Assembly (NCBI RefSeq): GCF_026210795.1
Contig: NC_089441.1
Location: 2,790,001-2,854,000 of the forward strand
Origin: Rhizophagus irregularis
Taxonomy: Eukaryota; Glomeromycota; Glomeromycetes; Glomerales; Glomeraceae
Direction: 5' to 3'
DNA: 64,000 nucleotides
Shown here: one piece after another, positions 1 through 64,000 of the stretch
Layout of the letters: the number at the start of each line of letters is the position of its first letter
Position numbering within the stretch: the stretch's first letter is position 1
Notes under the pieces: model-generated
Database searches by the model: none
What the model was told of the DNA's origin: nothing
Seen by the model: the letters and a program-made list of their open reading frames with translations, nothing else
Translations under genes and position numbers: made by a program

Positions 1-470
1 AAATTAAAAAAAAAATGCTGAAACTAATAGTTTTGGCATTTTTACATGTAAAATTATAAAGAAAAATGCCAAAACTAATAATTCTGACGTTTTATATAAT
101 TACATGTAAAATTAAAAAGAAAAATGCCAGAACTAATAATTCCAGTATTTTTACATGTAAAATCGAAAAAAATGCCAAAATTAATAGTTTTGGCATTTTT
201 ATATATAAAATAAAAAGTAAAATACTGGAACTCTTGAACCTGACGTTTTTTGTATAATTAATAAAAAAAACATTACAAAACGTTTTTTTACTTGAAATAT
301 TCAGTATAATAATAAAACTTCAGGTAACCTGAGTTACTTGAAGTGACCTGAATACTTTCAAATCAAGTTGGTCAGGTTAAGTCAGAACGGTTTACATGAC
401 CTAACCTGATCAGAAAAAAAATTTCAGTTCAGGTTAACCAGGTAATCCAACCTGACCTAACCCGTATAGA
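1..470. repeat. Right part of a word-array element (hairpin tandem repeats plus CAGGTTA words)
   Basis: Positions 1-260 hold about four copies of a roughly 60-bp unit. Its core is self-complementary (AATGCC..ACTAATAGTTTTGGCATT), so each copy can fold into a hairpin. From about 300 to 470 the sequence switches to degenerate copies of the word CAGGTTA/TAACCTGA on both strands. The layout, an inner hairpin array with an outer array of short words, matches complete elements at 2227-8500 and 25371-26652. The left end is outside the window and no TSD can be tested. The short open frame across it follows the repeat and is not a gene. Confidence 0.55.
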
Positions 471-605
471 GCTCTAGTGTTATAAATCAATTCATGCGGA
501 ATACTAACACAAATTCAGTTCTACTAATTACAGAAATTAAAATAAATTTTATTGCAGATGCTACCATCAATAGCGTGAAGGTACAGGGATTAGTATAATT
601 AGACT

Positions 606-829
606 AGAACCCTGCTTACTTATAATAAAGGTCATTGTAGAAAATTGGCCCTTTACTGATAGTTTTTACCTTACTTTTTTCTTAAATTCTATTGGTTAAT
701 TAGCTAAAAGGAAAAAAATCATAACAATGTAACATAAAATTTCCTTTTATAGTAGAAACTGCAAAGAATTTTATATATGATTTTTACTTTAGGCTTGGGG
801 TGACCTATCTTATAAGTAAGCAGGATCCT
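606..829. mobile_element. hAT-type MITE, 224 bp, 8-bp TSD
   Basis: Flanked by the direct repeat ATTAGACT (598-605 and 830-837). The ends are inverted: AGAACCCTGCTTACTTATAA on the left, and AGGATCCTGCTTACTTATAA as the reverse complement of the right end. An 8-bp TSD is typical of the hAT superfamily. There is no coding capacity. A related terminus starts near 63642 at the other end of the window. Confidence 0.8.
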
Positions 830-929
830 ATTAGACTGCATCATCGTGAATTAGTGTGTACAGTTAAGTTGTATATTTTAACAAAGGGTTATAATATCCT
901 TCTAACGTTCCCTAAGAGGCTATTGGCAT

Positions 930-1436
930 CTCTATAAAAAAAAATATTACATTTAAAATATATTTAATTTTCTTTAAAATATATTTAATTTTCTTTAAAA
1001 TATACTTAATTTTCTTTAAAATATACTTAATTTTCTTTAAAATATACTTAATTTTCTTTAAAATATACTTAATTTTCTTTAAAATATACTTAATTTTCTT
1101 ATTTTATACTTAAAATATACTGAAAATTGAATTTTCGCAAAATTTGAATTAAATTGTATTTAATATATACTTAAAATATATTTAATTTACATTTAAATTT
1201 TGCCTATTTCAGTATATTTTAAGGATATTTAAAATAAGAATATTTAAGTATATTATTATATACTTAAATTATACTTAAATGATATTTAATTTTTGCCTAT
1301 TTTAGTATATTTTAAGTATAAAATAAAATTTTAAATATATTTTAAATATAAAATAAAATTTTAAATATATTTTAAATATAAAATAAAATTTTAAGTTTAT
1401 TTTAAGTATATTTTAGCAAAAATATTTTTTATAGGG
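930..1436. mobile_element. MITE-like element with AATATACTTAA tandem repeats
   Basis: Ends are inverted: CTCTATAAAAAA on the left, and CCCTATAAAAAA as the reverse complement of the right end. It lies inside R1 unit A between two copies of CAT, and unit B reads uninterrupted through GGCATGT at the homologous place. The TSD could be 3 bp (CAT) or 7 bp with one mismatch (GGCATCT/GGCATGT). The interior holds about eight copies of a 21-bp unit around TTTAAAATATACTTAATTTTC, followed by an inverted counterpart. The same repeat words recur near 40440-40490 and 47120-47280. Confidence 0.65.
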
Positions 1437-1827
1437 CATGTGCACAGTCTTGTCTTTAAGGTCACTACTATACCTTGGAGGAACTTCCTATTCAAATAGT
1501 CACTTCATGATACCGTTTGGAATCTTTAGGGACTAAATGGTTGTCTTAAATGATAAAGCTAAAGATGCAATATCTTTGTGGTAGTTTGACCTTCTATTAG
1601 GTCTTAGATCAACCAAGGTGTTTATGCACAAAACAGATAGTTCATGGTTATGGAATTCGATTCCCTACTCTTTGGGTCCTAATTGGTGATTCCTAGTGAT
1701 TGATACCTATCTAAGTAGTCATTACAAAGTATATTATTTGAGGTAAAAAACTGTATTATCGTTGTTGGGTAATTGTGGACTGTAGTGGCCTTTGAGTGAG
1801 ACTTCGTATCTAAAATAGTGGTATGGA

Positions 1828-2094
1828 TAATGTTACGATCTGGATGAATTCATCATTTGTTCAATTCAGTCTGAAAATAAATGGATGATCTGGATGAAAA
1901 TCTGGATTTAATTCAGATGAGAAAGTTATATGTACAATCAAAATGATTCAGATCCAATCTGTTAAAACATAGAGGTAACAGATAACGGATTGATCTGGAT
2001 GAGCAAAAAACAGATTCATAGATGATCCAGATGGGTTTCAAATCAGATAAATCTGCGGATTGATGAATTGACAGATTAACAGATCGCAACACTA
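1828..2094. mobile_element. hAT-type MITE made of GATCTGGATGAAT words
   Basis: Ends are TAATGTTACGATCTG and, as reverse complement of the right end, TAGTGTTGCGATCTG. The left flank GGTATGGA reappears on the right as GGTA-CTA-TGGA, meaning a TSD with a 3-bp interruption. The interior is largely degenerate copies of GATCTGGATGAAT and CAGATT on both strands. It sits at nearly the same point of R1 as the unrelated element at 14050-14430 in unit B. Confidence 0.65.
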
Positions 2095-2937
2095 GGTACT
2101 ATGGAAGGGTACTAAATAGTTGATGTTACCTGTAGAAAGTTCTCCATGACAGTAAGTATTTATTAGTAAGGTCATTAAATAATAATTGAATACTAGTATC
2201 ATGCAATGGGTATAAAGATAAGTAGGTAGTGTTCCAAAAAAAATCTGATCTGATTCGTATCCGCGGATCTGATCTGAAATGGATCGGATCAGATCAGCTT
2301 TTTTATGATCCGTGATTCGATCTGAATCAAAAAAATTTGATTTGTTTCAGATCGAATCGGATTAGATCAGCTATTTATTCAAATCGGATCAGATTGAATC
2401 AGATTCAAACAGATTTGGATCGAATCTGGATCAGATCTGAATCTTAAAAAATAAAAAATATTTTGCGCAACGTTTTTTATTAAGACAATTACAAACTGTT
2501 GCGAAACAGTTCATTTTAGTTAAATAAACCATTTCGCAACGGTTTATATTAAAACAATTTAAAAAACTGGTGCACAACAGTTTTTTTTAGTTAAATAAAC
2601 CATTTCGCAATAGTTTATATTAAAATATTTTAAAAAACTGTTGCGAAATAGTTCTTTTTAATTAAATAAACCGTTGTGAAATGGTTCTTTTTAATTAAAT
2701 AAACTATTTCGCAACGGTTCTTTTTAATTATCGCCATTTTTAAAATGGTGTATGCAATCAGTATGCATGTAAAAAATTCGATTTTGATTGTGATTATTCA
2801 AATGATCGACATCATGTGATCAAACAAAAAACTTAGCCAATAAAAATTTATCGATTTTTAATCATAAAATTATTATAGTTCGCGTCTATAATAATTCAAA
2901 GACGCGTTTTGCTTCTTTTTACGTTTTAAAGTTCATA

Positions 2938-4591
2938 ATGACCTTTCAAGAATACCTCATTGGCACTTGTCTTAGTTGCAAAAAATGCCTTTACTGTGGA
3001 GTTGAATTCAGTATTCAGAAAAAAATGTGTACATGTGATAAAACTATCAAACCAAGTACAAAAAACTGAACGGAACAAGTAAAAATTGCATTTACTCGAA
3101 TTTCAAAACCTACTTTACCACTGAAACAACGTGAATATATTCAAGAAAGCATAACTCGATTTGGTTATTCTTTAGATATCACTACAACCTTCAAATTTTC
3201 TTTTTGTCTTGCATGCAATAGCGCTTTTCAAAGAAAAAAGTCCAATACTAATTCAAAGTCTTCTACTCCATGCAAGATAAGCTTAGAATTTGATTCAAAT
3301 AGAAATAGCTCAGAAGATGATAAGCCAGCTCAAACAAGAAGCAATAGTATTGATTTGAATGAATCTGATGACAAAGATAACGATAATATTGAAATAAGTG
3401 AAAAATCAGATCATTTATTCAGATGCAGAACAAGTGATATCTTTTAACCTAATTATAAAACCTTTTACCGGTCCAGCATTACCATCTAAATGGATGGAAA
3501 TAGAAGTATCATCATTAGATGATATTCTTGCAGATATTCACCTTTGTGTTAAAAAACTAACTGGTAATAAAAATATCATGCATCCGGATTATTTAGTATC
3601 ATTTAAATCAGAAAAAGCTATAGGAGCTGGGACGCAACTAGTTGATTTGTAAGATTATAAAAAATTTCTTTTGGATTACAAAAAATTAACAGAAAAGAAT
3701 ACAAATATGGCAGTTATAATGTCTTTAAAAAATGATAAAAAGAAAAAGCAAAGAGGACGAAAGGTATACTAACTATTCAATTATAACATGTTTTTACAAA
3801 TGTAGCTATGTAAAATAATTGTATCATCTTTAAAATTTTTTAGGAAAATTTATATTCTGAAGATTCAGAAGATGAGAACATTGATTTGCAAAAAAAGAAA
3901 AGGAAGGAAATTCCAAAAGTAGATAATTTTTCTGAAATTTTACAACAAGAAGGACGTATAATTCAGGAATTAAGAAAACAATATAAATGTGACCAACATG
4001 ATGCATGCTTTGTTGATAATGGAAGACATATAAAGCTTACTGCAATGCATCTCCAATGCTGGACTAAGGAAATTGTAATTTTTCACTTTCTATGATCAAT
4101 TATTGAATAAAACTTTAATTAATATTATTTATTTTTAGATTCGAGGAACTACAGATAATACACAAATGCCTAATTTACCTATTTTTTCACAATCTAATAG
4201 CGTTAAAACATTTACATCTACAACTCCATCTACAACTTCAATGCCTATAGCTTCAAATTCAAATTTTAATACACCATTTTTTTTTGCTATTTCACCTCAA
4301 ATGTTTTCTTTTATGCAAAATCCAACTACAAATAATTCACCAAATTCACCATCAAATGTATTATCTTATCCAAGACAATCAGTTCCATCTCTTGATGAAT
4401 TTTTTATTAAATTAGACGAATCATTAGATGGTAATGAAGAGTTTACTACGAAATTTAAAGATATTTTTAAAGAAGAATGAATTTCTGTTAGTCAAATTTG
4501 TGATCTTACAGATATAGAATTCGATTAATTAGGTGTAAATAAAATAGGATGGCGTAAAGCATTCAGGGCTGTGGCAAAATCTTATAAATAA
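2938..4591 (+). pseudogene. Accessory transposon protein: Cys cluster N-terminus, SAM-like C-terminus (broken)
   Basis: Starts at ATG 2938 with a cysteine-rich segment (CLSCKKCLYCGVEF, then CTC, later CLACNSAF), suggesting a zinc-binding fold. It continues through an acidic linker, a ubiquitin-like/PB1-like stretch (KWMEIEVSSLDDILADI), a basic stretch, two probable introns (about 3764-3843 and 4072-4139), a Ser/Thr/Asn-rich region, and a C-terminal segment (PSLDEFFIKLDES ... VNKIGWRKAFRAVAKSYK) that looks like a SAM domain. Disabling changes seen: in-frame stops near 3067, 3649, 4478 and 4526, and a frameshift near 3410. Function is unknown. Its position inside the transposon suggests a role in target binding or regulation of the transposase; that is inference. 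It could instead be a captured host gene. Confidence 0.55.
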
Positions 4592-4726
4592 TCTAATCTT
4601 TTAATCAATTTTCTTATTGTGTAACAAATAATAATAAAAACTCTGCAAATTTTTTTCATATAATAATCAAATTTTATTTTTTGTAATATTCAAAAAAATT
4701 TATAAATTTTTGTCTATAAATTTATA

Positions 4727-5922
4727 CTACATATAAATTGAACTTTTGAAAAATGACTCAGCTATTAATGGAGTAATTTGAGAACATGCTATTAAAAGAG
4801 GATATTTAGAATCACTACATGAATTAACAAAATCTCTATATCTTTTTAAAAATGACTTTATAACAGAAAAACAGGTTTCAATAGGGTTAAAGTCAGGAGA
4901 ATAAGGAGGCAAAAATTCAACACGACCACCAAATGCTTCAATATAATCTATAAGATCGTCATCATGATGAATTCGTGCATTATCAAGTACAAGAACACTT
5001 TGTTCATTAGGATATGCATTCATTTGAGGTACCTAACATAAAAAAAACAATCGGTTATTACAATTGTAGTGATAATATTAACAAATAGTAGATTAAACTT
5101 AAAATTCAACATACCACATTTGAAATAACAAATTCCCTAAATTTTTCTTTTGTACAATTACCTTCCATTATATCCACTGCAATAATACCTTGTAAAGATA
5201 AAGCAGGTAATATTGTATATCGTATTCCTCGTACAAATACATTTTTTTTAGTAGCAAATATATTTTTAAGAGAATATCCATACCCACGAGATAAAGAGCG
5301 TTCATCTTTAGCAGCTTCATCCATAAATATAAGCTGTTCAGGTTTATAATTGCGTCCAACTTTTGCAATAAAAGTACTTCTGAGAAGTTCATTTCATTCA
5401 TAAGCTGTTCGATGTAACTGTATAAAATAAATTGCAATAAAACCCAAATAAATAAATATAACATAAACTAGAAGGAAATCTAAGGATTAAAATATACCTT
5501 TTTCCTGCTAATTCCACAATAAACTAAAGATCTCCAAAGAGTTGGGATTGAAATTAGTTTTCCTGTTTGTAATTCAAGTTCTCTTACTAATTCATCTAAA
5601 TACCAATCTACTTTATCTTTAACTAATTCTTGTAGTATCTAAATTGACAATGTAATTAGTAATATAAAGATACAAAAAAGATGCATTATATTCTTTTCTC
5701 ATTCACAATTACCTTCATTTCATTTCTAGTTAGTGTTTTATGGCATCATGGTAGTTTTTGCCAAGGATTCACTACAGTTCCCCATTGTACATATATTTGC
5801 AGAACTTTATCAACAGTGGCTTTACTTATATATAATAACTCAGCAATTTTTTTTCGTCTATGACCATCATGATAAAGATAAACAACTCTCCACTTCAGGT
5901 CTTCGCTGAAAGAACGAGCCAT
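4727..5922 (-). pseudogene. IS630/Tc1-type DDE transposase, degenerate
   Basis: Starts at ATG 5922 (MARSFSEDLKWRVVYLY) with a helix-turn-helix (KKIAELLYISKATVDKVLQIY). Probable introns follow near 5708-5642, 5500-5420 and 5114-5032. The catalytic DDE core reads MDEAAKDERS (first Asp), VLVLDNARIHHDD (second Asp) and PPYSPDFNPIE (Glu), the usual D-D-E order of DDE_3 transposases. Stop codons interrupt it after WQKLP and after LHRTAYE, so this copy is probably inactive although the catalytic residues are intact. In active form it would cut and join at TA, which agrees with the TA borders of the element. Confidence 0.85.
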
Positions 5923-6482
5923 TAGAAATAAAATATGAAAATCTTTTAAAATTGAAAAATCTCTAAAAAATCGCGAACTTTAAGCGAAAAAAACATCAAA
6001 TAGTACACAATAACTTGGCCTAAAACTCAACAAGAAGCCGTAAACAAACGTAACAATACAAATATTGCTGAATAATCTTAAATATTCACCAAAAAAGACG
6101 CGTTTAATTTATGAAATTTAAAATATTCGGCAAAAATTTAAAAATTTTTTTTATTTGATGATCAGCATTGCATATACCATTTTGAAAACGGCAATAAATA
6201 AACCGTTTCGCAACGGTTCTTTTTAATTAAATAAACTGTTTCGCAACAGTTCTTTTTAATTAAATAAACCATTTTGCAACGGTTTATATTAAAACAATTT
6301 AAAAACCGTTGCGCAACGGTTCTTTTTAGTTAAATAAACTGTTTAAAAAACTGTTGTGAAATGGTTCTTTTTAGTTAAATAAACCATTTTGCAATGGTTT
6401 ATATCAAAATGTTTTAAAAAACCGTTGTGAAACGGTTCTTTTCAATTAAATAAACTATTTCGCAACAGTTTATATTAAAATC

Positions 6483-6726
6483 TAAGGTTGTTTGTCTAAA
6501 CCTCTTCAAAATCCTACGATTAGTTTCGTCAAAATTTTACTATAGATTTATTATAGTTTCAGCAGAGTTTCGGCAGTTTCAGCATTTATAATAAATTTTG
6601 GCAGTTTCACCTTTCTCCAAAGTTTCGCCAGTTTTTTAATATAACTTTAATATAGTTTCGGCAGAATTTCGCTTTTCGGCGAAACGCCATCTTGCCTAAA
6701 CCCCTAGGTTTCGGCAAGCAATCTTA
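6483..6726. mobile_element. 244-bp hAT-type MITE, copy 1
   Basis: 8-bp TSD TTAAAATC (6475-6482, 6727-6734). Ends begin TAAGGTTG and finish CAATCTTA. The interior repeats the words GTTTCGGCAG and TTTCGCC. Same length and sequence family as 18982-19225 (opposite orientation) and 24866-25109. It is inserted in the hairpin array, so it is younger than that element. Confidence 0.85.
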
Positions 6727-6899
6727 TTAAAATCATTAAAAAAACCGTTGTGAAATGGTTTTTTTAGTTAAATAAACTGTTTTGCAATGGTTTATATTAA
6801 AATATTTTAAAAAACTGTTGCAAAATGGTCCTTTTTAATTAAATAAACCGTTTTGCAACGGTTTATATTAAAATCGTTAAAAAAACCGTTGCAAAACAG

Positions 6900-7490
6900 T
6901 TTTTTTAGTTAAATAAGCTGTTGCAAAACGGTTTTTTTAGTTAAATAAGCTGTTGCAAAACGGTTTTTTTAGTTAAATAAGCTGTTGCAAAACGGTTTTT
7001 TTAGTTAAATAAGCTGTTGCAAAACGGTTTTTTTAGTTAAATAAGCTGTTGCAAAACGGTTTTTTTAGTTAAATAAGCTGTTGCAAAACGGTTTTTTTAG
7101 TTAAATAAGCTGTTGCAAAACGGTTTTTTTAGTTAAATAAGCTGTTGCAAAACGGTTTTTTTAGTTAAATAAGCTGTTGCAAAACGGTTTTTTTAGTTAA
7201 ATAAGCTGTTGCAAAACGGTTTTTTTAGTTAAATAAACTGTTGCAAAACGGTTTTTTTTAGTTAAATAAGCTGTTGCAAAACGGTTTTTTTTAGTTAAAT
7301 AAACTGTTGCAAAACGGTTTTTTTTAGTTAAATAAACTGTTGCAAAACGTTTTTTTTTTAGTTGAATAAACTGTTGCAAAACGGGTTTTTTTAGTTAAAT
7401 AAACTGTTGCAAAACGGTTTTTTTTAGTTAAATAAACTGTTACAAAACAATTTTTTTTAGTTAAATAAACTGTTGCAAAACGGTTTACAT
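6900..7490. repeat. Homogeneous 32-33-bp tandem array
   Basis: About 17 near-identical units of the pattern GCTGTTGCAAAACGG, T7, AGTTAAATAA. It lies within the larger hairpin-array element, and its neighbours are more diverged, so this block was amplified recently. It encodes an 11-residue peptide repeat on the minus strand only because the 33-bp variant is a multiple of three. There are no spacers of unique sequence, so it is not a CRISPR array. Confidence 0.9.
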
Positions 7491-8544
7491 TAAAATCATT
7501 AAAAAAACTGTCGCGAAATAGTTCTTTTTAATTAAATAAACTATTTCACAACGGTTTATATTAAAATATTTTAAAAAACCGTTGCGAAATGGTTCTTTTT
7601 AATTAAATAAACTGTTGCGAAACAGTTCTTTTTAATTAAATAAACCGTTGCGAAATGGTTCTTTTAATTAAATAAACCGTTGCAAAATAGTTCTTTTTAG
7701 TTAAATAAACCATTTCGCAATGGTTCTTTTTAATTAAATAAACCGTTTCGCAACAGTTTACATTAAATTAAAATCATTAAAAAAAACTGTTGCAAAATGG
7801 TTCTTTTTAGCTAAATAAACCATTTCACAACAGTTTATACTAAAACAATTTAAAAAACCGTTGCGAAATGGTTCTTTTTAGTTAAATAAACCATTTCGCA
7901 ACAGTTTATATTAAAATGATTTAAAAAACTGTTTCGCAACGGTTTATATTAAAATAATTTAAAAAACTGTTTCGCAACGGTTTATATTAAAATAATTTAA
8001 AAAACTGTTTCGCAACGGTTTATATTAAAATAATTTAAAAAACTATTGTGAAATGGTTCTTTTTAGTTAAATAAACCATTTTGCAATGGTTTATATTAAA
8101 ATATTTTAAAAAACTGTTGCGAAACAATTCTTTTTAATTAAATAAACCGTTTTGCAACAGTTTATATTAAAACAATTTAAAAAACCATTTCGCAACAGTT
8201 TTTTTCGTTTAAATTAAAATAAAAAATGTTTCGCAATGTTTTTTATTAAATAAATCTTTAAAAAAATATTGCGAAACATTTTTTTAACTTCTGATTCAGA
8301 TCGGATTCAGACTGGATCAGTTTTATCTGAATTGAATTCAAACCGAATCGAATCAAGCTTATTTCGGATTTAGATCAGATCGAATCCAATTATTTTTGAT
8401 CTGAATTTGGATCAGATCAAATCCAACTTTTTTTGATCTGAATTCAGATCAGATCGGATTCATCTCAAATCTGATCTGATTCGATCTGTTCAGAATACTA
8501 TAAGTAGGTGGCGTATTTCTAGTTTCAGATTAGCCTTAAAAGTA

Positions 8545-9309
8545 CACTACTTACTCAAAAGTTTAGGACCACCCTATATTTGCAATTTTATGATAATTAA
8601 ATGTATTTATTCAACTTAAAATATTTTAATTAAAATTTAATAGTAATATTTAACATTAAATGTATATTTTTTTATATTTTTTTATATTATAAATATAAAT
8701 ATAAATTTGAGTAAATTACCAGTCTACTTTCATAATTAACAATTAATAAAAATTTGACTGTAAATAAAATTGTTAAGAAAAATAATTTTAATAAAACTAC
8801 ATCAGATTTAATTTCTCCTAGTTAAGAGGATTAAAATAAGCTAAAGTTTGTTGAAATTGGTGCAGTAGATAAGGAGAAATTGACTGTTGATAACTAATCA
8901 TTTATATATAAAAATTAAATGTAGATCATTTTATATATGTAAAATATCCTAAAATGTCAATATTTAGCAATCAATTTCTCCTTATCTACTGCACCGGTTT
9001 TAACAAACTTTAGCTTATTTTGATCCTCTTAACTAGGAGAAATTGAATCTGATGTAGTTTTATTAAAATTATTTTCTTAACAATTTTATTTACAGTCAAA
9101 TTTTTATTAATTGTTAATTATGAAAGTAGACTGGTAATTTACTCAAATTTATATTTATATTTATAATATAAAAAAATATAAAAAAATGTACATTTAATGT
9201 TAAATATTACTATTAAATTTTAATTAAAATATTTTAAGTTGAATAAATACATTTAATTATTATAAAATTGCAAAATATAGGGTGGTCCTAAACTTTTAAG
9301 TAAGTAGTG
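8545..9309. mobile_element. TA-flanked foldback (Tc1/mariner-type), 765 bp
   Basis: The two halves are inverted copies of about 350 bp each, separated by a short loop near 8900-8960. Ends read CACTACTTACTCAAAAGTTT and its near-perfect complement, flanked by TA (8543-8544, 9310-9311). Tc1-type ends and TA target fit a mariner-derived foldback MITE. There is no open frame. R1 unit B lacks it, giving an empty-site control. Confidence 0.88.
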
Positions 9310-9462
9310 TAGCTTAATGGAAAATGTTTTTATATAAGATTCTGTGACTTCTGTCTACTTGAAGAATTAAGTACTTAGTGGTATAGTTACCCTTAGGGAT
9401 GATAGGATACTGGCATAAGGATGTCGTATGTAATTATTTTTAGAAGGTTGTAAAGTTGCAAC

Positions 9463-10098
9463 AGGACCCCTGACATCACATATATTGAGTTTTAGCAAAT
9501 TCAATCAAAATTAAGTTAAACTCATAATTTTAGATAGAGCAAATTGATTGAAAATTAATTAATAGTCATAATTATGAGTTTTAGCAAATTGTATTGATTT
9601 TACAAAGTCATATTTTATATTTGAGCAAATTGGTACTTTTTTTTAAATTTAACTTATCCTTTTTTTTAAACTTTATAAATAATATTTTTAAAAATATTAG
9701 TTTCAGAGTCCAGGTTATATTTTGGCCAAAATTAAGTATAATTCTGACCAAAATTAAGCATAATGCGGGCCAAAAACCGTCCATTTAGTTTCGCAACATT
9801 TTATTTTTTAATAATTATTTATTTAATTTATTATTTTTATTAATTATTATTTTATCTATAATCTACATATTTTAATTATAAAAATTGGCAGTTTAATTTA
9901 TATTAATCATTTATTTTTTTATTGATAATAAAAGAAAAGATTATTAACTCATATTTTGAGTTTTAGCAAATTAGTATAGATTTGAATGTAATAATTTGAT
10001 TTTTAGCAAATTAGGTCTATTTTAGCAGAAGCAAAAAGTACTTAAATTCATGCAGATCAGTTATGAGTTATATATGTGATGTCGGGGTGACCGTATCA
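9463..10098. mobile_element. hAT-type MITE nested in the hAT transposon
   Basis: Perfect TSD GTTGCAAC (9455-9462, 10099-10106). The left end is AGGACCCCTGACATCACATA. The right end contains the complement (TATATGTGATGTCGGGGT) about 10 bp in from the border. The interior repeats TTTTAGCAAATTG, on a theme of tandem AGCAAATT words. The AGGACCC terminus is shared with the elements at 14543 and 23403. Confidence 0.75.
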
Positions 10099-10343
10099 GT
10101 TGCAACTATTACTTAGCATATGCAACACTTTTGTTGTAATTATAACACAAGTGTTATTTATGACATAGTGTTGTAATTACAACACAAGTAGTATTTACAA
10201 CATAAGTAGTAATTACAACACAAGTAGTATTTATAATACATTATTGTAATTACAGCAATTACAATACTAAATTTATGATTTTTTATTATTATTTTAATTA
10301 AAACCTATACTATAACAATTATTAATCAATTATTAATATTTCA

Positions 10344-13287
10344 TTATTTTTTTACTAGATCTGCAACATCAAAATCAGATTCACCATCATCATCACTAAA
10401 AAATCTGGTACATTGAGAAATAAATGTAAGATCTATTACTACCCATGGTAATAAATCAACTGTTTCTTCAATATCTAATTGAGTAATAGCATTAGTATTT
10501 TGAGATAAATTAGCATCAGATCCTTCTTCATCATTTAAATCAGTTAAATCAGAATCATCTGGCAAATCATCATATTCATCATCATTATTAACAGTTGTCA
10601 TACTCACTAAATTTCTAATGTAATCTTCTTCATAAGTTTTAATATAACTTAATTCCTTTTTTGCATTACTTAAAATATACTGATGTACCTTTCCTAATGA
10701 TTCTACTGTTTCAAGATTTAATCTTTACCGACGATTACCAAAAAACCAGCCAAATGAAGAAAATTGGCGCTCACAACTTGCTGAATATAAAGAAATACTA
10801 AAAAGTTTAGTTGCAAGTCGTTGTAATTGATTATTACCATCAAAAATAGTTAACCACTAGTCAATAAGTGATTCAGAAGAGGTGCTAAAAAATTCAGTAT
10901 TATAAGAAGCTTTTTTGAGTTTTTATGCCTTTAATTGTTCTAAAAGATCTTTACATGATTTTTGCTTATGTCTTCAAAATTTCCAAAGTGTAGCTGCAGC
11001 GGTGCTTAATTGTAAAAACATTTCATCTTTAACTCTGCCATCTATAAATAATATTTAATAATAATAAAGTTAATATGATATTACATAAAATAGACCTAAT
11101 TTTGTAATAAAAATATTACCTTTCCATGCTGGATGTAAGAAAAATGCCAACAAATATTGCAGATCATTAAATTCTTTATATCTATAATATATAAAAAATT
11201 TAGTGTTTCAGTTGTTAAATCAACTCAACATGATTTTAATAAAAAATATCAAATACCTTTTGTTAAAGATATTAATACAAGCCTGACGAAATGCTTTATA
11301 ATCTACAGTACTAGTATTTTTTACAATTGCTGCAATATGAAATAAATGTACCATACAGTTAACTAATGTTGTTTTTTTGCTTTCTAAACTTAAAATTGCG
11401 TTTTTAATAGGTAACAAAGTATTACTTAAAACTTGAAGGTCATCATAAAATCTTCATGCCATTAAAATTTGAACAACAATAAAATTATTAATTTCACTAC
11501 AGTTGTTTTCAAGTATCTATATAAATGTAATAATTTAATTAATTTTTTTAATAAATAAAATTTAAGTAAATATTAAAATAAAAATAAAGGAAAAATGAAA
11601 AAACAATACTAAGGAAAACGAAAAAAAATAAGAAAAAATAAGAAAAATAAAAAATATAAGGAAAAATGAAAAAAAAATAAGGAAAAATGAAAAAAAATGA
11701 AGAACAAAAAAAAAAAACAAAAAAAAATGAAGGAACAAAAAAAAATGAAGGGAAGACGAAAAAAAACAAAGGAGAATAAAAAAAAAGAAAAAAAATGAAG
11801 AGGTTATGAAAAAAAACAAAGGGAGGACGAAAAAAAATGAAGGAAAACAAAAAAAAAATAAAAGAGGAACGAAAAAAATGAAGAAATGAAAAAAACGAGA
11901 GAGGACAAAAAAAAATGAAGAACAAAAAAAAACAAAAAAAATTGAAAAAATGAAAAAAACAAAGAGGCGACAAAAAAAAATTAAGGACAAAGAGATGAAA
12001 AAAAATGAGAAGGATAAAACTTACATAATTAAACACTTTTTTGCATATTAAAACTGAATTAATACAGTTATATGTGGTAGTCTACTGGGTTTTTACAAAA
12101 GTTTTAAGCGTACCACCTTCGATATTTTTTTTTATAGTATCACGTAGTAATGATGCTGCAATATGCGATGCTTTAAAAAATGTGTCAACTATATTGCAGC
12201 GATAAAGTAATTTTTCGGCAAAAGGAATTTTAATAATATCTTGAGAAATAAGATTAAAACAGTGCGCAATGCACCTTAAATTCATAATATTGGGATATTT
12301 CAAAGAAATTGCTTTTCTAGCTGCCGAAATATTGGCAGCATTATCTGAAACAATTGCTCCAATTTTTTTTGGTCCAATTTTTTGGATCATTTTATCAATC
12401 TTATTTGTTAAAAATTCAGTTGTATGATGTTCTGAACTGAAATTTTGCAAAGAATATAAATATTCTTTGTGTGATGGTGTTATTAACATAAAATCCAAAT
12501 AGATTGTTGTTTAGGGTCTGTCCATCCATTGATTGCTAAAAAATAATTGTTTAAATAAATAAGATAATTATTTAATTTAATATATATATAATATTCATTA
12601 TAAAATACTTACCTATAGTAAAATTTCATTTCTTTCAATAATTTGATCAACTTTAGCATTTACTTTAGCAACTTCAGTTTCCAAAAGAATTTCTGTTAAA
12701 CGTATATGAGATGGTAGATTATAATTTGCATTTAAACTTTTCAATAAGTTAATTATCAAGGGATTTTCTATGATCCAAAATGAAATACCGCAGTAGATGA
12801 ACGCTCATACAAGTCCACAATCAATTTCATTAATCCAATTACTATTTAATTTTTCCTTTTTCTGAAAGTGATTGTTAATTTTAGCAGGACAAGCAGAAGC
12901 TTTATTTTTTTTATTTTTCATTATTTTTTGTTTTTTAAATGCATTTTGATAACTTTTAGCTTCATTATCAGATGAATAATATTTTCTTTTGTTTTCATTT
13001 TCATTTGCTACAACTTGGATAAAATATGATCGTACATCAGCTGATATATTTGTAGCAGTACAATGATTTGCAATATGTGCTCTAAGACTAGCTGGTTTTC
13101 CTCTACTCCATTTTTTATTACAAAAACTACATGTTGCTTCATAATGATCATTACCACGGCTTTTACCTCTCTTTATATATTGCCAAATATCTGTAAAAGA
13201 ATATCCAGAATTTTTTTCCTTTGGGTTATTTATTTCATTATCACTAAAAATTACTATATCACCTTGTGATTAAGAGGGTTCTTCCAT
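10344..13287 (-). pseudogene. hAT-family transposase (BED zinc finger, DUF659-like, C-terminal dimerisation)
   Basis: Reading from 13287 on the minus strand: a BED-type zinc finger (CSFCNKKWSRGKPASLRAHI, then NHC), the RNase-H-like catalytic region (about 12498-12082: AIVSDNAANISAARKAI, then RCIAHCFNLI), and a C-terminal dimerisation region (SASCERQFSSFGWFFGNRR) near 10,700-10,800. The last stretch is acidic. Stops occur early (codon 6), after CGLV and before WLTIFD, and a polypurine microsatellite (11570-12020) splits the catalytic half. The element is therefore inactive. DNAA in SDNAAN fits the conserved second catalytic region of hAT enzymes. Confidence 0.85.
11570..12025. repeat. Polypurine tract (GAAAAA/AGGAAAAA microsatellite)
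   Basis: About 450 bp of almost pure A/G on the plus strand with GAAAAAA, AGGAAAAATGA and GAACAAAAAAA words. It interrupts the hAT transposase, perhaps as an expanded intron. Long all-Phe/Leu open frames on the minus strand come from the poly-pyrimidine composition and are not genes. Confidence 0.9.
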
Positions 13288-14049
13288 TAGCTTAAACTTT
13301 AAAGTAGTGCTTAATAAATAAAACAAGTAAAGTGATGTAAAACAAGTAAAAAAAGAAACACATAATGTGTAATGGTATAGTAAATCAGTGCATACGTTTA
13401 TATTTAAATATGTACAGTGTAGATCAGAAAATCAATATATTACAATAGTATTACAATATTACCTTATAGCCGTAATATTACTACCTTAATACAACACTTT
13501 TTAGACTTAAGGTAGTAATAGGTTGCAATCTTTACTACCTTAACACAAAGTAGTAATAACTAATTATATACTACATCCTTATACTGGCCTAATAATACTT
13601 CATAAGAGGTAAAAAAAAGCCTAATCATAAACTAATAGCAAAATAAAAGGATAAAACTTCTAACATTCTCTATAAGGCCATTGGCATGTATGCAGTCCTA
13701 TCCTTGAGGTTACTACTATACCTTGGGGAGGACTTCCTGTCTAGGTGGTCTGAAAGTATAATGTCTTTGTAGTAGTTTAACATTCTGTTAGGTCTTAGGC
13801 CAACCAAAGTGTTTGTGCATAGAATAAGTAGCATAGTTATGAGATTCGATTTCCTACTTTTTGGATCCTAGTTGGTGATCCCTAGTAGTTGTTAAGAGGT
13901 AATTCTGGACAGACACCTGCTACTTACTGTTCAAGTAGTCACTATAAAGTATACTATTTGAGGTTCACATCTGTACTATCAGTATTGGGTAATTGCAAGC
14001 TGTAGTGATTTTTAAATGAAATTTCGTACTTAAAATAATGGTATGGAAG

Positions 14050-14430
14050 TAAAGATGGTCGCCAGTCGTAGAAGATCGCGATGCTTACTGGTCACCTGCC
14101 TTAAAAAGACAGACCAGTCCGTCTCGTGTAGAACAGTGTGCTTTCAGTCTGAATTTAATTCTGATCAGATACGTAGTGTTGGCTGGAATTACCAAATATG
14201 GCAATCACGTGATCCTGGATAAATAGTTTAGCCACCAGGCAAAAAATTTTTTACTGGTTCTGTCATTGTAACACAAAATTTTTTGTGTTATACTAACTTG
14301 TAATTCTGGCTGGCACTATAAGTTCAGCCTGAATTAACAGCAAGATCGAAAAGACTAAAAGACCATGGTCCGTCTTAAGACTGGCAGTCCTAGGACTGAG
14401 TAGGACCGGTAGAACTGATAACCATCTTTA
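14050..14430. mobile_element. hAT-type MITE with ACTGGTC words, 381 bp
   Basis: Perfect 8-bp TSD TATGGAAG (14042-14049, 14431-14438). Inverted ends are TAAAGATGGT and ACCATCTTTA. The interior is rich in ACTGGT, GACCAG, GGACTG and TGGTCC words on both strands. It contains no gene. It lies in R1 unit B within 2 bp of the place where unit A carries a different element. Confidence 0.88.
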
Positions 14431-16079
14431 TATGGAAGGGTACTAAATAGTTAATATTACCTATCAAAAATCCTTTATAAAAGTAGTGCTCAATCTTTAA
14501 GGGTTATAAAATAAATTGAGTATTATGAGTAGGTGACGTATTAGGATCCAAAGAATACATATAATACTGAGATCTAATTTTGTATAAACTTACTATGTAA
14601 TTTCTTAATAAGTCATATGTTTGAAATTGTATAACCAAATAGCAGTTACGCAAAAAGTCAGATTTTTATTTGTATAACAATAATGATTTTTTACTATAAA
14701 TAAGATTTCATTTTGTATAACAGATATTAAAATTTTTTTTATATACGTTTAAAATTTTTTATTTTTTTTATTTTTTGTTTTAAGAAATTTTTAAAATATT
14801 TTTTAATAAAGAGTTTTTTTATTTATTTTAAAAAACACTTGAAATATTTTTTAATAGAAATTGTTTTTTGTTTGAGAAGTTTTTAGAGGTTCGTTTAAAA
14901 ACATTTTTTTAATAAAAATGATGAAATTTTTTTAAAATTCATTTATAAAATTAAAAAAAATACATTTTATTACATATCTCGGCATCCAGTGATCATAGAG
15001 AAATAAAACACAGCTTGTTAGATTTGTCTCAATATGATGAGTTGAATGGTGGTAGTTCATATTTCTAGGTACAATAAATGCCAAATTATGTGATAAAATG
15101 TAAAAATGCACAGTAGATGAAATACAAAGTGCCGATGTGTGGTATAGCTCAACACCTATCACACCTAAAAACACGAAACTACTACCATTTGATTCGTCTT
15201 GTCAAGATGAATCCAATGAGCTGTGTTTCATCTTTTTACAATCACTAAGTGGTGAAATACATAACAAAATGTATTTTCTTTTATTTTGTAGTATACGTCC
15301 AAATTTTTGCATAAAACTTATTATATTATACATATTGGGCATTAATATCTATAAGGTATTTAAAATTTTAACATGCAATTTTGTTTAAAAATTTTATTTA
15401 AGTTATTTTTTAATAATTATTTTTAAAGAAATTTTTTAAGTATTTGTTAGAACACTAGTCAAAATAATAAAATTCGACCTTAATAAAATTTGGCCTATAT
15501 TCGACCAAATTCAAAAAAAATTCGACCTAAGTATATATTCGACATTGTTGAATTATGGTCGAATAGCATATTATAAAAAAATATGTAATGTGTTGATCAC
15601 GTCGCGTCGCGTATCACTCGTGTACCATGTAATTAAGCACGATTAAAAGTTTAATTTAAACTTTCCTTCATGCTTTTTTCTTTGTCCTTCCCTTTTTCTT
15701 CGTCCTTCCCCTTTCCCTTGTTCCTTCTTTCACTTTTTTAAAAAACTTTTATAAAGTTTATTATATTTTATTTTTTTTTTAGGAAATTGGCTCCGAAGTT
15801 TAATATTCTAATAAACATTATTAACTTTTCTTTTTTTTTCGGAATGCATTAGGAACGGCCTCTTGGAACGATTTTGTGACTAAGAATGTGAAAAATGTGG
15901 AAGGTTAGTATATTCGGTTTTTTTTAAAAAAAATTTTATTATTGTTTTTTACTTACCTTATTCTTATTTCTTTAGGAACGGTCTCTTCTTTTGGGATGGT
16001 GATCGGGAATAGAGGTAAATGGGAAGTAGGTTAGCGGGTGTATTGGTGTGTTTATTGTAATTAAGAAACGTTCTAACGT

Positions 16080-16470
16080 TTCTCTTCTTTTTGTAGGATA
16101 CTATTAAGCAAGCCGAAAGAACTAAGATTCGTCATAAGTATTACGAATCTTATTTTTTTTTCATTTTTTTTAATAAAGTGTAACGGTTCACTAACCGTTC
16201 TTATTTTTTTTATAGGTTTCAGTGGGCTTCTGACGAATGGAGGGACCAAGATTCGTAAGTAAGTACGAATCTTGGTTGTTTTTCTTTTTTTTTTAAGATT
16301 GTGAACGGTTACTAACTGTTCATTTTCTTTTTTTAGGTTTCGGGTGTCTCCAACGAATGGAAGAACCAAGATTCGTAAGTAAATACGAATCTTGGTTGTA
16401 TTTTTGTTTTTTTTTTATAATTATAGAACGGTTTACTAACCGTTCTTTTTTTAGGTCTCGGGTGGGCTTC
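16080..16470 (+). repeat. Tandem exon-like cassettes with splice signals
   Basis: Three to four copies of a roughly 115-bp cassette. Each has a branch-point-like ACTAAC in a small palindrome (AACGGTTTACTAACCGTT), a T-rich tract ending in AG, a 34-39-nt exon-like segment ending CCAAGATTC, and the donor GTAAGT or a variant placed inside a second palindrome (CCAAGATTCGTAAGT .. TACGAATCTTGG). All sit on the same strand as the captured fragments. No protein family is recognised in the short segments. Confidence 0.65.
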
Positions 16471-16473
16471 TGA

Positions 16474-17420
16474 TGGATTTTGTGAGTATGAGTGAAGATG
16501 ATGCAGATTATGTTATTATATGAAAAACCTATTCGTGTCAATAAAGTAAGCGGAAACATTTGTTGGAGAAGAAGAACCTAATTGAGAAGTTAGTTTGGTT
16601 TTATTGTTTGCTGTGTAGCATTGATGCTTCGTCATATTATTATTAGGCAAACCAGATAATCAACAGAAGTTAATTGTCAAATCTGGAAAAGTCTCGAGTT
16701 CTATTAAACACGGCCAAAAATCTGAATTATCAATTTATGATGAAGCTGCGGCAAATCAACAAAATCACAGATTCTTAGTCACGCTTCAAAAAGAATAGAG
16801 TCTAGAGTGTGTGGGAACCCTCTTGGTGAAGGGCGTTTTGGTCGTGTTTATATTGCAAGAGAAAAAACAAGAAAATTGTTGCTATCAAGTAATATTTAAA
16901 AAGAGTTTCGAGAAAATATTATGATAGAACAACTAAAACGTGAAGTGGAGATTCAGTCGTATTTGAAATATCCTCAATACGTTCATGCGTGCGCTTTTGG
17001 TGTTATCGTACGGACTCCCAACTCCCAAGGTATTAATATAATAATCAAATATCAAATTTATTTTACATATTTAATTTTATTAAGTCAAAATATTTAATTT
17101 AGATTGCATGAGATCCCGATACCGGTAATAGTAAAGGGTATGGGTTTATTTCATATTATAATTTCGATTCTCAGATGCGGCAATTGATGCAATGAACGGG
17201 CAATTTTGAATAAACCAATTATTGTATCATACGCATTCAAAAAGGATGATAAAGGCGAAAGAAATGAAAGTGCTGCAACTTCTGAATCGAATATATTACT
17301 TTCGATGGGTGACTATTTTTTTTTATTGGCATACCTTAGAACGGTTATTGGCAGCCCAAGTGAAGAAAATCAAAGTCTTTGATTGCAGATGTTCGTCCAT
17401 CTACTGCATGCGCCAGGGAC
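16474..17420 (+). pseudogene. Captured SF3B4-like (U2 snRNP RRM protein) fragments
   Basis: Two separated pieces resemble splicing factor 3B subunit 4. The first (16474-16560) gives SEDDADYVII then KPIRVNKVSGN, like the end of the first RRM. The second (17101-17420) gives DPDTGNSKGYGFISYYNFD, then DAAIDAMNGQF, NKPIIVSYAFKKDDKGERNE and LERLLAAQ, which match the second RRM (RNP1 motif) and the segment after it. Frameshifts and a stop (after NGQF) separate the parts, and a kinase piece lies between the two. It is not a working gene. The open frame at 17222-17527 is out of register with the SF3B4 reading and is not separately annotated. Confidence 0.7.
16800..17020 (+). pseudogene. Captured Aurora-type protein kinase fragment
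   Basis: Reads GNPLGEGRFGRVYIAREKTRK (glycine-rich ATP loop GEGRFG), then, after a frameshift and stop, EQLKREVEIQSYLKYPQYVHA, which corresponds to the alpha-C helix region (conserved Glu in REVEIQ). Spacing and wording fit Aurora/Ipl1 kinases better than other families. The catalytic loop and activation segment are missing. It lies inside the CACTA element, between two SF3B4-like pieces, so it is cargo. Confidence 0.65.
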
Positions 17421-18981
17421 AAACACAACCATCGCTTAGACTATCTATGATAAACGGAGCGTCAGGAGTATTTTTATTTGATATGTTGTTTATCAAGAAA
17501 ATGGATATGAAATCTATTATAATATAATTTATTTACATTACAATGCTATATCACTTAATCATCTCCGAAACCTTCTTTCTCTCTTCCCCTCTCACCCTTC
17601 CCTCTCCTTTTTTGTTTTTCCCTGCCATTCCTCTATCTCTTACTTTTGTAGGACGTTTCCTTGAAATTTTCTTCAGCTTCGGTAGATTTCTTTAGTAGGA
17701 TGTGTAGATCAGGCGTCTTGGAATTGGGAAGTTTTTTTTTTTTATTATTAATTTTGATTTTTTTTATTAATTTTTTTTATCTTATAATTTGTAGAAATCA
17801 ACAGTTTCGCACTTCCCGGATCGAATTGGTAAGTTTTTCACTTAAAAACTTTTTCTAAAAAATTTTTTTTTTATTATTAATTAATTTTTTTATTGTTTTT
17901 TTTTGTAGTTTCGGCTTCCTTATCCTGGATGATAGTTTTTAAAGTTTTGTTTTTCCAAATTTTTATTTCAGATCGAACTTGGACTTTATTTTTTTTCTTT
18001 AGTTATAGTGAGATGACTTTTAACATTCGTTTTTTTCAAAGATGCGATCATGTGATTGTGAAATTGTGTATAATTATTATATATTAGATAGATGCTAATA
18101 TACATGTACTGTATATTTAAGTGTTTTAATAAATTAATAAATTTGAAATTGAAACTAAATTAATAAATAAATATTGAGACTTAAAATTTTGTGTCGATAA
18201 TCATCCGAACTGCGCCTCAATTTGACGCCACTATTAGACCTAAATTCAACCTAGTCAAATTTAGGTCAAATGGTAGTGTAATGATGGCCGAATTTTCTTT
18301 CCGAATTTGAGACGATTGGCACCCTAAATGCGCCCGAAAATTCGACCTCAATTTGACACAGGTTAGATCATCATTCGACCTATATTCGACCTGGTCAAAT
18401 TTAGGCTGAATTGTCCTTTTTCAACTAGTGGAATTTTTCAATAAAATTTATTTGAAATTTTTCTTTAAAAATTTTTTTTTATATAAACTCAGATTTATAA
18501 TTGTATAATTTATAATAAAATTTGAACTTATGTGATGATTTTGTATAAAGCTTCTAATAAAATTAGACGTATAAAGTTATATTAATATTTTGGGTCTGGA
18601 TCTGAGTTGTATATGTATTCTTCAGGGTCCTGGCGTATTCCTAGCTTCAGATCAGCCTAAAATGACTTGATGGCTTATATAAAGTTCTGTTTACCTGAGA
18701 AATTAAGACTCAGCAGTAGTATATTCTTCCTTAGGGATGATAGGATACTGACCTAATAATCAACCAAAAGAGATAAAAGGTCTACGTATGCTTACTATGA
18801 AAGTAAAAGGATAAAATTACCGATTCGATTTGTCTCAGTGAGACGATTCTAATAAGCTATGGTTAGTATGGTACATCTTTGTACAATTATTAGATGCTAA
18901 GTTATTTAATATATTCTTTATATAATTGTGATTATAAACAATTCTTTTTAATATAAGATTTTTGAAGATAGATGTGATAGT

Positions 18982-19225
18982 TAAGGTTGCTTGCCGAAAC
19001 CTAGGGGTTTAGGTAAGATGGCGTTTCGCCGAAAAGCGAAATTCTGCTGAAACTATATTAAAGTTATATTAAAAAACTGGTGAAACTTTGGAGAAAGGCG
19101 AAACTGCCAAAACTTATTATAAATGCCGAAACTGCTGAAACTTTGCTAAAACTATAATAAATTTATAGTAAAATTTTGACGAAACTAATCGTAGGATTTT
19201 GAAGAGGTTTAGACAAGCAACCTTA
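18982..19225. mobile_element. 244-bp hAT-type MITE, copy 2
   Basis: Perfect TSD GTGATAGT (18974-18981, 19226-19233). Ends are TAAGGTTGCTTG and CAAGCAACCTTA. Best-preserved termini of the three copies in the window. Confidence 0.9.
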
Positions 19226-19233
19226 GTGATAGT

Positions 19234-19829
19234 AACTATAGATAGATTGTGACTATATAGAATAGATTTTAATAATAAAGTGTTTTGAACATTCAATTGG
19301 TGTAACTATATAATAGAATGTAACTATAACGGAAGTAATTATAGAGGAAATTGGCTGTATTTATATTTATTTTTTTTCAAACTTTATAATATAATTTTAG
19401 CACTTTAGTTAAATAAAATACTGTACTATTCAATCCTTTTTTTACTATGAGATGTTTAATTTTGGGTACTTTTAGATAAATTATTAAATTGTCTTTATTA
19501 ACATGAATTGTCAATATAAAAATAATTTAATAATTATCTAATAATTATTTAATATTACATTGTGATATTTATTATGTAATATGATACAAATTAAATATGA
19601 ATACTATACAATTGTCACTGGTTATAATGAACTTGTTTGTATTGAAAATTTGTTATACTAAACTGGGTTTTATAGAACTAATTTTTTTTATAGTAAATTA
19701 CACTGGATATAACAAAATCAAATAATAAATTGCTATATATCACATCTAAACTTATTATAGCTAATCCAAATATATTAAATGCATATTTAATATACTGAAT
19801 TGTCACGTGACTTATATAAATAGCTAATA
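19234..19829. other. AT-rich stretch without a gene
   Basis: Repeated GTAACTATA words near 19300-19340 and GTTATAATGAA/GTTATACTAAA words near 19610-19690 resemble the interior of the TA-flanked MITE at 61859-62575. This may be a decayed relative. No open frame. Confidence 0.4.
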
Positions 19830-20038
19830 CAGTGACATCTCTATAAGTGCATCCTTTATAAGTGCACGCACTATATAAATTTTCTTTAAGTGCATGGTGG
19901 CTTTATTGGTGAGTTTAGTTTCAACTTATAAGAACTCTTAATATTTTACTCTCTATAAATGCACATCCTCTCTAAGTGCACATTCTACTATTTTTTTACT
20001 ATAGTTCTAAGAAAGGTGCACTTAGAGAGGTGTTACTG
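19830..20038. mobile_element. TA-flanked pogo-type MITE, 209 bp
   Basis: Flanked by TA (19828-19829, 20039-20040). Ends are CAGTGACATCTCTATAAGTG and, as reverse complement of the right end, CAGTAACACCTCTCTAAGTG. The interior holds further AAGTGCA words. It abuts the pogo transposase pseudogene and shares its terminal motif with the pogo-type element starting at 38642, so it may be a deletion derivative of that family. Confidence 0.8.
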
Positions 20039-20054
20039 TATAAAGATAATTGCA

Positions 20055-21620
20055 TTACTAAGGTTTAATAGAGAAAAGAAGTTAGTCTTTCTACTAAACA
20101 AAGTGCGAAATTTGTAAAATGAAAGAAAAAGGCTTAACATTTCAAAATGTAAAATTTGTGCAAAAATATAATGTTAGAAAGTTTATAATTACTGATATTT
20201 TAAGAAAAAGTAATTATTAATTTACAATTACAGAAAATCAAAAGAATACTAAAAAATTTTACAAATTAAAATGACTACAACTGGAAGATGCATTTAGTTT
20301 ATAAGTTGATAATGCATTTTTAAAGGTGAAGGCAGGTTATTTTGCTGAACAATTTTCAATAGAAGGTTTTTATCATTTAGAGGGTTGGTTAGATGGCTTT
20401 AAAAAATAGTATAATTTATGTCAGTTTAAAAGCAAGGTGAAGTTAAAAGTACTTTTTTGACTGAATTAATAGAAAAAGATTATTTTATTTTACAATAACT
20501 CTTTACATCTTACAACCCTAAAGATATTTGAAATGGTAATGAAACTAGCTTATTCTAAAAGATGAAACCTTTATTTTAGAGTTTTAGCATATAATTCTCT
20601 ATCAAAACATAAAAAAAAGAAATTTTATATTACAATATTTTATACAACTGGCAGTAAACTAACATTTATTTATAAATACAAAACTTCTTGTGTTATGAAA
20701 AACATTAATTATAAAAACCTTCCAATTTATTACTTTTGGAATAAAAAGCATGGATTTAAATTAGTATTTTTAATGAAATTTTTCTTAAACTCAATAAATA
20801 ATAAGACAAAAAAAATGAAAAATAATTTTTTTAATTAATAATGTATCAATACATCTCATTTTAAATGAAATTTAAGAAAGTTGGATAGTATAGATGTGAA
20901 ATTTCTTTTACCAAATATTACCACTAAACTTCAGTTTTATGATATAGGGATCATTCATTTATTTAAGTATTATTACAAATATTTTTTCATTCAGAATAGA
21001 ATTGATATATATGATGATGTATAGGATAGTAAAAGAACTTGCAAATTATACTATTTATGATGTAGCTGAAGCATAGTTAACAGTATCTTCTTAAACAATT
21101 TTAAACTGTTAGAAAAAAATGGATATTAAATATTAACGAAATTAAGAATTTTCTGATAATGGTTCAGTATTTTCTGATGATAGATATGCAAAACTATATA
21201 ATATAATTTTTTGAAATTAACATTAACTTCTATTTTTTTTAGTTTTGATATAAATATAATTGATGAACTTGAAGTGTTAATTTTTTAGCTTTCAAATAGT
21301 AATCTTAATGCATATGAATATCTTCATATTAAAGGTAGACTTATAAATTTTGAAATAATTAATACTATACTAAATGCAAATAAGGAAGATATGATAGATA
21401 AAATCAAATTTATACTTATATTAGAAAAAGTAAATCTAACAGATGCAAAAAAAGCTATAGATAAAACTATAAAATTTTTGTATAAACAGAAACTGGAATT
21501 TGATAATGCAAATAAAGAGTTAAAGATTTTAAAAAAATTGCATAAAAAAGTAAAACTTTTAATTGTAAATAATTTTAAACAACTTGTTTTTCATTATTTT
21601 CAATATAATAATAATGTTTA
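20055..21620 (+). pseudogene. pogo/Tigger-type transposase, heavily decayed
   Basis: In order: a CENP-B-type helix-turn-helix remnant (KAGYFAEQFSIEGFYHLEGW, then LDGFKK), a DDE_1-like core with YKTSCVMKNINYKNLPIYYF, then DVKFLLPNITTKLQFYDIGI followed by HLFKYYYK (the usual FLPPNTTS..QPLDAGII..FK region), and a C-terminal Lys-rich helix region (21391-21621). Many stops and frameshifts. The first catalytic Asp is not identifiable and the second is degraded. Members normally insert at TA. Confidence 0.65.
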
Positions 21621-21639
21621 AATAGCCAGTTATAGTTGT

Positions 21640-22010
21640 TAATAAAATAATATTGTAGTACATTGTGCATTTTATTAATTTTAAATAATAAATTTAAATA
21701 TAATGGTTATGTGCAGCTAAACTATTGGATAAAATTTATATACTGAACAGTTTAGTATATAACATAAATATTATATATTGAATTTATTATTTACTGAACC
21801 AAATCTCTTAGAACAGCTAATTTATTATATCCTATATAGCAATAGCAAATTCATTAATTTTGATGAAAATTAATAGCTTTTAAAAATTTAAATAATGATA
21901 TATAGCATTAAATTGTTTTTATTGTAAATTTAAAATTTTATTGATAAATTCATTACAATTTAGTTGAAATTTAATAAATATTAATTTAATGGATCATTTT
22001 AACGCTCACC
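21640..22010. other. AT-rich stretch without a gene
   Basis: Only short repeats such as ATATAGCA/TATTATA. No open frame, no inverted ends. Probably decayed transposon sequence between the pogo remnant and the MULE-like element. Confidence 0.4.
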
Positions 22011-23310
22011 AGTGGTGAAATTCACCCAAGGTAAAGTTCACCTATATTACATAATTTATTAAAATTTAAATTGTTTTGTTTTGAAAAAAATAATAATTTT
22101 ATTAATAAAAATATTTATATAAAATATATAGTTTAAATATAATAATATATTATACAATAATTTATAATTTAGTATTATTATAAAAAATGGATAAATCCTA
22201 TAAGTATTAAGTAGATTTTATACTGCTAAACAACTTTCAATTAATAAAGGAAGTAAATTTCATTTGACTAAAGTGGTGAAATTACACTCTAAAGTTAGTA
22301 AATGGAAAAAAGAAAAATTCGAAAGTTAGTACTATGATGAAAATGTAGATTTCTCCATATGTATTATACCTACACCCATGAAAATTAATATACAAGTAGT
22401 TTCGACCTTGCTGAACAATTTTCAATTAATTTAGTAAGTCGATTTCATTTGACTAAAGTGGTGAAATTACGCGCGGAAGTTAATAAACAAAAAAAAATTT
22501 CAAAAGTTAGTACCGTTATGAAAAATGTAGATTTCTCCATATGTATTATACCTACACCCATGAAAATTAATATAAAAGTAGTTTCGACCTTGCTGAACAA
22601 TTTTCAATTAATTTAGAAAGTCGATTTCATTTGACTAAAGTGATGAAATTACGCTCTAAAGTTAGTAAACAAAAAAAAGAAAAATTCGAAAGTTAGTACC
22701 ATTATGAAAAATGTTGGTTTCTCCATATATATTATACCTACACCCATGAAAATTAATATATACGTAGTTTCGACCTTGCTGAACAATTTTCAATTAATTT
22801 AGAAAGTCGGTTTCATTTGGCTAAAGTAGTAAAATTACGCTCTGAAGTTAATAAATGAAAAAATAATTTTGAAAGTTAGTACCATTATGAAAAATATGGG
22901 TTTCTTTATATGTATTATACCTACACTTATAAAAAATAATATACAAGTAGTTTTGGCTCTGTTGAACAACTTTTAATTAATAAAAAAAATTGATTTCATT
23001 TGACTTAAGTAGTGAAATTACACTCTAAAGTTATTAAATAAAAAATATAAAACTTTAGGAGTTAAACAGTTAGTAGTGTTATAAAAACACAAATTTCTCT
23101 ATAAATTTCATTTCTAATTTATGAAATTGAGTTGTATGGGTTTAATAGTATGTTTGGAAAAAAAGGTACAGTTTAAAAAAATTCATAAAAAAATTTTTAT
23201 TTACGTGTATGAAATTGTAAAACGTAATACAAACAAAATTAATATAAAACTAAAATTATCATATTACTGGTGAATTTCACCAGAGGTAAATTCACCCCTG
23301 GTGAATATAA
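22010..23310. mobile_element. MULE-like non-autonomous element with 180-bp satellite, copy 1
   Basis: Inverted ends CTCACCAGTGGTGAAATTCA and, as reverse complement of the right end, TTCACCAGGGGTGAATTTAC. The interior (22200-23120) has about five units of a roughly 185-bp repeat marked by CATTTGACTAAAGTGGTGAA and CGACCTTGCTGAACAA. The exact border and TSD are not resolved. CACCAGTGGTG termini are shared with the 9-bp-TSD element at 29183-29614 and the MULE at 41262, so a MULE origin is likely. Confidence 0.7.
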
Positions 23311-23402
23311 AATTAATCCTAATTTAATTATATAAAATTTAATGATAAAAGTTAATATTAAATTAATACTACGTACTGCTTAATTTTGGAATGGTATGAA
23401 CC

Positions 23403-24511
23403 AGGACCCCGAAGAATACATATACAACTCAGATCCAGACCCAAAATATTAATATAACTTTATACGCCTAATTTTATTAGAAGTTTTATACAAAATCATC
23501 ACATAAGTTCAAATTTTATTATAAATTATACAATTATAAATCTGAGTTTATATAAAAAAAAATTTTTAAAGAAAAATTTCAAATAAATTTTATTGAAAAA
23601 TTCTAACAAATACTTAAAAAATTTCTTAAAAAACAACTATTAAAAAATAACTTAAATAAAATTTTTAAACAAAATTGCATGTTAAAATTTTAAATACCTT
23701 ATAGATATTAATGCCCAATATGTATAATATAGTAAGTTTTATGCAAAAATGTGTATACTACAAAATAAAAGAAAATACATTTTGTTATGTATCTTACCAC
23801 CCAGTGATCGTAAAAAGATGAAACACAGCTCGTTGGATTCGTCTTGACAAGACGAATCGAATGATAGTAGTTTCGTGTTTCTAGGTGTGATAGGTGTTGA
23901 GCTATACCACACATCGGCACTTTGTATTTTCGTCCACTGTGCATTTTTACATTTTATCACATAACTCGGCATCTATCGCACCTAGAAATATGAAACTACC
24001 ACCATTCGACTCGTCGTATTGAGACGAATCTAACAAGCTGTGTTTCGTTTCTCTACGATCACTGGATGCCGAGATATGTAATAAAATGTATTTTTTTTTT
24101 AATTTTGTAAATGAATTTTAAAAAAATTTCATCATTTTTATTAAAAAAATGTCTTTAAACGAACTCCTAAAAACTTCTCAAACAAAAAACAATTTCTATT
24201 AAAAAATATTTCAAGTGTTTTTTAAAACAAATAAAAAAACTCTTTATTAAAAAATATCTTAAAAATTTCTTAAAACAAAAAATAAAAAAAATAAAAAATT
24301 TTAAACGTATATAAAAAAAATTTTAATATCCATTATATAAAATGAAAATCTTACTTATAGTAAAAATCATTATTGTTATACAAATAAAAATCTGACTTTT
24401 TGCGTAACTGCTATTTGGTTATACAATTTCAAACATATGACTTATTAAGAAATTACATAGTAAGTTTATACAAAATTAGATCCCAGTATTATATGTATTC
24501 TTCGGGGTCCT
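23403..24511. mobile_element. hAT-type element, complete reverse copy of 14543-18631 without the CACTA insert
   Basis: Ends AGGACCCCGAAGAATACATA are perfectly inverted. Flanks share only GAACC, so the TSD is partly lost. It aligns over its length with the interrupted copy and provides the empty site for the CACTA insertion near 23600-23612. It contains two palindromic modules (23836-23862, 24000-24030). Open frames across it are repeat-derived. Confidence 0.85.
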
Positions 24512-24739
24512 GAACCGTATTGTAAGTTTAGAAGACTTAAGTAAAGTTGTTTAGCATATTAGAGATCCTGGGCAAAACTGAAATATTTAGTCATTTGATT
24601 AAACTGAAATAATTTAGACATTTAAAATTAAAAGACAAAATGCCAAAATTTAATATTCTATAGTATTTATAGATTTTTTATAGATTTCCATGGATTTTTA
24701 ATTTTAATAATTACTTATAAAAAAAAAAATTTATATTTT

Positions 24740-25140
24740 TTTTTTTCTGCAATGCATTTGATAGTTTATTAAACAGTAAAATTGACTTCAGAAAATACAT
24801 AAAGTATAAAAAACTCTTAAATCTAACTATCTAACATCATTAATTACCAAACCACTCATCATGCTTAAGGTTACTTGTCTAAACCTCTTCAAAATTCTAC
24901 GATTAGTTTTGTTAAAATTTTACTATAGATTTATTATAGTTTTGGCAGAGTTTTGGCAGTTTTGGCACTTATAATAAGTTTTGGCAGTTTCGCCTTTTTC
25001 CAAAGTTTCGCCAGTTTTTTAATATAACTTTAATATAGTTTCAGCAGAATTTCGCTTTTTGGCAAAATGCTATCTTGCCTAAACCCCTAAGTTTCGGCAA
25101 GCAACCTTAATCATGCTATTAAAGCACCCCACGTGTGTAC
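24740..25140. repeat. Dispersed repeat shared with 39985-40120
   Basis: Outside the 244-bp MITE, the sequence CTGCAATGCATTTGATAGTTTATTAA .. ACCAAACCACTCATCATGCT / ATTAAAGCACCCCACGTGTG matches 39998-40120 in order. The second copy lacks the MITE and shows the empty site. Its nature is unknown; a decayed terminus of a larger element is possible. Confidence 0.6.
24866..25109. mobile_element. 244-bp hAT-type MITE, copy 3
   Basis: Perfect TSD ATCATGCT (24858-24865, 25110-25117). Ends TAAGGTTACTTG and CAAGCAACCTTA. Exactly the same length as the other two copies. Confidence 0.9.
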
Positions 25141-25370
25141 TGTTAGGTGAAGTTTTTGCTCAAAGGGTATAGTTTGTGTCGTCGTGTGAAATGGCCATTC
25201 CCAGCGTAAATGCCGTTTTTATTGCCAAAGCTTATCGCAAGACCCTACTTTACATTGCAAATAAAAAAGAAAAAAAAAACAAATTTTAACATTGTGAATG
25301 AATAAGACCCTGATGTATAAATTCCATTTAGATTGATCCTTTCACAAGTGTCCTGAAAGTGTAAGGAGAA

Positions 25371-26652
25371 TAAAGCTCTGCATGAAATGAAGTCAAGCTA
25401 TGGTAATGGGCTTTTCGAAGCTCAGCTGAACCTGAACCGAGCCATGACAATTGGCTGAGAATGCGAAACCAACTCGAAAAGAAGCTCGAGAATAAAATAG
25501 CTCAAAAAAGTTCAAAACTGTATAAGTCAGCTCAAAAGGCTCGAGCTGACTTGTAAGTTATCATACAAAAAATGTTGCGAAACGTTTTTATATTATAATA
25601 TATTAAAAAAATATTTCACAACGTTTTTTTTCGATATTCTAATAAAAAACAGGGTGAAACATTTTTTCGTAATAATATATTTAAGAAAAAAACGTTTCGC
25701 AACATTTTTTTCGATATTTTAATAAAAAACGTTGTGAAAACGTTTTTTCAAAATATTATATTTAAAAAAATGTTTTGCAACATTTTTTTTGATATTTTTA
25801 ATAAAAAAACATTGTGAAAACGTTTTTTATTAATAATATATTTAAAAAAAATGTTTCGCAACATTTTTTTTCAATATTTTAATGAAAATGTTGCAAAACA
25901 TTTTTTTCAAAGTATTATATTAAAAAAAACATTTTGCAACGTTTTTTTCAATGTTTTAATTAAAAAACGTTGCGAAACGTTTTTTCGTAATAATATATTT
26001 AAGAAAAAAATGTTTCGCAACATTTTTTTCGATATTTTAATAAAAAACGTTGCGAAAACGTTTTTCAAAATATTATATTTAAAAAAAACATTTCACAACA
26101 TTTTTCGATATTTTTAATAAAGAAATGTTGTGAAAACATTTTTTATTAATAATATATTTAAAAAAAAACGTTTTGCAACGTTTTTTTTCAATGTTTTAAT
26201 AAAAACATTGCGAAAATGTTTTTTTCAAAATATTATGTTAGAAAAAAATGTTTCACAACATTTTTTTTCAATGTTTTAATTAAAAAACGTTGCGAAAACA
26301 TTTTTTTCAAATATTATATTAAAAAAAAAACATTTCGCAACATTTTTTTTGGATGTTTTAATTAAAAAACGTTGCGAAAATATTTTTCTTAATAATATAT
26401 TTAAAACAAAAATGTTTCGCAACGTTTTTTTCAATGTTTTAATAAAAAACGTTGCGAAACATTTTTCTGAAGATAAAGCTTGAGCCTAGCTTGGCTCGAG
26501 CCAGGTTTTTAATGGCTGACTCACTTGCTTCGAGCCAAAATTTTTTAAAATTTTTTATGGCTCAGCTCATTCCGGCTCAGGCCAGAATTTTTTTTTTGAG
26601 CCAAGCTGAGCCAGACTGTGGCTCGGCTCAAGCCAGCTCGTGCGGAGCTTTA
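25371..26652. mobile_element. hAT-type word-array element (GGCTCGAGCC words, AACGTTGCGAAACGTT hairpins)
   Basis: Perfect TSD AAGGAGAA (25363-25370, 26653-26660). Inverted ends TAAAGCTCTGCATGA and TAAAGCTCCGCACGA. Subterminal 150-200 bp on each side consist of GAGCC/GGCTCGAGC words. The centre (25570-26465) is an array of hairpin units such as AAAACGTTTCGCAACATTTT joined by ATATTTTAATAAAAAA spacers. The open frame over the array encodes Phe/Asn/Lys repeats only. Confidence 0.88.
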
Positions 26653-26689
26653 AAGGAGAAAGTAGCATTTTCTATCCGAGTCATAGGAT

Positions 26690-27700
26690 CTTAGAACGCA
26701 TTATAAAACCAGAACTGGTCAGATAAAGCGAAACATTCCCAATTCTTGGAATTGTCCAATCGTATTTGGCCCCATTACATTTGGACCGTTTACAAGTTGT
26801 ATGTTGTATAAAAAGGCAGACTCTAACATCAGATGTCTATTGTCATGACTTAAATGTTTGAACACTGTAAGCTGCCAACCATCATCATTCCCATTCAACC
26901 TAACAAGGTAAGCTCTATCCAAATTTATAAGGGAAAGTAAAGAAATAATGCTATAACTATATCTAAAAAATTTTACTAAATAAATGTAGTGAATAATAGA
27001 AAAAAAAATTAAAAGATGAACAAAAAAGAAAATCTGGGTGCCATAATATTGAAGTTTGTTTTTATCCTACTTTCTCTAAGGTGTATATGCATAATCGAAA
27101 ATGAGATCTAAGGTCTTTATCAAAGGTTGTTTAAAGAAAAACCAGATTCAGTTAGTTCCACAATATCGGATAAAGGATGGACCAAACATTATACCAAAAA
27201 AACCATCAAAATTCCATAAAAAGTAATCCGTTTTGTAAGTTGTTTCAAAATAGAAGTTTTCTTTCAAGTTGTGAGTTATTTGTTGTTGTGCTAGCAATTT
27301 GCGAAAAGCAACCAAAAACACGTCAAATTTATAATATGATTTGATCTAAAATTCTTCAGATGGTGTCCTAATCGGAAGTCTTATGACTTGATGAATAGAA
27401 AATACTGACGGGTATGAGTAAATAATAGGCATTGAAGAAGGTGTAGAAGGAGGTAAAGGTATGTATAGTTTAAAACATTCGAGTAAGCTAGTTAAAATCT
27501 CCTAGAGATAGTATTGTGTATAATGCTTAAGTTGTTGTAGAGCTGTCACGTATTTCTTGATAGCCTGGTTGAGTATCTTGAATAGCAAGAGTCCGTTGGT
27601 GTAAAGAAAATGGTTGTGGAGAAAGTCCACAAAATCTTTATTATTTAGAAGTTCGTTGATTATTCTTTCCATGTCCAAGGTTTATTTATTCCGCTTAAAA
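26690..27700 (-). pseudogene. Unrecognised protein-coding remnant
   Basis: Two non-repetitive minus-strand stretches look like real protein: 26922-26719 (LVRLNGNDDGWQLTVFKHLS .. GPNTIGQFQELGMF) and about 27680-27340 (MERIINELLNNKDFVDFLHN .. QAIKKYVTALQQLKHYTQ .. PSTPSSMPIIYSYPSVF) with a stop in the second. The composition is balanced and GC is higher than the surroundings. I do not recognise a family. They may be exons of one decayed gene or of a lost transposon gene. Confidence 0.35.
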
Positions 27701-28335
27701 AAGATAGTTTAAGTTTGTCCTCATCTCGTCATTATCCAAAGCTTGCTTATTCTGGACGGTACGCCTCTCCAAACTGTCTTGAGTCCAGAAACCTCACAAA
27801 GAAAAGAAAAACGCGTAAGATAAGAAAAAGGTGAAGAAAAAAATTTTCTAACTCTAAAATAAACCACTACAGGTTCTTTGCTATCAATCAAGGCTATGCT
27901 TGAAGTGTATAAAATAAAATAAAAGTGTATAAAATATAAGCGAAAATAATAAAAAAATAAAAAAAATTATATTGAAAAAATATGGTCTAGACGTTTAGGA
28001 AAGAGTTCAAAAAAAAAAAATTTATATTAAAATATAATATTTTTTAAAGAAATTTATAATATATGTATAATATAATTTCATATATTTTTATAATAAAACT
28101 ATAATTTTATATAATTAAAATTTAAACTTAAAAATTATTACTATATAGTTTAGTTAATGACAAAACTGAAACTAGTTGGTGATAAAACTGAAATTTTTGG
28201 CAAAAAGAGTTTAACTAGGTATCACTATAGCATATACAGAATTATTCTATATACTGCTAAATAGATTTTTCACTTTATAATATAAATTTAGGTTTAAAAA
28301 TTAAAGTAAATTCATTCTGTTTCAAATATAAATTA
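27700..28335. other. AT-rich stretch without a gene
   Basis: Two copies of AAAAGTGTATAAAATA near 27905-27935, otherwise AT-rich with poly-A runs. No open frame or inverted ends recognised. Confidence 0.4.
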
Positions 28336-28379
28336 GGGGCGTGCCAGAAATCAGCTGATTTGAAAGGGGTGGGGGAGTC

Positions 28380-29120
28380 GGCCATCCTTAACCTGATCCA
28401 CCGGTCCAGATGCTTATTCTGGACCAGTCAACTTTTGATTGGCTAATCAGCCCTTTTATTACATAACTCCGGCATAATTTATTTTATCTCTTACTCTTCC
28501 TATCTTTCACTCTTTCTCTATTCTTTTTTGTGGTATGTTAGTACTTAGTATTTCATATTTCATTTCAGTTTGTATATTTTAATTTTAGTTGTATTTATTG
28601 TAGTTTTATGATAATACTAAATGTTTTTTATTTTCTTTTTGAAGAGTTTTATGATATATTGATATTATTCTGGAAATCAAGTGTTTTTTTTTTAAGTTTT
28701 GGGGTTAAGCAAAGTTGTTGAAAAAAGGTTGTAAATTACGCATTTATAACAAAACTTTTAAAGCTAATATAATACTATTACTTTGTACTTTTGTTTTGAT
28801 ATTAACGTTAAAATAATTTTAATAATAAAATTACAGTAAAAAATAATGTAAAGACCTTTTTTATAAAGTTATATATGCAATTTTACTTATTTATTAATAA
28901 AGTTTAATAAAATGCATACCAGAGTACAAATTTTAAATAACATATTACTTTAAAATGGTAGTATTAAATGCTTTAAAAAAAGGCATTTCGTACCTTTTTT
29001 TTAAAAAAAAACGCGAATTGTTTTTTTTTCCAAGACAAATGTTACACAAAACAATCTCATCCAATTAGATTTGCTGGTCCAGGATAAGCATCTGGACCGT
29101 GGCCCAGGATAAGGATGCTC
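28380..29120. mobile_element. MULE-type MITE, 9-bp TSD GGGGGAGTC
   Basis: TSD GGGGGAGTC on both sides (28371-28379, 29121-29129). The ends carry about 48 bp of imperfect inverted repeat, including GGTCCAGATGCTTAT and CTGGACCAG. The interior is AT-rich with no gene. A 9-bp TSD with a long TIR is MULE-like. Confidence 0.85.
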
Positions 29121-29182
29121 GGGGGAGTCAAGCTTTAGATCAGGTCTATATATATCACATGACATTTATATATTTAAATATA

Positions 29183-29614
29183 GGGTATTGCTAAATATCA
29201 CCAGTGGTGATCATTACCACATGTAAAATATTTTTTGAATTTTCAAAAATTTTTGACTGAGATATTATTCTAATTATAATATAAATATTATTACTATATG
29301 TAAATTTATGGGTAGAACAAGTTTGCTTTAGATTATAAAGACTGTTGTTTAGATAGTTTTTGAGAAAAATAGGAAAGTTTGATTTTATAAGCAAAATACA
29401 ATTTTTTGTTTTAAAAAAGATTTTTTTTAGTTAAATTTTCAAAATTTTAGTGTAATTAGTATCTACTTAGGTTTATTTTACACATTTATTATTTAAATTG
29501 AAATTTTTGAAAAAAAATTTATGATGTGTTTTTTAACTCTGGCCAAAATTATAATTTTCGGCCAGAATTAAGTGGTGTGGTGACGATCACCACTGGTGAT
29601 ATTTAGCAATACCC
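29183..29614. mobile_element. MULE-type MITE with CACCAGTGGTGA ends, 9-bp TSD
   Basis: Perfect TSD TTAAATATA (29174-29182, 29615-29623). Inverted ends GGGTATTGCTAAATATCACC, continuing into AGTGGTGATC. The interior open frame on the minus strand has no support. The same CACCAGTGGTG core occurs at the ends of the elements at 22010, 41262 and 45280. Confidence 0.9.
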
Positions 29615-30007
29615 TTAAATATAAATGTAAGTAATTTAATTATTTTTATATAATTATTATAATGCAATTATCTTGACTTCTAGTGATCCAATTTTAATAA
29701 ACTTTTTTTTAATTTATAGCTCTCATTTAGCTCTACAAATCTAGCTTTACAAAACAAAAAAAAGTTTGTTCAAATTAAATTGCTAGAAGCTAAGATATTT
29801 GTATTTACATTATAATAATTATTATAATGCAATTATCTTGACTTCTAGTGATCCAATTTTAATAAACTTTTTTTTAATTTATAGCTCTCATTTAGTTCTA
29901 TAAATCTAGCAATATTTAATAGTAATAATTTTTTTAGCCAATCAGATTTCAATCAGGGTTAAGGCTACTAATTGAGAGAAATCAGCTGATTTCTGACACG
30001 CCCTTTA

Positions 30008-31520
30008 GATATTAATTTTATTAAAATAATTAAATATTTATTTAGTAATTAGCATTTTTTTTCAATTTTTATTAAAGATTTTAAATAATATATTTGCTTA
30101 TTAAATTTAATAAAAATATTATTTTTTGAATTTTTTTATTGTAAAATAAAATAATAATATTCTATTCTATAGTTAGTTTAAATTTATTTTAATATTTAAA
30201 TAGATAACTTACAAACTGTATCTTAGACTTTTTCTTTTTTTCTTTTTTTTCTTTTCCTTTTTTTTGTCTTCTGATAAATATGTACAACATAAGCCAATCA
30301 AAAAATTTGAATGCCTATTTGTCACCTCCTGTAAGTTGTATGAATTTTATGCATATCCTAAATGTGTGACAGATTATGCCGATAATAAATTTTACTTTTT
30401 TTGGAAATGATTGACAAATGTGTCACAGACAGTTTTCTACAAAAATAAAAAAACTTATGTTCAAAAACCTTAAAATTATATAGAGGGATGTAATTTTGCC
30501 TGCTCTGCAATTTTATTTACATACTTAAACAATATGTTCGGCGTAACCAGTCACACATTTAGGACGTGCCATTTAGGACGTGCCAATTTAATTAAATATT
30601 ACGCCATTTATATAATCAATTCAAAATTAAATTTATATTTATACAGTTACAGTATTTTGATAATTCCCCTCAGCTTTTCAGAATTTATGTTGTCATACAT
30701 TAAAGTAGTTAGCTAACAAAAACTTATGAAATTATTTTTTTCTAAATATAGTAAAACATCCGTTAGACAATTTAAATCCTGTACTTTAGTATTCAGTCAG
30801 GCCAACATTGTTTAGATTTAAATGACATAATTATTTATTTTTAGAATATTCATCATTGAATTCGATTTTGCCGTAATACAAATATTGCGTGTTCTTTCGT
30901 GATTTTCTAATCATAGTTCGCACTTTCTCTTGCTACATAAATTCAAAAAAAAAAAAAGATTATTTGAATAATAAGCTTATTATAAAATAATAAATTCGAG
31001 TATCGGATATTTGCAAACTATAAAATAAAATGTTCAGTACACGCGAGAAAGTAAAGTGGTACGATACAATTTTACCTTGTAAAAGATCTGTTGTGCATAT
31101 GGATTGCATCGAGACAGGTAATTTATTTTTCTTTGTATGGTAGCTTGATGCACAAGGTAATTTGGTACTTGATACAGTAACACAATTTCAGGTTTAAATT
31201 TAGAAATAATAACTATTGTGTAATTTCTCGCCTCTAATTTATATAAATATGCATCAACCCCTCTATCAAACTTCGAGTAAAAAAAATTTTAAATCTTTTT
31301 CAACCGTTTAACAACTTTTTATAGCTTATCGTTATAAAAGTGTAAAATATAGAAACATCGAATAGTATTTGAGAGAAATTTTGTATCTCTTATCTCTTGT
31401 ATATAAAACTAGATTTCAACATTTTTGCCTTCCTGACATTACTTTGAAGCATTTGCTGGACAATCGCATCATCCCTTATAATATCCATTATATCACTCCT
31501 AAAATTTTTTCATTAAAATT
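30008..31520. other. Region upstream of the PH-domain gene
   Basis: AT-rich. A polypyrimidine block at 30226-30270, a tandem ATTTAGGACGTGCC duplication near 30556-30585, and a possible short upstream exon at 31030-31118 (MFSTREKVKWYDTILPCK .. HMDCIET followed by GTAATT) that I cannot connect to the gene with confidence. The promoter of the PH gene must lie here. Confidence 0.4.
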
Positions 31521-32631
31521 ATGCAATTTACAAACGAGGGACAAAAGTCTGGATGGTTGACAAAGCTTGGAGGAAACTCTCTAAGAAAAACTTGGAAGCG
31601 TCGATGGTTTGATTTAAGAGGAAGTTATTTATATTATTATCGACAACAGGTTTGTGTAATTTCGGGTGGCTTGGTGAAGTTTACATCTATACCTAAAATA
31701 CTTAAATTATTTAAATTTTCAGAACGACACAGAACCTTCAGGAGTGATAAATCTTTCATTATTTAACTCAATATGCCAAGATTCGTCCGCCACAAAAAAA
31801 TCACAATATTGTATACGTATCGAAAAGGTTATACGTGAATCTGATTCGATTAATTCTAACATAAGCTATCGAGAAACAATTTCCATAAAAAAAGCAACTT
31901 TATTTCTTGCATTCGCCGATAGTGAAAGTGAAATGCAGGATTGGATTACGATACTTGAAAAACGTTTGGGTGGACGAAATATTGTTGATATTGTTCTAGA
32001 TAGATTAGAACTTTTTAACGGTATGGGAATACATAGAAGACAAGGAAGTTATGGTTCATTGAATTCGTTTTATTCCAGGAATAGCAGCTTTTATTCTTCA
32101 GGTGGTTCGACATCTGAATCAACTTTATCTTCTAGACGTCCATCTTTGGATTCTCTCAGCATAGATACTCCATCTTTAGACTCTAGGAGTTCAATTGATT
32201 CATTTCATAATGGACAAAGTAGTGTTGCTAGTACAACTATTTCACAAAAACAATCATTTTCTCGCCCAGAGACTCCTTCAAGTTTAGTTGAAAGACTTGG
32301 AATAGGACAACCAATTCTTCGTAAACCTGCTTCACACTCATGTTTGCAGGATAGACGTAACGTAAATGGTCACAATAGTTCGAATAATAGCAAACTTGTT
32401 CGTAAACTCTCTCTTACTTTCAAAGAATCACCAAATAGAATTCCGTCAGCTCCACTAATTATGGTACATGGAGAAAACTCGAAATTTACATCTTCGCCCG
32501 ATGTCGTTTACTTTCCAAAGCATTGTAACAAAAAGAAAATAGAGGAAGATAAATTAATTGGAAATCCGAGTCCACCTTCACCTGCTACTCCAATTGCGAA
32601 TGTATTTCCGAGCCATTTAGCAGATAATTAA
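31521..32631 (+). CDS. PH-domain protein (2 exons, 345 aa)
   Basis: Exons 31521-31649 and 31723-32631; the 73-bp intron has GTTTGT..CAG ends and phase 0. The N-terminus is a pleckstrin homology domain, residues about 9-126: GWLTKLGGNSLRKTWKRRWF then DLRGSYLYYY (strands 1-3 with the basic loop expected to bind phosphoinositides), ending in the characteristic C-terminal helix with its Trp (ESEMQDWITILEKRL). The rest is a low-complexity, Ser-rich tail with many RRxS and SP motifs, suggesting a phosphorylated adaptor. Probably acts at a membrane; the ligand is unknown. Start chosen because it immediately precedes the domain and the frame closes upstream; an extra 5' exon is possible. It converges with the WBP2-like gene. 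Confidence 0.85.
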
Positions 32632-33465
32632 TGAACTTGTCAAAATATAAATATAAATACAATATGTTTATTTTAAAAAAAAAAAAATTTAACCATATAC
32701 ATGATTTTTGGATTTTAAGGGGATAAATGAACAAGATGTCTCTCCTTTTTTTTCATTTGCAAAGTTTGTACATATGCAATACCATTAATACCATTTTACC
32801 AGTTTGTAATTTGCTTATCATAAAATTTTTATTCTAAAGTAATGTTTCCCTTTATATAGACTTGTTAAATATTATATTCCTCCAAAAGCATTGCATGCAT
32901 TTTAGTTTTCTATTTTCGTCTACTTTATCGACGACAGTTTAAGATTTATCTTCTTAATAGATTTTTTATTATTATTCTTCAAAAAATTATCATCAAATAA
33001 AGCATTGGTGACTTTGTAGAAAGGTTGAATAAAATTTATAATGATAGTATTTGCCTGTAACAAATCTTTCTAATTTCTAATATGCGTTTTTTTATTTAAT
33101 GATACAATAACTTTTATATAATAGTTATTGTGTCAGACAGTCAGACAAGATCATGCTGAAAATATAATTAGGTGATGTTTTGATGAAAATATTATCTGTT
33201 ATAGCCTACATGATTGCAAATATTTAGCCATTAACAAAATCACTATCCTAATAGACTGACCAATAAATTATTTTTTTAAAGCATTATAAATTAACTTAAA
33301 TAAAATAAATAAAATACAATTATTTCATAAAGTAATAAATCACACGAAATATTCTGATAATGATAAACTAAATTAATCTATCAAAATTGGTAACCTATTA
33401 TTATATAATGAACTATTTTATTTAGTATTAGTTTTCGCTAAATCCCGAACTTCTAATATCATAAC
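32632..33465. other. Convergent intergenic region
   Basis: 3' ends of the PH gene (+) and the WBP2-like gene (-) face each other across 834 bp. AT-rich with AATAAA-like words. No element ends or open frames seen. Confidence 0.5.
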
Positions 33466-34599
33466 TTATCTCGTTACAACCTCATCGTAGGCAGGTGGCA
33501 GCTCATCTGGAGCTACTGGTGGTTGTCTAGCTTCGGTGGAAGTAGAAATGTTACGAGAAGTTGTAGCGTCAACAGATGGCTCAAGGCTATTGAGAGGAGC
33601 TCCTGATGATACAACATTACTGCAAGATGACGTTGATATTTGTGCTGATGAAGAATTGTCTTGACGCGGTGTATACATTGGCAACGGTTCAGTATGTTCT
33701 ACAGGAGCGGTTCCCTCGTTCTCTATTATTATTGAAGATATTACTTGATATGCATTATGGATTGTTAATAAAATATCATTTTAAATATAAACCCTACCAA
33801 ATAATCTCAACATTAAGTTTTTATAAACTGTGCTGAATTCAAATCCGCCTATATAATTGATATTGATATATAAGTACTATATTAATAATTATTTTATTAA
33901 ATGTAAAGGATCGAATAATAATTTATACCTCCTTCTTTGAAGGTAACTTTTAATTGTCCTGGAGCTGGTAATCCTCCATTCAGAACCTAATATTATCCAA
34001 TATAAAGTTTTATTTAAACAAATATCAAAATAGAAAAAATTTTTCAATCGCGAAATACATACCGGAGTTACAACAGCTTGATAATAATTTGCCCCAAACC
34101 AAGGTTGTTGAAGCTTTCCTTCTTTTAAATTTAAAAGAGGTATACTCAAAGATTTAAAGTGTTCCAAGGATGGTTGTGAAATAAATATTACCTAGAGAAT
34201 GATAACTTTAAATACTCTGAAATTCAACTTAAAGCGAATCTAAACTATACTTTTGGAAATATACATACGCGTTGGTTTGTTAAATATATGCCTCCGTCGG
34301 CTTTAAGAGTCTCTGCATTACCTGGGTAACCACTAGCATATTAAGTAAAAATACATAATAGAATAAGTTTTTTCTTAAAGGAAAATTAAAAACAAATAAA
34401 ATAAATAAACAAGTGTATACCTTCCCATGTCCAAGATAAGGGAAACTTTGTCCTGTCTATAGTTTAAATATATGTATGAGTTGTAAATCATATTTGATTT
34501 CAAAGCGAATTATATGGCTTACTCTAAAAGAATCTTCTCTCCAGGAAGAGGTACCGGACTTTTCCCATCAGAAGCGACCATAGCCCAATTCAACGCCAT
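33466..34599 (-). CDS. WBP2-like GRAM-domain protein with PPxY motif (7 exons, 230 aa)
   Basis: Exons on the minus strand: 34599-34523, 34456-34421, 34332-34269, 34191-34063, 33986-33929, 33848-33798, 33743-33466. All introns are GT..AG and the total is 693 nt, in frame throughout. Residues about 20-145 form a PH-like GRAM domain: GGIYLTNQRVIFIS, LSIPLLNLKEGKLQQPWFGA, NYYQAVV, LKVTFKEGGFEF. These match the WBP2/WBP2NL family word for word in places (FGANY, FKEGG). The C-terminal part is Ser/Thr-rich and ends ELPPAYDEVVTR, with the PPAY motif that binds WW domains, for example of NEDD4/Rsp5 ubiquitin ligases. Inferred role: adaptor between membrane or transcription factors and WW proteins. Typical animal WBP2 is slightly longer with several PPxY motifs; here there is one. 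Confidence 0.9.
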
Positions 34600-36322
34600 T
34601 GTGAATTAACTAATAAAAAAGAAGTGTGTCAATAAAAGTATTATTGACATCGTACAGATCAGTGACTTTATTAGTATCCGCAGTAAAAATTAGATATCTT
34701 TGATCGGTCTCCATTTTTTTGAAAAGCAATTTTTTTTTTTTAAAAGTCGAGGTATATATTGATTATTTTTTATTTGATACCCAAATTTTATATGATGATA
34801 TGAGTCCATATAGTTTCAGGTGATTTTAATGAGCCAAGAGACAAGTAAACATGCACTACCATCTGAATAATAACAAATATTTTGAACAAATACAATCTTT
34901 TAAACTGTAATTTAATATTTTAATATATTGAATTTTTTAGGTTTTCAAGAAAATTGTCTTTATAAAGGTATTTATTCGAAATAATTTTTTTCACATATTT
35001 TTGATCCTTATGATGATATTCATAATTATACAGTTCTGCTTCTGATATATCGTGAAGTAACAATTACCAAACTCAAGTCTGATGTTGAAATTCATTCGTA
35101 ATAATTATCTTTGAAAGTGTCAGCATAACTAATAGTACATTTATTTATTCAGGAACATCGTATTAAATTCGCTTTCATATAGGTACATATTTAAAAAAAA
35201 AAGTTTTTTTGATTAATTCGAGATGATGTTTTTAAATCAAAATCCGTGTTTCAGATGAATTTACCTTTATGATTATATTTTTCTTGATTCCTGATTGTAA
35301 TGATTACCTTTGGTTTCTCTTATTTTTAATTATTATCACTAATTCATTTTTATTGCCAATAGGATGCATAAAGATGAAAGTTCCTCACTATTTTGATCAC
35401 GGTTTAATTGTATTTTAACTAATTCCATCATTTTTATAATTATCCGTCGATAGCAATGTAAGTAGATAATTTTCTTTGAATTGTCTATTTGATATGATGA
35501 ACTATAGTTACATCCATTCGATGATTGGGAATCACATTGCGTACAACCATCAGAGTGACATTTTTTCCATCGAAGGTTCTCTTTGATAAATTGATGAAGC
35601 TTACTGGCTAATCGCGATGGGAGATTTGTTTAGTTCATTCTGATTTTTATGAATTTTCAGATCTCTTCTGTATTCCTGCAAGATATGAAATAACTTCTGA
35701 GATATTTATTAATTCATTATTAATTTTTTTTCTTTTCGAAAAATATTAATAAATTTTATCGTTTTTAGGTATTAAATTTTAGTCAATTATTTTAATACGA
35801 AGTTAACTGTAATAATTTATTAAAAATTATAAAAATAACATGATTACAGTAGAAGTTGTGACTATTTTGGCGCTTTTTTCTATATACTGTATTAACTATT
35901 AAATTATCATCAAATTTGGGTTATGAATTGTGATATAATTTCTGCATAATTTGATTTCGTCTACGTGTCTAAACTCTAAAGGAGGTTTATCGACACATAT
36001 TTCTTCATTTGTGTTTCCTCCGCTCTGCAAATCTATAACCAACAAGGTTAGCTCGGTCATAAATAATCACCTGTCATTAAGGGTGTTTATGTTGCCATAT
36101 CTGGAATTTTCTCAGCTCGTTCATTATATATAAACGAAAGGGCGCTATTACCTTTTTTTTCATACCTTTAGTTAAATAAATGATCTCTCATTTCTTACAC
36201 TTCAATTAACCTTTGTTGCAAGTTTATAAAGGTTTATTGCTATTTATTATTATTTTTTTATACATATATCTTTATTCTTACATTTTCGACAATCCGTTTC
36301 ATTTATTTTTTTTTATTCTAGA
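34600..36322. other. Divergent promoter region between the WBP2-like gene and Lunapark
   Basis: 1.7 kb, AT-rich, without transposon ends or a supported open frame. The sequence TTTTTTTTATTCTAG directly before the Lunapark ATG is a good splice acceptor, so Lunapark may have a 5' untranslated exon inside this region. Confidence 0.45.
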
Positions 36323-37543
36323 ATGGGTGTAATACTTTCACGTTTTCGGTCGCAAAGTGATGATAATTATGAAAAAATTCTTTCAGAACTCGACGATGAT
36401 ATTGGTCGAGCTGAGGTTCGCTTACGTGAGATAAGAATTCGTGAGCGTAGTGCGTTGATAATTTGGATCGTGTATTCTATGTTGGCCTACGTTGCATATG
36501 TGGCAGGTTATTGGTACTTTGTTTATATGTCTATTGAAGAAGAAGGGTGGGATTTTATGAAAATTGCACCAGTCTTTACTGGTCCTTTTTTCATAGTAAT
36601 TGGGTATAGATTTTTGGCCTTATGGTATAAACGAAAAGAAACAACTGAAATATCACAACTCGAACACCTAAGAGCTAAACAAAAGTTAAAAGTAGAAGAG
36701 CTTAAAAAGAAAACCGGATATTATACAACTAAAACTTTACTGGATCGTTATGATTCGTCTAAAGGGCAAATAAATCAACAAAATGTACCTGTACGTCCCG
36801 TACAATCTATTAATCCTAGTCTTCGTCAACGAAATGTTCCCAATCCTCAAGTACCAGAAATTAATAGTATTAATGGAGATTCAAGAAGTAACAATATAGA
36901 ACTTAACATTGGTGGTAACGCACCACGTCCTAATTCTTACGATCCAAATAGTCCAAATTCAATTACACCTCTTCAAAGGCGGTGGTATGATAAGTTAGTG
37001 GATGTGATTGTTGGTGATGATGAACAAAAGTATGCATTAATTTGTCAAACCTGTTTTACGTGGAATGGATTAGCTCATCCCGCAGATTTTGAAGATGTTC
37101 AATATTATTGTAAAAAATGTAATCATTTTAATCCATCTCGGCGAAGTCAACGTAATGAAACATCTTTAAGCGCACCATCCAGTCTCACAAATGGTAATGA
37201 TAGTAACGGTAATAATAATCATCTTAACATCACTAATGGTCACTTCAATAAGTCAAATGATCCATCTCAACTAGGTGACCCTTTAACCCCGCGAAGAGGA
37301 CGTTCAACCACGCCAAGACCCATGAGTCGTAGCAATTCTTCGGACCCCGAAAAAGTAATCGATAATGATGATTATGATGATGATGGTGTAGCTGTTAGTA
37401 AAGCTTTGGCCTCTAGATCTAGCAGCCGGAAGAGAAGGAGCAGTCGAAGTCAAAATAGGGTTGGAGATAGTCGTCGTGGAAGTAACGATGACGTTAAACC
37501 ATACTCAACCAGTGATGATGAAAACGTTTCTCGCGAAGAGTAA
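36323..37543 (+). CDS. LNP1: Lunapark homologue, ER three-way-junction protein (406 aa)
   Basis: Single open frame. N-terminus MGVILSRF fits an N-myristoylation site, as in animal Lunapark. An acidic/basic coiled coil (about 12-42) precedes two membrane segments (about 44-69 and 82-101), then a second coiled coil (108-131). The Lunapark zinc ribbon is at C241, C244, C263 and C266 (CQTCFTWNG .. YYCKKCNHFNP). The C-terminus is long, Asn/Ser-rich and ends in Arg-Ser repeats with acidic clusters. Family role: stabilises three-way junctions of the tubular ER together with reticulon and Sey1/atlastin. All signature parts are present, so function is probably conserved. The ATG follows a TTCTAG acceptor-like string. 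Confidence 0.95.
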   Translation: MGVILSRFRSQSDDNYEKILSELDDDIGRAEVRLREIRIRERSALIIWIVYSMLAYVAYVAGYWYFVYMSIEEEGWDFMKIAPVFTGPFFIVIGYRFLALWYKRKETTEISQLEHLRAKQKLKVEELKKKTGYYTTKTLLDRYDSSKGQINQQNVPVRPVQSINPSLRQRNVPNPQVPEINSINGDSRSNNIELNIGGNAPRPNSYDPNSPNSITPLQRRWYDKLVDVIVGDDEQKYALICQTCFTWNGLAHPADFEDVQYYCKKCNHFNPSRRSQRNETSLSAPSSLTNGNDSNGNNNHLNITNGHFNKSNDPSQLGDPLTPRRGRSTTPRPMSRSNSSDPEKVIDNDDYDDDGVAVSKALASRSSSRKRRSSRSQNRVGDSRRGSNDDVKPYSTSDDENVSREE

Positions 37544-38641
37544 AATTTTTTTTTCTTTTGTTGATAACCTTTTACAAAAGAGAGGGAAAATGTCAAAAAA
37601 AAGGAGAGAAAGAAATTAAATTTTACGATTTAGATTTATATAGCATTTTGGCGCGGCAGATGAAAATATATTCAAATAGTTCTTTTTATATTTTATGTTT
37701 TTTAATTCCTAAATCAAAGAAGATAAGAGATAAATTTTCATTATTGAAATTACTACATTCACAATATACTACATATTTGCAAGAAAACAACAATAATCTT
37801 ATATATATATACATATGAACTATTAGACGAGAGGATTGTTCGTATAAACGATTAGACCTATATACTAGGCAAGATACTGATTTTCATAATATAATTTAAG
37901 GTTCGTAAAAAAAAAATTCTCTCTCTTGTTTATTTGAAAATTTGGACCTATTATAAGTAATTTTATAAATAATAAGAGCCGAGAAAAATTTACAATCAAT
38001 TACCCGGACAAAAGAAACAATAAACAAAAAAAAATCAATTTGTAAAAATTATAAAATTATTTACATTTATAATTTATAACAATGGCAATAAATACATAAA
38101 TTTATAATAAATTTTTCAAAGTGCGATCAAGTCATGACATTTGAATTAAATTTTGTTGACTAACTTATTTTTTTTGACTTTTTTTTAGTTCGAACGAATA
38201 TTAATAACCAATCAGGAATTACAATTATTAAGGGGTTAGTTGTCTTCTTTGAGGCAGCCTAGGTCCGTTAAGGCCGTCTTCTAATATAGAATGCTTAAAA
38301 CTTTCCCGTGTTTCCTTTAGCGGTGCAATAGTTATACTCGCACATGGACGTATACTCCAATGATGCAGTTTATTCTTAAGCCGGATAAGCCGATTTCTTA
38401 AATAGAACCAAGCTAGTCAACCAAAAAGTATAGTATGTCACGTGAAATAATCTACTCTACAAGACAAAAAAAGTCTTTCTCGTTCCACATAAAAGGAACT
38501 ATTATTTTCGCGTATATAGAATAATATTTCGCAAAGTTACACACCCAAAAGAAAAATATCATCACTTATTTTACACGAAAGATATTATTATCATCTTTGC
38601 TCATTGTTTCACACGAAAAATATTATCTTGCACTATAACTA
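37544..38641. other. 3' region of Lunapark and intergenic DNA
   Basis: AT-rich to 38150, then a more mixed stretch (38230-38660) with GCAGCCTAGGTCCGTTAAGG and two copies of CACGAAA..ATATTAT. The short open frame at 37558-37818 is low-complexity and unsupported. Confidence 0.4.
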
Positions 38642-39985
38642 CAGTCAACCCTCTCTAAGTGCACCCCCCTTAGGACCAGACATGAACGTGCACTTATAGA
38701 GGGTGTGCACTTATATAATTTTATAAAATTTCATGTGATATATAAAAAAATTATACTTTATTATTATTTATTATATTATTGTTTATTTTATTATGTTCAA
38801 AACTATTATTATTAAGATCATTATACTAAAATTAGTTATACCAAAATTATAATTATTAATTAAAATATTGATTTATAGTAGTTGAATTTCTCTCTTTCTT
38901 CCTGATAAATTTTTCAATCGTATTCACCAATTTAAATGTTCATATGCATATTCTTGCTGTGTATGCACTTTTTTCAAGCTTTTTGATGTAACACTAAAAT
39001 TAATAACTTCTTCTTCAATACTATTATCAATTTCATTTAAATCATCATTAATATTTTTCTCATTTGGCTTTTTTTTCAATTTCTGTAATAATTTCATCAT
39101 TATCAAGAATTTATTCTCTTCAGGAATATTGAAAAACTCTTCCAATTCCATCATATCAGAAAAATTAAGAGTTTTAAGAGTATTGGTAAACTCATTAGAC
39201 ATTTTGTAATCATCCAAAGGAAAATTTGGGTTAACATTAGTATCAATAGAAAGAATCTTTGTATACTGCCAGCAATTATAAATAGTTTCAGCTGTAACAT
39301 TATTCCAACCTTGAATAATATATTGAATTGCTTGCAAAATACTCATCTTTAAATCTTGTACATATTTACTAGTTTGAACTTGCTTCAACTAATATTCAGC
39401 TAAAATCATAATGTTAAATTTAATGAAATAAATAAAATAAAATAAAATTTATAACTTACTGAATAGGAAAATAATGGTAATGTTTCTTAAAAAATATGAT
39501 AATTCTAGCATCCATTAGTTAAATCTTTGAAGTTATATTTGAAGGTAAAAAGTAAACTTCAATATGTGAAAGAACTAAACCTTTTAGTTTATAACTTGTA
39601 CAATTATCAAAAAATAGCAAAATACATTGATTTCCATACCTGATAACTCTTTAAGCCACTCTTGAAAAAGAATAATAGTTATTCAAGTTTTATTATTGTC
39701 TGATACATTGTTGGTAAATTGTTAAGATTAACATTTTTAAAATATTGTAGCTTTGCAAATTTTTCAATTATTAAAGAATCCAATTTATGCGACCTATCAG
39801 CATTTGCACATAAAGTAATTGAAAAACACTCCTTATTTTTTTCGTTCAAAAATATATTTTATAGCTAGTGTTTAATCTGATTCTAGCTATTTAAAAGATT
39901 ATAATTATAATTCTAATAAAATTGCAAAAGATATATATAATAATAATAATAGTTCTGATTCACTATTACTTTCTGATTCATTTTT
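38642..39985 (-). mobile_element. pogo-type element, one end and broken transposase
   Basis: A TA-flanked terminus begins at 38642 (CAGTCAACCCTCTCTAAGTG), with further GTGCACTT words to 38715. Transposase sequence follows on the minus strand up to about 39900. The opposite terminus was not found and was probably lost where a dispersed repeat (39985-40120) starts. Confidence 0.7.
38924..39900 (-). pseudogene. pogo/Tigger transposase, C-terminal half
   Basis: Reading on the minus strand: QCILLFFDNCTSYKLKGLVL (DDE_1 second Asp in FDNC), IEVYFLPSNITSK (equivalent of FLPPNTTS), then an intact 154-codon frame (39388-38924) with DLKMSILQAIQYIIQGWNNV and TIYNCWQYTKI, the conserved C-terminal part of Tigger enzymes, followed by an acidic tail. 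Stops occur in the upstream part. The DNA-binding half is missing. Confidence 0.75.
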
Positions 39986-40440
39986 TTTTTTTTAACTGCA
40001 ATGCATTTAGTAGTTTATTAAATAAAAATTAAAGCAAAATACATAAGTAAATATAATCTTAAACTACAATCTAATATTATTAACTACTAAACCATTCGTC
40101 ATATTAAAAAGCACCCCACATATACATCGTCAAAGTGATACATTTTACTTGTAGAAGAAAAATGTTTAAAACTTTCTATTTTAATATAAACACCTTTCTT
40201 TCTTTATAAGGTGATTACAGGATTCACTACATCATGATTAACCAAAAAAAAAAACATTTTTTATGCAAAGCAATTGATATTAAACAACTAGATAGATCTT
40301 TTCACATATACTCAGCTAAAACTGATGTTAAGCAATTTCATTTAATCAAGTTATAGAATCCTGCAAGCATAGTGTAATAATCAAGGACTAACCAGCTATA
40401 AACAGAAGAATTCATACGCTTACTAGTACCCTATAAAAAG
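39985..40440. repeat. Second copy of the dispersed repeat, then AT-rich DNA
   Basis: 39985-40120 matches 24740-25140 without the MITE. 40120-40440 has no recognised feature. Confidence 0.5.
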
Positions 40441-40499
40441 TATTATACTTAAAATATATTTAAAATATATTTAAAATATACTTAATTTAAAAATTGCAA

Positions 40500-41245
40500 A
40501 ATACTTATCCCTTCGTTTGTAGACCTTGGCAGGCAAATTTGCCTGCCAGCAAAATCATGAGCCATTTAGCAATCATAGAAAAATGAAATATATCTTATTA
40601 GAATCGTCTCACCAAAACGAATCCAATGGTGGTAAACACATGCCTTTAGGTGTGGTAGATCAGTTGCAAATTGGGAAAAGATTAGCAGATCAGCATAATT
40701 ATATGCTTTATATTTTTTCAATTTATGACAGATTTATCATACCTAGAAATACGTGGTTACTACCATTAGATTCGTCATGATGAGACAATTCTAATGAGCT
40801 GTATTCTACATTTTTATGACTAGAATTTTTGCTTAGAAATTTTACAGACAAATAAGTTTCAAATAAGTAGGTAAATTTGCCTGCTAAATTTCTAAGCAAA
40901 ATTATGAGCCATCTAGTGATCATAGGAGGATGAAATACAGTTCATTGGAATCGTCTCATCATGACAAATCTAATGGTAGTAACTATGTATTTCTAAGTGC
41001 AATAAATCTGTTACAAATTGGAAAAATATAAAGTATATAATTATGCTGATCTGTTAATCTTTTTCCAATTTGCAACTGATTTATCACACCTAAAGGCATA
41101 TGCTTACCGCCATTGGATTCGTCTTGATAAGATGATTTTAATGAGCTGTATTTCAGTTTTCTATGATTATTGGATGGCTCATAATTTTGCTGGCAGGCAA
41201 ATTTGCCTGCCAAGGTCTACAAACAAAGTGATAATATATTTTTAA
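40500..41245. mobile_element. Foldback element of four palindromic modules
   Basis: The left arm (from about 40505) and right arm (to about 41240) are inverted copies centred at 40870. Each arm begins GTTTGTAGACCTT followed by the perfect 20-bp palindrome GGCAGGCAAATTTGCCTGCC (40528-40547, 41192-41211). A partial form lies at the centre. Four TTCGTCT..AGACGAA modules occur at about 40612, 40783, 40961 and 41131, 170-178 bp apart. Outer borders fade into ATATTTAAAATATA repeats and no TSD is resolved. Open frames across the arms are mirror images and not genes. Confidence 0.8.
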
Positions 41246-41466
41246 TATATTTAAACGACATTACTAAATCACACCACTGGTGCCCAACACCGCAGGTGTT
41301 TAGCACCACATTTTTTTTTATAATACATTTTATAATAATTGTAAAATTGTGCGAAACTAAATTATGCATTGTAAATTATTTATAAATTATTTAATAAAAT
41401 AAATTTTATGAATCATTCAAATCATATTTTATTCAAAAAAACTATGCAACACATTCTTCATCTTTT

Positions 41467-44400
41467 TTATTCGACAAAGACTTTAATTGAATTATGACCT
41501 TTTTGATTACAAACACGGCATTTTCTTACATTGCTTCTGCTATTTTCTTCCATACCATCATCTAATCCAGGATCTGTATTATTTTCATTTGACTTGTCCC
41601 TTAATACTATACAAATTCGTTTATGAACTTTTTCTTGATTTTCTCTATCACTATCATCCTGTTTATTTTGATTAAAATTTTTGGATATCACTCTTTTTTT
41701 GCCCTTATTTGTAGTATTTGTTTGATTTGAATCTTTGGGTTTTCGTTTTTTTTTCCTGATGTGAATTGGATTACTAATGGTATTAGCAAAATCGTTGCAA
41801 TTACCTCCATTTATAACTTGTTCTGAAATTTCATCCTCAATCTCTTTGGCAAATCTTGCATGTATTTCATAAAGTTCATCTATTCTACCAGCTGCAATTG
41901 CCAAGTTTAATGTTTTCTTCATTATACCAAATCCTTTTCCCCATTGTTATTTATGTGTCATTTCTTGACGAACTTCTTCTGTAAAAACATAACTACCACG
42001 AATACTTTCTAGATGTAAGAAATCCATTTGTATAATATATTCAATTGTGTCAAATTTATCATTTGAACATACTGAAAGAGCTGGTTCATTTAAAAAAGCT
42101 GAATTTCCTTCCATAATTAATGCATCTGCATTATAGTTGTTTCCGAAATTCAATTGGCAAATCCGAAATCTGAAATTATGAAATCGTAATTAATTACGTA
42201 TTCTGAAATTCCGAAATTTGTATAATAGTGCGAAATTGCGAATATCTCGAGATCTAGTGATCAGATTTCGATGATCTTACTACCATTCGATTCGTCTCAT
42301 CGAGGCGAATCTAATGATATGTGTTTCATTTCTATAGCACCGATATTGATGGAGTTAATTTACTATAAATATTTAATGAATTTTGGTGTCGGAGCACGAT
42401 CTAGTGATTAGATTTGAATGAATTTACCACCATTCGATTCGTCATGACGAGACGATTCTAATGGCGGTAAGATCATCTTTCTAGCATTGAAATTAACGGA
42501 ACTATTATGCTATAAATATTTAAAAGTTATTGGTATCGGAGCGCGATCTAGTGATTGGATTTAAATGATCTTACTACCATTAGAATCGCCTTATCGAGAC
42601 GAATCAAATGGTAGTAAGATCATCCAAAACGGATCACTGGGTGCCGAGTTATTATTTATTAAAGTTTTTATATATAAATCGGCCAAAATTAAGCTAATTC
42701 TGGCCAAATATTTTCGTAATACGAAATTAATTACGGAGTCTGAAATTAATTACGGAATACGGAGTTTTTCTAATGAATTACTTAATAATTACAGAATTAC
42801 GTAATTACGTATTTCTGTAATACTAAAATAATTTCGGACACAAGTATAATCTGCATACCAGCGTTGTGATATAAGACCAATATGAAATTTAGCATTTGGG
42901 GATAATAACATTAATGCAAAGAAGTGACGACATACAAGACCACGATTGATTAGTGTTAAACATGTACACAAGTGTGCAGCATTGTCATACAATATAATAA
43001 AGTGTTCACTTTTCCTGTCTATTGAAGAAATGCGCCAAAGTTCAGTAATTCATTTCATGTCAAGATCTGCGATTAGCTGTTTGAGTTCAATTACACATGC
43101 ATCAAACATTTCTTCTGAGAAAATTCCATTTGGTATTTCAGCAGTAAACTAAAGTACATGTAAATTTATAAAATAAAAGGTTATAGTAAGGAACGAGCAG
43201 GATAAAAAATAAAAAATAGTTAATACCTGCTTTTCAAGTTCATTCTCCAAATTAGTAATGCAGCATCGATAATGCATACTGCGATTCATTTCATGTCGCT
43301 GAAGTTTAAGAAGAGCTGGCGTTAAATAGCGTTGGCAATATATATCAATTTTTTTATAGTAATAATCATGATAATCCTCTTCTCGGGATACAGGAAGTTT
43401 TCCAATTGTATTGTTGAGTTGTGCATATCGGCTTTCTTTTATGAGTAGCCTTTCAATAGTACGTTCAAGTTCTATAAGAGATGATGATCCATTAATGTTA
43501 TTCTTAATTATACCATTATACGATTCAACACGTTGTGTACTCTGCACCCCTGCATTAAATGCACAATGTGTAAAATATAATGCCCAAGCTTCTCTACACT
43601 TATAAAGATGACGTTGCAAATAATTAGCGGCATCATCATACTTTTGTAATAATGCAGCCCACTTTTCTTCAAAAATAAACTCAACATGGCTATTACGTGT
43701 ACGACAGAAAGCTGTAAAAAATTCTTTCCATTTCTCTCCACCATATTTACCAAGAAAATGTTTTTCCAAATTTTTTCGGATATGGAACAGGCAAAAATGA
43801 TGCTTTGTTGTTGTCCAAGTACTGCTTGCTGCTGTAACCATCGCTGGGTCAGCATCTGTGTAAAGTAATTTTGGTATCAATCCATTTGTTGCCTTAGAAA
43901 TACTTGAAAATAACCATGAAAAAGTTTCTTTTGTTTCGTCTGAAACAAAAGCAGTTGCTACAAGGCGGGAACGATTGTGATTATCTATCAGAATAACAAC
44001 ACACAGTATCATGGAATAACGATTTGTTTTTGCTGTCGTGTCAAGTAAAACTACATCATGAAAACAACTCTACAGTTGTAGTTGACTAGGACTCATCCAA
44101 CAAAGTCTTGTGAGATGATTATCTTGACCTTCAAAACACACGTTCACATGAAAAATTGGATTTTCTTGTTGTTGTTTCATAAGTTCAAGGTACATTGAAC
44201 CTGCATCACTACTTGTATTATTTTGGTTTCAGATGGTTTGAACCATATTATAAATGTTTCGAGAATAGATGAACTTGTCCGGATATTTAACTTGCAAAAC
44301 TTCTATAATTGCGTCAGCACGAACACCACAAGTTGCAAGAAGTTTTACATCGTCATGCATCTCAGGAGTAAGCTTACGATAGTGGGATGCAACTATGTTG

Positions 44401-45084
44401 ATATTTTCCACAAGCGGATGATTATATTCACCATTGATTTTCGTGATATAAACAAGATTATCTCTTTTTCTGCGGTAAGCATTAATATAAAATTTGCAAT
44501 CACCCGAATGATGTCCTCTATCACGTTCTTCATTGATATGTGCTTCTTTTTGTGGTACATATGCTCGACCCTTTGTACATGCATAAGTACGGCGTCTAGG
44601 GAAACTGTCATGTTTATCCCCCATCGCTATGAGTAATTGTAAAAGCAAAACCTCGCTAATCCATGCTTTATCGCCTACCCAAGACAAAATGATAAAAAAT
44701 GTTAGTCTATTACAATACGACTGAAATTTGCACTTTATATTTGAAAATGTGAAGTATAAGAAATTTGAACTGTAACTATTGTAGTTTTCTAACAATAAAT
44801 TTAGTTCAATTATATCGCTAGTGTACAAAAACAATGTTTTTGACTGTTTATTTTTGCATTTTTTGTGAAATTAGCCAGTATAATATGCTACGTTTAGTTA
44901 CTTACTTGTCAAGTTTTTTCCAATCTGTAAAAGCCATTTCCGGTGCCACTTGATACAATTTTTCTTAATTTTCAACTTCATTTTCACCAAAAAATTCATC
45001 AAAAGACTGTTCATTATCAGTTAAAAGGTCTTCCAGAATTTCAGTTTCGTCAAGTTCGTTAAGTTTATTAAGTTTGTTAGACAT
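41467..45084 (-). pseudogene. MULE transposase (FAR1-type binding domain, MULE core, SWIM, zinc knuckle), decayed
   Basis: From ATG 45084: acidic start, intron near 44905-44677, then a FAR1/WRKY-GCM1-like zinc domain (RTYACTKGRAYVPQK .. GHHSGDCKFYINAYRRK .. NGEYNHPLVE). The MULE catalytic core is at about 44080-43150: DTTAKTNRY (first Asp), YTDADPAM (second Asp), HFCLFHIRKNLEKHF, QSTQRVESYNGIIKN (probable Glu). The SWIM zinc finger is at 42992-42860 (CTCLTLINRGLVCRHFFAL). A zinc knuckle near the C-terminus is CRVCNQKGHN. Stops after GENEVEN, NMVQTI and QLQL, plus the 0.7-kb insertion after the SWIM domain, disable it. The catalytic residues themselves remain. Confidence 0.85.
42133..42838. 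mobile_element. Element inserted in the MULE gene, with three palindromic modules
   Basis: Ends are TTTCCGAAATT and its approximate complement AATTTCGG. It interrupts the transposase between RWYADYTC and NYNADALIMEG. Terminal zones repeat AATTACG/CGTAATTA words. The centre holds three tandem units of about 145-150 bp, each with CTAGTGATCAGATTT and a TTCGTCTCATCGAGACGAAT-type palindrome (42301, 42450, 42594). TSD not clear. Confidence 0.7.
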
Positions 45085-45279
45085 TATTAAGTGGAAAAGG
45101 GAAATAAAATATCCAATAGAAGGGCGGAGAAACGGATAAAATTATCTGATAAACAAATAAAATACTGACACGTTTTATTTCATGATGTCATAATATAATC
45201 AAATAATCACGTGATCACGTGGTGTGGTGTTTTCGACACCAGTGGTGCGATTTATAATTTTCGTATTTAAAATAGATTA

Positions 45280-47118
45280 TTGCTAAATCTCGCCAGTGGT
45301 GATTTTCACCGTTATTAATGTTGGCAAAAATTATGATTTAGCCAGAATTATAAAAAATTTTTTTGCAAATTTTTACCGAGAAAAAAAATTAAATGTAAGT
45401 AGTTTTTTTAAATATTGAACTAGTGTTTGGAATCGAATATATTTGAATATACTCTAGTATTCATTTAAATTTATAAAGTGTATTCGAATAATATTCGAAT
45501 AAGTTAAATTTCCTTTTATAGTAATGATTTACATAATTTTTAGCCTGAATTATGATTTTAACTCAGTTAAATTTAAGGATTTAATGACAAATTAGAATTT
45601 TAACTATACTATATCTGGCTAAATGAATACTCAAATAACCACTATGCTTATTCGAATACTCGAATATACTCGAGTTATTCGAATAACTGTTACATGATTC
45701 CAAACACTATATTGAACATGTTTTACTTAATAAAAAAACTTAATTTATTTGACCAAAGTAAGGAAATTACACTTTAAATTTAATAGACAGAAAAAAAAAA
45801 TTTGAAAGTTAATACTATTATGAGAAATGCAATTTTTTCCAAAAGTATTACATTTACACCCATGAAATTTGATACACAACTAGTTTTAATCTTGCTGAAC
45901 AATAATTTTATTTGACCAAAGTGGTGAAATTACACTCTGAAATTAACAAATAAAAAGAAAAATTTGAAAGTTAGTATCATTATGAAAATGCGATTTTCTT
46001 CACAAGTATTACACTTACATCCATGAAATTTTATATACAACTAGTTTCGACCACGCTGAACAACTTTCACTTAATAAAGAAAAACGATTTCATTTGACTA
46101 AAGTGGTGAAATTACGCTCTGAAGTTCACAAACGGAAAAAAAATTCAAAAGTTAGTACTGTTATGAAAAATGTGATTTTTTCCACAAGTATTATACTTAC
46201 ATCCATGAAATTTTATATACAACTAGTTTCGACCTCGCTGAACAACTTTCAATTAATGAAGAAAGACGATTTCATTTGACTAAAGTGGTGAAATTACGCT
46301 CTGAAGTTCACAAACGGAAAAAAAATTCAAAAGTTAGTACCATTATGAAAAACGTGATTTTTTCCACAAGTATTAAACTTACACTCATGAAATTTGATAT
46401 ACAACTAGTTTCAACCTCGCTGAACAACTTTCACTTAATAAAGAAAGCTGATTTCATTTGACTAAAGTGTTGAAATTACGCTTTGAAGTTGGTAAACAGA
46501 AAAACAAATATTTAAATATGTTTTTTTTTTCATAAATATTATATCTAACTTTATGAAATTGAAATATACTCCTATGGGTTTAATAGTGTAACAAAAGTAT
46601 TAAAAACACGTAAAATATCAAAAGAAAAGCAAAGCAAGCAAAGCAAAAACAAATTTCATAAATACTAGTGTTCACTTGTTGTCTACGACAACAGTTAATA
46701 TGTAATTCCGGCCAGAATTAAAAGATCTGCAAAGAATTTCCTTTTTTGGAAATTTGAGCAACACAATTTTTTTAATTTCTCTGAAAAGTAACAGAAGACA
46801 AAATTTCCTTTTTTGGAAATTTGTGTAACCGACAATTTCCTTTTATGGAATCCTGTATAACTCAAAATTTCAGTTTTTCGCAAGAAATAAAATTCCTTTT
46901 TTGGTCTTGTGTAACATTGGCGACGAATAGGAGTAGGGTTACACAATTCAAATAACTTATTTATATGGTTAATCTAAACATAACGCCCACGTGATTGCAG
47001 TGTTTTTTAATATATAGAAGAAGATAGATAGATAGATGATAAATATATGCATGTTATGTTGTGTAACATAAGTAATCACATGATCACATGACCGGTGAAA
47101 TTACCACCAGTGAAAATT
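45280..47118. mobile_element. MULE-like non-autonomous element with 180-bp satellite, copy 2
   Basis: The left end TTGCTAAATCTCGCCAGTGG and right end (CCGGTGAAATTACCACCAGT) are inverted relatives of the CACCAGTGGTG family. Positions 45720-46560 hold about five units of the same roughly 180-bp satellite as 22200-23120 (CATTTGACTAAAGTGGTGAA, CGACCTCGCTGAACAA). A hAT-type MITE is nested at 45422-45705. Palindromic TTTCCTTTTTTGGAAATTT words occupy 46730-46920. Open frames on the satellite are repeat-derived. Confidence 0.65.
45422..45705. mobile_element. hAT-type MITE of TATTCGAATA words
   Basis: TSD TATTGAAC before the left end and after the right end. Inverted ends TAGTGTTTGGAATC and GATTCCAAACACTA. 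The interior is full of ATTCGAAT/GAATACTCGAATA words, the same design as other word-array elements. The TAGTGTT terminus is shared with 2227-8500 and 1828-2094. Confidence 0.85.
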
Positions 47119-49864
47119 TTAAATTATACTTAAAAAAATACATTTATATCATACTTAAACTTTAATTTAAATATATTTTAAGTATAATTTAAGTATTTGG
47201 ATAAAATACAAGTATATTAAAAATATATTTTGAGAGTATTTTAAATATATTTTAAGTATAATATAAGTATAATTATAACTACCTATTATAATTTGTAAAT
47301 GATATCACCTGATTATTTTTTTGTTTATCAGTTATTTATTTATCAGATAATGAATAACCTATTTTTTAATGTTCTTTAATATCTTTTACCATTTTTGATA
47401 ACCTTTAACATTTTAATGTCTTTTAATATCTTTTAATGTCTTTTAATACTCTTTAAAGTCTTTTCTTTCTTCTTAGACTTTTGAAGGTAAGCTTTTTTTT
47501 ATAATATTTGTTTATTTTTTTATTTGCTATTGTTCCTTAATTACCCATTTTCTTTTTGTAGATTTTTTAACTTTAGCATTCTAGTAAATGTAATAAATAG
47601 TAAATTTCAAGTTTTTCAGAATTTCAGAAGTCTAGTTTCTTTTTGGCCAGGTTTTTTTTTTGGACTTCTTCTTTGTATTTATTTTTGGATTTCATTGTAT
47701 TTCTTTTGGATTTTTTTTTTCAGGTTTTTTCTTTGGATTTCTTTTTGGGTTTCATTAAGTTTCTTTTGGGTTTTTTCTTGGATCTTTACTTTGGATTTTT
47801 TATTTATTTTTCTTTAGATTTCTTTCATATTTCTTCTTTGAGTTTTTTTTAATTTTTTCTTTGAGTTTCTTTTTGGATTTCTTATGGACTTCTTTTCCTT
47901 TGGTTGGGATTTTTTATTTTCTTTATAAGATTTCATTTTTACTTATGTTTGATTTGGTTTTATTATGATTTTTTGATTCATTCTAATCTTATATATTTTT
48001 ATTTCTAATTTCATTTAATCTCATTTAATATTATCTTTAACTTCAATTATTTTTAACTTTAGTGGTGGTATTAAGGGTTATCATATGAACCATATAGCAT
48101 GATTATAGATTTTTCTATTCACAATAAATGTGTTTGCAAAAAATTTATTTTTATATGCCAAAATTAAGATTTTCATAACATTTTAATAAGAATTATGTTT
48201 CACAAGCTTAAATTATATGTGTTACATAATCAGATGATCTAAATCTATCAAAAAATAAATAAAAAATTTTTAATGTTTATTCAAAAATAACAATGGCAAC
48301 TACTTTCTTTTTCAATCACTTTTCAATCACTTTTCAATCAGATTTTTGTTAGGTGACTTAGAAAAGTTTATAGGAATATATAGCAGGTTTTTTTTAATCA
48401 GTAAGTAAGAAAACAAATATTAATAATTTATATTAATAAGAAAAATCTTTTTTCATTTATTTTTAACCTTAGTTCCTTCTTTTTTTTAGTAAAAATATAT
48501 ACAAAATAAAAATGTGAGTTATGATTTAGAGTTTTTGAGATGTTTTTTTTGTTTTTACTATACTGATTTTATTCTACTTGTTAATTACTTTTTAAAATTG
48601 ATTTTATTAATTTATTCAATTTAAAACAGAAATAGCAAATAAAACCTTGTTAAGTAAAGTAAAAAGAGCTCAATAATACCTGTAAAGATCATCTTTTGGT
48701 AAGAATTATAATTTTAAAAATTTTTGTGTCGGAGTTTTATTCAATTAACAAAATCGTTAATATCTTGGTGTACATGCATGCTAAACACATATATTTATAT
48801 TCATATGAAAGCTCAGAACCTACTCTACCTGAACGAAAAAAGATCATTCAGATCGAATTACTAGATGTGAAGATATTAATGATCAAAGTCAAAAGTTAAA
48901 AATAAATATATTGAACGTAATTATTCAGCAACTTGTGATTCAATTAATGTGATATTTGGTTTATGGATAGCTCTTGGTTACCTCTTTCTAATGAATATAA
49001 ATTCATTCATCTAGCACATATACACGTTAAGTTATTCAATATTTTGTCATGACAATTATATTTAAATTTTTTAATTTTAATGATATTATTAAAAAAAATC
49101 AAAAAATAATATAATTAAATCAATTTTATTTATGTCAGCTGGTGTGAATCCATCATTTTCAACTTATATTTGCATTTGCTTAATAAAGTTAGTTTTTTGA
49201 ATATAAAAACTTAATTCCATAAATCAGCCCATATGTATTACAAATATATTCACGTTAAAAAAAAAAATGATGATTGATAAATTTCGTATAAATTACTTTT
49301 TTTGAATGGAAACCAAACTTTTTTTTGTTTAAGATAAAAAAATTTTATACATGATTCATTATGTGTGAAATCACTTGATTTTAATAAATTTATATATAGG
49401 TGAAATCACCCGGAGAGCAAATTAGCAAGATTCTTAATGTCCAAGGTTAAATTATAATACTGTATAATTAATTACATACTAACCGTTCAATTATCTGTTA
49501 AAGAAGAAAAAAATTTTTTATATAATAGTAATTATTAATTTTTTCGTGCCACAAATAAAACATACTGTCTATTCAAATTCTGAAAATAATTTGCGATTTT
49601 AGATATTTAATATAAAAATACAATTATGAGTAATAGGAATTATTTATGGAAGTTAACACTATATATTATAATAAAAAAAAATATTAAATGATATGAAAAT
49701 GCAAATTTTCAAACAAGTGCATTAACTGATGATGATATATATTTTCTCGTGCATGCAAATGAAAAAATTAGTTTAATTATAAGTTTGATATAACAGAAGC
49801 GGACACGGTTTTGCAGCACAAAATTTTCTCTGATACAATTGCTACTTTTCCCTTATAAAATATC
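47119..49864. other. AT-rich, gene-poor stretch
   Basis: 47120-47280 holds TATTTTAAGTATA repeats like the element at 930-1436. 47390-47470 repeats TCTTTTAATGTC. 47640-47900 is a T-rich block of TTTTGGATTTC repeats, whose hydrophobic open frames are composition artefacts. 48100-49700 shows no supported open frame. 49740-49864 is the 3' flank of the SHO1 gene. Confidence 0.5.
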
Positions 49865-51068
49865 CTAAACGAGCTGCAGCTGCAGTGAAAGAAAAAAAGA
49901 TAAGTTAATAACTTATGGAAAGAATTTTTTTTTTTTTTTATATTTGTACATACATAATTGCTTGGTGCTATACCAGTTGAGCCATCGGCCTTTCTTGCTT
50001 GCCACCATTTGCCTTTGTTGTCGGCAATATCAAGTATTTCTCCCTTAGCAAACGAAAGCTCACTTAAATCATCTGGATTTGCTTGGTCTATTAAAAAAAA
50101 ACATTGGAGAATGTTCAATAAGCATTCCTCATCTTTTATATCAGATTTCTGGTATAATAATCTATTCTCGTTAATTTCTTGTATACCTTTCACCCAAAAT
50201 AATAACATCAAGAAATGGACTTACAATCATATAAAGCCTTTGCTTTGTAAGCATAATCAGCATTTGGAGAAACAGCAACTGTATTGTTTACTTGTTGCTC
50301 CTGCTGTATCGAAGTTGGCATCATTGCAATTGGACCAGATGGTGGGAAACCACGATGATGTGTTGTATTTCCGTCAACTTTATTTATAGCTAATGAATTT
50401 ATGCTGTTTACTACAATAGAACCTTCCTCAGATCCAAAACTAAATATCCATACAAACTATTTTAATTATTAGAAATTTAATTAGTATAGATATACATATT
50501 TACATACGTAAATATTCCAAACCATTTATAAATACCGTCACAATAGAAAGGAAAATTGAACCAGCCGCAATTGCTTGAAATGCTTGAGGATTTTGAGCAC
50601 TTTGAGCACTTATGTTAATAAAACTGGGTGTACCATTAACTGAGTCAATAGTTATTACATCTGCTGCGATTATGAAGGCAAGACTAACACCTAAAAATGT
50701 TAAAATCTAAATTGCAATTAAGTGTTCAAGATAATTATAAAGTATCGTCGAGAAATAAACTATTTGAAAAAAATCTCTTTAATATAAGGATACAGCAAAG
50801 CGATAATACTTGACAGAGTCTGTTGCGATAGCAGCAGCAATGCCCAAAATGATGAATAACTCGAAAATTATAAAGAACCATGGAGCACCTGATATTTTGG
50901 CTGCGGCAGTACCAGCAAATGTAATGATCCAACCAATCTATAAGAATTTAAAATGAATAATTAAATGAGGTAAATTTAAACATAAAGAATTAAACACCAA
51001 TTTACCAAGGATAACACTAATGTAGCAAGGTAAAAGGGATTATTGGCGATTAATGAAAAGTCAAACAT
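49865..51068 (-). CDS. SHO1: Sho1-type transmembrane osmosensor with SH3 domain (6 exons, 252 aa)
   Basis: Minus-strand exons: 51068-51006, 50937-50794, 50706-50536, 50456-50225, 50087-49954, 49879-49865; 759 nt in frame. Four membrane segments lie in residues about 10-137 ([18 protein letters not shown] .. [18 protein letters not shown] .. [17 protein letters not shown] .. [17 protein letters not shown]). The family signature FSFGSEEGS follows. A linker of about 60 residues leads to a C-terminal SH3 domain: [44 protein letters not shown]. Family role: plasma-membrane sensor that recruits Pbs2-type MAPKK through SH3 in the HOG pathway and polarised growth. The last exon is only 15 nt; a second CTGCAG acceptor 6 nt further on would give NYLV instead of NYLQLV. 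It is divergent from the kinase gene. Confidence 0.95.
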
Positions 51069-51813
51069 TTTGCGTAGTCTTCCTCTGAACAGCTTTTTTT
51101 AAACAAGGAACAAAGGAATTCGAATCGTTACAGGAGGAAAGAGAAAAGGAAAGTATTAAACCAAGGAGTCAACCTTGTATTTAGTTGTGTCAAATAAAGT
51201 AATACGTAAGAAGGAGCAATAAATAATATACGGTCTGCAATAAGTAAAAATAAAATAATTGCAAATAGAAATATAAAGTAAGTTTAAAACGCTTTCAAAG
51301 GAATTTAAAAAATAACGCTATATGCAGCGTAACGGTTTTATTAAATAAAAAATGAATGATTACTATTAAAGGAAAGCATGAGAATAGAACAACAAATATA
51401 TTGTCGCCCACTTATGTAAAATTTTTAGAATATCATTTGAAACAAATGAAAAAAAAAATTCTTACGTTTAGCAGTATAAAAGGGAGTCGGATTTAGTGGA
51501 ATAGTTAAAAGAAAAAAGTGAAGACAGCAACTATATAAATAATAATAAATGTCAGTAACGAATGAAAAAGATATGGTTTTCTTTTTTATGATGTAATAGA
51601 AAATGAAACGTAGCTATGTCCACAAACAGGATAGAAATTTTAAATTGCTGCGGATCATTGGTCGTAAATTGCAAATTTCTTTCACAAAAGGGAATACACA
51701 GGAATACACATGGAAATTATTATGCTCACATGACTAATGATTACTTAATCTTGTAAGTAAAACTGAATTTACATATTTAACAGTTTTTTCAATATACATT
51801 TAATTTACCAATA
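51069..51813. other. Divergent promoter region, SHO1 / fructosamine kinase
   Basis: 745 bp between two start codons. AT-rich with short CAAAG and GAATACACA duplications (51700-51715). No transposon ends. It must carry both promoters. Confidence 0.5.
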
Positions 51814-52958
51814 ATGAGTCAAATTGCACAAGTTATTCTAGAAACTCTTCAAAATAATGGTATTTGTACAAAAGTTTTGAATAAAACGGCTTTGTCAGGG
51901 GGTTGCCTTAATGATGCATTTAAGCTATCCACAGACACGGGTAATGTGTTCGTAAAGACAAATAGTGGGTCAAATTCTCGTCTAATGTTCGAAGGTAAGT
52001 TAAGCTACCTTGAAAAGCCCATGTATAACAAATAGATTATTTAATAAATAATAATTTATTTAGGTGAATCAGAGTCGTTGAACGCGATACATGAAGCAGT
52101 TCCAGGATTTGCGCCAAAACCATTATGTTTTGGAACATTGCCTAACGAAGGTGCATTTATTGTGACGACATATATACGACTCTCAACCTCGAATTCAGCG
52201 TCGATACAGATATTATTTGCTAGGAAATTAGCTGAAATGCACTCTTCACAATCTCCAAATGGAAAATTCGGATTTCCAGTTATGACGATGTGTGGCATTA
52301 CAGAACAAGATAATACATGGGAAGTTGATTGGCCAACATTTTATAAAGAACGAAGATTAAGACCTATATTAGAGAAATGTCTACAAAATAACCCAGGGGA
52401 CAGTGAATTACGTAGACTTGGTGAAATAGTGATAGATAAAGTTGTTGATCATATAATGAAAGATATCGAAATTAAACCTGTATTAATTCATGGAGATTTA
52501 TGGAGTGGAAATTGGGGCGTTAATTTAGATGCAAATGAACCAGTTATTTATGATCCTTCTTCTTGTTATGGTCACAATGAATACGAACTTGGTATTCTGA
52601 CTATGTTTGGAAGTCCCGGAAGTGGTATTTGTAATCTACTATATATTAAAATATACTTAATTATATATACAGTATATCACAAGAATTAATTTTGGAACTG
52701 ATTTTGTTTCGTGTTTATAAAAGAATTTTTCCGAGAATATCATAAATATCATCCACGTCAGGAACCTTACTTTGAACAACGACAAGGTACGATTTATGAA
52801 TACCTTTTATTTATGATATGCTTATTTCATTTAATAATTTGTATGAAATCTCAGAATTGTACCAATTATACCATTACTTGAACCATTACTATTTATTTGG
52901 TGGAGGATATCAACGAAGTGCAATTTCGATCATGCGAAGGCTATGTGATTTGGTATAA
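51814..52958 (+). CDS. Fructosamine/ketosamine-3-kinase family protein (4 exons, 302 aa)
   Basis: Exons 51814-51994, 52064-52624, 52724-52786, 52855-52958; 909 nt in frame. This phosphotransferase family phosphorylates sugar adducts on protein amines, a protein-deglycation step. Signatures: N-terminal LSGGCLNDAFKLSTDTGNVFVKTNS (nucleotide-binding strands with the conserved Lys), EAVPGFAPKPLCFG, LARKLAEMHSSQSPNGKFGF-like segment, the catalytic motif HGDLWSGNWG near residue 203, the metal-binding-type IYDPSSCYGHNEYELG near 222, and the C-terminal LYQLYHYLNHYYLFGGGYQR. Length is close to the usual roughly 300 residues. All catalytic motifs are intact. The exact substrate (ribulosamine or fructosamine) cannot be told. 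Confidence 0.93.
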
Positions 52959-54421
52959 TGAAATTTGTACTTAATTTTTTTATTCATCATACAATTTAAA
53001 AGTCGAAAATTCCTAATCTTGGCAGCAATGAGGGCGTAAATGTCATGTGACAACAGAACACCATTTGAATAAGCACAAATAAAAAACCAAAGGATTTACA
53101 TTTTACATAAACCTAAAGTCGGCTAACTATATAATTCGTGTATTTTATCATTACCGCAGTAATTGTGAGATGCTGTTTCATCATTTCTTGGTATCTTTTT
53201 GTGAACACCTAATTTGTCAGTATTAAAAGTTAAATGTAAAAGTTCTGAATGGAACACGAGCGGTCATTTCACGGTATCACGAATATTTATAATTATTACA
53301 CGACAATTACAACATCTCCTACAATTAGATATCAACCATCTGTTAACAAAGTTGAGAAAAAAAAATTCTCTTACACAAAAAAATGGACAGATCAATAAAT
53401 CTAACTTTATTTTCTTTTCTTTGTCCATTGTAAATCACGGAAAATATGGTACAATAAATCAAATCACTTCCTTTGAAAAAAAAATTTCTTACTATACAAA
53501 AATACTTTAAATATCGTTATCTCTATTTCTTCTTTAAAAGAAATGAATAAAAAAGAAATGAAGAAAAATATATATATTATAAATTACTTGAATATTCGGG
53601 AATCTTTAATGTATTTATACTTTATATTTTTTTTTACACTGCACTCGTTACACAATTTGCTTAGACATTTAATCCAAATTTGATTTAGTCCAATTTTATT
53701 AAATAAACCTCAAACAAGTTAGAATACAAACCTGCGAAATGTTACAATTAGAATTATTTTTATTGTTGAAAGGAGAGAGAGAAAGTGAAAGTGATGGTGG
53801 TAAGACTTGCAGTAATTTGTTTGGTCTATTATCTTCTAATAGAACTCGTTAGTCGTTACATAGAAAGAATAAATTTTCTATTCAATAATGAAATTTGTTC
53901 TAACCTATAAAGAGATAGCAACAAATGTAAAATAAACCGATTAAGTAATCCGGCGGAAATTTTACTTTATAAACTCATTAAGGCACAGAGTAGTTTTATC
54001 AACGTCTCATCTATCTTTCTATCTGTTGTTTTTTTTCTGTTGTCTGTTCTAATATAAAAAACAATGGCGATCACATGATTATACAAAAAAGTCGGGCAAT
54101 TTTTTTATAAATTTACTCATACAACCAACGCGTTTCCTTACATAAAAATAAACCCCCTTCTCTTTTTTTTTTCGTGGAACTCAAAAGTCCCACGAAAAAA
54201 AAAACTAATCTTTATTATAAAACCACCACATATTATAAATAATTTCCCGCCACAAAACTGACCCATCTATTACTGTAAAACGATTTCTATAAGAACTTAT
54301 AAATACAATCATCATTTCAATTATATGATTCAAGCATTCCTTTAATTATTATTAAAGAAAAAAAAATTTTTTTATAAAAAATTTTTTTTTCTCCTTTATT
54401 TTTTCTGTCTATTATTTACTA
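52959..54421. other. Intergenic region
   Basis: 3' flank of the kinase and upstream region of the next gene. Mixed AT-rich sequence. 53214-53510 is open but has no coding character. 54150-54200 contains an inverted pair TTTTTTTTTCGTGGAACT / AGTCCCACGAAAAAAAA able to form a hairpin. No element ends recognised. Confidence 0.45.
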
Positions 54422-55383
54422 ATGGCTCCTCGCCAAGACAGAACACATCCTCTATTTGGTCATTCGGCTACTAATGCCCGCTTGACTTCTACTAAAGGAG
54501 GATATTATGGTTGTGGTGGCTGCGGAGGTATAGAAGGTGGTTTTAGAGGGTTAAATGACTTACGAGACAACATGTTCTTTGACATTTTAAGCAACGTAAA
54601 CTTTGAGCCAAAGAAAAAGAACATCCTTAACAATAATAACCTGCTGAATAAACGTAAAGTCAGGTTTAATTTGGCTCATCGTGCTATCATACAGGAACGA
54701 AAACATAAAGTAAGTTCACTTGTGAGCTAACATCTAGGCCAGAAGTTGTTTTTAATATATGTTATTCGCCTTTTACTTGAAAACTTTCAGTATTGCGTAT
54801 TAGTTGTTACATCTGTATTCTCAAAACTAATAATATTTTACTTTCCCTTATATGTAGGGATCTCTTCAGGAAAGAGATGAAATAAGGGCTTTGGAAAAGG
54901 AAGCTATTATGTATAAACTTAAACGTCAAGAAATTCAAGCTCAAACTAGAGAATGTAAGTTTTTTTTATTCGCAATTATGATCTAATTAATCTATTTTTT
55001 CTAAATTTCTCCGTTTAATTCAAAAGTACGACGTGAACTTTATAAAAAAAATCAAGAGATCCGTCGAAAGAAACAAGAGGTAAAGTGTTTAAAAGCACTT
55101 GAAAGAGATTTAATAAGATTCCTCGACAAATGTGACAATCAACCAGCAGATATACAACAGCCCTTATCAAATAATTTACAAATCGCTGCTGTTGCCCCTT
55201 CCGCATTCAGAGTTAGTATTTTATAGCTTTCGTAAAGAAATAATTTTGCATTAAATGTATTTATTAACAATTTCTTTAATCTAGGCCAATCTATACAGGA
55301 TATATGTATTGTGCGCTGCTTTATTTTCTTTCCTCTTAGTTCGAGTTGTTTCATATGGCTCTATCGTAGTCAACCGTGTGTGA
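54422..55383 (+). CDS. Unknown coiled-coil protein with C-terminal membrane anchor (4 exons, 222 aa)
   Basis: Exons 54422-54709, 54858-54954, 55027-55211, 55285-55383; 669 nt in frame with GT..AG introns. Start MAPRQDRTHPLFGHSATNAR. Residues 27-45 are Gly/Cys-rich (GGYYGCGGCGGIEGGFRG). A basic stretch follows, then a charged helical region likely to form a coiled coil (about 85-165, EIRALEKEAIMYKLKRQEIQ .. YKKNQEIRRKKQEV). Near the end is one hydrophobic segment (about 194-212, YVLCAALFSFLLVRVV) with only 10 residues after it, so it may be tail-anchored. I recognise no family. If the third intron is retained, the protein would stop after FRVSIL and lose the anchor. Confidence 0.75.
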
Positions 55384-55767
55384 AACACTTGAAGTGCTAT
55401 AATAAGCATTAAAAATCCCTAATCAATCACCACTTTCAGCATTATTATACGATAAGTGTATTCACTTCTTTGTATCTCAATATGCTGTTTTACGCACTGT
55501 ATATCAAAGGTGCTATACTGTTTATATTCATTATTTTTATATAACCTGGTGCTCATGTTATTCGTGCAACATCAGTATCGCCTTTGAAACACCTATTCAC
55601 ATATATACATATATAAATATACATATTAGATAATTTTCCTTGATATTATAGTTAGCGGATATTAATAATATAGTCTTTAATGGGAAGTAAAAAACTTACT
55701 TTTGGCCTTAGATCTGGTTCTTTGATTGTGGCCTTATTTTTTCCTCTTGTCATCCGCAAATTTATTT

Positions 55768-55799
<32 letters not shown>

Positions 55800-55959
55800 T
55801 TTTGAAATATTGAAAAATAATATTAAAACCGTTTGTTCAAATTTATTATTGCCAGTAATTTTTTTTTGGTTCATTGCTATAGAATTTTGACATTCAAAAT
55901 ATTGTTAATGTACAGAATGGTGTGTGTATAAATTATTATACACATCATTGCGAAAGAAC
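55384..55959. other. Convergent intergenic region with poly-A/T run
   Basis: Lies between the 3' ends of the coiled-coil gene (+) and the CACUL1-like gene (-). It contains an A-run of about 28 nt near 55772-55799 and a T-rich block before it; length there may be assembly-sensitive. Confidence 0.5.
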
Positions 55960-57100
55960 TTAATATTGCACGCGTTTTACAGATTTTTCTCCTTGTTGAA
56001 TCTCGACATCCTCATCAGTTGACAATGATCTTTTCAATTTAGAAAATCCTGGCTCCCAACCTTCACTTTTTAATTTTTCCAATTGGTATTTGGTTTCCAA
56101 TGCCGTATGGCGTACACGTAAATCCTGCAAATTAGAGGGTAATTTTACATCATTGATAGAATTTTGAAACAAAGTTGGATTCAAATATATATAATCTAAA
56201 AGTTATCAAAAAAAAAACTAATTTAACAAAAATAATAATTATGCAAATTTATGGACGCTAAATAAAATTGTCTTCACATTACCAGGTTTCATCTTATGTA
56301 ATGATTTGATAACATCTACGACAAGGTTTAAATCAAAAATACCAGGATTCTCCAATACCATACCAAAAACATAAATTATTCGCATTTCTGACTTCTCTAT
56401 AATGATTTCTTGAAAATTAGAAATTAACACATCTCGTAGATTTTGATGAAGTGTGTATTGAATATAAGTTTTATCCTAATGAGAAAGGGATGTATGAAAT
56501 AGTATGTAATTTTAAGATAATATTTATTTACTTATAAACATACCAGGTAAGCAAATACGCTGCCTAAAATATCTGTAGCTCTTGCATGATTAATGGATAT
56601 CTTAGCAAAACTAAGAAACCAAATATCTAATTGTTGAACATTATTCAATTGGTTACCAAGTAAGTGAAGAGTTTCTTCGATAATTGAAGTCAAGTCTGAA
56701 AAAAGTCTTTTATGAAATCCTTGCCAACACATCCAATATATACTCCTAAATAAGATGAATAAATAATTAATTTAACCACCAAATATGATAATTTGTTTTC
56801 ATATCGAATACCTGTAAAGTTCTTCATGTGAGTACGTGTGCAATGGTCGGTCAACTTGAAGATCAGCTTGCAATGCATGACGAACAAATCCTGAAATTTG
56901 AGGCCAAAACGTAGATTCATATGTACATTCCGTAATTTGAACTAAGAGTTTTTGGTGGAATTTAAAGAGACGTAAATTAAAGCTTTTGACGACTTTGACT
57001 TGAAAAAAAACGAAAATTAAGTATTATACACACCAGGATTCATTCCAAAACTTGGACCAATAGTATTAGATGAAGTTCTTTCGTTCATTACAGTATCCAT
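55960..57100 (-). CDS. CACUL1-like / cullin N-terminal-like protein (5 exons, 275 aa)
   Basis: Minus-strand exons: 57100-57034, 56941-56812, 56745-56544, 56475-56283, 56195-55960; 828 nt in frame. The N-terminal half reads TFWPQISGFVRHALQAD, then HTYSHEELYRSIYWMCWQGF and HKRLFSDLTSIIEETLHLLG, resembling the first cullin repeat (Y..LY..VY..C..G....LY..L). The C-terminal half reads LNPTLFQNSINDVKLPSNLQ followed by YQLEKLKSEGWEPGF and KLKRSL, similar in layout to CDK2-associated cullin-domain protein 1. There is no Rbx-binding cullin homology or neddylation site, so it is not a ubiquitin-ligase scaffold by itself. The role is inferred only: possibly a cullin-like adaptor in cell-cycle control. 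Divergent from the sugar transporter. Confidence 0.75.
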
Positions 57101-58035
57101 CGAAAATTTATATTAAATATGTATTAATGTATTATTAGACCTTGAAAGTTGCTTGTTCAAACAAACGCAAAAAAAAGCAAAAATTGAGGAGCCGATCATT
57201 TTGATCAAAAAATATTGATTTCGTCATCATTTCATGTGATTGATTTCTAATACGCAGAATTAATAGAGCCTTTTTCACAATTTTAACCCTGAGAAATGAA
57301 TAGTTCGAAAATAATCTTTTACGTTTATTATATCAATTAAATCAAAGCATATATACTATATCTATCTTAGATACAAGTTACTCTAAAATAAGTTTTATAA
57401 TAAATCTTTTCGATTGATCATTTGATCACATGTTCAACAAATAATCAAATAAAAGTACAGAAGTAAAGGACAGCTCATTAGAAAATATCGTGTAGTCGAT
57501 GTTTTTTTAACGGGAGGAAACATATACACGTGAAGAAACGAAAATTTCGGGAAAATCTTCAATCAGTCGTTTAATTATTAGTGAAACACGCAGAAATAAT
57601 TTGAATTGCGTGTTAGCTTTTATTGAACATGATCCCAGAAATATTTGGTTTAATTGATTTATGTTAGTTAAATGAAAAATTTTTTATTGTTGGGAAATCT
57701 TGCGGGAAATAAGTATATATATGTAAAACCAAATATGTAACTTGTTTTTTTTATTTGTCTTCTCCTTAATTTTTTTTTTCTTTCTTTCACGATAACATCC
57801 ATCGCGACTTTTTTTCTTTGGAATTATTTTAATGATTTTATAACGTGAGTTTTAATGATTAATGGTATAGTTTTTTTTATTTCATTACTTTGTTCGTTGA
57901 TATTTTTTTTTCCATGATAAAACATGTTTTAAACTTGCTATTAAAAAAAAAATTTTTTTTTTGTAACAAATGAATTTATTGTGCTGCTTCTTTTTTAAAT
58001 TAAAATAATTATAATAAAATTTTTATAATAGAAAA
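57101..58035. other. Divergent promoter region, CACUL1-like / sugar transporter
   Basis: 935 bp between start codons. AT-rich with T-runs at 57750-57840 and 57905-57960, and a direct pair TGATCACATG-like word (57412-57435). No transposon ends. Confidence 0.5.
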
Positions 58036-60734
58036 ATGAATGAAAGCAGTTATGTATATGTGTGTGCGGCGTTTTCTGCTATTGGTATTGTATTAAATTT
58101 CGAATAAATCTTATAAATCTTGGAATTTTTTTTTATTTTTTGATAAATAAAAATTTAAAACTTATATAGGTGGTTTACTTTTTGGGTATGATATCGGTAA
58201 GTAACGAAATTTAGATTTTTGGCGGGAATTTTTTTTTTTTTAAGAAAGAAATGATGATCGATAAAATGAAAGTGTCAAATTAGACTTTGCATGAAAATTT
58301 ATATACAGTATATGTAAATCCTTTATTTCGACGATCAAAAAAAAAAAAAATTTCTGTTAATAGGTGTCATATCCGGAATCCTTACTATGTCTCACTTCCG
58401 CGAAAAGTTTCCCTCTGGACCTGCAAAAGAAGGATCAATTGTATCTTCGCTGTTAGCAGGATGTTTTTTTGGTAAAGTACAATATTAATTTATGAGGCGC
58501 AGTAACCAGGAAAAAATCTAATTATTTCATGTTTCATAGGCGCACTTGTTTCAGGATATTTTGCTGATAAAATTGGTAGAAAATTCTCGATTCTTGGTGC
58601 ATCTATGGTGTTTATTGTCGGTAGTGTTTTGCAAGCAACTGCTACGACTTTTATTCAATTGTATTTTGGAAGAGTCGTTGCTGGCGTATCAATTGGGTAA
58701 GTTTATATTAACGTGTCTGTCTTATTAATCACAATTAGAAAATTGAGTACATAAATAATATTTTATGCACTTTATTTTAGTATACTTTCTATGATCGTAC
58801 CTCTGGTAAGTGATAAAATTAATTGCATTCTACGAATTACACGTATTTAAAAATATAAATAATAACCTACACCTACGTAATGTAATTATAATAAAGTATC
58901 AATCTGAAATAAGTCCAAAAGAAATTCGTGGTCGTTTAATATCTTTTCAACAATGGTCAATTACTATAGGGTAAATACAGTATATATTTACATTTCGTTA
59001 AGTGATTTAAGCGAAATTTTGATTTTTACTTGTATTTTTTTTTTAGGTTTGCAATTTCATTTTGGATTAATTACGCTACAGAAAAATTTGATTCATCTGC
59101 ACAATGGAGGATTCCATTATGGATACAAAATGTTCCAGCATTAATACTTGGTATTTAAATAATACTTTTTTTTGCTCATTGTTCATATTTCATGACGATT
59201 CTTTTGTTCGTTAGCCTTCGGGATGCCTTTTCTTCCATTTTCACCACGCTGGTTGGTACATTCCGATCGTGACGAAGAAGCAATAACAGTATTAGCAAAA
59301 TTACGAGCCGGTGGCGATAGAACTGCAGTGGCTGTACAGAAGGAATACACGGAAATCAAAGATAATGTGAGATTCGAACGAGAATTTGCTGCAAAAAATT
59401 ATTCTGAATTGGTTAAAAGAGGGCCCGAAAATATTCGTAGAAGAGTATTATTGGGAATCTTTATTCAGATTTTTCAACAATTGAATGGAATAAATGCTAT
59501 TATGGTAAATAAAACAAAAATTCGTTTTTTATTTCTCAAAAAAAAATCTACATTGCTTATTTGCTTTCGATCTTTTGTAGTTTTATGCACCTCAAATTTA
59601 TAATAATGCCGGAATTGATCTTTCTACAGGAATTAACGGTAATCACGTGATCACAAAAAATTTTAGTATGCCATGTTTTCATTAGATATATTTATTTTTG
59701 TAGGGTTTGTAAACATATTAGCTACAATTCCTGCAATACTTTGGGTAGATCGTTGGGGACGTAGACCAACTTTGTAAGTTAAAAGTAATCGATAAATGTG
59801 GTTTCATCCAAATTTGTTTTATATTTTGAAGTGACTCAATATTTTTCTCCAAGAATATCGGGAAGCATAATAATGGGAGCATCAATGTTGGTCATAGGAA
59901 GTATATTAGCAATAAATGGAACAAAGTATTTTGATAGTTCACTAGGAAAAAATTTCATAAAATTAGATAATAAAGCAAGCTCCTTAGCTGTTATTATTTT
60001 TATATATATTTTTGTGGCTGGTTTTGCTTATTCATGGGGTCCGGTAATACAAAATTTACATTTCTATAATATATTAGTTTTTTTTTAGATAAAATTTATT
60101 AAATTACAATTGCTATTCCTAGACCAGATGGATTTATCCTGCTGAAATCTATCCATTACGGTAAGCTTATATAGTTTTTTCTAATTAGTTTACTTATAAT
60201 TAATTGAAGCTATAATATTAGTATTCGAGGTAAAGCAATGTCTATAACAACTGCGTTTAATTGGTTATTTAATTTCGTTCTTGGACAAATTGTACCGATT
60301 TTATTGAATAGGTAAATTTTTAATTCAATACTATACGAATTATTTTCTTTTATTAATTTAATTATTTATTTTATAATAGTATTACATGGGGGTAAGAGTT
60401 TCTTTTGTTAATTAAAATTTTTTAATTTAATAGTTTATCTTTATTAAAAGTTTTTTTTCTTTAAAGTACATATATAATTTTTGGAATATTTAGTATTATA
60501 ATGGCAATATCTGTACACATATTTTACCCAGAAACAAAGGGAAATTCATTAGAAGAAATGGATAGTATATTCAGTAATATTCATCCAAATAATATTTCTA
60601 TTTCAAGACAACATTATCCACCATCTCCACTTAATAGTGAAAGTATTAATATTGGTCAACAAAGAGAAAATTTTAGAGACCTGGAAAGTGGAATACCCGA
60701 AGAAGAGGAAGAAGAGATTTATTTATCTACTTAA
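58036..60734 (+). CDS. MFS sugar transporter, MST/hexose type (15 exons, 519 aa)
   Basis: Exons: 58036-58084, 58170-58196, 58364-58471, 58540-58696, 58781-58805, 58897-58970, 59047-59150, 59215-59504, 59581-59638, 59704-59773, 59854-60043, 60123-60160, 60222-60311, 60380-60391, 60467-60734; 1560 nt, open throughout. Signatures of the sugar-porter family in order: GGLLFGYDIGVISG (about 17-30), DKIGRKFSILGA, GRVVAGVSIG, YQSEISPKEIRGRLIS, PFSPRWLV, IFQQLNGINAIMFYAPQIY, DRWGRRPTL, GFAYSWGPTRWIYPAEIYPL, RIRGKAMS, and FYPETKGNSLEEMD (PETKG at 452-456). Twelve membrane segments fit. Role: proton-coupled monosaccharide import at the plasma membrane. In mycorrhizal fungi such carriers take up plant sugar; whether this one does is unknown. 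One exon is only 12 nt and two others are 25 and 27 nt. Confidence 0.95.
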
Positions 60735-61858
60735 CAAATATAATTAGACCTTTAAAATAAGATAGCTGATGAATTTGAACCAGTTATTGGTATTACATAT
60801 TATCATTATAATACTTTAATTAAATCTTAGATTCAAGATTGTTACAATTATATATACTTGTTTCAACAAATACATCAAGATTGTATATTAAAAGGATATA
60901 TTAGGTGATGGATTAAGAGCAGACAAATTATATATATTATTGTAATTACATATATATATTAAAGTAATTTTTTTTTAACAATTTGTAACTACTATTTTAA
61001 TAACTAATTTTTTAATTTTATTTCTATTTTTATTTTCATTTTTAGATAAATAATTTTCTATATAATTAATCAAAATATAAAAATAATTATTAAAAATATA
61101 GAATGAATATTATTTTTTTTAATTACAGTACATTTATGAATTTTGTAATAAAGAACTATTTAAATACATTTATTGGTCAGTTTAATAGGATCATACTGAT
61201 TTTGACAAACTGATATTTTTTGTTAATAGCTAAATAATTGATATTTTTTTTTTATTGGCTAAATATCAAATATATTTGCAATTACATTACAGTTTAATTA
61301 TACTTTTTATATATTCTTACTATTAGGAAATGGAAACCATTGTAAGTCTGAAGCAAAAACTAAAATTTGTAATTTTATTAGGTAACGATTACATGGTGGA
61401 CAGAAAAATTCATATGATCAATTTTTTTTTCATAGTACATAAACATATATATATTATTCTTTACTTTGCTTTGAACAATAACACAATAATTATTATTTAT
61501 AATAAAGCAAATATTAAAATAAAAAACTAATTTAACTATAAATTATCTATTGGCTATTATTCTAAAAAATCCTATATATATACTGATATACTGTTAAATA
61601 GTTAGTTTTACTAAACAGGTAAAATGAACCAATTTAGCTAAAAAGTTCTGACTTTTAAGTAAGGTCAACTAGATAATTACAAAACTTGCTATAGCCTTAC
61701 TTTATAATTTTTATTGAAATATATTATTTATATATTCAAAATTATTCTATAACTTCTATTAACATTTATTTCTTTGATAAACTTAAAAAATGGTTTGTAT
61801 ATATATTATTAAATTTAAACATACTTCAATAGGAATTATAGTAAACTAATAAGCTTTA
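60735..61858. other. AT-rich 3' flank of the transporter
   Basis: No supported open frame; 61330-61530 is open but compositionally random. No inverted ends recognised. Confidence 0.45.
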
Positions 61859-62575
61859 CAGTCAATTCTTCTTATAACAAATTTTGATATAATGAATTTT
61901 ATAATATAACAAATCTTCAGTATGATGCAGATTTTAACATATGAAAAAATCTCATTATACCGAATTTTACTAATTAAATGCCACATATCATTTAATGAAG
62001 TAAAATTTATAAATTGTATATGAAAAAGGGTTTAAAATTTGTGCGCACCTGCGCATGTGCGCACCCCCATGGATATATTATATATAAAAGTCAAAAATGA
62101 CATTCTAAACCCTTCATGGCTCATTAAGTAAAGTTGTAGAATGGGCAAAAATACGCATAATAAATAAATTTTAAGGCTCTATAATATGTACGTGAGAGTT
62201 GCGGTATGAATATTTAAAAAAATCGAGATTTTACTAAAGTCACGTGATAATTGATGATTGACAAATTTACTATATAAAAATTACCAAAAATGGAGGGGTG
62301 CGCATATGCGCGGGCGCGCACAAATTTTATTTCCTATGAAAAATACCTCTTTTAATAATGAATTTTCTTTTATAACAAATTTTTTTTTAATATAACAAAA
62401 TATTTTATGTAATTTGTGGTTTTATATTACAAAATACAATTATTATACAACAATATATTCTAATATACCAAAATTTTTCAGGTTATACCAGATTTTCCCA
62501 TTATATTAATGAATATTCCTATAACGAAAGCCTGATTAACTCAGACATCCACTTCATTATATTAAGAGTTGACTG
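61859..62575. mobile_element. TA-flanked MITE (pogo/mariner type) with a nested MULE MITE
   Basis: Flanked by TA (61857-61858, 62576-62577). Inverted ends CAGTCAATTCTTCTTATAAC and CAGTCAACTCTTAATATAAT. The interior repeats TATAACAAATTTT and ATATAATGAA words. Its CAGTCAA start resembles the pogo-type end at 38642. Confidence 0.8.
62028..62334. mobile_element. MULE-type MITE with GC-rich alternating ends
   Basis: Perfect 9-bp TSD TATGAAAAA (62019-62027, 62335-62343). The inverted ends are about 45 bp and contain TTTGTGCGCACCTGCGCATG and, on the other side, TTTGTGCGCGCCCGCGCATA. Purine-pyrimidine alternation (GTGCGCAC, ATGCGCGGGCGCGCAC) is extreme for this AT-rich region. No gene. Confidence 0.9.
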
Positions 62576-62577
62576 TA

Positions 62578-63641
62578 TAGATTTTTTTTACTTTTTCAGT
62601 TAAATAGATTTTAAATAAAGTTATGATACTATTAGTGATAAGACAGAATTTCACTTACTTTAATAAAGATTTTTAAAAATATAAGATAAATTTATATTAA
62701 AAAAAAAAATTAAATCTCTTAATAGTTTAAAGTAAAATTATATATACAATAAATAAAGATCTTCAAATTTATAAGATAAAGTCAAAGTAATTCTTTAGTA
62801 TTATAAAGTATATATTAAATATAGTAATGAATACAACATATTATTATATTACCATCAGATCTAATTTTTATAATATAAGTTATTTATTTAAATTGAAAAT
62901 TTTATTTTTATTTTATTTTTTTTTTGGTTTATTTAAATCAAAATTTTTGTTTTTTTTTGATTTGTTTAAACTAATAATTATTTAAATAAACAAAATTTCC
63001 ATTTTTGCACATTAAATTAAAAGCTAAAAAAACTAAATAAACTTAATTAAATAAAATTTTTCTATTTTTTTTTTATTTATTTCAGTTTATTATTTATTTT
63101 TATTTTTTTTTTAATTTATTTAAATCAAAATTTTATTTATTTAAAAAACTCTTTTTTATTAAAGTTTTAAATAAATACTATTTTTATTATTTCTTTTTTT
63201 TAAAAGAATATTTCTAGTATTTTTTTTCTATTTTATCCCTTAAACTGTTTTGCAGCCAAATTTGCCTGCAATTTTGTTTTTTAATTAAAGACACTTTTAA
63301 TATCTTAAAATATTTTATTATATAAACCAATATTTTTTTAATAAATTTTATAGTATTTTCTAAGTAAAAATAAAAAAAAAGTTCAATTTGATTAATGATT
63401 TGTTAAAAGTAAATGATTGACAAATTATAATAAATAGTAGTTAAATTTTTCAAATTGAAATATCTTTTTATCCATTAACCCTAGAAATATAAAATTACCA
63501 CCATTTGATGCATTTTAATGAGAAGAATCTGATAGAAATAAAATTGTCCTTCTACAAATATTATGTAACAGTATAACTTATAAAATCTAAAAATTTATAA
63601 ATTAATATAACTTTTTATCTATCAATTTTAGAGTTATATGA
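62578..63641. other. AT-rich stretch with fragments of modular repeats
   Basis: Mostly A/T runs. 63250-63285 carries a half of the GGCAGGCAAATTTGCCTGCC palindrome (GCAGCCAAATTTGCCTGC), and 63500-63532 a worn TTCGTCT-type module beside TACCACCATTTGATGC, so a decayed relative of the 40500-41245 foldback is likely. Confidence 0.5.
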
Positions 63642-64000
63642 GGACCCCGCTTACTTCTAATAAAGGTCTCCGGGCAAAATTTCAGATTTACTAGTAATTT
63701 TACCAACCTTTCTTATCTCATAATTTTACCATATATATATAGTGACCTTTTAAAATTATATTAAATTTTACCTTAGATTTTCAGAGACCTAAATTTTTTT
63801 AAATATTAAATAAACAAAATATTTTATAATCATTACAATAAATTTTAAAAATTTTTTATTTTTACTAAGTTTAATTCTTATTCTTTAAAGATAAATAACT
63901 TTTATTAGTAAAAAAAGTACTTTGAATTACAAAAATACTATAAAAAAAATCTTAAAGACACACATCTTTAACTTTACTTCGAAACTATTATTCACTTACT
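63642..64000. mobile_element. Left part of an AGGACCCC-ended hAT-type element (runs off the window)
   Basis: Starts AGGACCCCGCTTACTTCTAA, then TAAAGGTC, close to the ends of the MITE at 606-829 (AGAACCCTGCTTACTTATAA .. TAAAGGTC). No right end before 64000, so the TSD cannot be checked. Confidence 0.55.

Follow-up and report, generated by a model that had tools for sequence, protein, structure and literature searches.

A Pack-CACTA-like element carrying pieces of SF3B4 and Aurora kinase genes in the arbuscular mycorrhizal fungus Rhizophagus irregularis

The window analysed here is a stretch of 64,000 nucleotides of the Rhizophagus irregularis genome, and its positions 15453-18430 correspond to a complete non-autonomous CACTA element located on contig C13. 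We consider it highly probable that this element is a transposon carrying host gene DNA, similar to Pack-CACTA elements, in an arbuscular mycorrhizal fungus. Judging from the sequences compared, the family to which it belongs is built from a left arm, an array of intron-like units and a right arm; one branch holds SF3B4 DNA, introns included, between array and right arm, and deletions and stops have accumulated in this cargo. The chimera with the Aurora piece now occupies two sites, on contigs C13 and C18, each with target duplications. A preliminary description had proposed gene capture and shuffling by a CACTA element, and this proposal is now backed by intact SF3B4 and Aurora genes elsewhere, a second copy and a relative that has the same ends and encodes a transposase. 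The case can be traced stepwise: genes of the donor type are known for both pieces, the captures follow in order one after the other, the cargo has decayed, and the patchwork has recently moved. It offers a clean case for testing exon shuffling by such elements in arbuscular mycorrhizal fungi.

Borders of the element

The ends and flanks of the element comprise the following features.

15450-15452, no strand: left target-site duplication, GAA (single GAA at the empty site)
15453-15459, no strand: left terminus, CACTAGT
15453-16060, + strand: left arm with subterminal TTCGACC repeats
17561-18430, + strand: right arm, mostly common to loci L003-L013 (84-88 %)
18424-18430, no strand: right terminus, ACTAGTG
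18431-18433, no strand: right target-site duplication, GAA (single GAA at the empty site)
23403-24511, - strand: copy of the repeat hosting the insertion, identified by the flank-junction match; its empty site, with one GAA, lies near 23601-23603

The CACTAGT/ACTAGTG terminal inverted repeats are of CACTA type and are complementary at 14 of the 20 terminal bases. The 3-bp target-site duplication, GAA, is backed by an empty site, since the C13 flanks, when joined via one GAA, give a near-perfect match across the junction to the reverse complement of 23403-24511. Termini, duplication and empty site thus bear out the exact borders given in the preliminary description, which was also correct in placing an empty site within 23403-24511; the segment it called a related element, however, is another copy of the repeat interrupted by the insertion, and no CACTA relative. 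The first 75-78 bp of the left arm are similar to the corresponding left ends, both in family members and in the transposase-encoding relative, and sequence similar to the last ~150 bp of the right arm is present in at least 39 other places among those scored.

The element family and its transposase-encoding relative

Thirteen elements have paired ends, defined as ends matching at 13 or more of 20 bases; loci L005, L006, L008, L012 and L013, which have the right arm with no such end pair in the fetched stretch, were left out, as were three end pairings in L016, L020 and L025 that were taken for chance. Within this set of 13, SF3B4 and Aurora host DNA is present only in the C13 and C18 elements. 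Exact 3-bp duplications flank 11 of the 12 relatives with paired ends, the one without being L004. A related element that encodes a tnp2-type transposase is found in L025 (723-7929); it is 7.2 kb long, contains a Transposase_21 frame (E-value 3.9e-11), has the target duplication ACG, and matches the window element over 78 bp at the left end (82 %) and 156 bp at the right end (92 %). The transposase partner thus appears to be of the Transposase_21 type, its putative link to the non-autonomous elements consisting of the shared ends only, and a transposase of this kind, supplied in trans, would move the chimera. Among the species genomes searched, the L025 transposase has a single relative; the contig that carries it was deposited as Candidatus Glomeribacter gigasporarum and may be fungal host DNA.

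Two further candidates were rejected. The Plavaka transposase (PF18759) has 123 matches in the genome, and when these were compared by eye with the right-end places, the sole match less than 10 kb from a right end fell outside the element. A third captured gene was considered in the C30 relative L002, in which the sequence beyond the beginning of the Aurora piece has at least 68 genome matches (40 of 746 candidates scored) and is therefore read as an inserted dispersed repeat rather than a capture; a Pfam search with the L002 frame after the Aurora start gave nothing significant.

An array of intron-like units

The interior of the family members is an array of ~85-nt intron-like units whose 5′ splice site and branch point lie in hairpins. 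The tandem units of the window element, at 16064-16454, were absent from the preliminary description and include these features.

16064-16083, + strand: hairpin carrying the branch-point motif CTAAC; a pyrimidine run and AG come next
16117-16450, + strand: tandem array of 122-bp units (exon plus intron-like), 2.7 copies, with splice motifs and hairpins
16255-16336, + strand: intron-like unit GTAAGT...AG whose 5′ splice site sits at the tip of hairpin 16245-16276
16375-16454, + strand: intron-like unit with 5′ splice-site hairpin 16362-16399 and branch-point hairpin 16423-16448

There are 531 exact matches to the array core in the genome. Six sites were fetched, five with a solitary core match and one with two, and all six lie in arrays, so that the candidate role of the units as single introns of host genes, in the manner of introner-like elements, was rejected at each of them; a CACTA right end is present in one of these six stretches. 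An Rfam search returned two matches below the gathering scores, which we take as chance.

There is a substantial possibility, if somewhat short of an even chance, that the array is an ordinary satellite-like tandem repeat, with splice-like motifs and hairpins that have no role. CACTA elements often contain tandem repeats. The same reading gains from a genome search for spliced copies that found none within three mismatches of one exon-exon junction consensus, a result that still allows for splicing, and from the joined array exons, which give an open frame in only one of the 13 elements (L024, 206 codons) and at least one stop in each frame in the other 12, partly from mis-parsed introns. It accounts poorly for the hairpins themselves: among 144 units picked by splice motifs alone (with L002, L018 and L036 in neither set of this test), the 5′ splice site falls in a hairpin in 96 and the branch point in 88, frequencies far above those of shuffles, and the 5′ splice-site hairpin shows more compensatory changes than either control, so that covariation supports this hairpin. 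A more ambitious reading, which we hold only tentatively and think rather unlikely, is that the family carries a built-in mini-intron array with the 5′ splice site and branch point at conserved hairpin tips; splicing would take the array, step by step, out of any transcript that runs through the element, which would trim transposon RNA or hide it from the silencing of the host, and would join captured exons lying behind the array to the array's own exons. If true, this would be a new transposon use of the splicing machinery as well as a ready-made exon trap, and the arrays in any case raise the separate, testable question of how transposons use splicing.

The captured gene DNA

Between the array and the right arm lie pieces of two host genes.

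16473-16650, + strand: SF3B4 piece A, covering exon 2, which holds the end of RRM1, and intron 2 (parent L014, 1794-1968)
16649-16979, + strand: Aurora kinase piece, all of it from one exon of the parent, with N-terminal extension, ATP loop and alpha-C region; frameshifted
16970-17406, + strand: SF3B4 piece B, running from the second half of exon 3 to the start of exon 5, with introns 3 and 4 and, between them, exon 4 (end of RRM2)
17422-17466, + strand: SF3B4 piece C, later part of exon 5
17487-17562, + strand: SF3B4 piece D, sequence 3′ of the coding exons

Both parents are identifiable: a search for them, as recommended in the preliminary description, located an intact donor-type SF3B4 gene with introns on contig C2 and an intact donor-type Aurora kinase gene on contig C27. 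The best solved-structure matches are SF3B4 itself for the SF3B4 pieces (E-value 5.9e-5) and Aurora A for the Aurora piece (E-value 1.2e-5), and not the unrelated families that would have spoken against the original assignment. A Pfam search with four gene pieces gave nothing significant (best E-value 0.05, to unrelated families), because the pieces are short and broken. SF3B4 parts on one strand, with an Aurora-type ATP loop and alpha-C region between them, are thus present as first described, as is the end of RRM1, but the segment NKPIIVSYAFKK is the end of RRM2 rather than its start, so that the RRM content of the element is the end of RRM1 plus the second half of RRM2.

The retention of introns indicates that SF3B4 was captured as genomic DNA and not as a retrocopy. 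Piece B contains a TGA nonsense change (Arg to stop, parent position 2178) common to all eight SF3B4 copies examined, and three copies end at the identical parent base, 3219; SF3B4 was thus probably captured once. The Aurora DNA sits inside SF3B4 exon 3 and is absent from the four other SF3B4 copies aligned there; after the SF3B4 capture, this ~330-bp piece took the place of the first half of that exon. Two bases are shared at the left Aurora junction and a 5-base insertion lies near the right one, whose position is approximate, hence the overlap with piece B at 16970-16979. The Aurora piece shares nine sites and a one-base deletion with a decayed Aurora copy on C16, and eight sites with the intact gene, so that the identity of the Aurora donor is uncertain from these alignments. 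The gene DNA may have been acquired within an element, through break repair or template switching.

Each gene's pieces are ~8 % diverged and, as the preliminary description had stated, broken, with deletions, frameshifts and the nonsense change (compared with the gene, piece A has lost an internal stretch and gained an insertion), and no joint protein is therefore expected. The passengers would give no protein and would be carried as neutral cargo, although any RNA made from the element and partly spliced might give rise to chimeric RNAs, or to small RNAs that match both intact genes. That the pieces have been exapted, such RNAs acting on intact SF3B4 and Aurora and being kept by selection, we consider improbable. 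The exact matches are long enough for small-RNA pairing (51 nt to Aurora, at 16672-16722; 34 and 33 nt to SF3B4), splice-like motifs are kept in the SF3B4 introns and the array, and the window copy differs from the SF3B4 gene less in coding DNA (25/405) than in noncoding DNA (30/281). The three codon positions are nevertheless hit evenly in this copy (6/133, 10/136 and 9/136), both genes are disrupted by deletions and frameshifts, and 11 other elements with paired ends have no SF3B4 or Aurora DNA. Third codon positions differ more in two C6 copies, L016a (16/229 versus 10/227 and 6/232) and L016b (24/188 versus 10/185 and 10/187), but this excess and the lower coding rate can both be explained by constraint on the intact gene; constraint on the SF3B4 copies themselves would still be conceivable, and we count it against the main reading.

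Movement as a unit

A second copy of the chimera, the kind of evidence that the preliminary description had advised seeking, is present on contig C18, where the flanks are unrelated and a separate GAA duplication borders the element, so that the host fragments have been carried to new places by the element. The two copies differ by only eight substitutions in 2,941 aligned bases (0.27 %), and the patchwork has therefore moved recently as one unit. Complete copies number at least two, among the 40 of 438 candidates that were scored. We note that GAA is the target duplication at both sites, a coincidence counted against the main reading.

Origin of the two copies by segmental duplication instead of transposition would fit the GAA that adjoins the ends in both, but it is very improbable, given that homology ends at both termini, with the ~1 kb of flank on each side sharing matches of only 18-43 bp, and that the C13 host repeat also has a copy without the insertion. 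The view that old SF3B4 and Aurora host pseudogenes stayed in place while only CACTA ends inserted around them, nothing moving as a unit, agrees with the degraded, ~8 %-diverged pieces but is refuted by the two-site evidence, namely the empty site with one GAA and the second copy, 0.27 % diverged and flanked by a duplication of its own in an unrelated place; this evidence also excludes the ancient host exons named in the preliminary description as grounds for rejection.

Comparison with known systems

Pack-CACTA and other Pack-TYPE elements are known from plants (PMC8903248), including through the work of Catoni et al. (2019) as recounted in PMC13317346, where capture is modelled as aberrant excision of neighbouring elements. 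As outlined in PMC8903248, these are non-autonomous, have CACTA-type ends and related autonomous elements, and carry coding-gene fragments sometimes drawn from several loci, all of which applies to the window element; the latter differs in its fungal host, in the nesting of one captured piece in the other and in its hairpin intron-like array. The soybean CACTA element Tgm-Express1 likewise contains several host gene fragments, five in number (PMC1947982), and is a model for how the pieces might be spliced; it lies in a host-gene intron and its transcripts have been observed, whereas the window element has two donor genes and is known from DNA alone. In Pseudocercospora fijiensis a histone H3 gene has been captured and amplified by a hAT transposon (PMC6710886), and here too a housekeeping gene is found in a fungal DNA transposon, with inactivated copies and an intact original, although a single gene is involved, the element is a hAT rather than a CACTA, and the inactivation is attributed to RIP. 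Pack-TIRs also hold host DNA inside terminal-inverted-repeat elements, the multicopy ones being explained by template switching followed by transposition (PMC8277862), but these are animal elements, and the passages compared mention no intron-like arrays.

Among the literature matches listed, taken at the level of titles and abstract openings and with most subscription journals outside the coverage, neither CACTA gene capture in fungi or Rhizophagus nor hairpin intron arrays are described; in the literature compared CACTA gene capture is described in plants, and the hairpin arrays may be new. Introner-like elements are single introns within host genes, whereas the units described here stand in tandem arrays in 13 of 13 elements and at six of six further sites, and the two have in common that they are repeated intron-like sequences with internal complementarity. 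The same likeness extends to the symmetrical stwintrons of fungi, in which repeated intron-like sequences with internal complementarity have also been reported (PMC8469720).

Structure and mobility of the element

The borders of the element lie at 15453–18430 as originally claimed, with CACTAGT at one end, its inverse at the other and GAA on either side. The segment at 23403–24511 had been taken in the preliminary description for a related element that shows the empty site, and one half of this proposal stands: the reverse complement of the segment gives a near-perfect match to the window flanks joined with a single GAA, across the junction, and the insertion of the CACTA element was thus precise. 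The kinship with the CACTA element was mistaken, and the segment is a copy of the host repeat. This repeat is approximately 1.1 kb long with inverted AGGACCCCGAAGAATACATAT ends, and a different copy of it was host to the CACTA insertion.

A search of the genome for other copies (146.7 Mb in 32 contigs; 40 of 438 candidates scored) found a second full-length copy on contig C18. The two differ by 8 substitutions in 2,941 aligned bases (0.27 %), with one gap of 30 bases and eight of one or two bases, and their flanks share matches of 18–43 bp only, although GAA also borders the C18 copy. Judged from sequence, the window element has moved as one unit. A third copy, on C30 (L002), is partial: it keeps the left arm and array units as well as the region of SF3B4 exon 2 and the beginning of the Aurora piece, which breaks off at a sequence repeated at many places in the genome.

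Captured gene fragments

Intact genes of both kinds presumed to be parental are present in the genome. That for SF3B4 is on C2 (L014), where five joined exons, with the final coding part left out, give an open frame of 283 residues with two RRM domains and a top solved-structure match to splicing factor 3B subunit 4 (5z56, E-value 3.7e-108). The Aurora kinase gene is on C27 (L021), a single open frame of 386 residues counted from the Met used (Pkinase, E-value 5.4e-78), and its top solved-structure match is an Aurora kinase (E-value 1.1e-100). Decayed Aurora kinase copies lie on C16 (L019) and C19 (L022), and a one-base deletion is common to the C16 copy and the Aurora piece in the element. 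The cargo is ordered as follows:

First, SF3B4 exon 2 and intron 2
Second, the Aurora piece
Third, SF3B4 again: the latter half of exon 3, followed by intron 3, exon 4, intron 4 and portions of exon 5
Fourth, SF3B4 sequence downstream of the coding exons

Since introns are present in the SF3B4 pieces, it was genomic DNA that was captured. The window copy differs from the SF3B4 gene at 55 of 686 ungapped positions (coding, 25/405; noncoding, 30/281) and from the Aurora gene at 24 of 279, and the longest stretch identical to the intact gene is 51 nt for Aurora and 34 nt for SF3B4. On these counts the cargo is evidently old relative to the 0.27 % divergence between the window and C18 copies. Over the 279 sites the Aurora piece shares the letter of the decayed C16 copy rather than that of the intact gene in 9 cases, the reverse holds in 8, and in 15 it has a letter of its own. 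The intact gene is not certain to have been its donor.

History of the capture

Besides the window and C18 copies there are six more copies of SF3B4, all degraded, in four loci (on C6, two in L015, two in L016 and one in L017; on C1, one in L018). CACTA arm or array pieces adjoin all six, and paired CACTA ends were not found for them in the four loci examined. At L015 a CACTA right end abuts one SF3B4 copy, and the second copy there is in inverted orientation to it. The SF3B4 differences in the window copy are even over codon positions; third positions differ more often in two C6 copies (L016a, 16/229; L016b, 24/188), an excess that constraint on the intact SF3B4 gene can explain.

A nonsense change, AGA to TGA, is common to all eight SF3B4 copies and is not in the intact gene, and at 11 positions in all, among those with letters in at least five copies, the copies differ from the gene identically; the silent and noncoding ones could be changes of the SF3B4 gene itself. 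The downstream limit falls at the same base, 3219, in three copies, and the starts upstream of the ATG, in two copies, are five bases apart at 1514 and 1519. Together, the shared changes and limits fit one capture of approximately 1.7 kb. The Aurora piece came second, since Aurora DNA is absent from exon 3 in all four SF3B4 copies aligned there (one in L015, which has a deletion, both in L016, and L018; L017 is without the region). It replaced approximately 80 SF3B4 bases; at its left junction 2 bases are shared, and close to the right one there is an insertion of 5 bases.

The element family and its putative transposase

Paired ends were present in 13 elements in the stretches examined, the window element and 12 relatives, with exact 3-bp duplications in 11 of the 12. 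Among these, SF3B4 and Aurora DNA is found in the window and C18 copies only; the others are built chiefly from a left part, an array and a right part, together with stretches of approximately 150–500 bp that match neither window arms nor arrays, most of them common to several members. Right ends like that of the window element were sought at 80 candidate places, of which 40, its own included, were scored, and there may be further captures elsewhere among elements with such ends.

A 7.2-kb relative on C12 (L025, 723–7929) has ACG on either side as its target-site duplication and encodes an 866-residue open frame with a match to Transposase_21 (tnp2); on the opposite strand are additional open frames that could form a second gene. 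Compared with the window element, its first 78 bp match at 82 % and its last 156 bp at 92 %, and because the ends are similar we infer that a transposase of this type moves the window element. L026 (C27) is a second copy of this type, for which the stretch examined is partial and without the left end. A further CACTA transposase relative (46 % identity) is on LXRJ01000142.1 (L036), deposited as Candidatus Glomeribacter gigasporarum and possibly DNA of the fungal host of that bacterium.

Intron-like hairpin arrays

Each of the 13 elements with paired ends holds, in its interior, tandem units of approximately 120 bp with splice-like motifs. The arrays are located as follows:

Window, 16064–16454
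Interiors of L003, L004, L007, L009–L011, L020, L024 and L027–L029

The units appear intron-like by their motifs. A parser that relies on splice motifs only (a GTAAG-type start, CTAAC/T, a pyrimidine run and AG, over 60–110 nt) recovered 144 such units from array-bearing loci, with a median length of 85.5 nt. Perfect stems of at least 8 bp occur at the 5′ splice site in 96, at the branch point in 88 and at both in 65. Among distinct sequences, the 5′ splice-site hairpin is found in 74 of 119 (mononucleotide shuffles, 7 of 2,380) and the branch-point hairpin in 48 of 103 (shuffles, 5 of 2,060). Outside the arrays the parser found one unit elsewhere in the window and four in seven other loci, too few for a strong control; none of these has a hairpin at the 5′ splice site, and one has a hairpin at the branch point. 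When one array unit is folded together with its neighbours, the result is better than for any of its 200 shuffles (z −4.7), and the exact 5′ splice-site hairpin core has 531 matches in the genome (reversed control, 0).

Covariation was scored for the 5′ splice-site hairpins only, in an alignment of 40 of the 119 distinct sequences; the branch-point hairpins were aligned in 35 sequences. Pairs are kept in 88.6 % of cells, and 7 of 14 pairs show changes on both sides, equalled by 6 of 500 shuffles. The hairpins score 0.169 for covariation; shuffles give 0.100 (SD 0.011; 0/500) and slid versions at most 0.077. Kinship of the sequences can raise such scores, and conversion between palindrome arms could imitate covariation.

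Relation to known elements

The window element is a well-documented Pack-CACTA-like element. Elements of this kind have been described from plants (PMC8903248; PMC1947982), and in fungi a hAT element is known to have captured a host gene (PMC6710886). Its host, its nested two-gene cargo and, above all, its arrays of intron-like hairpin units set it apart from plant Pack-CACTA elements and make it a variant deserving specialist attention.
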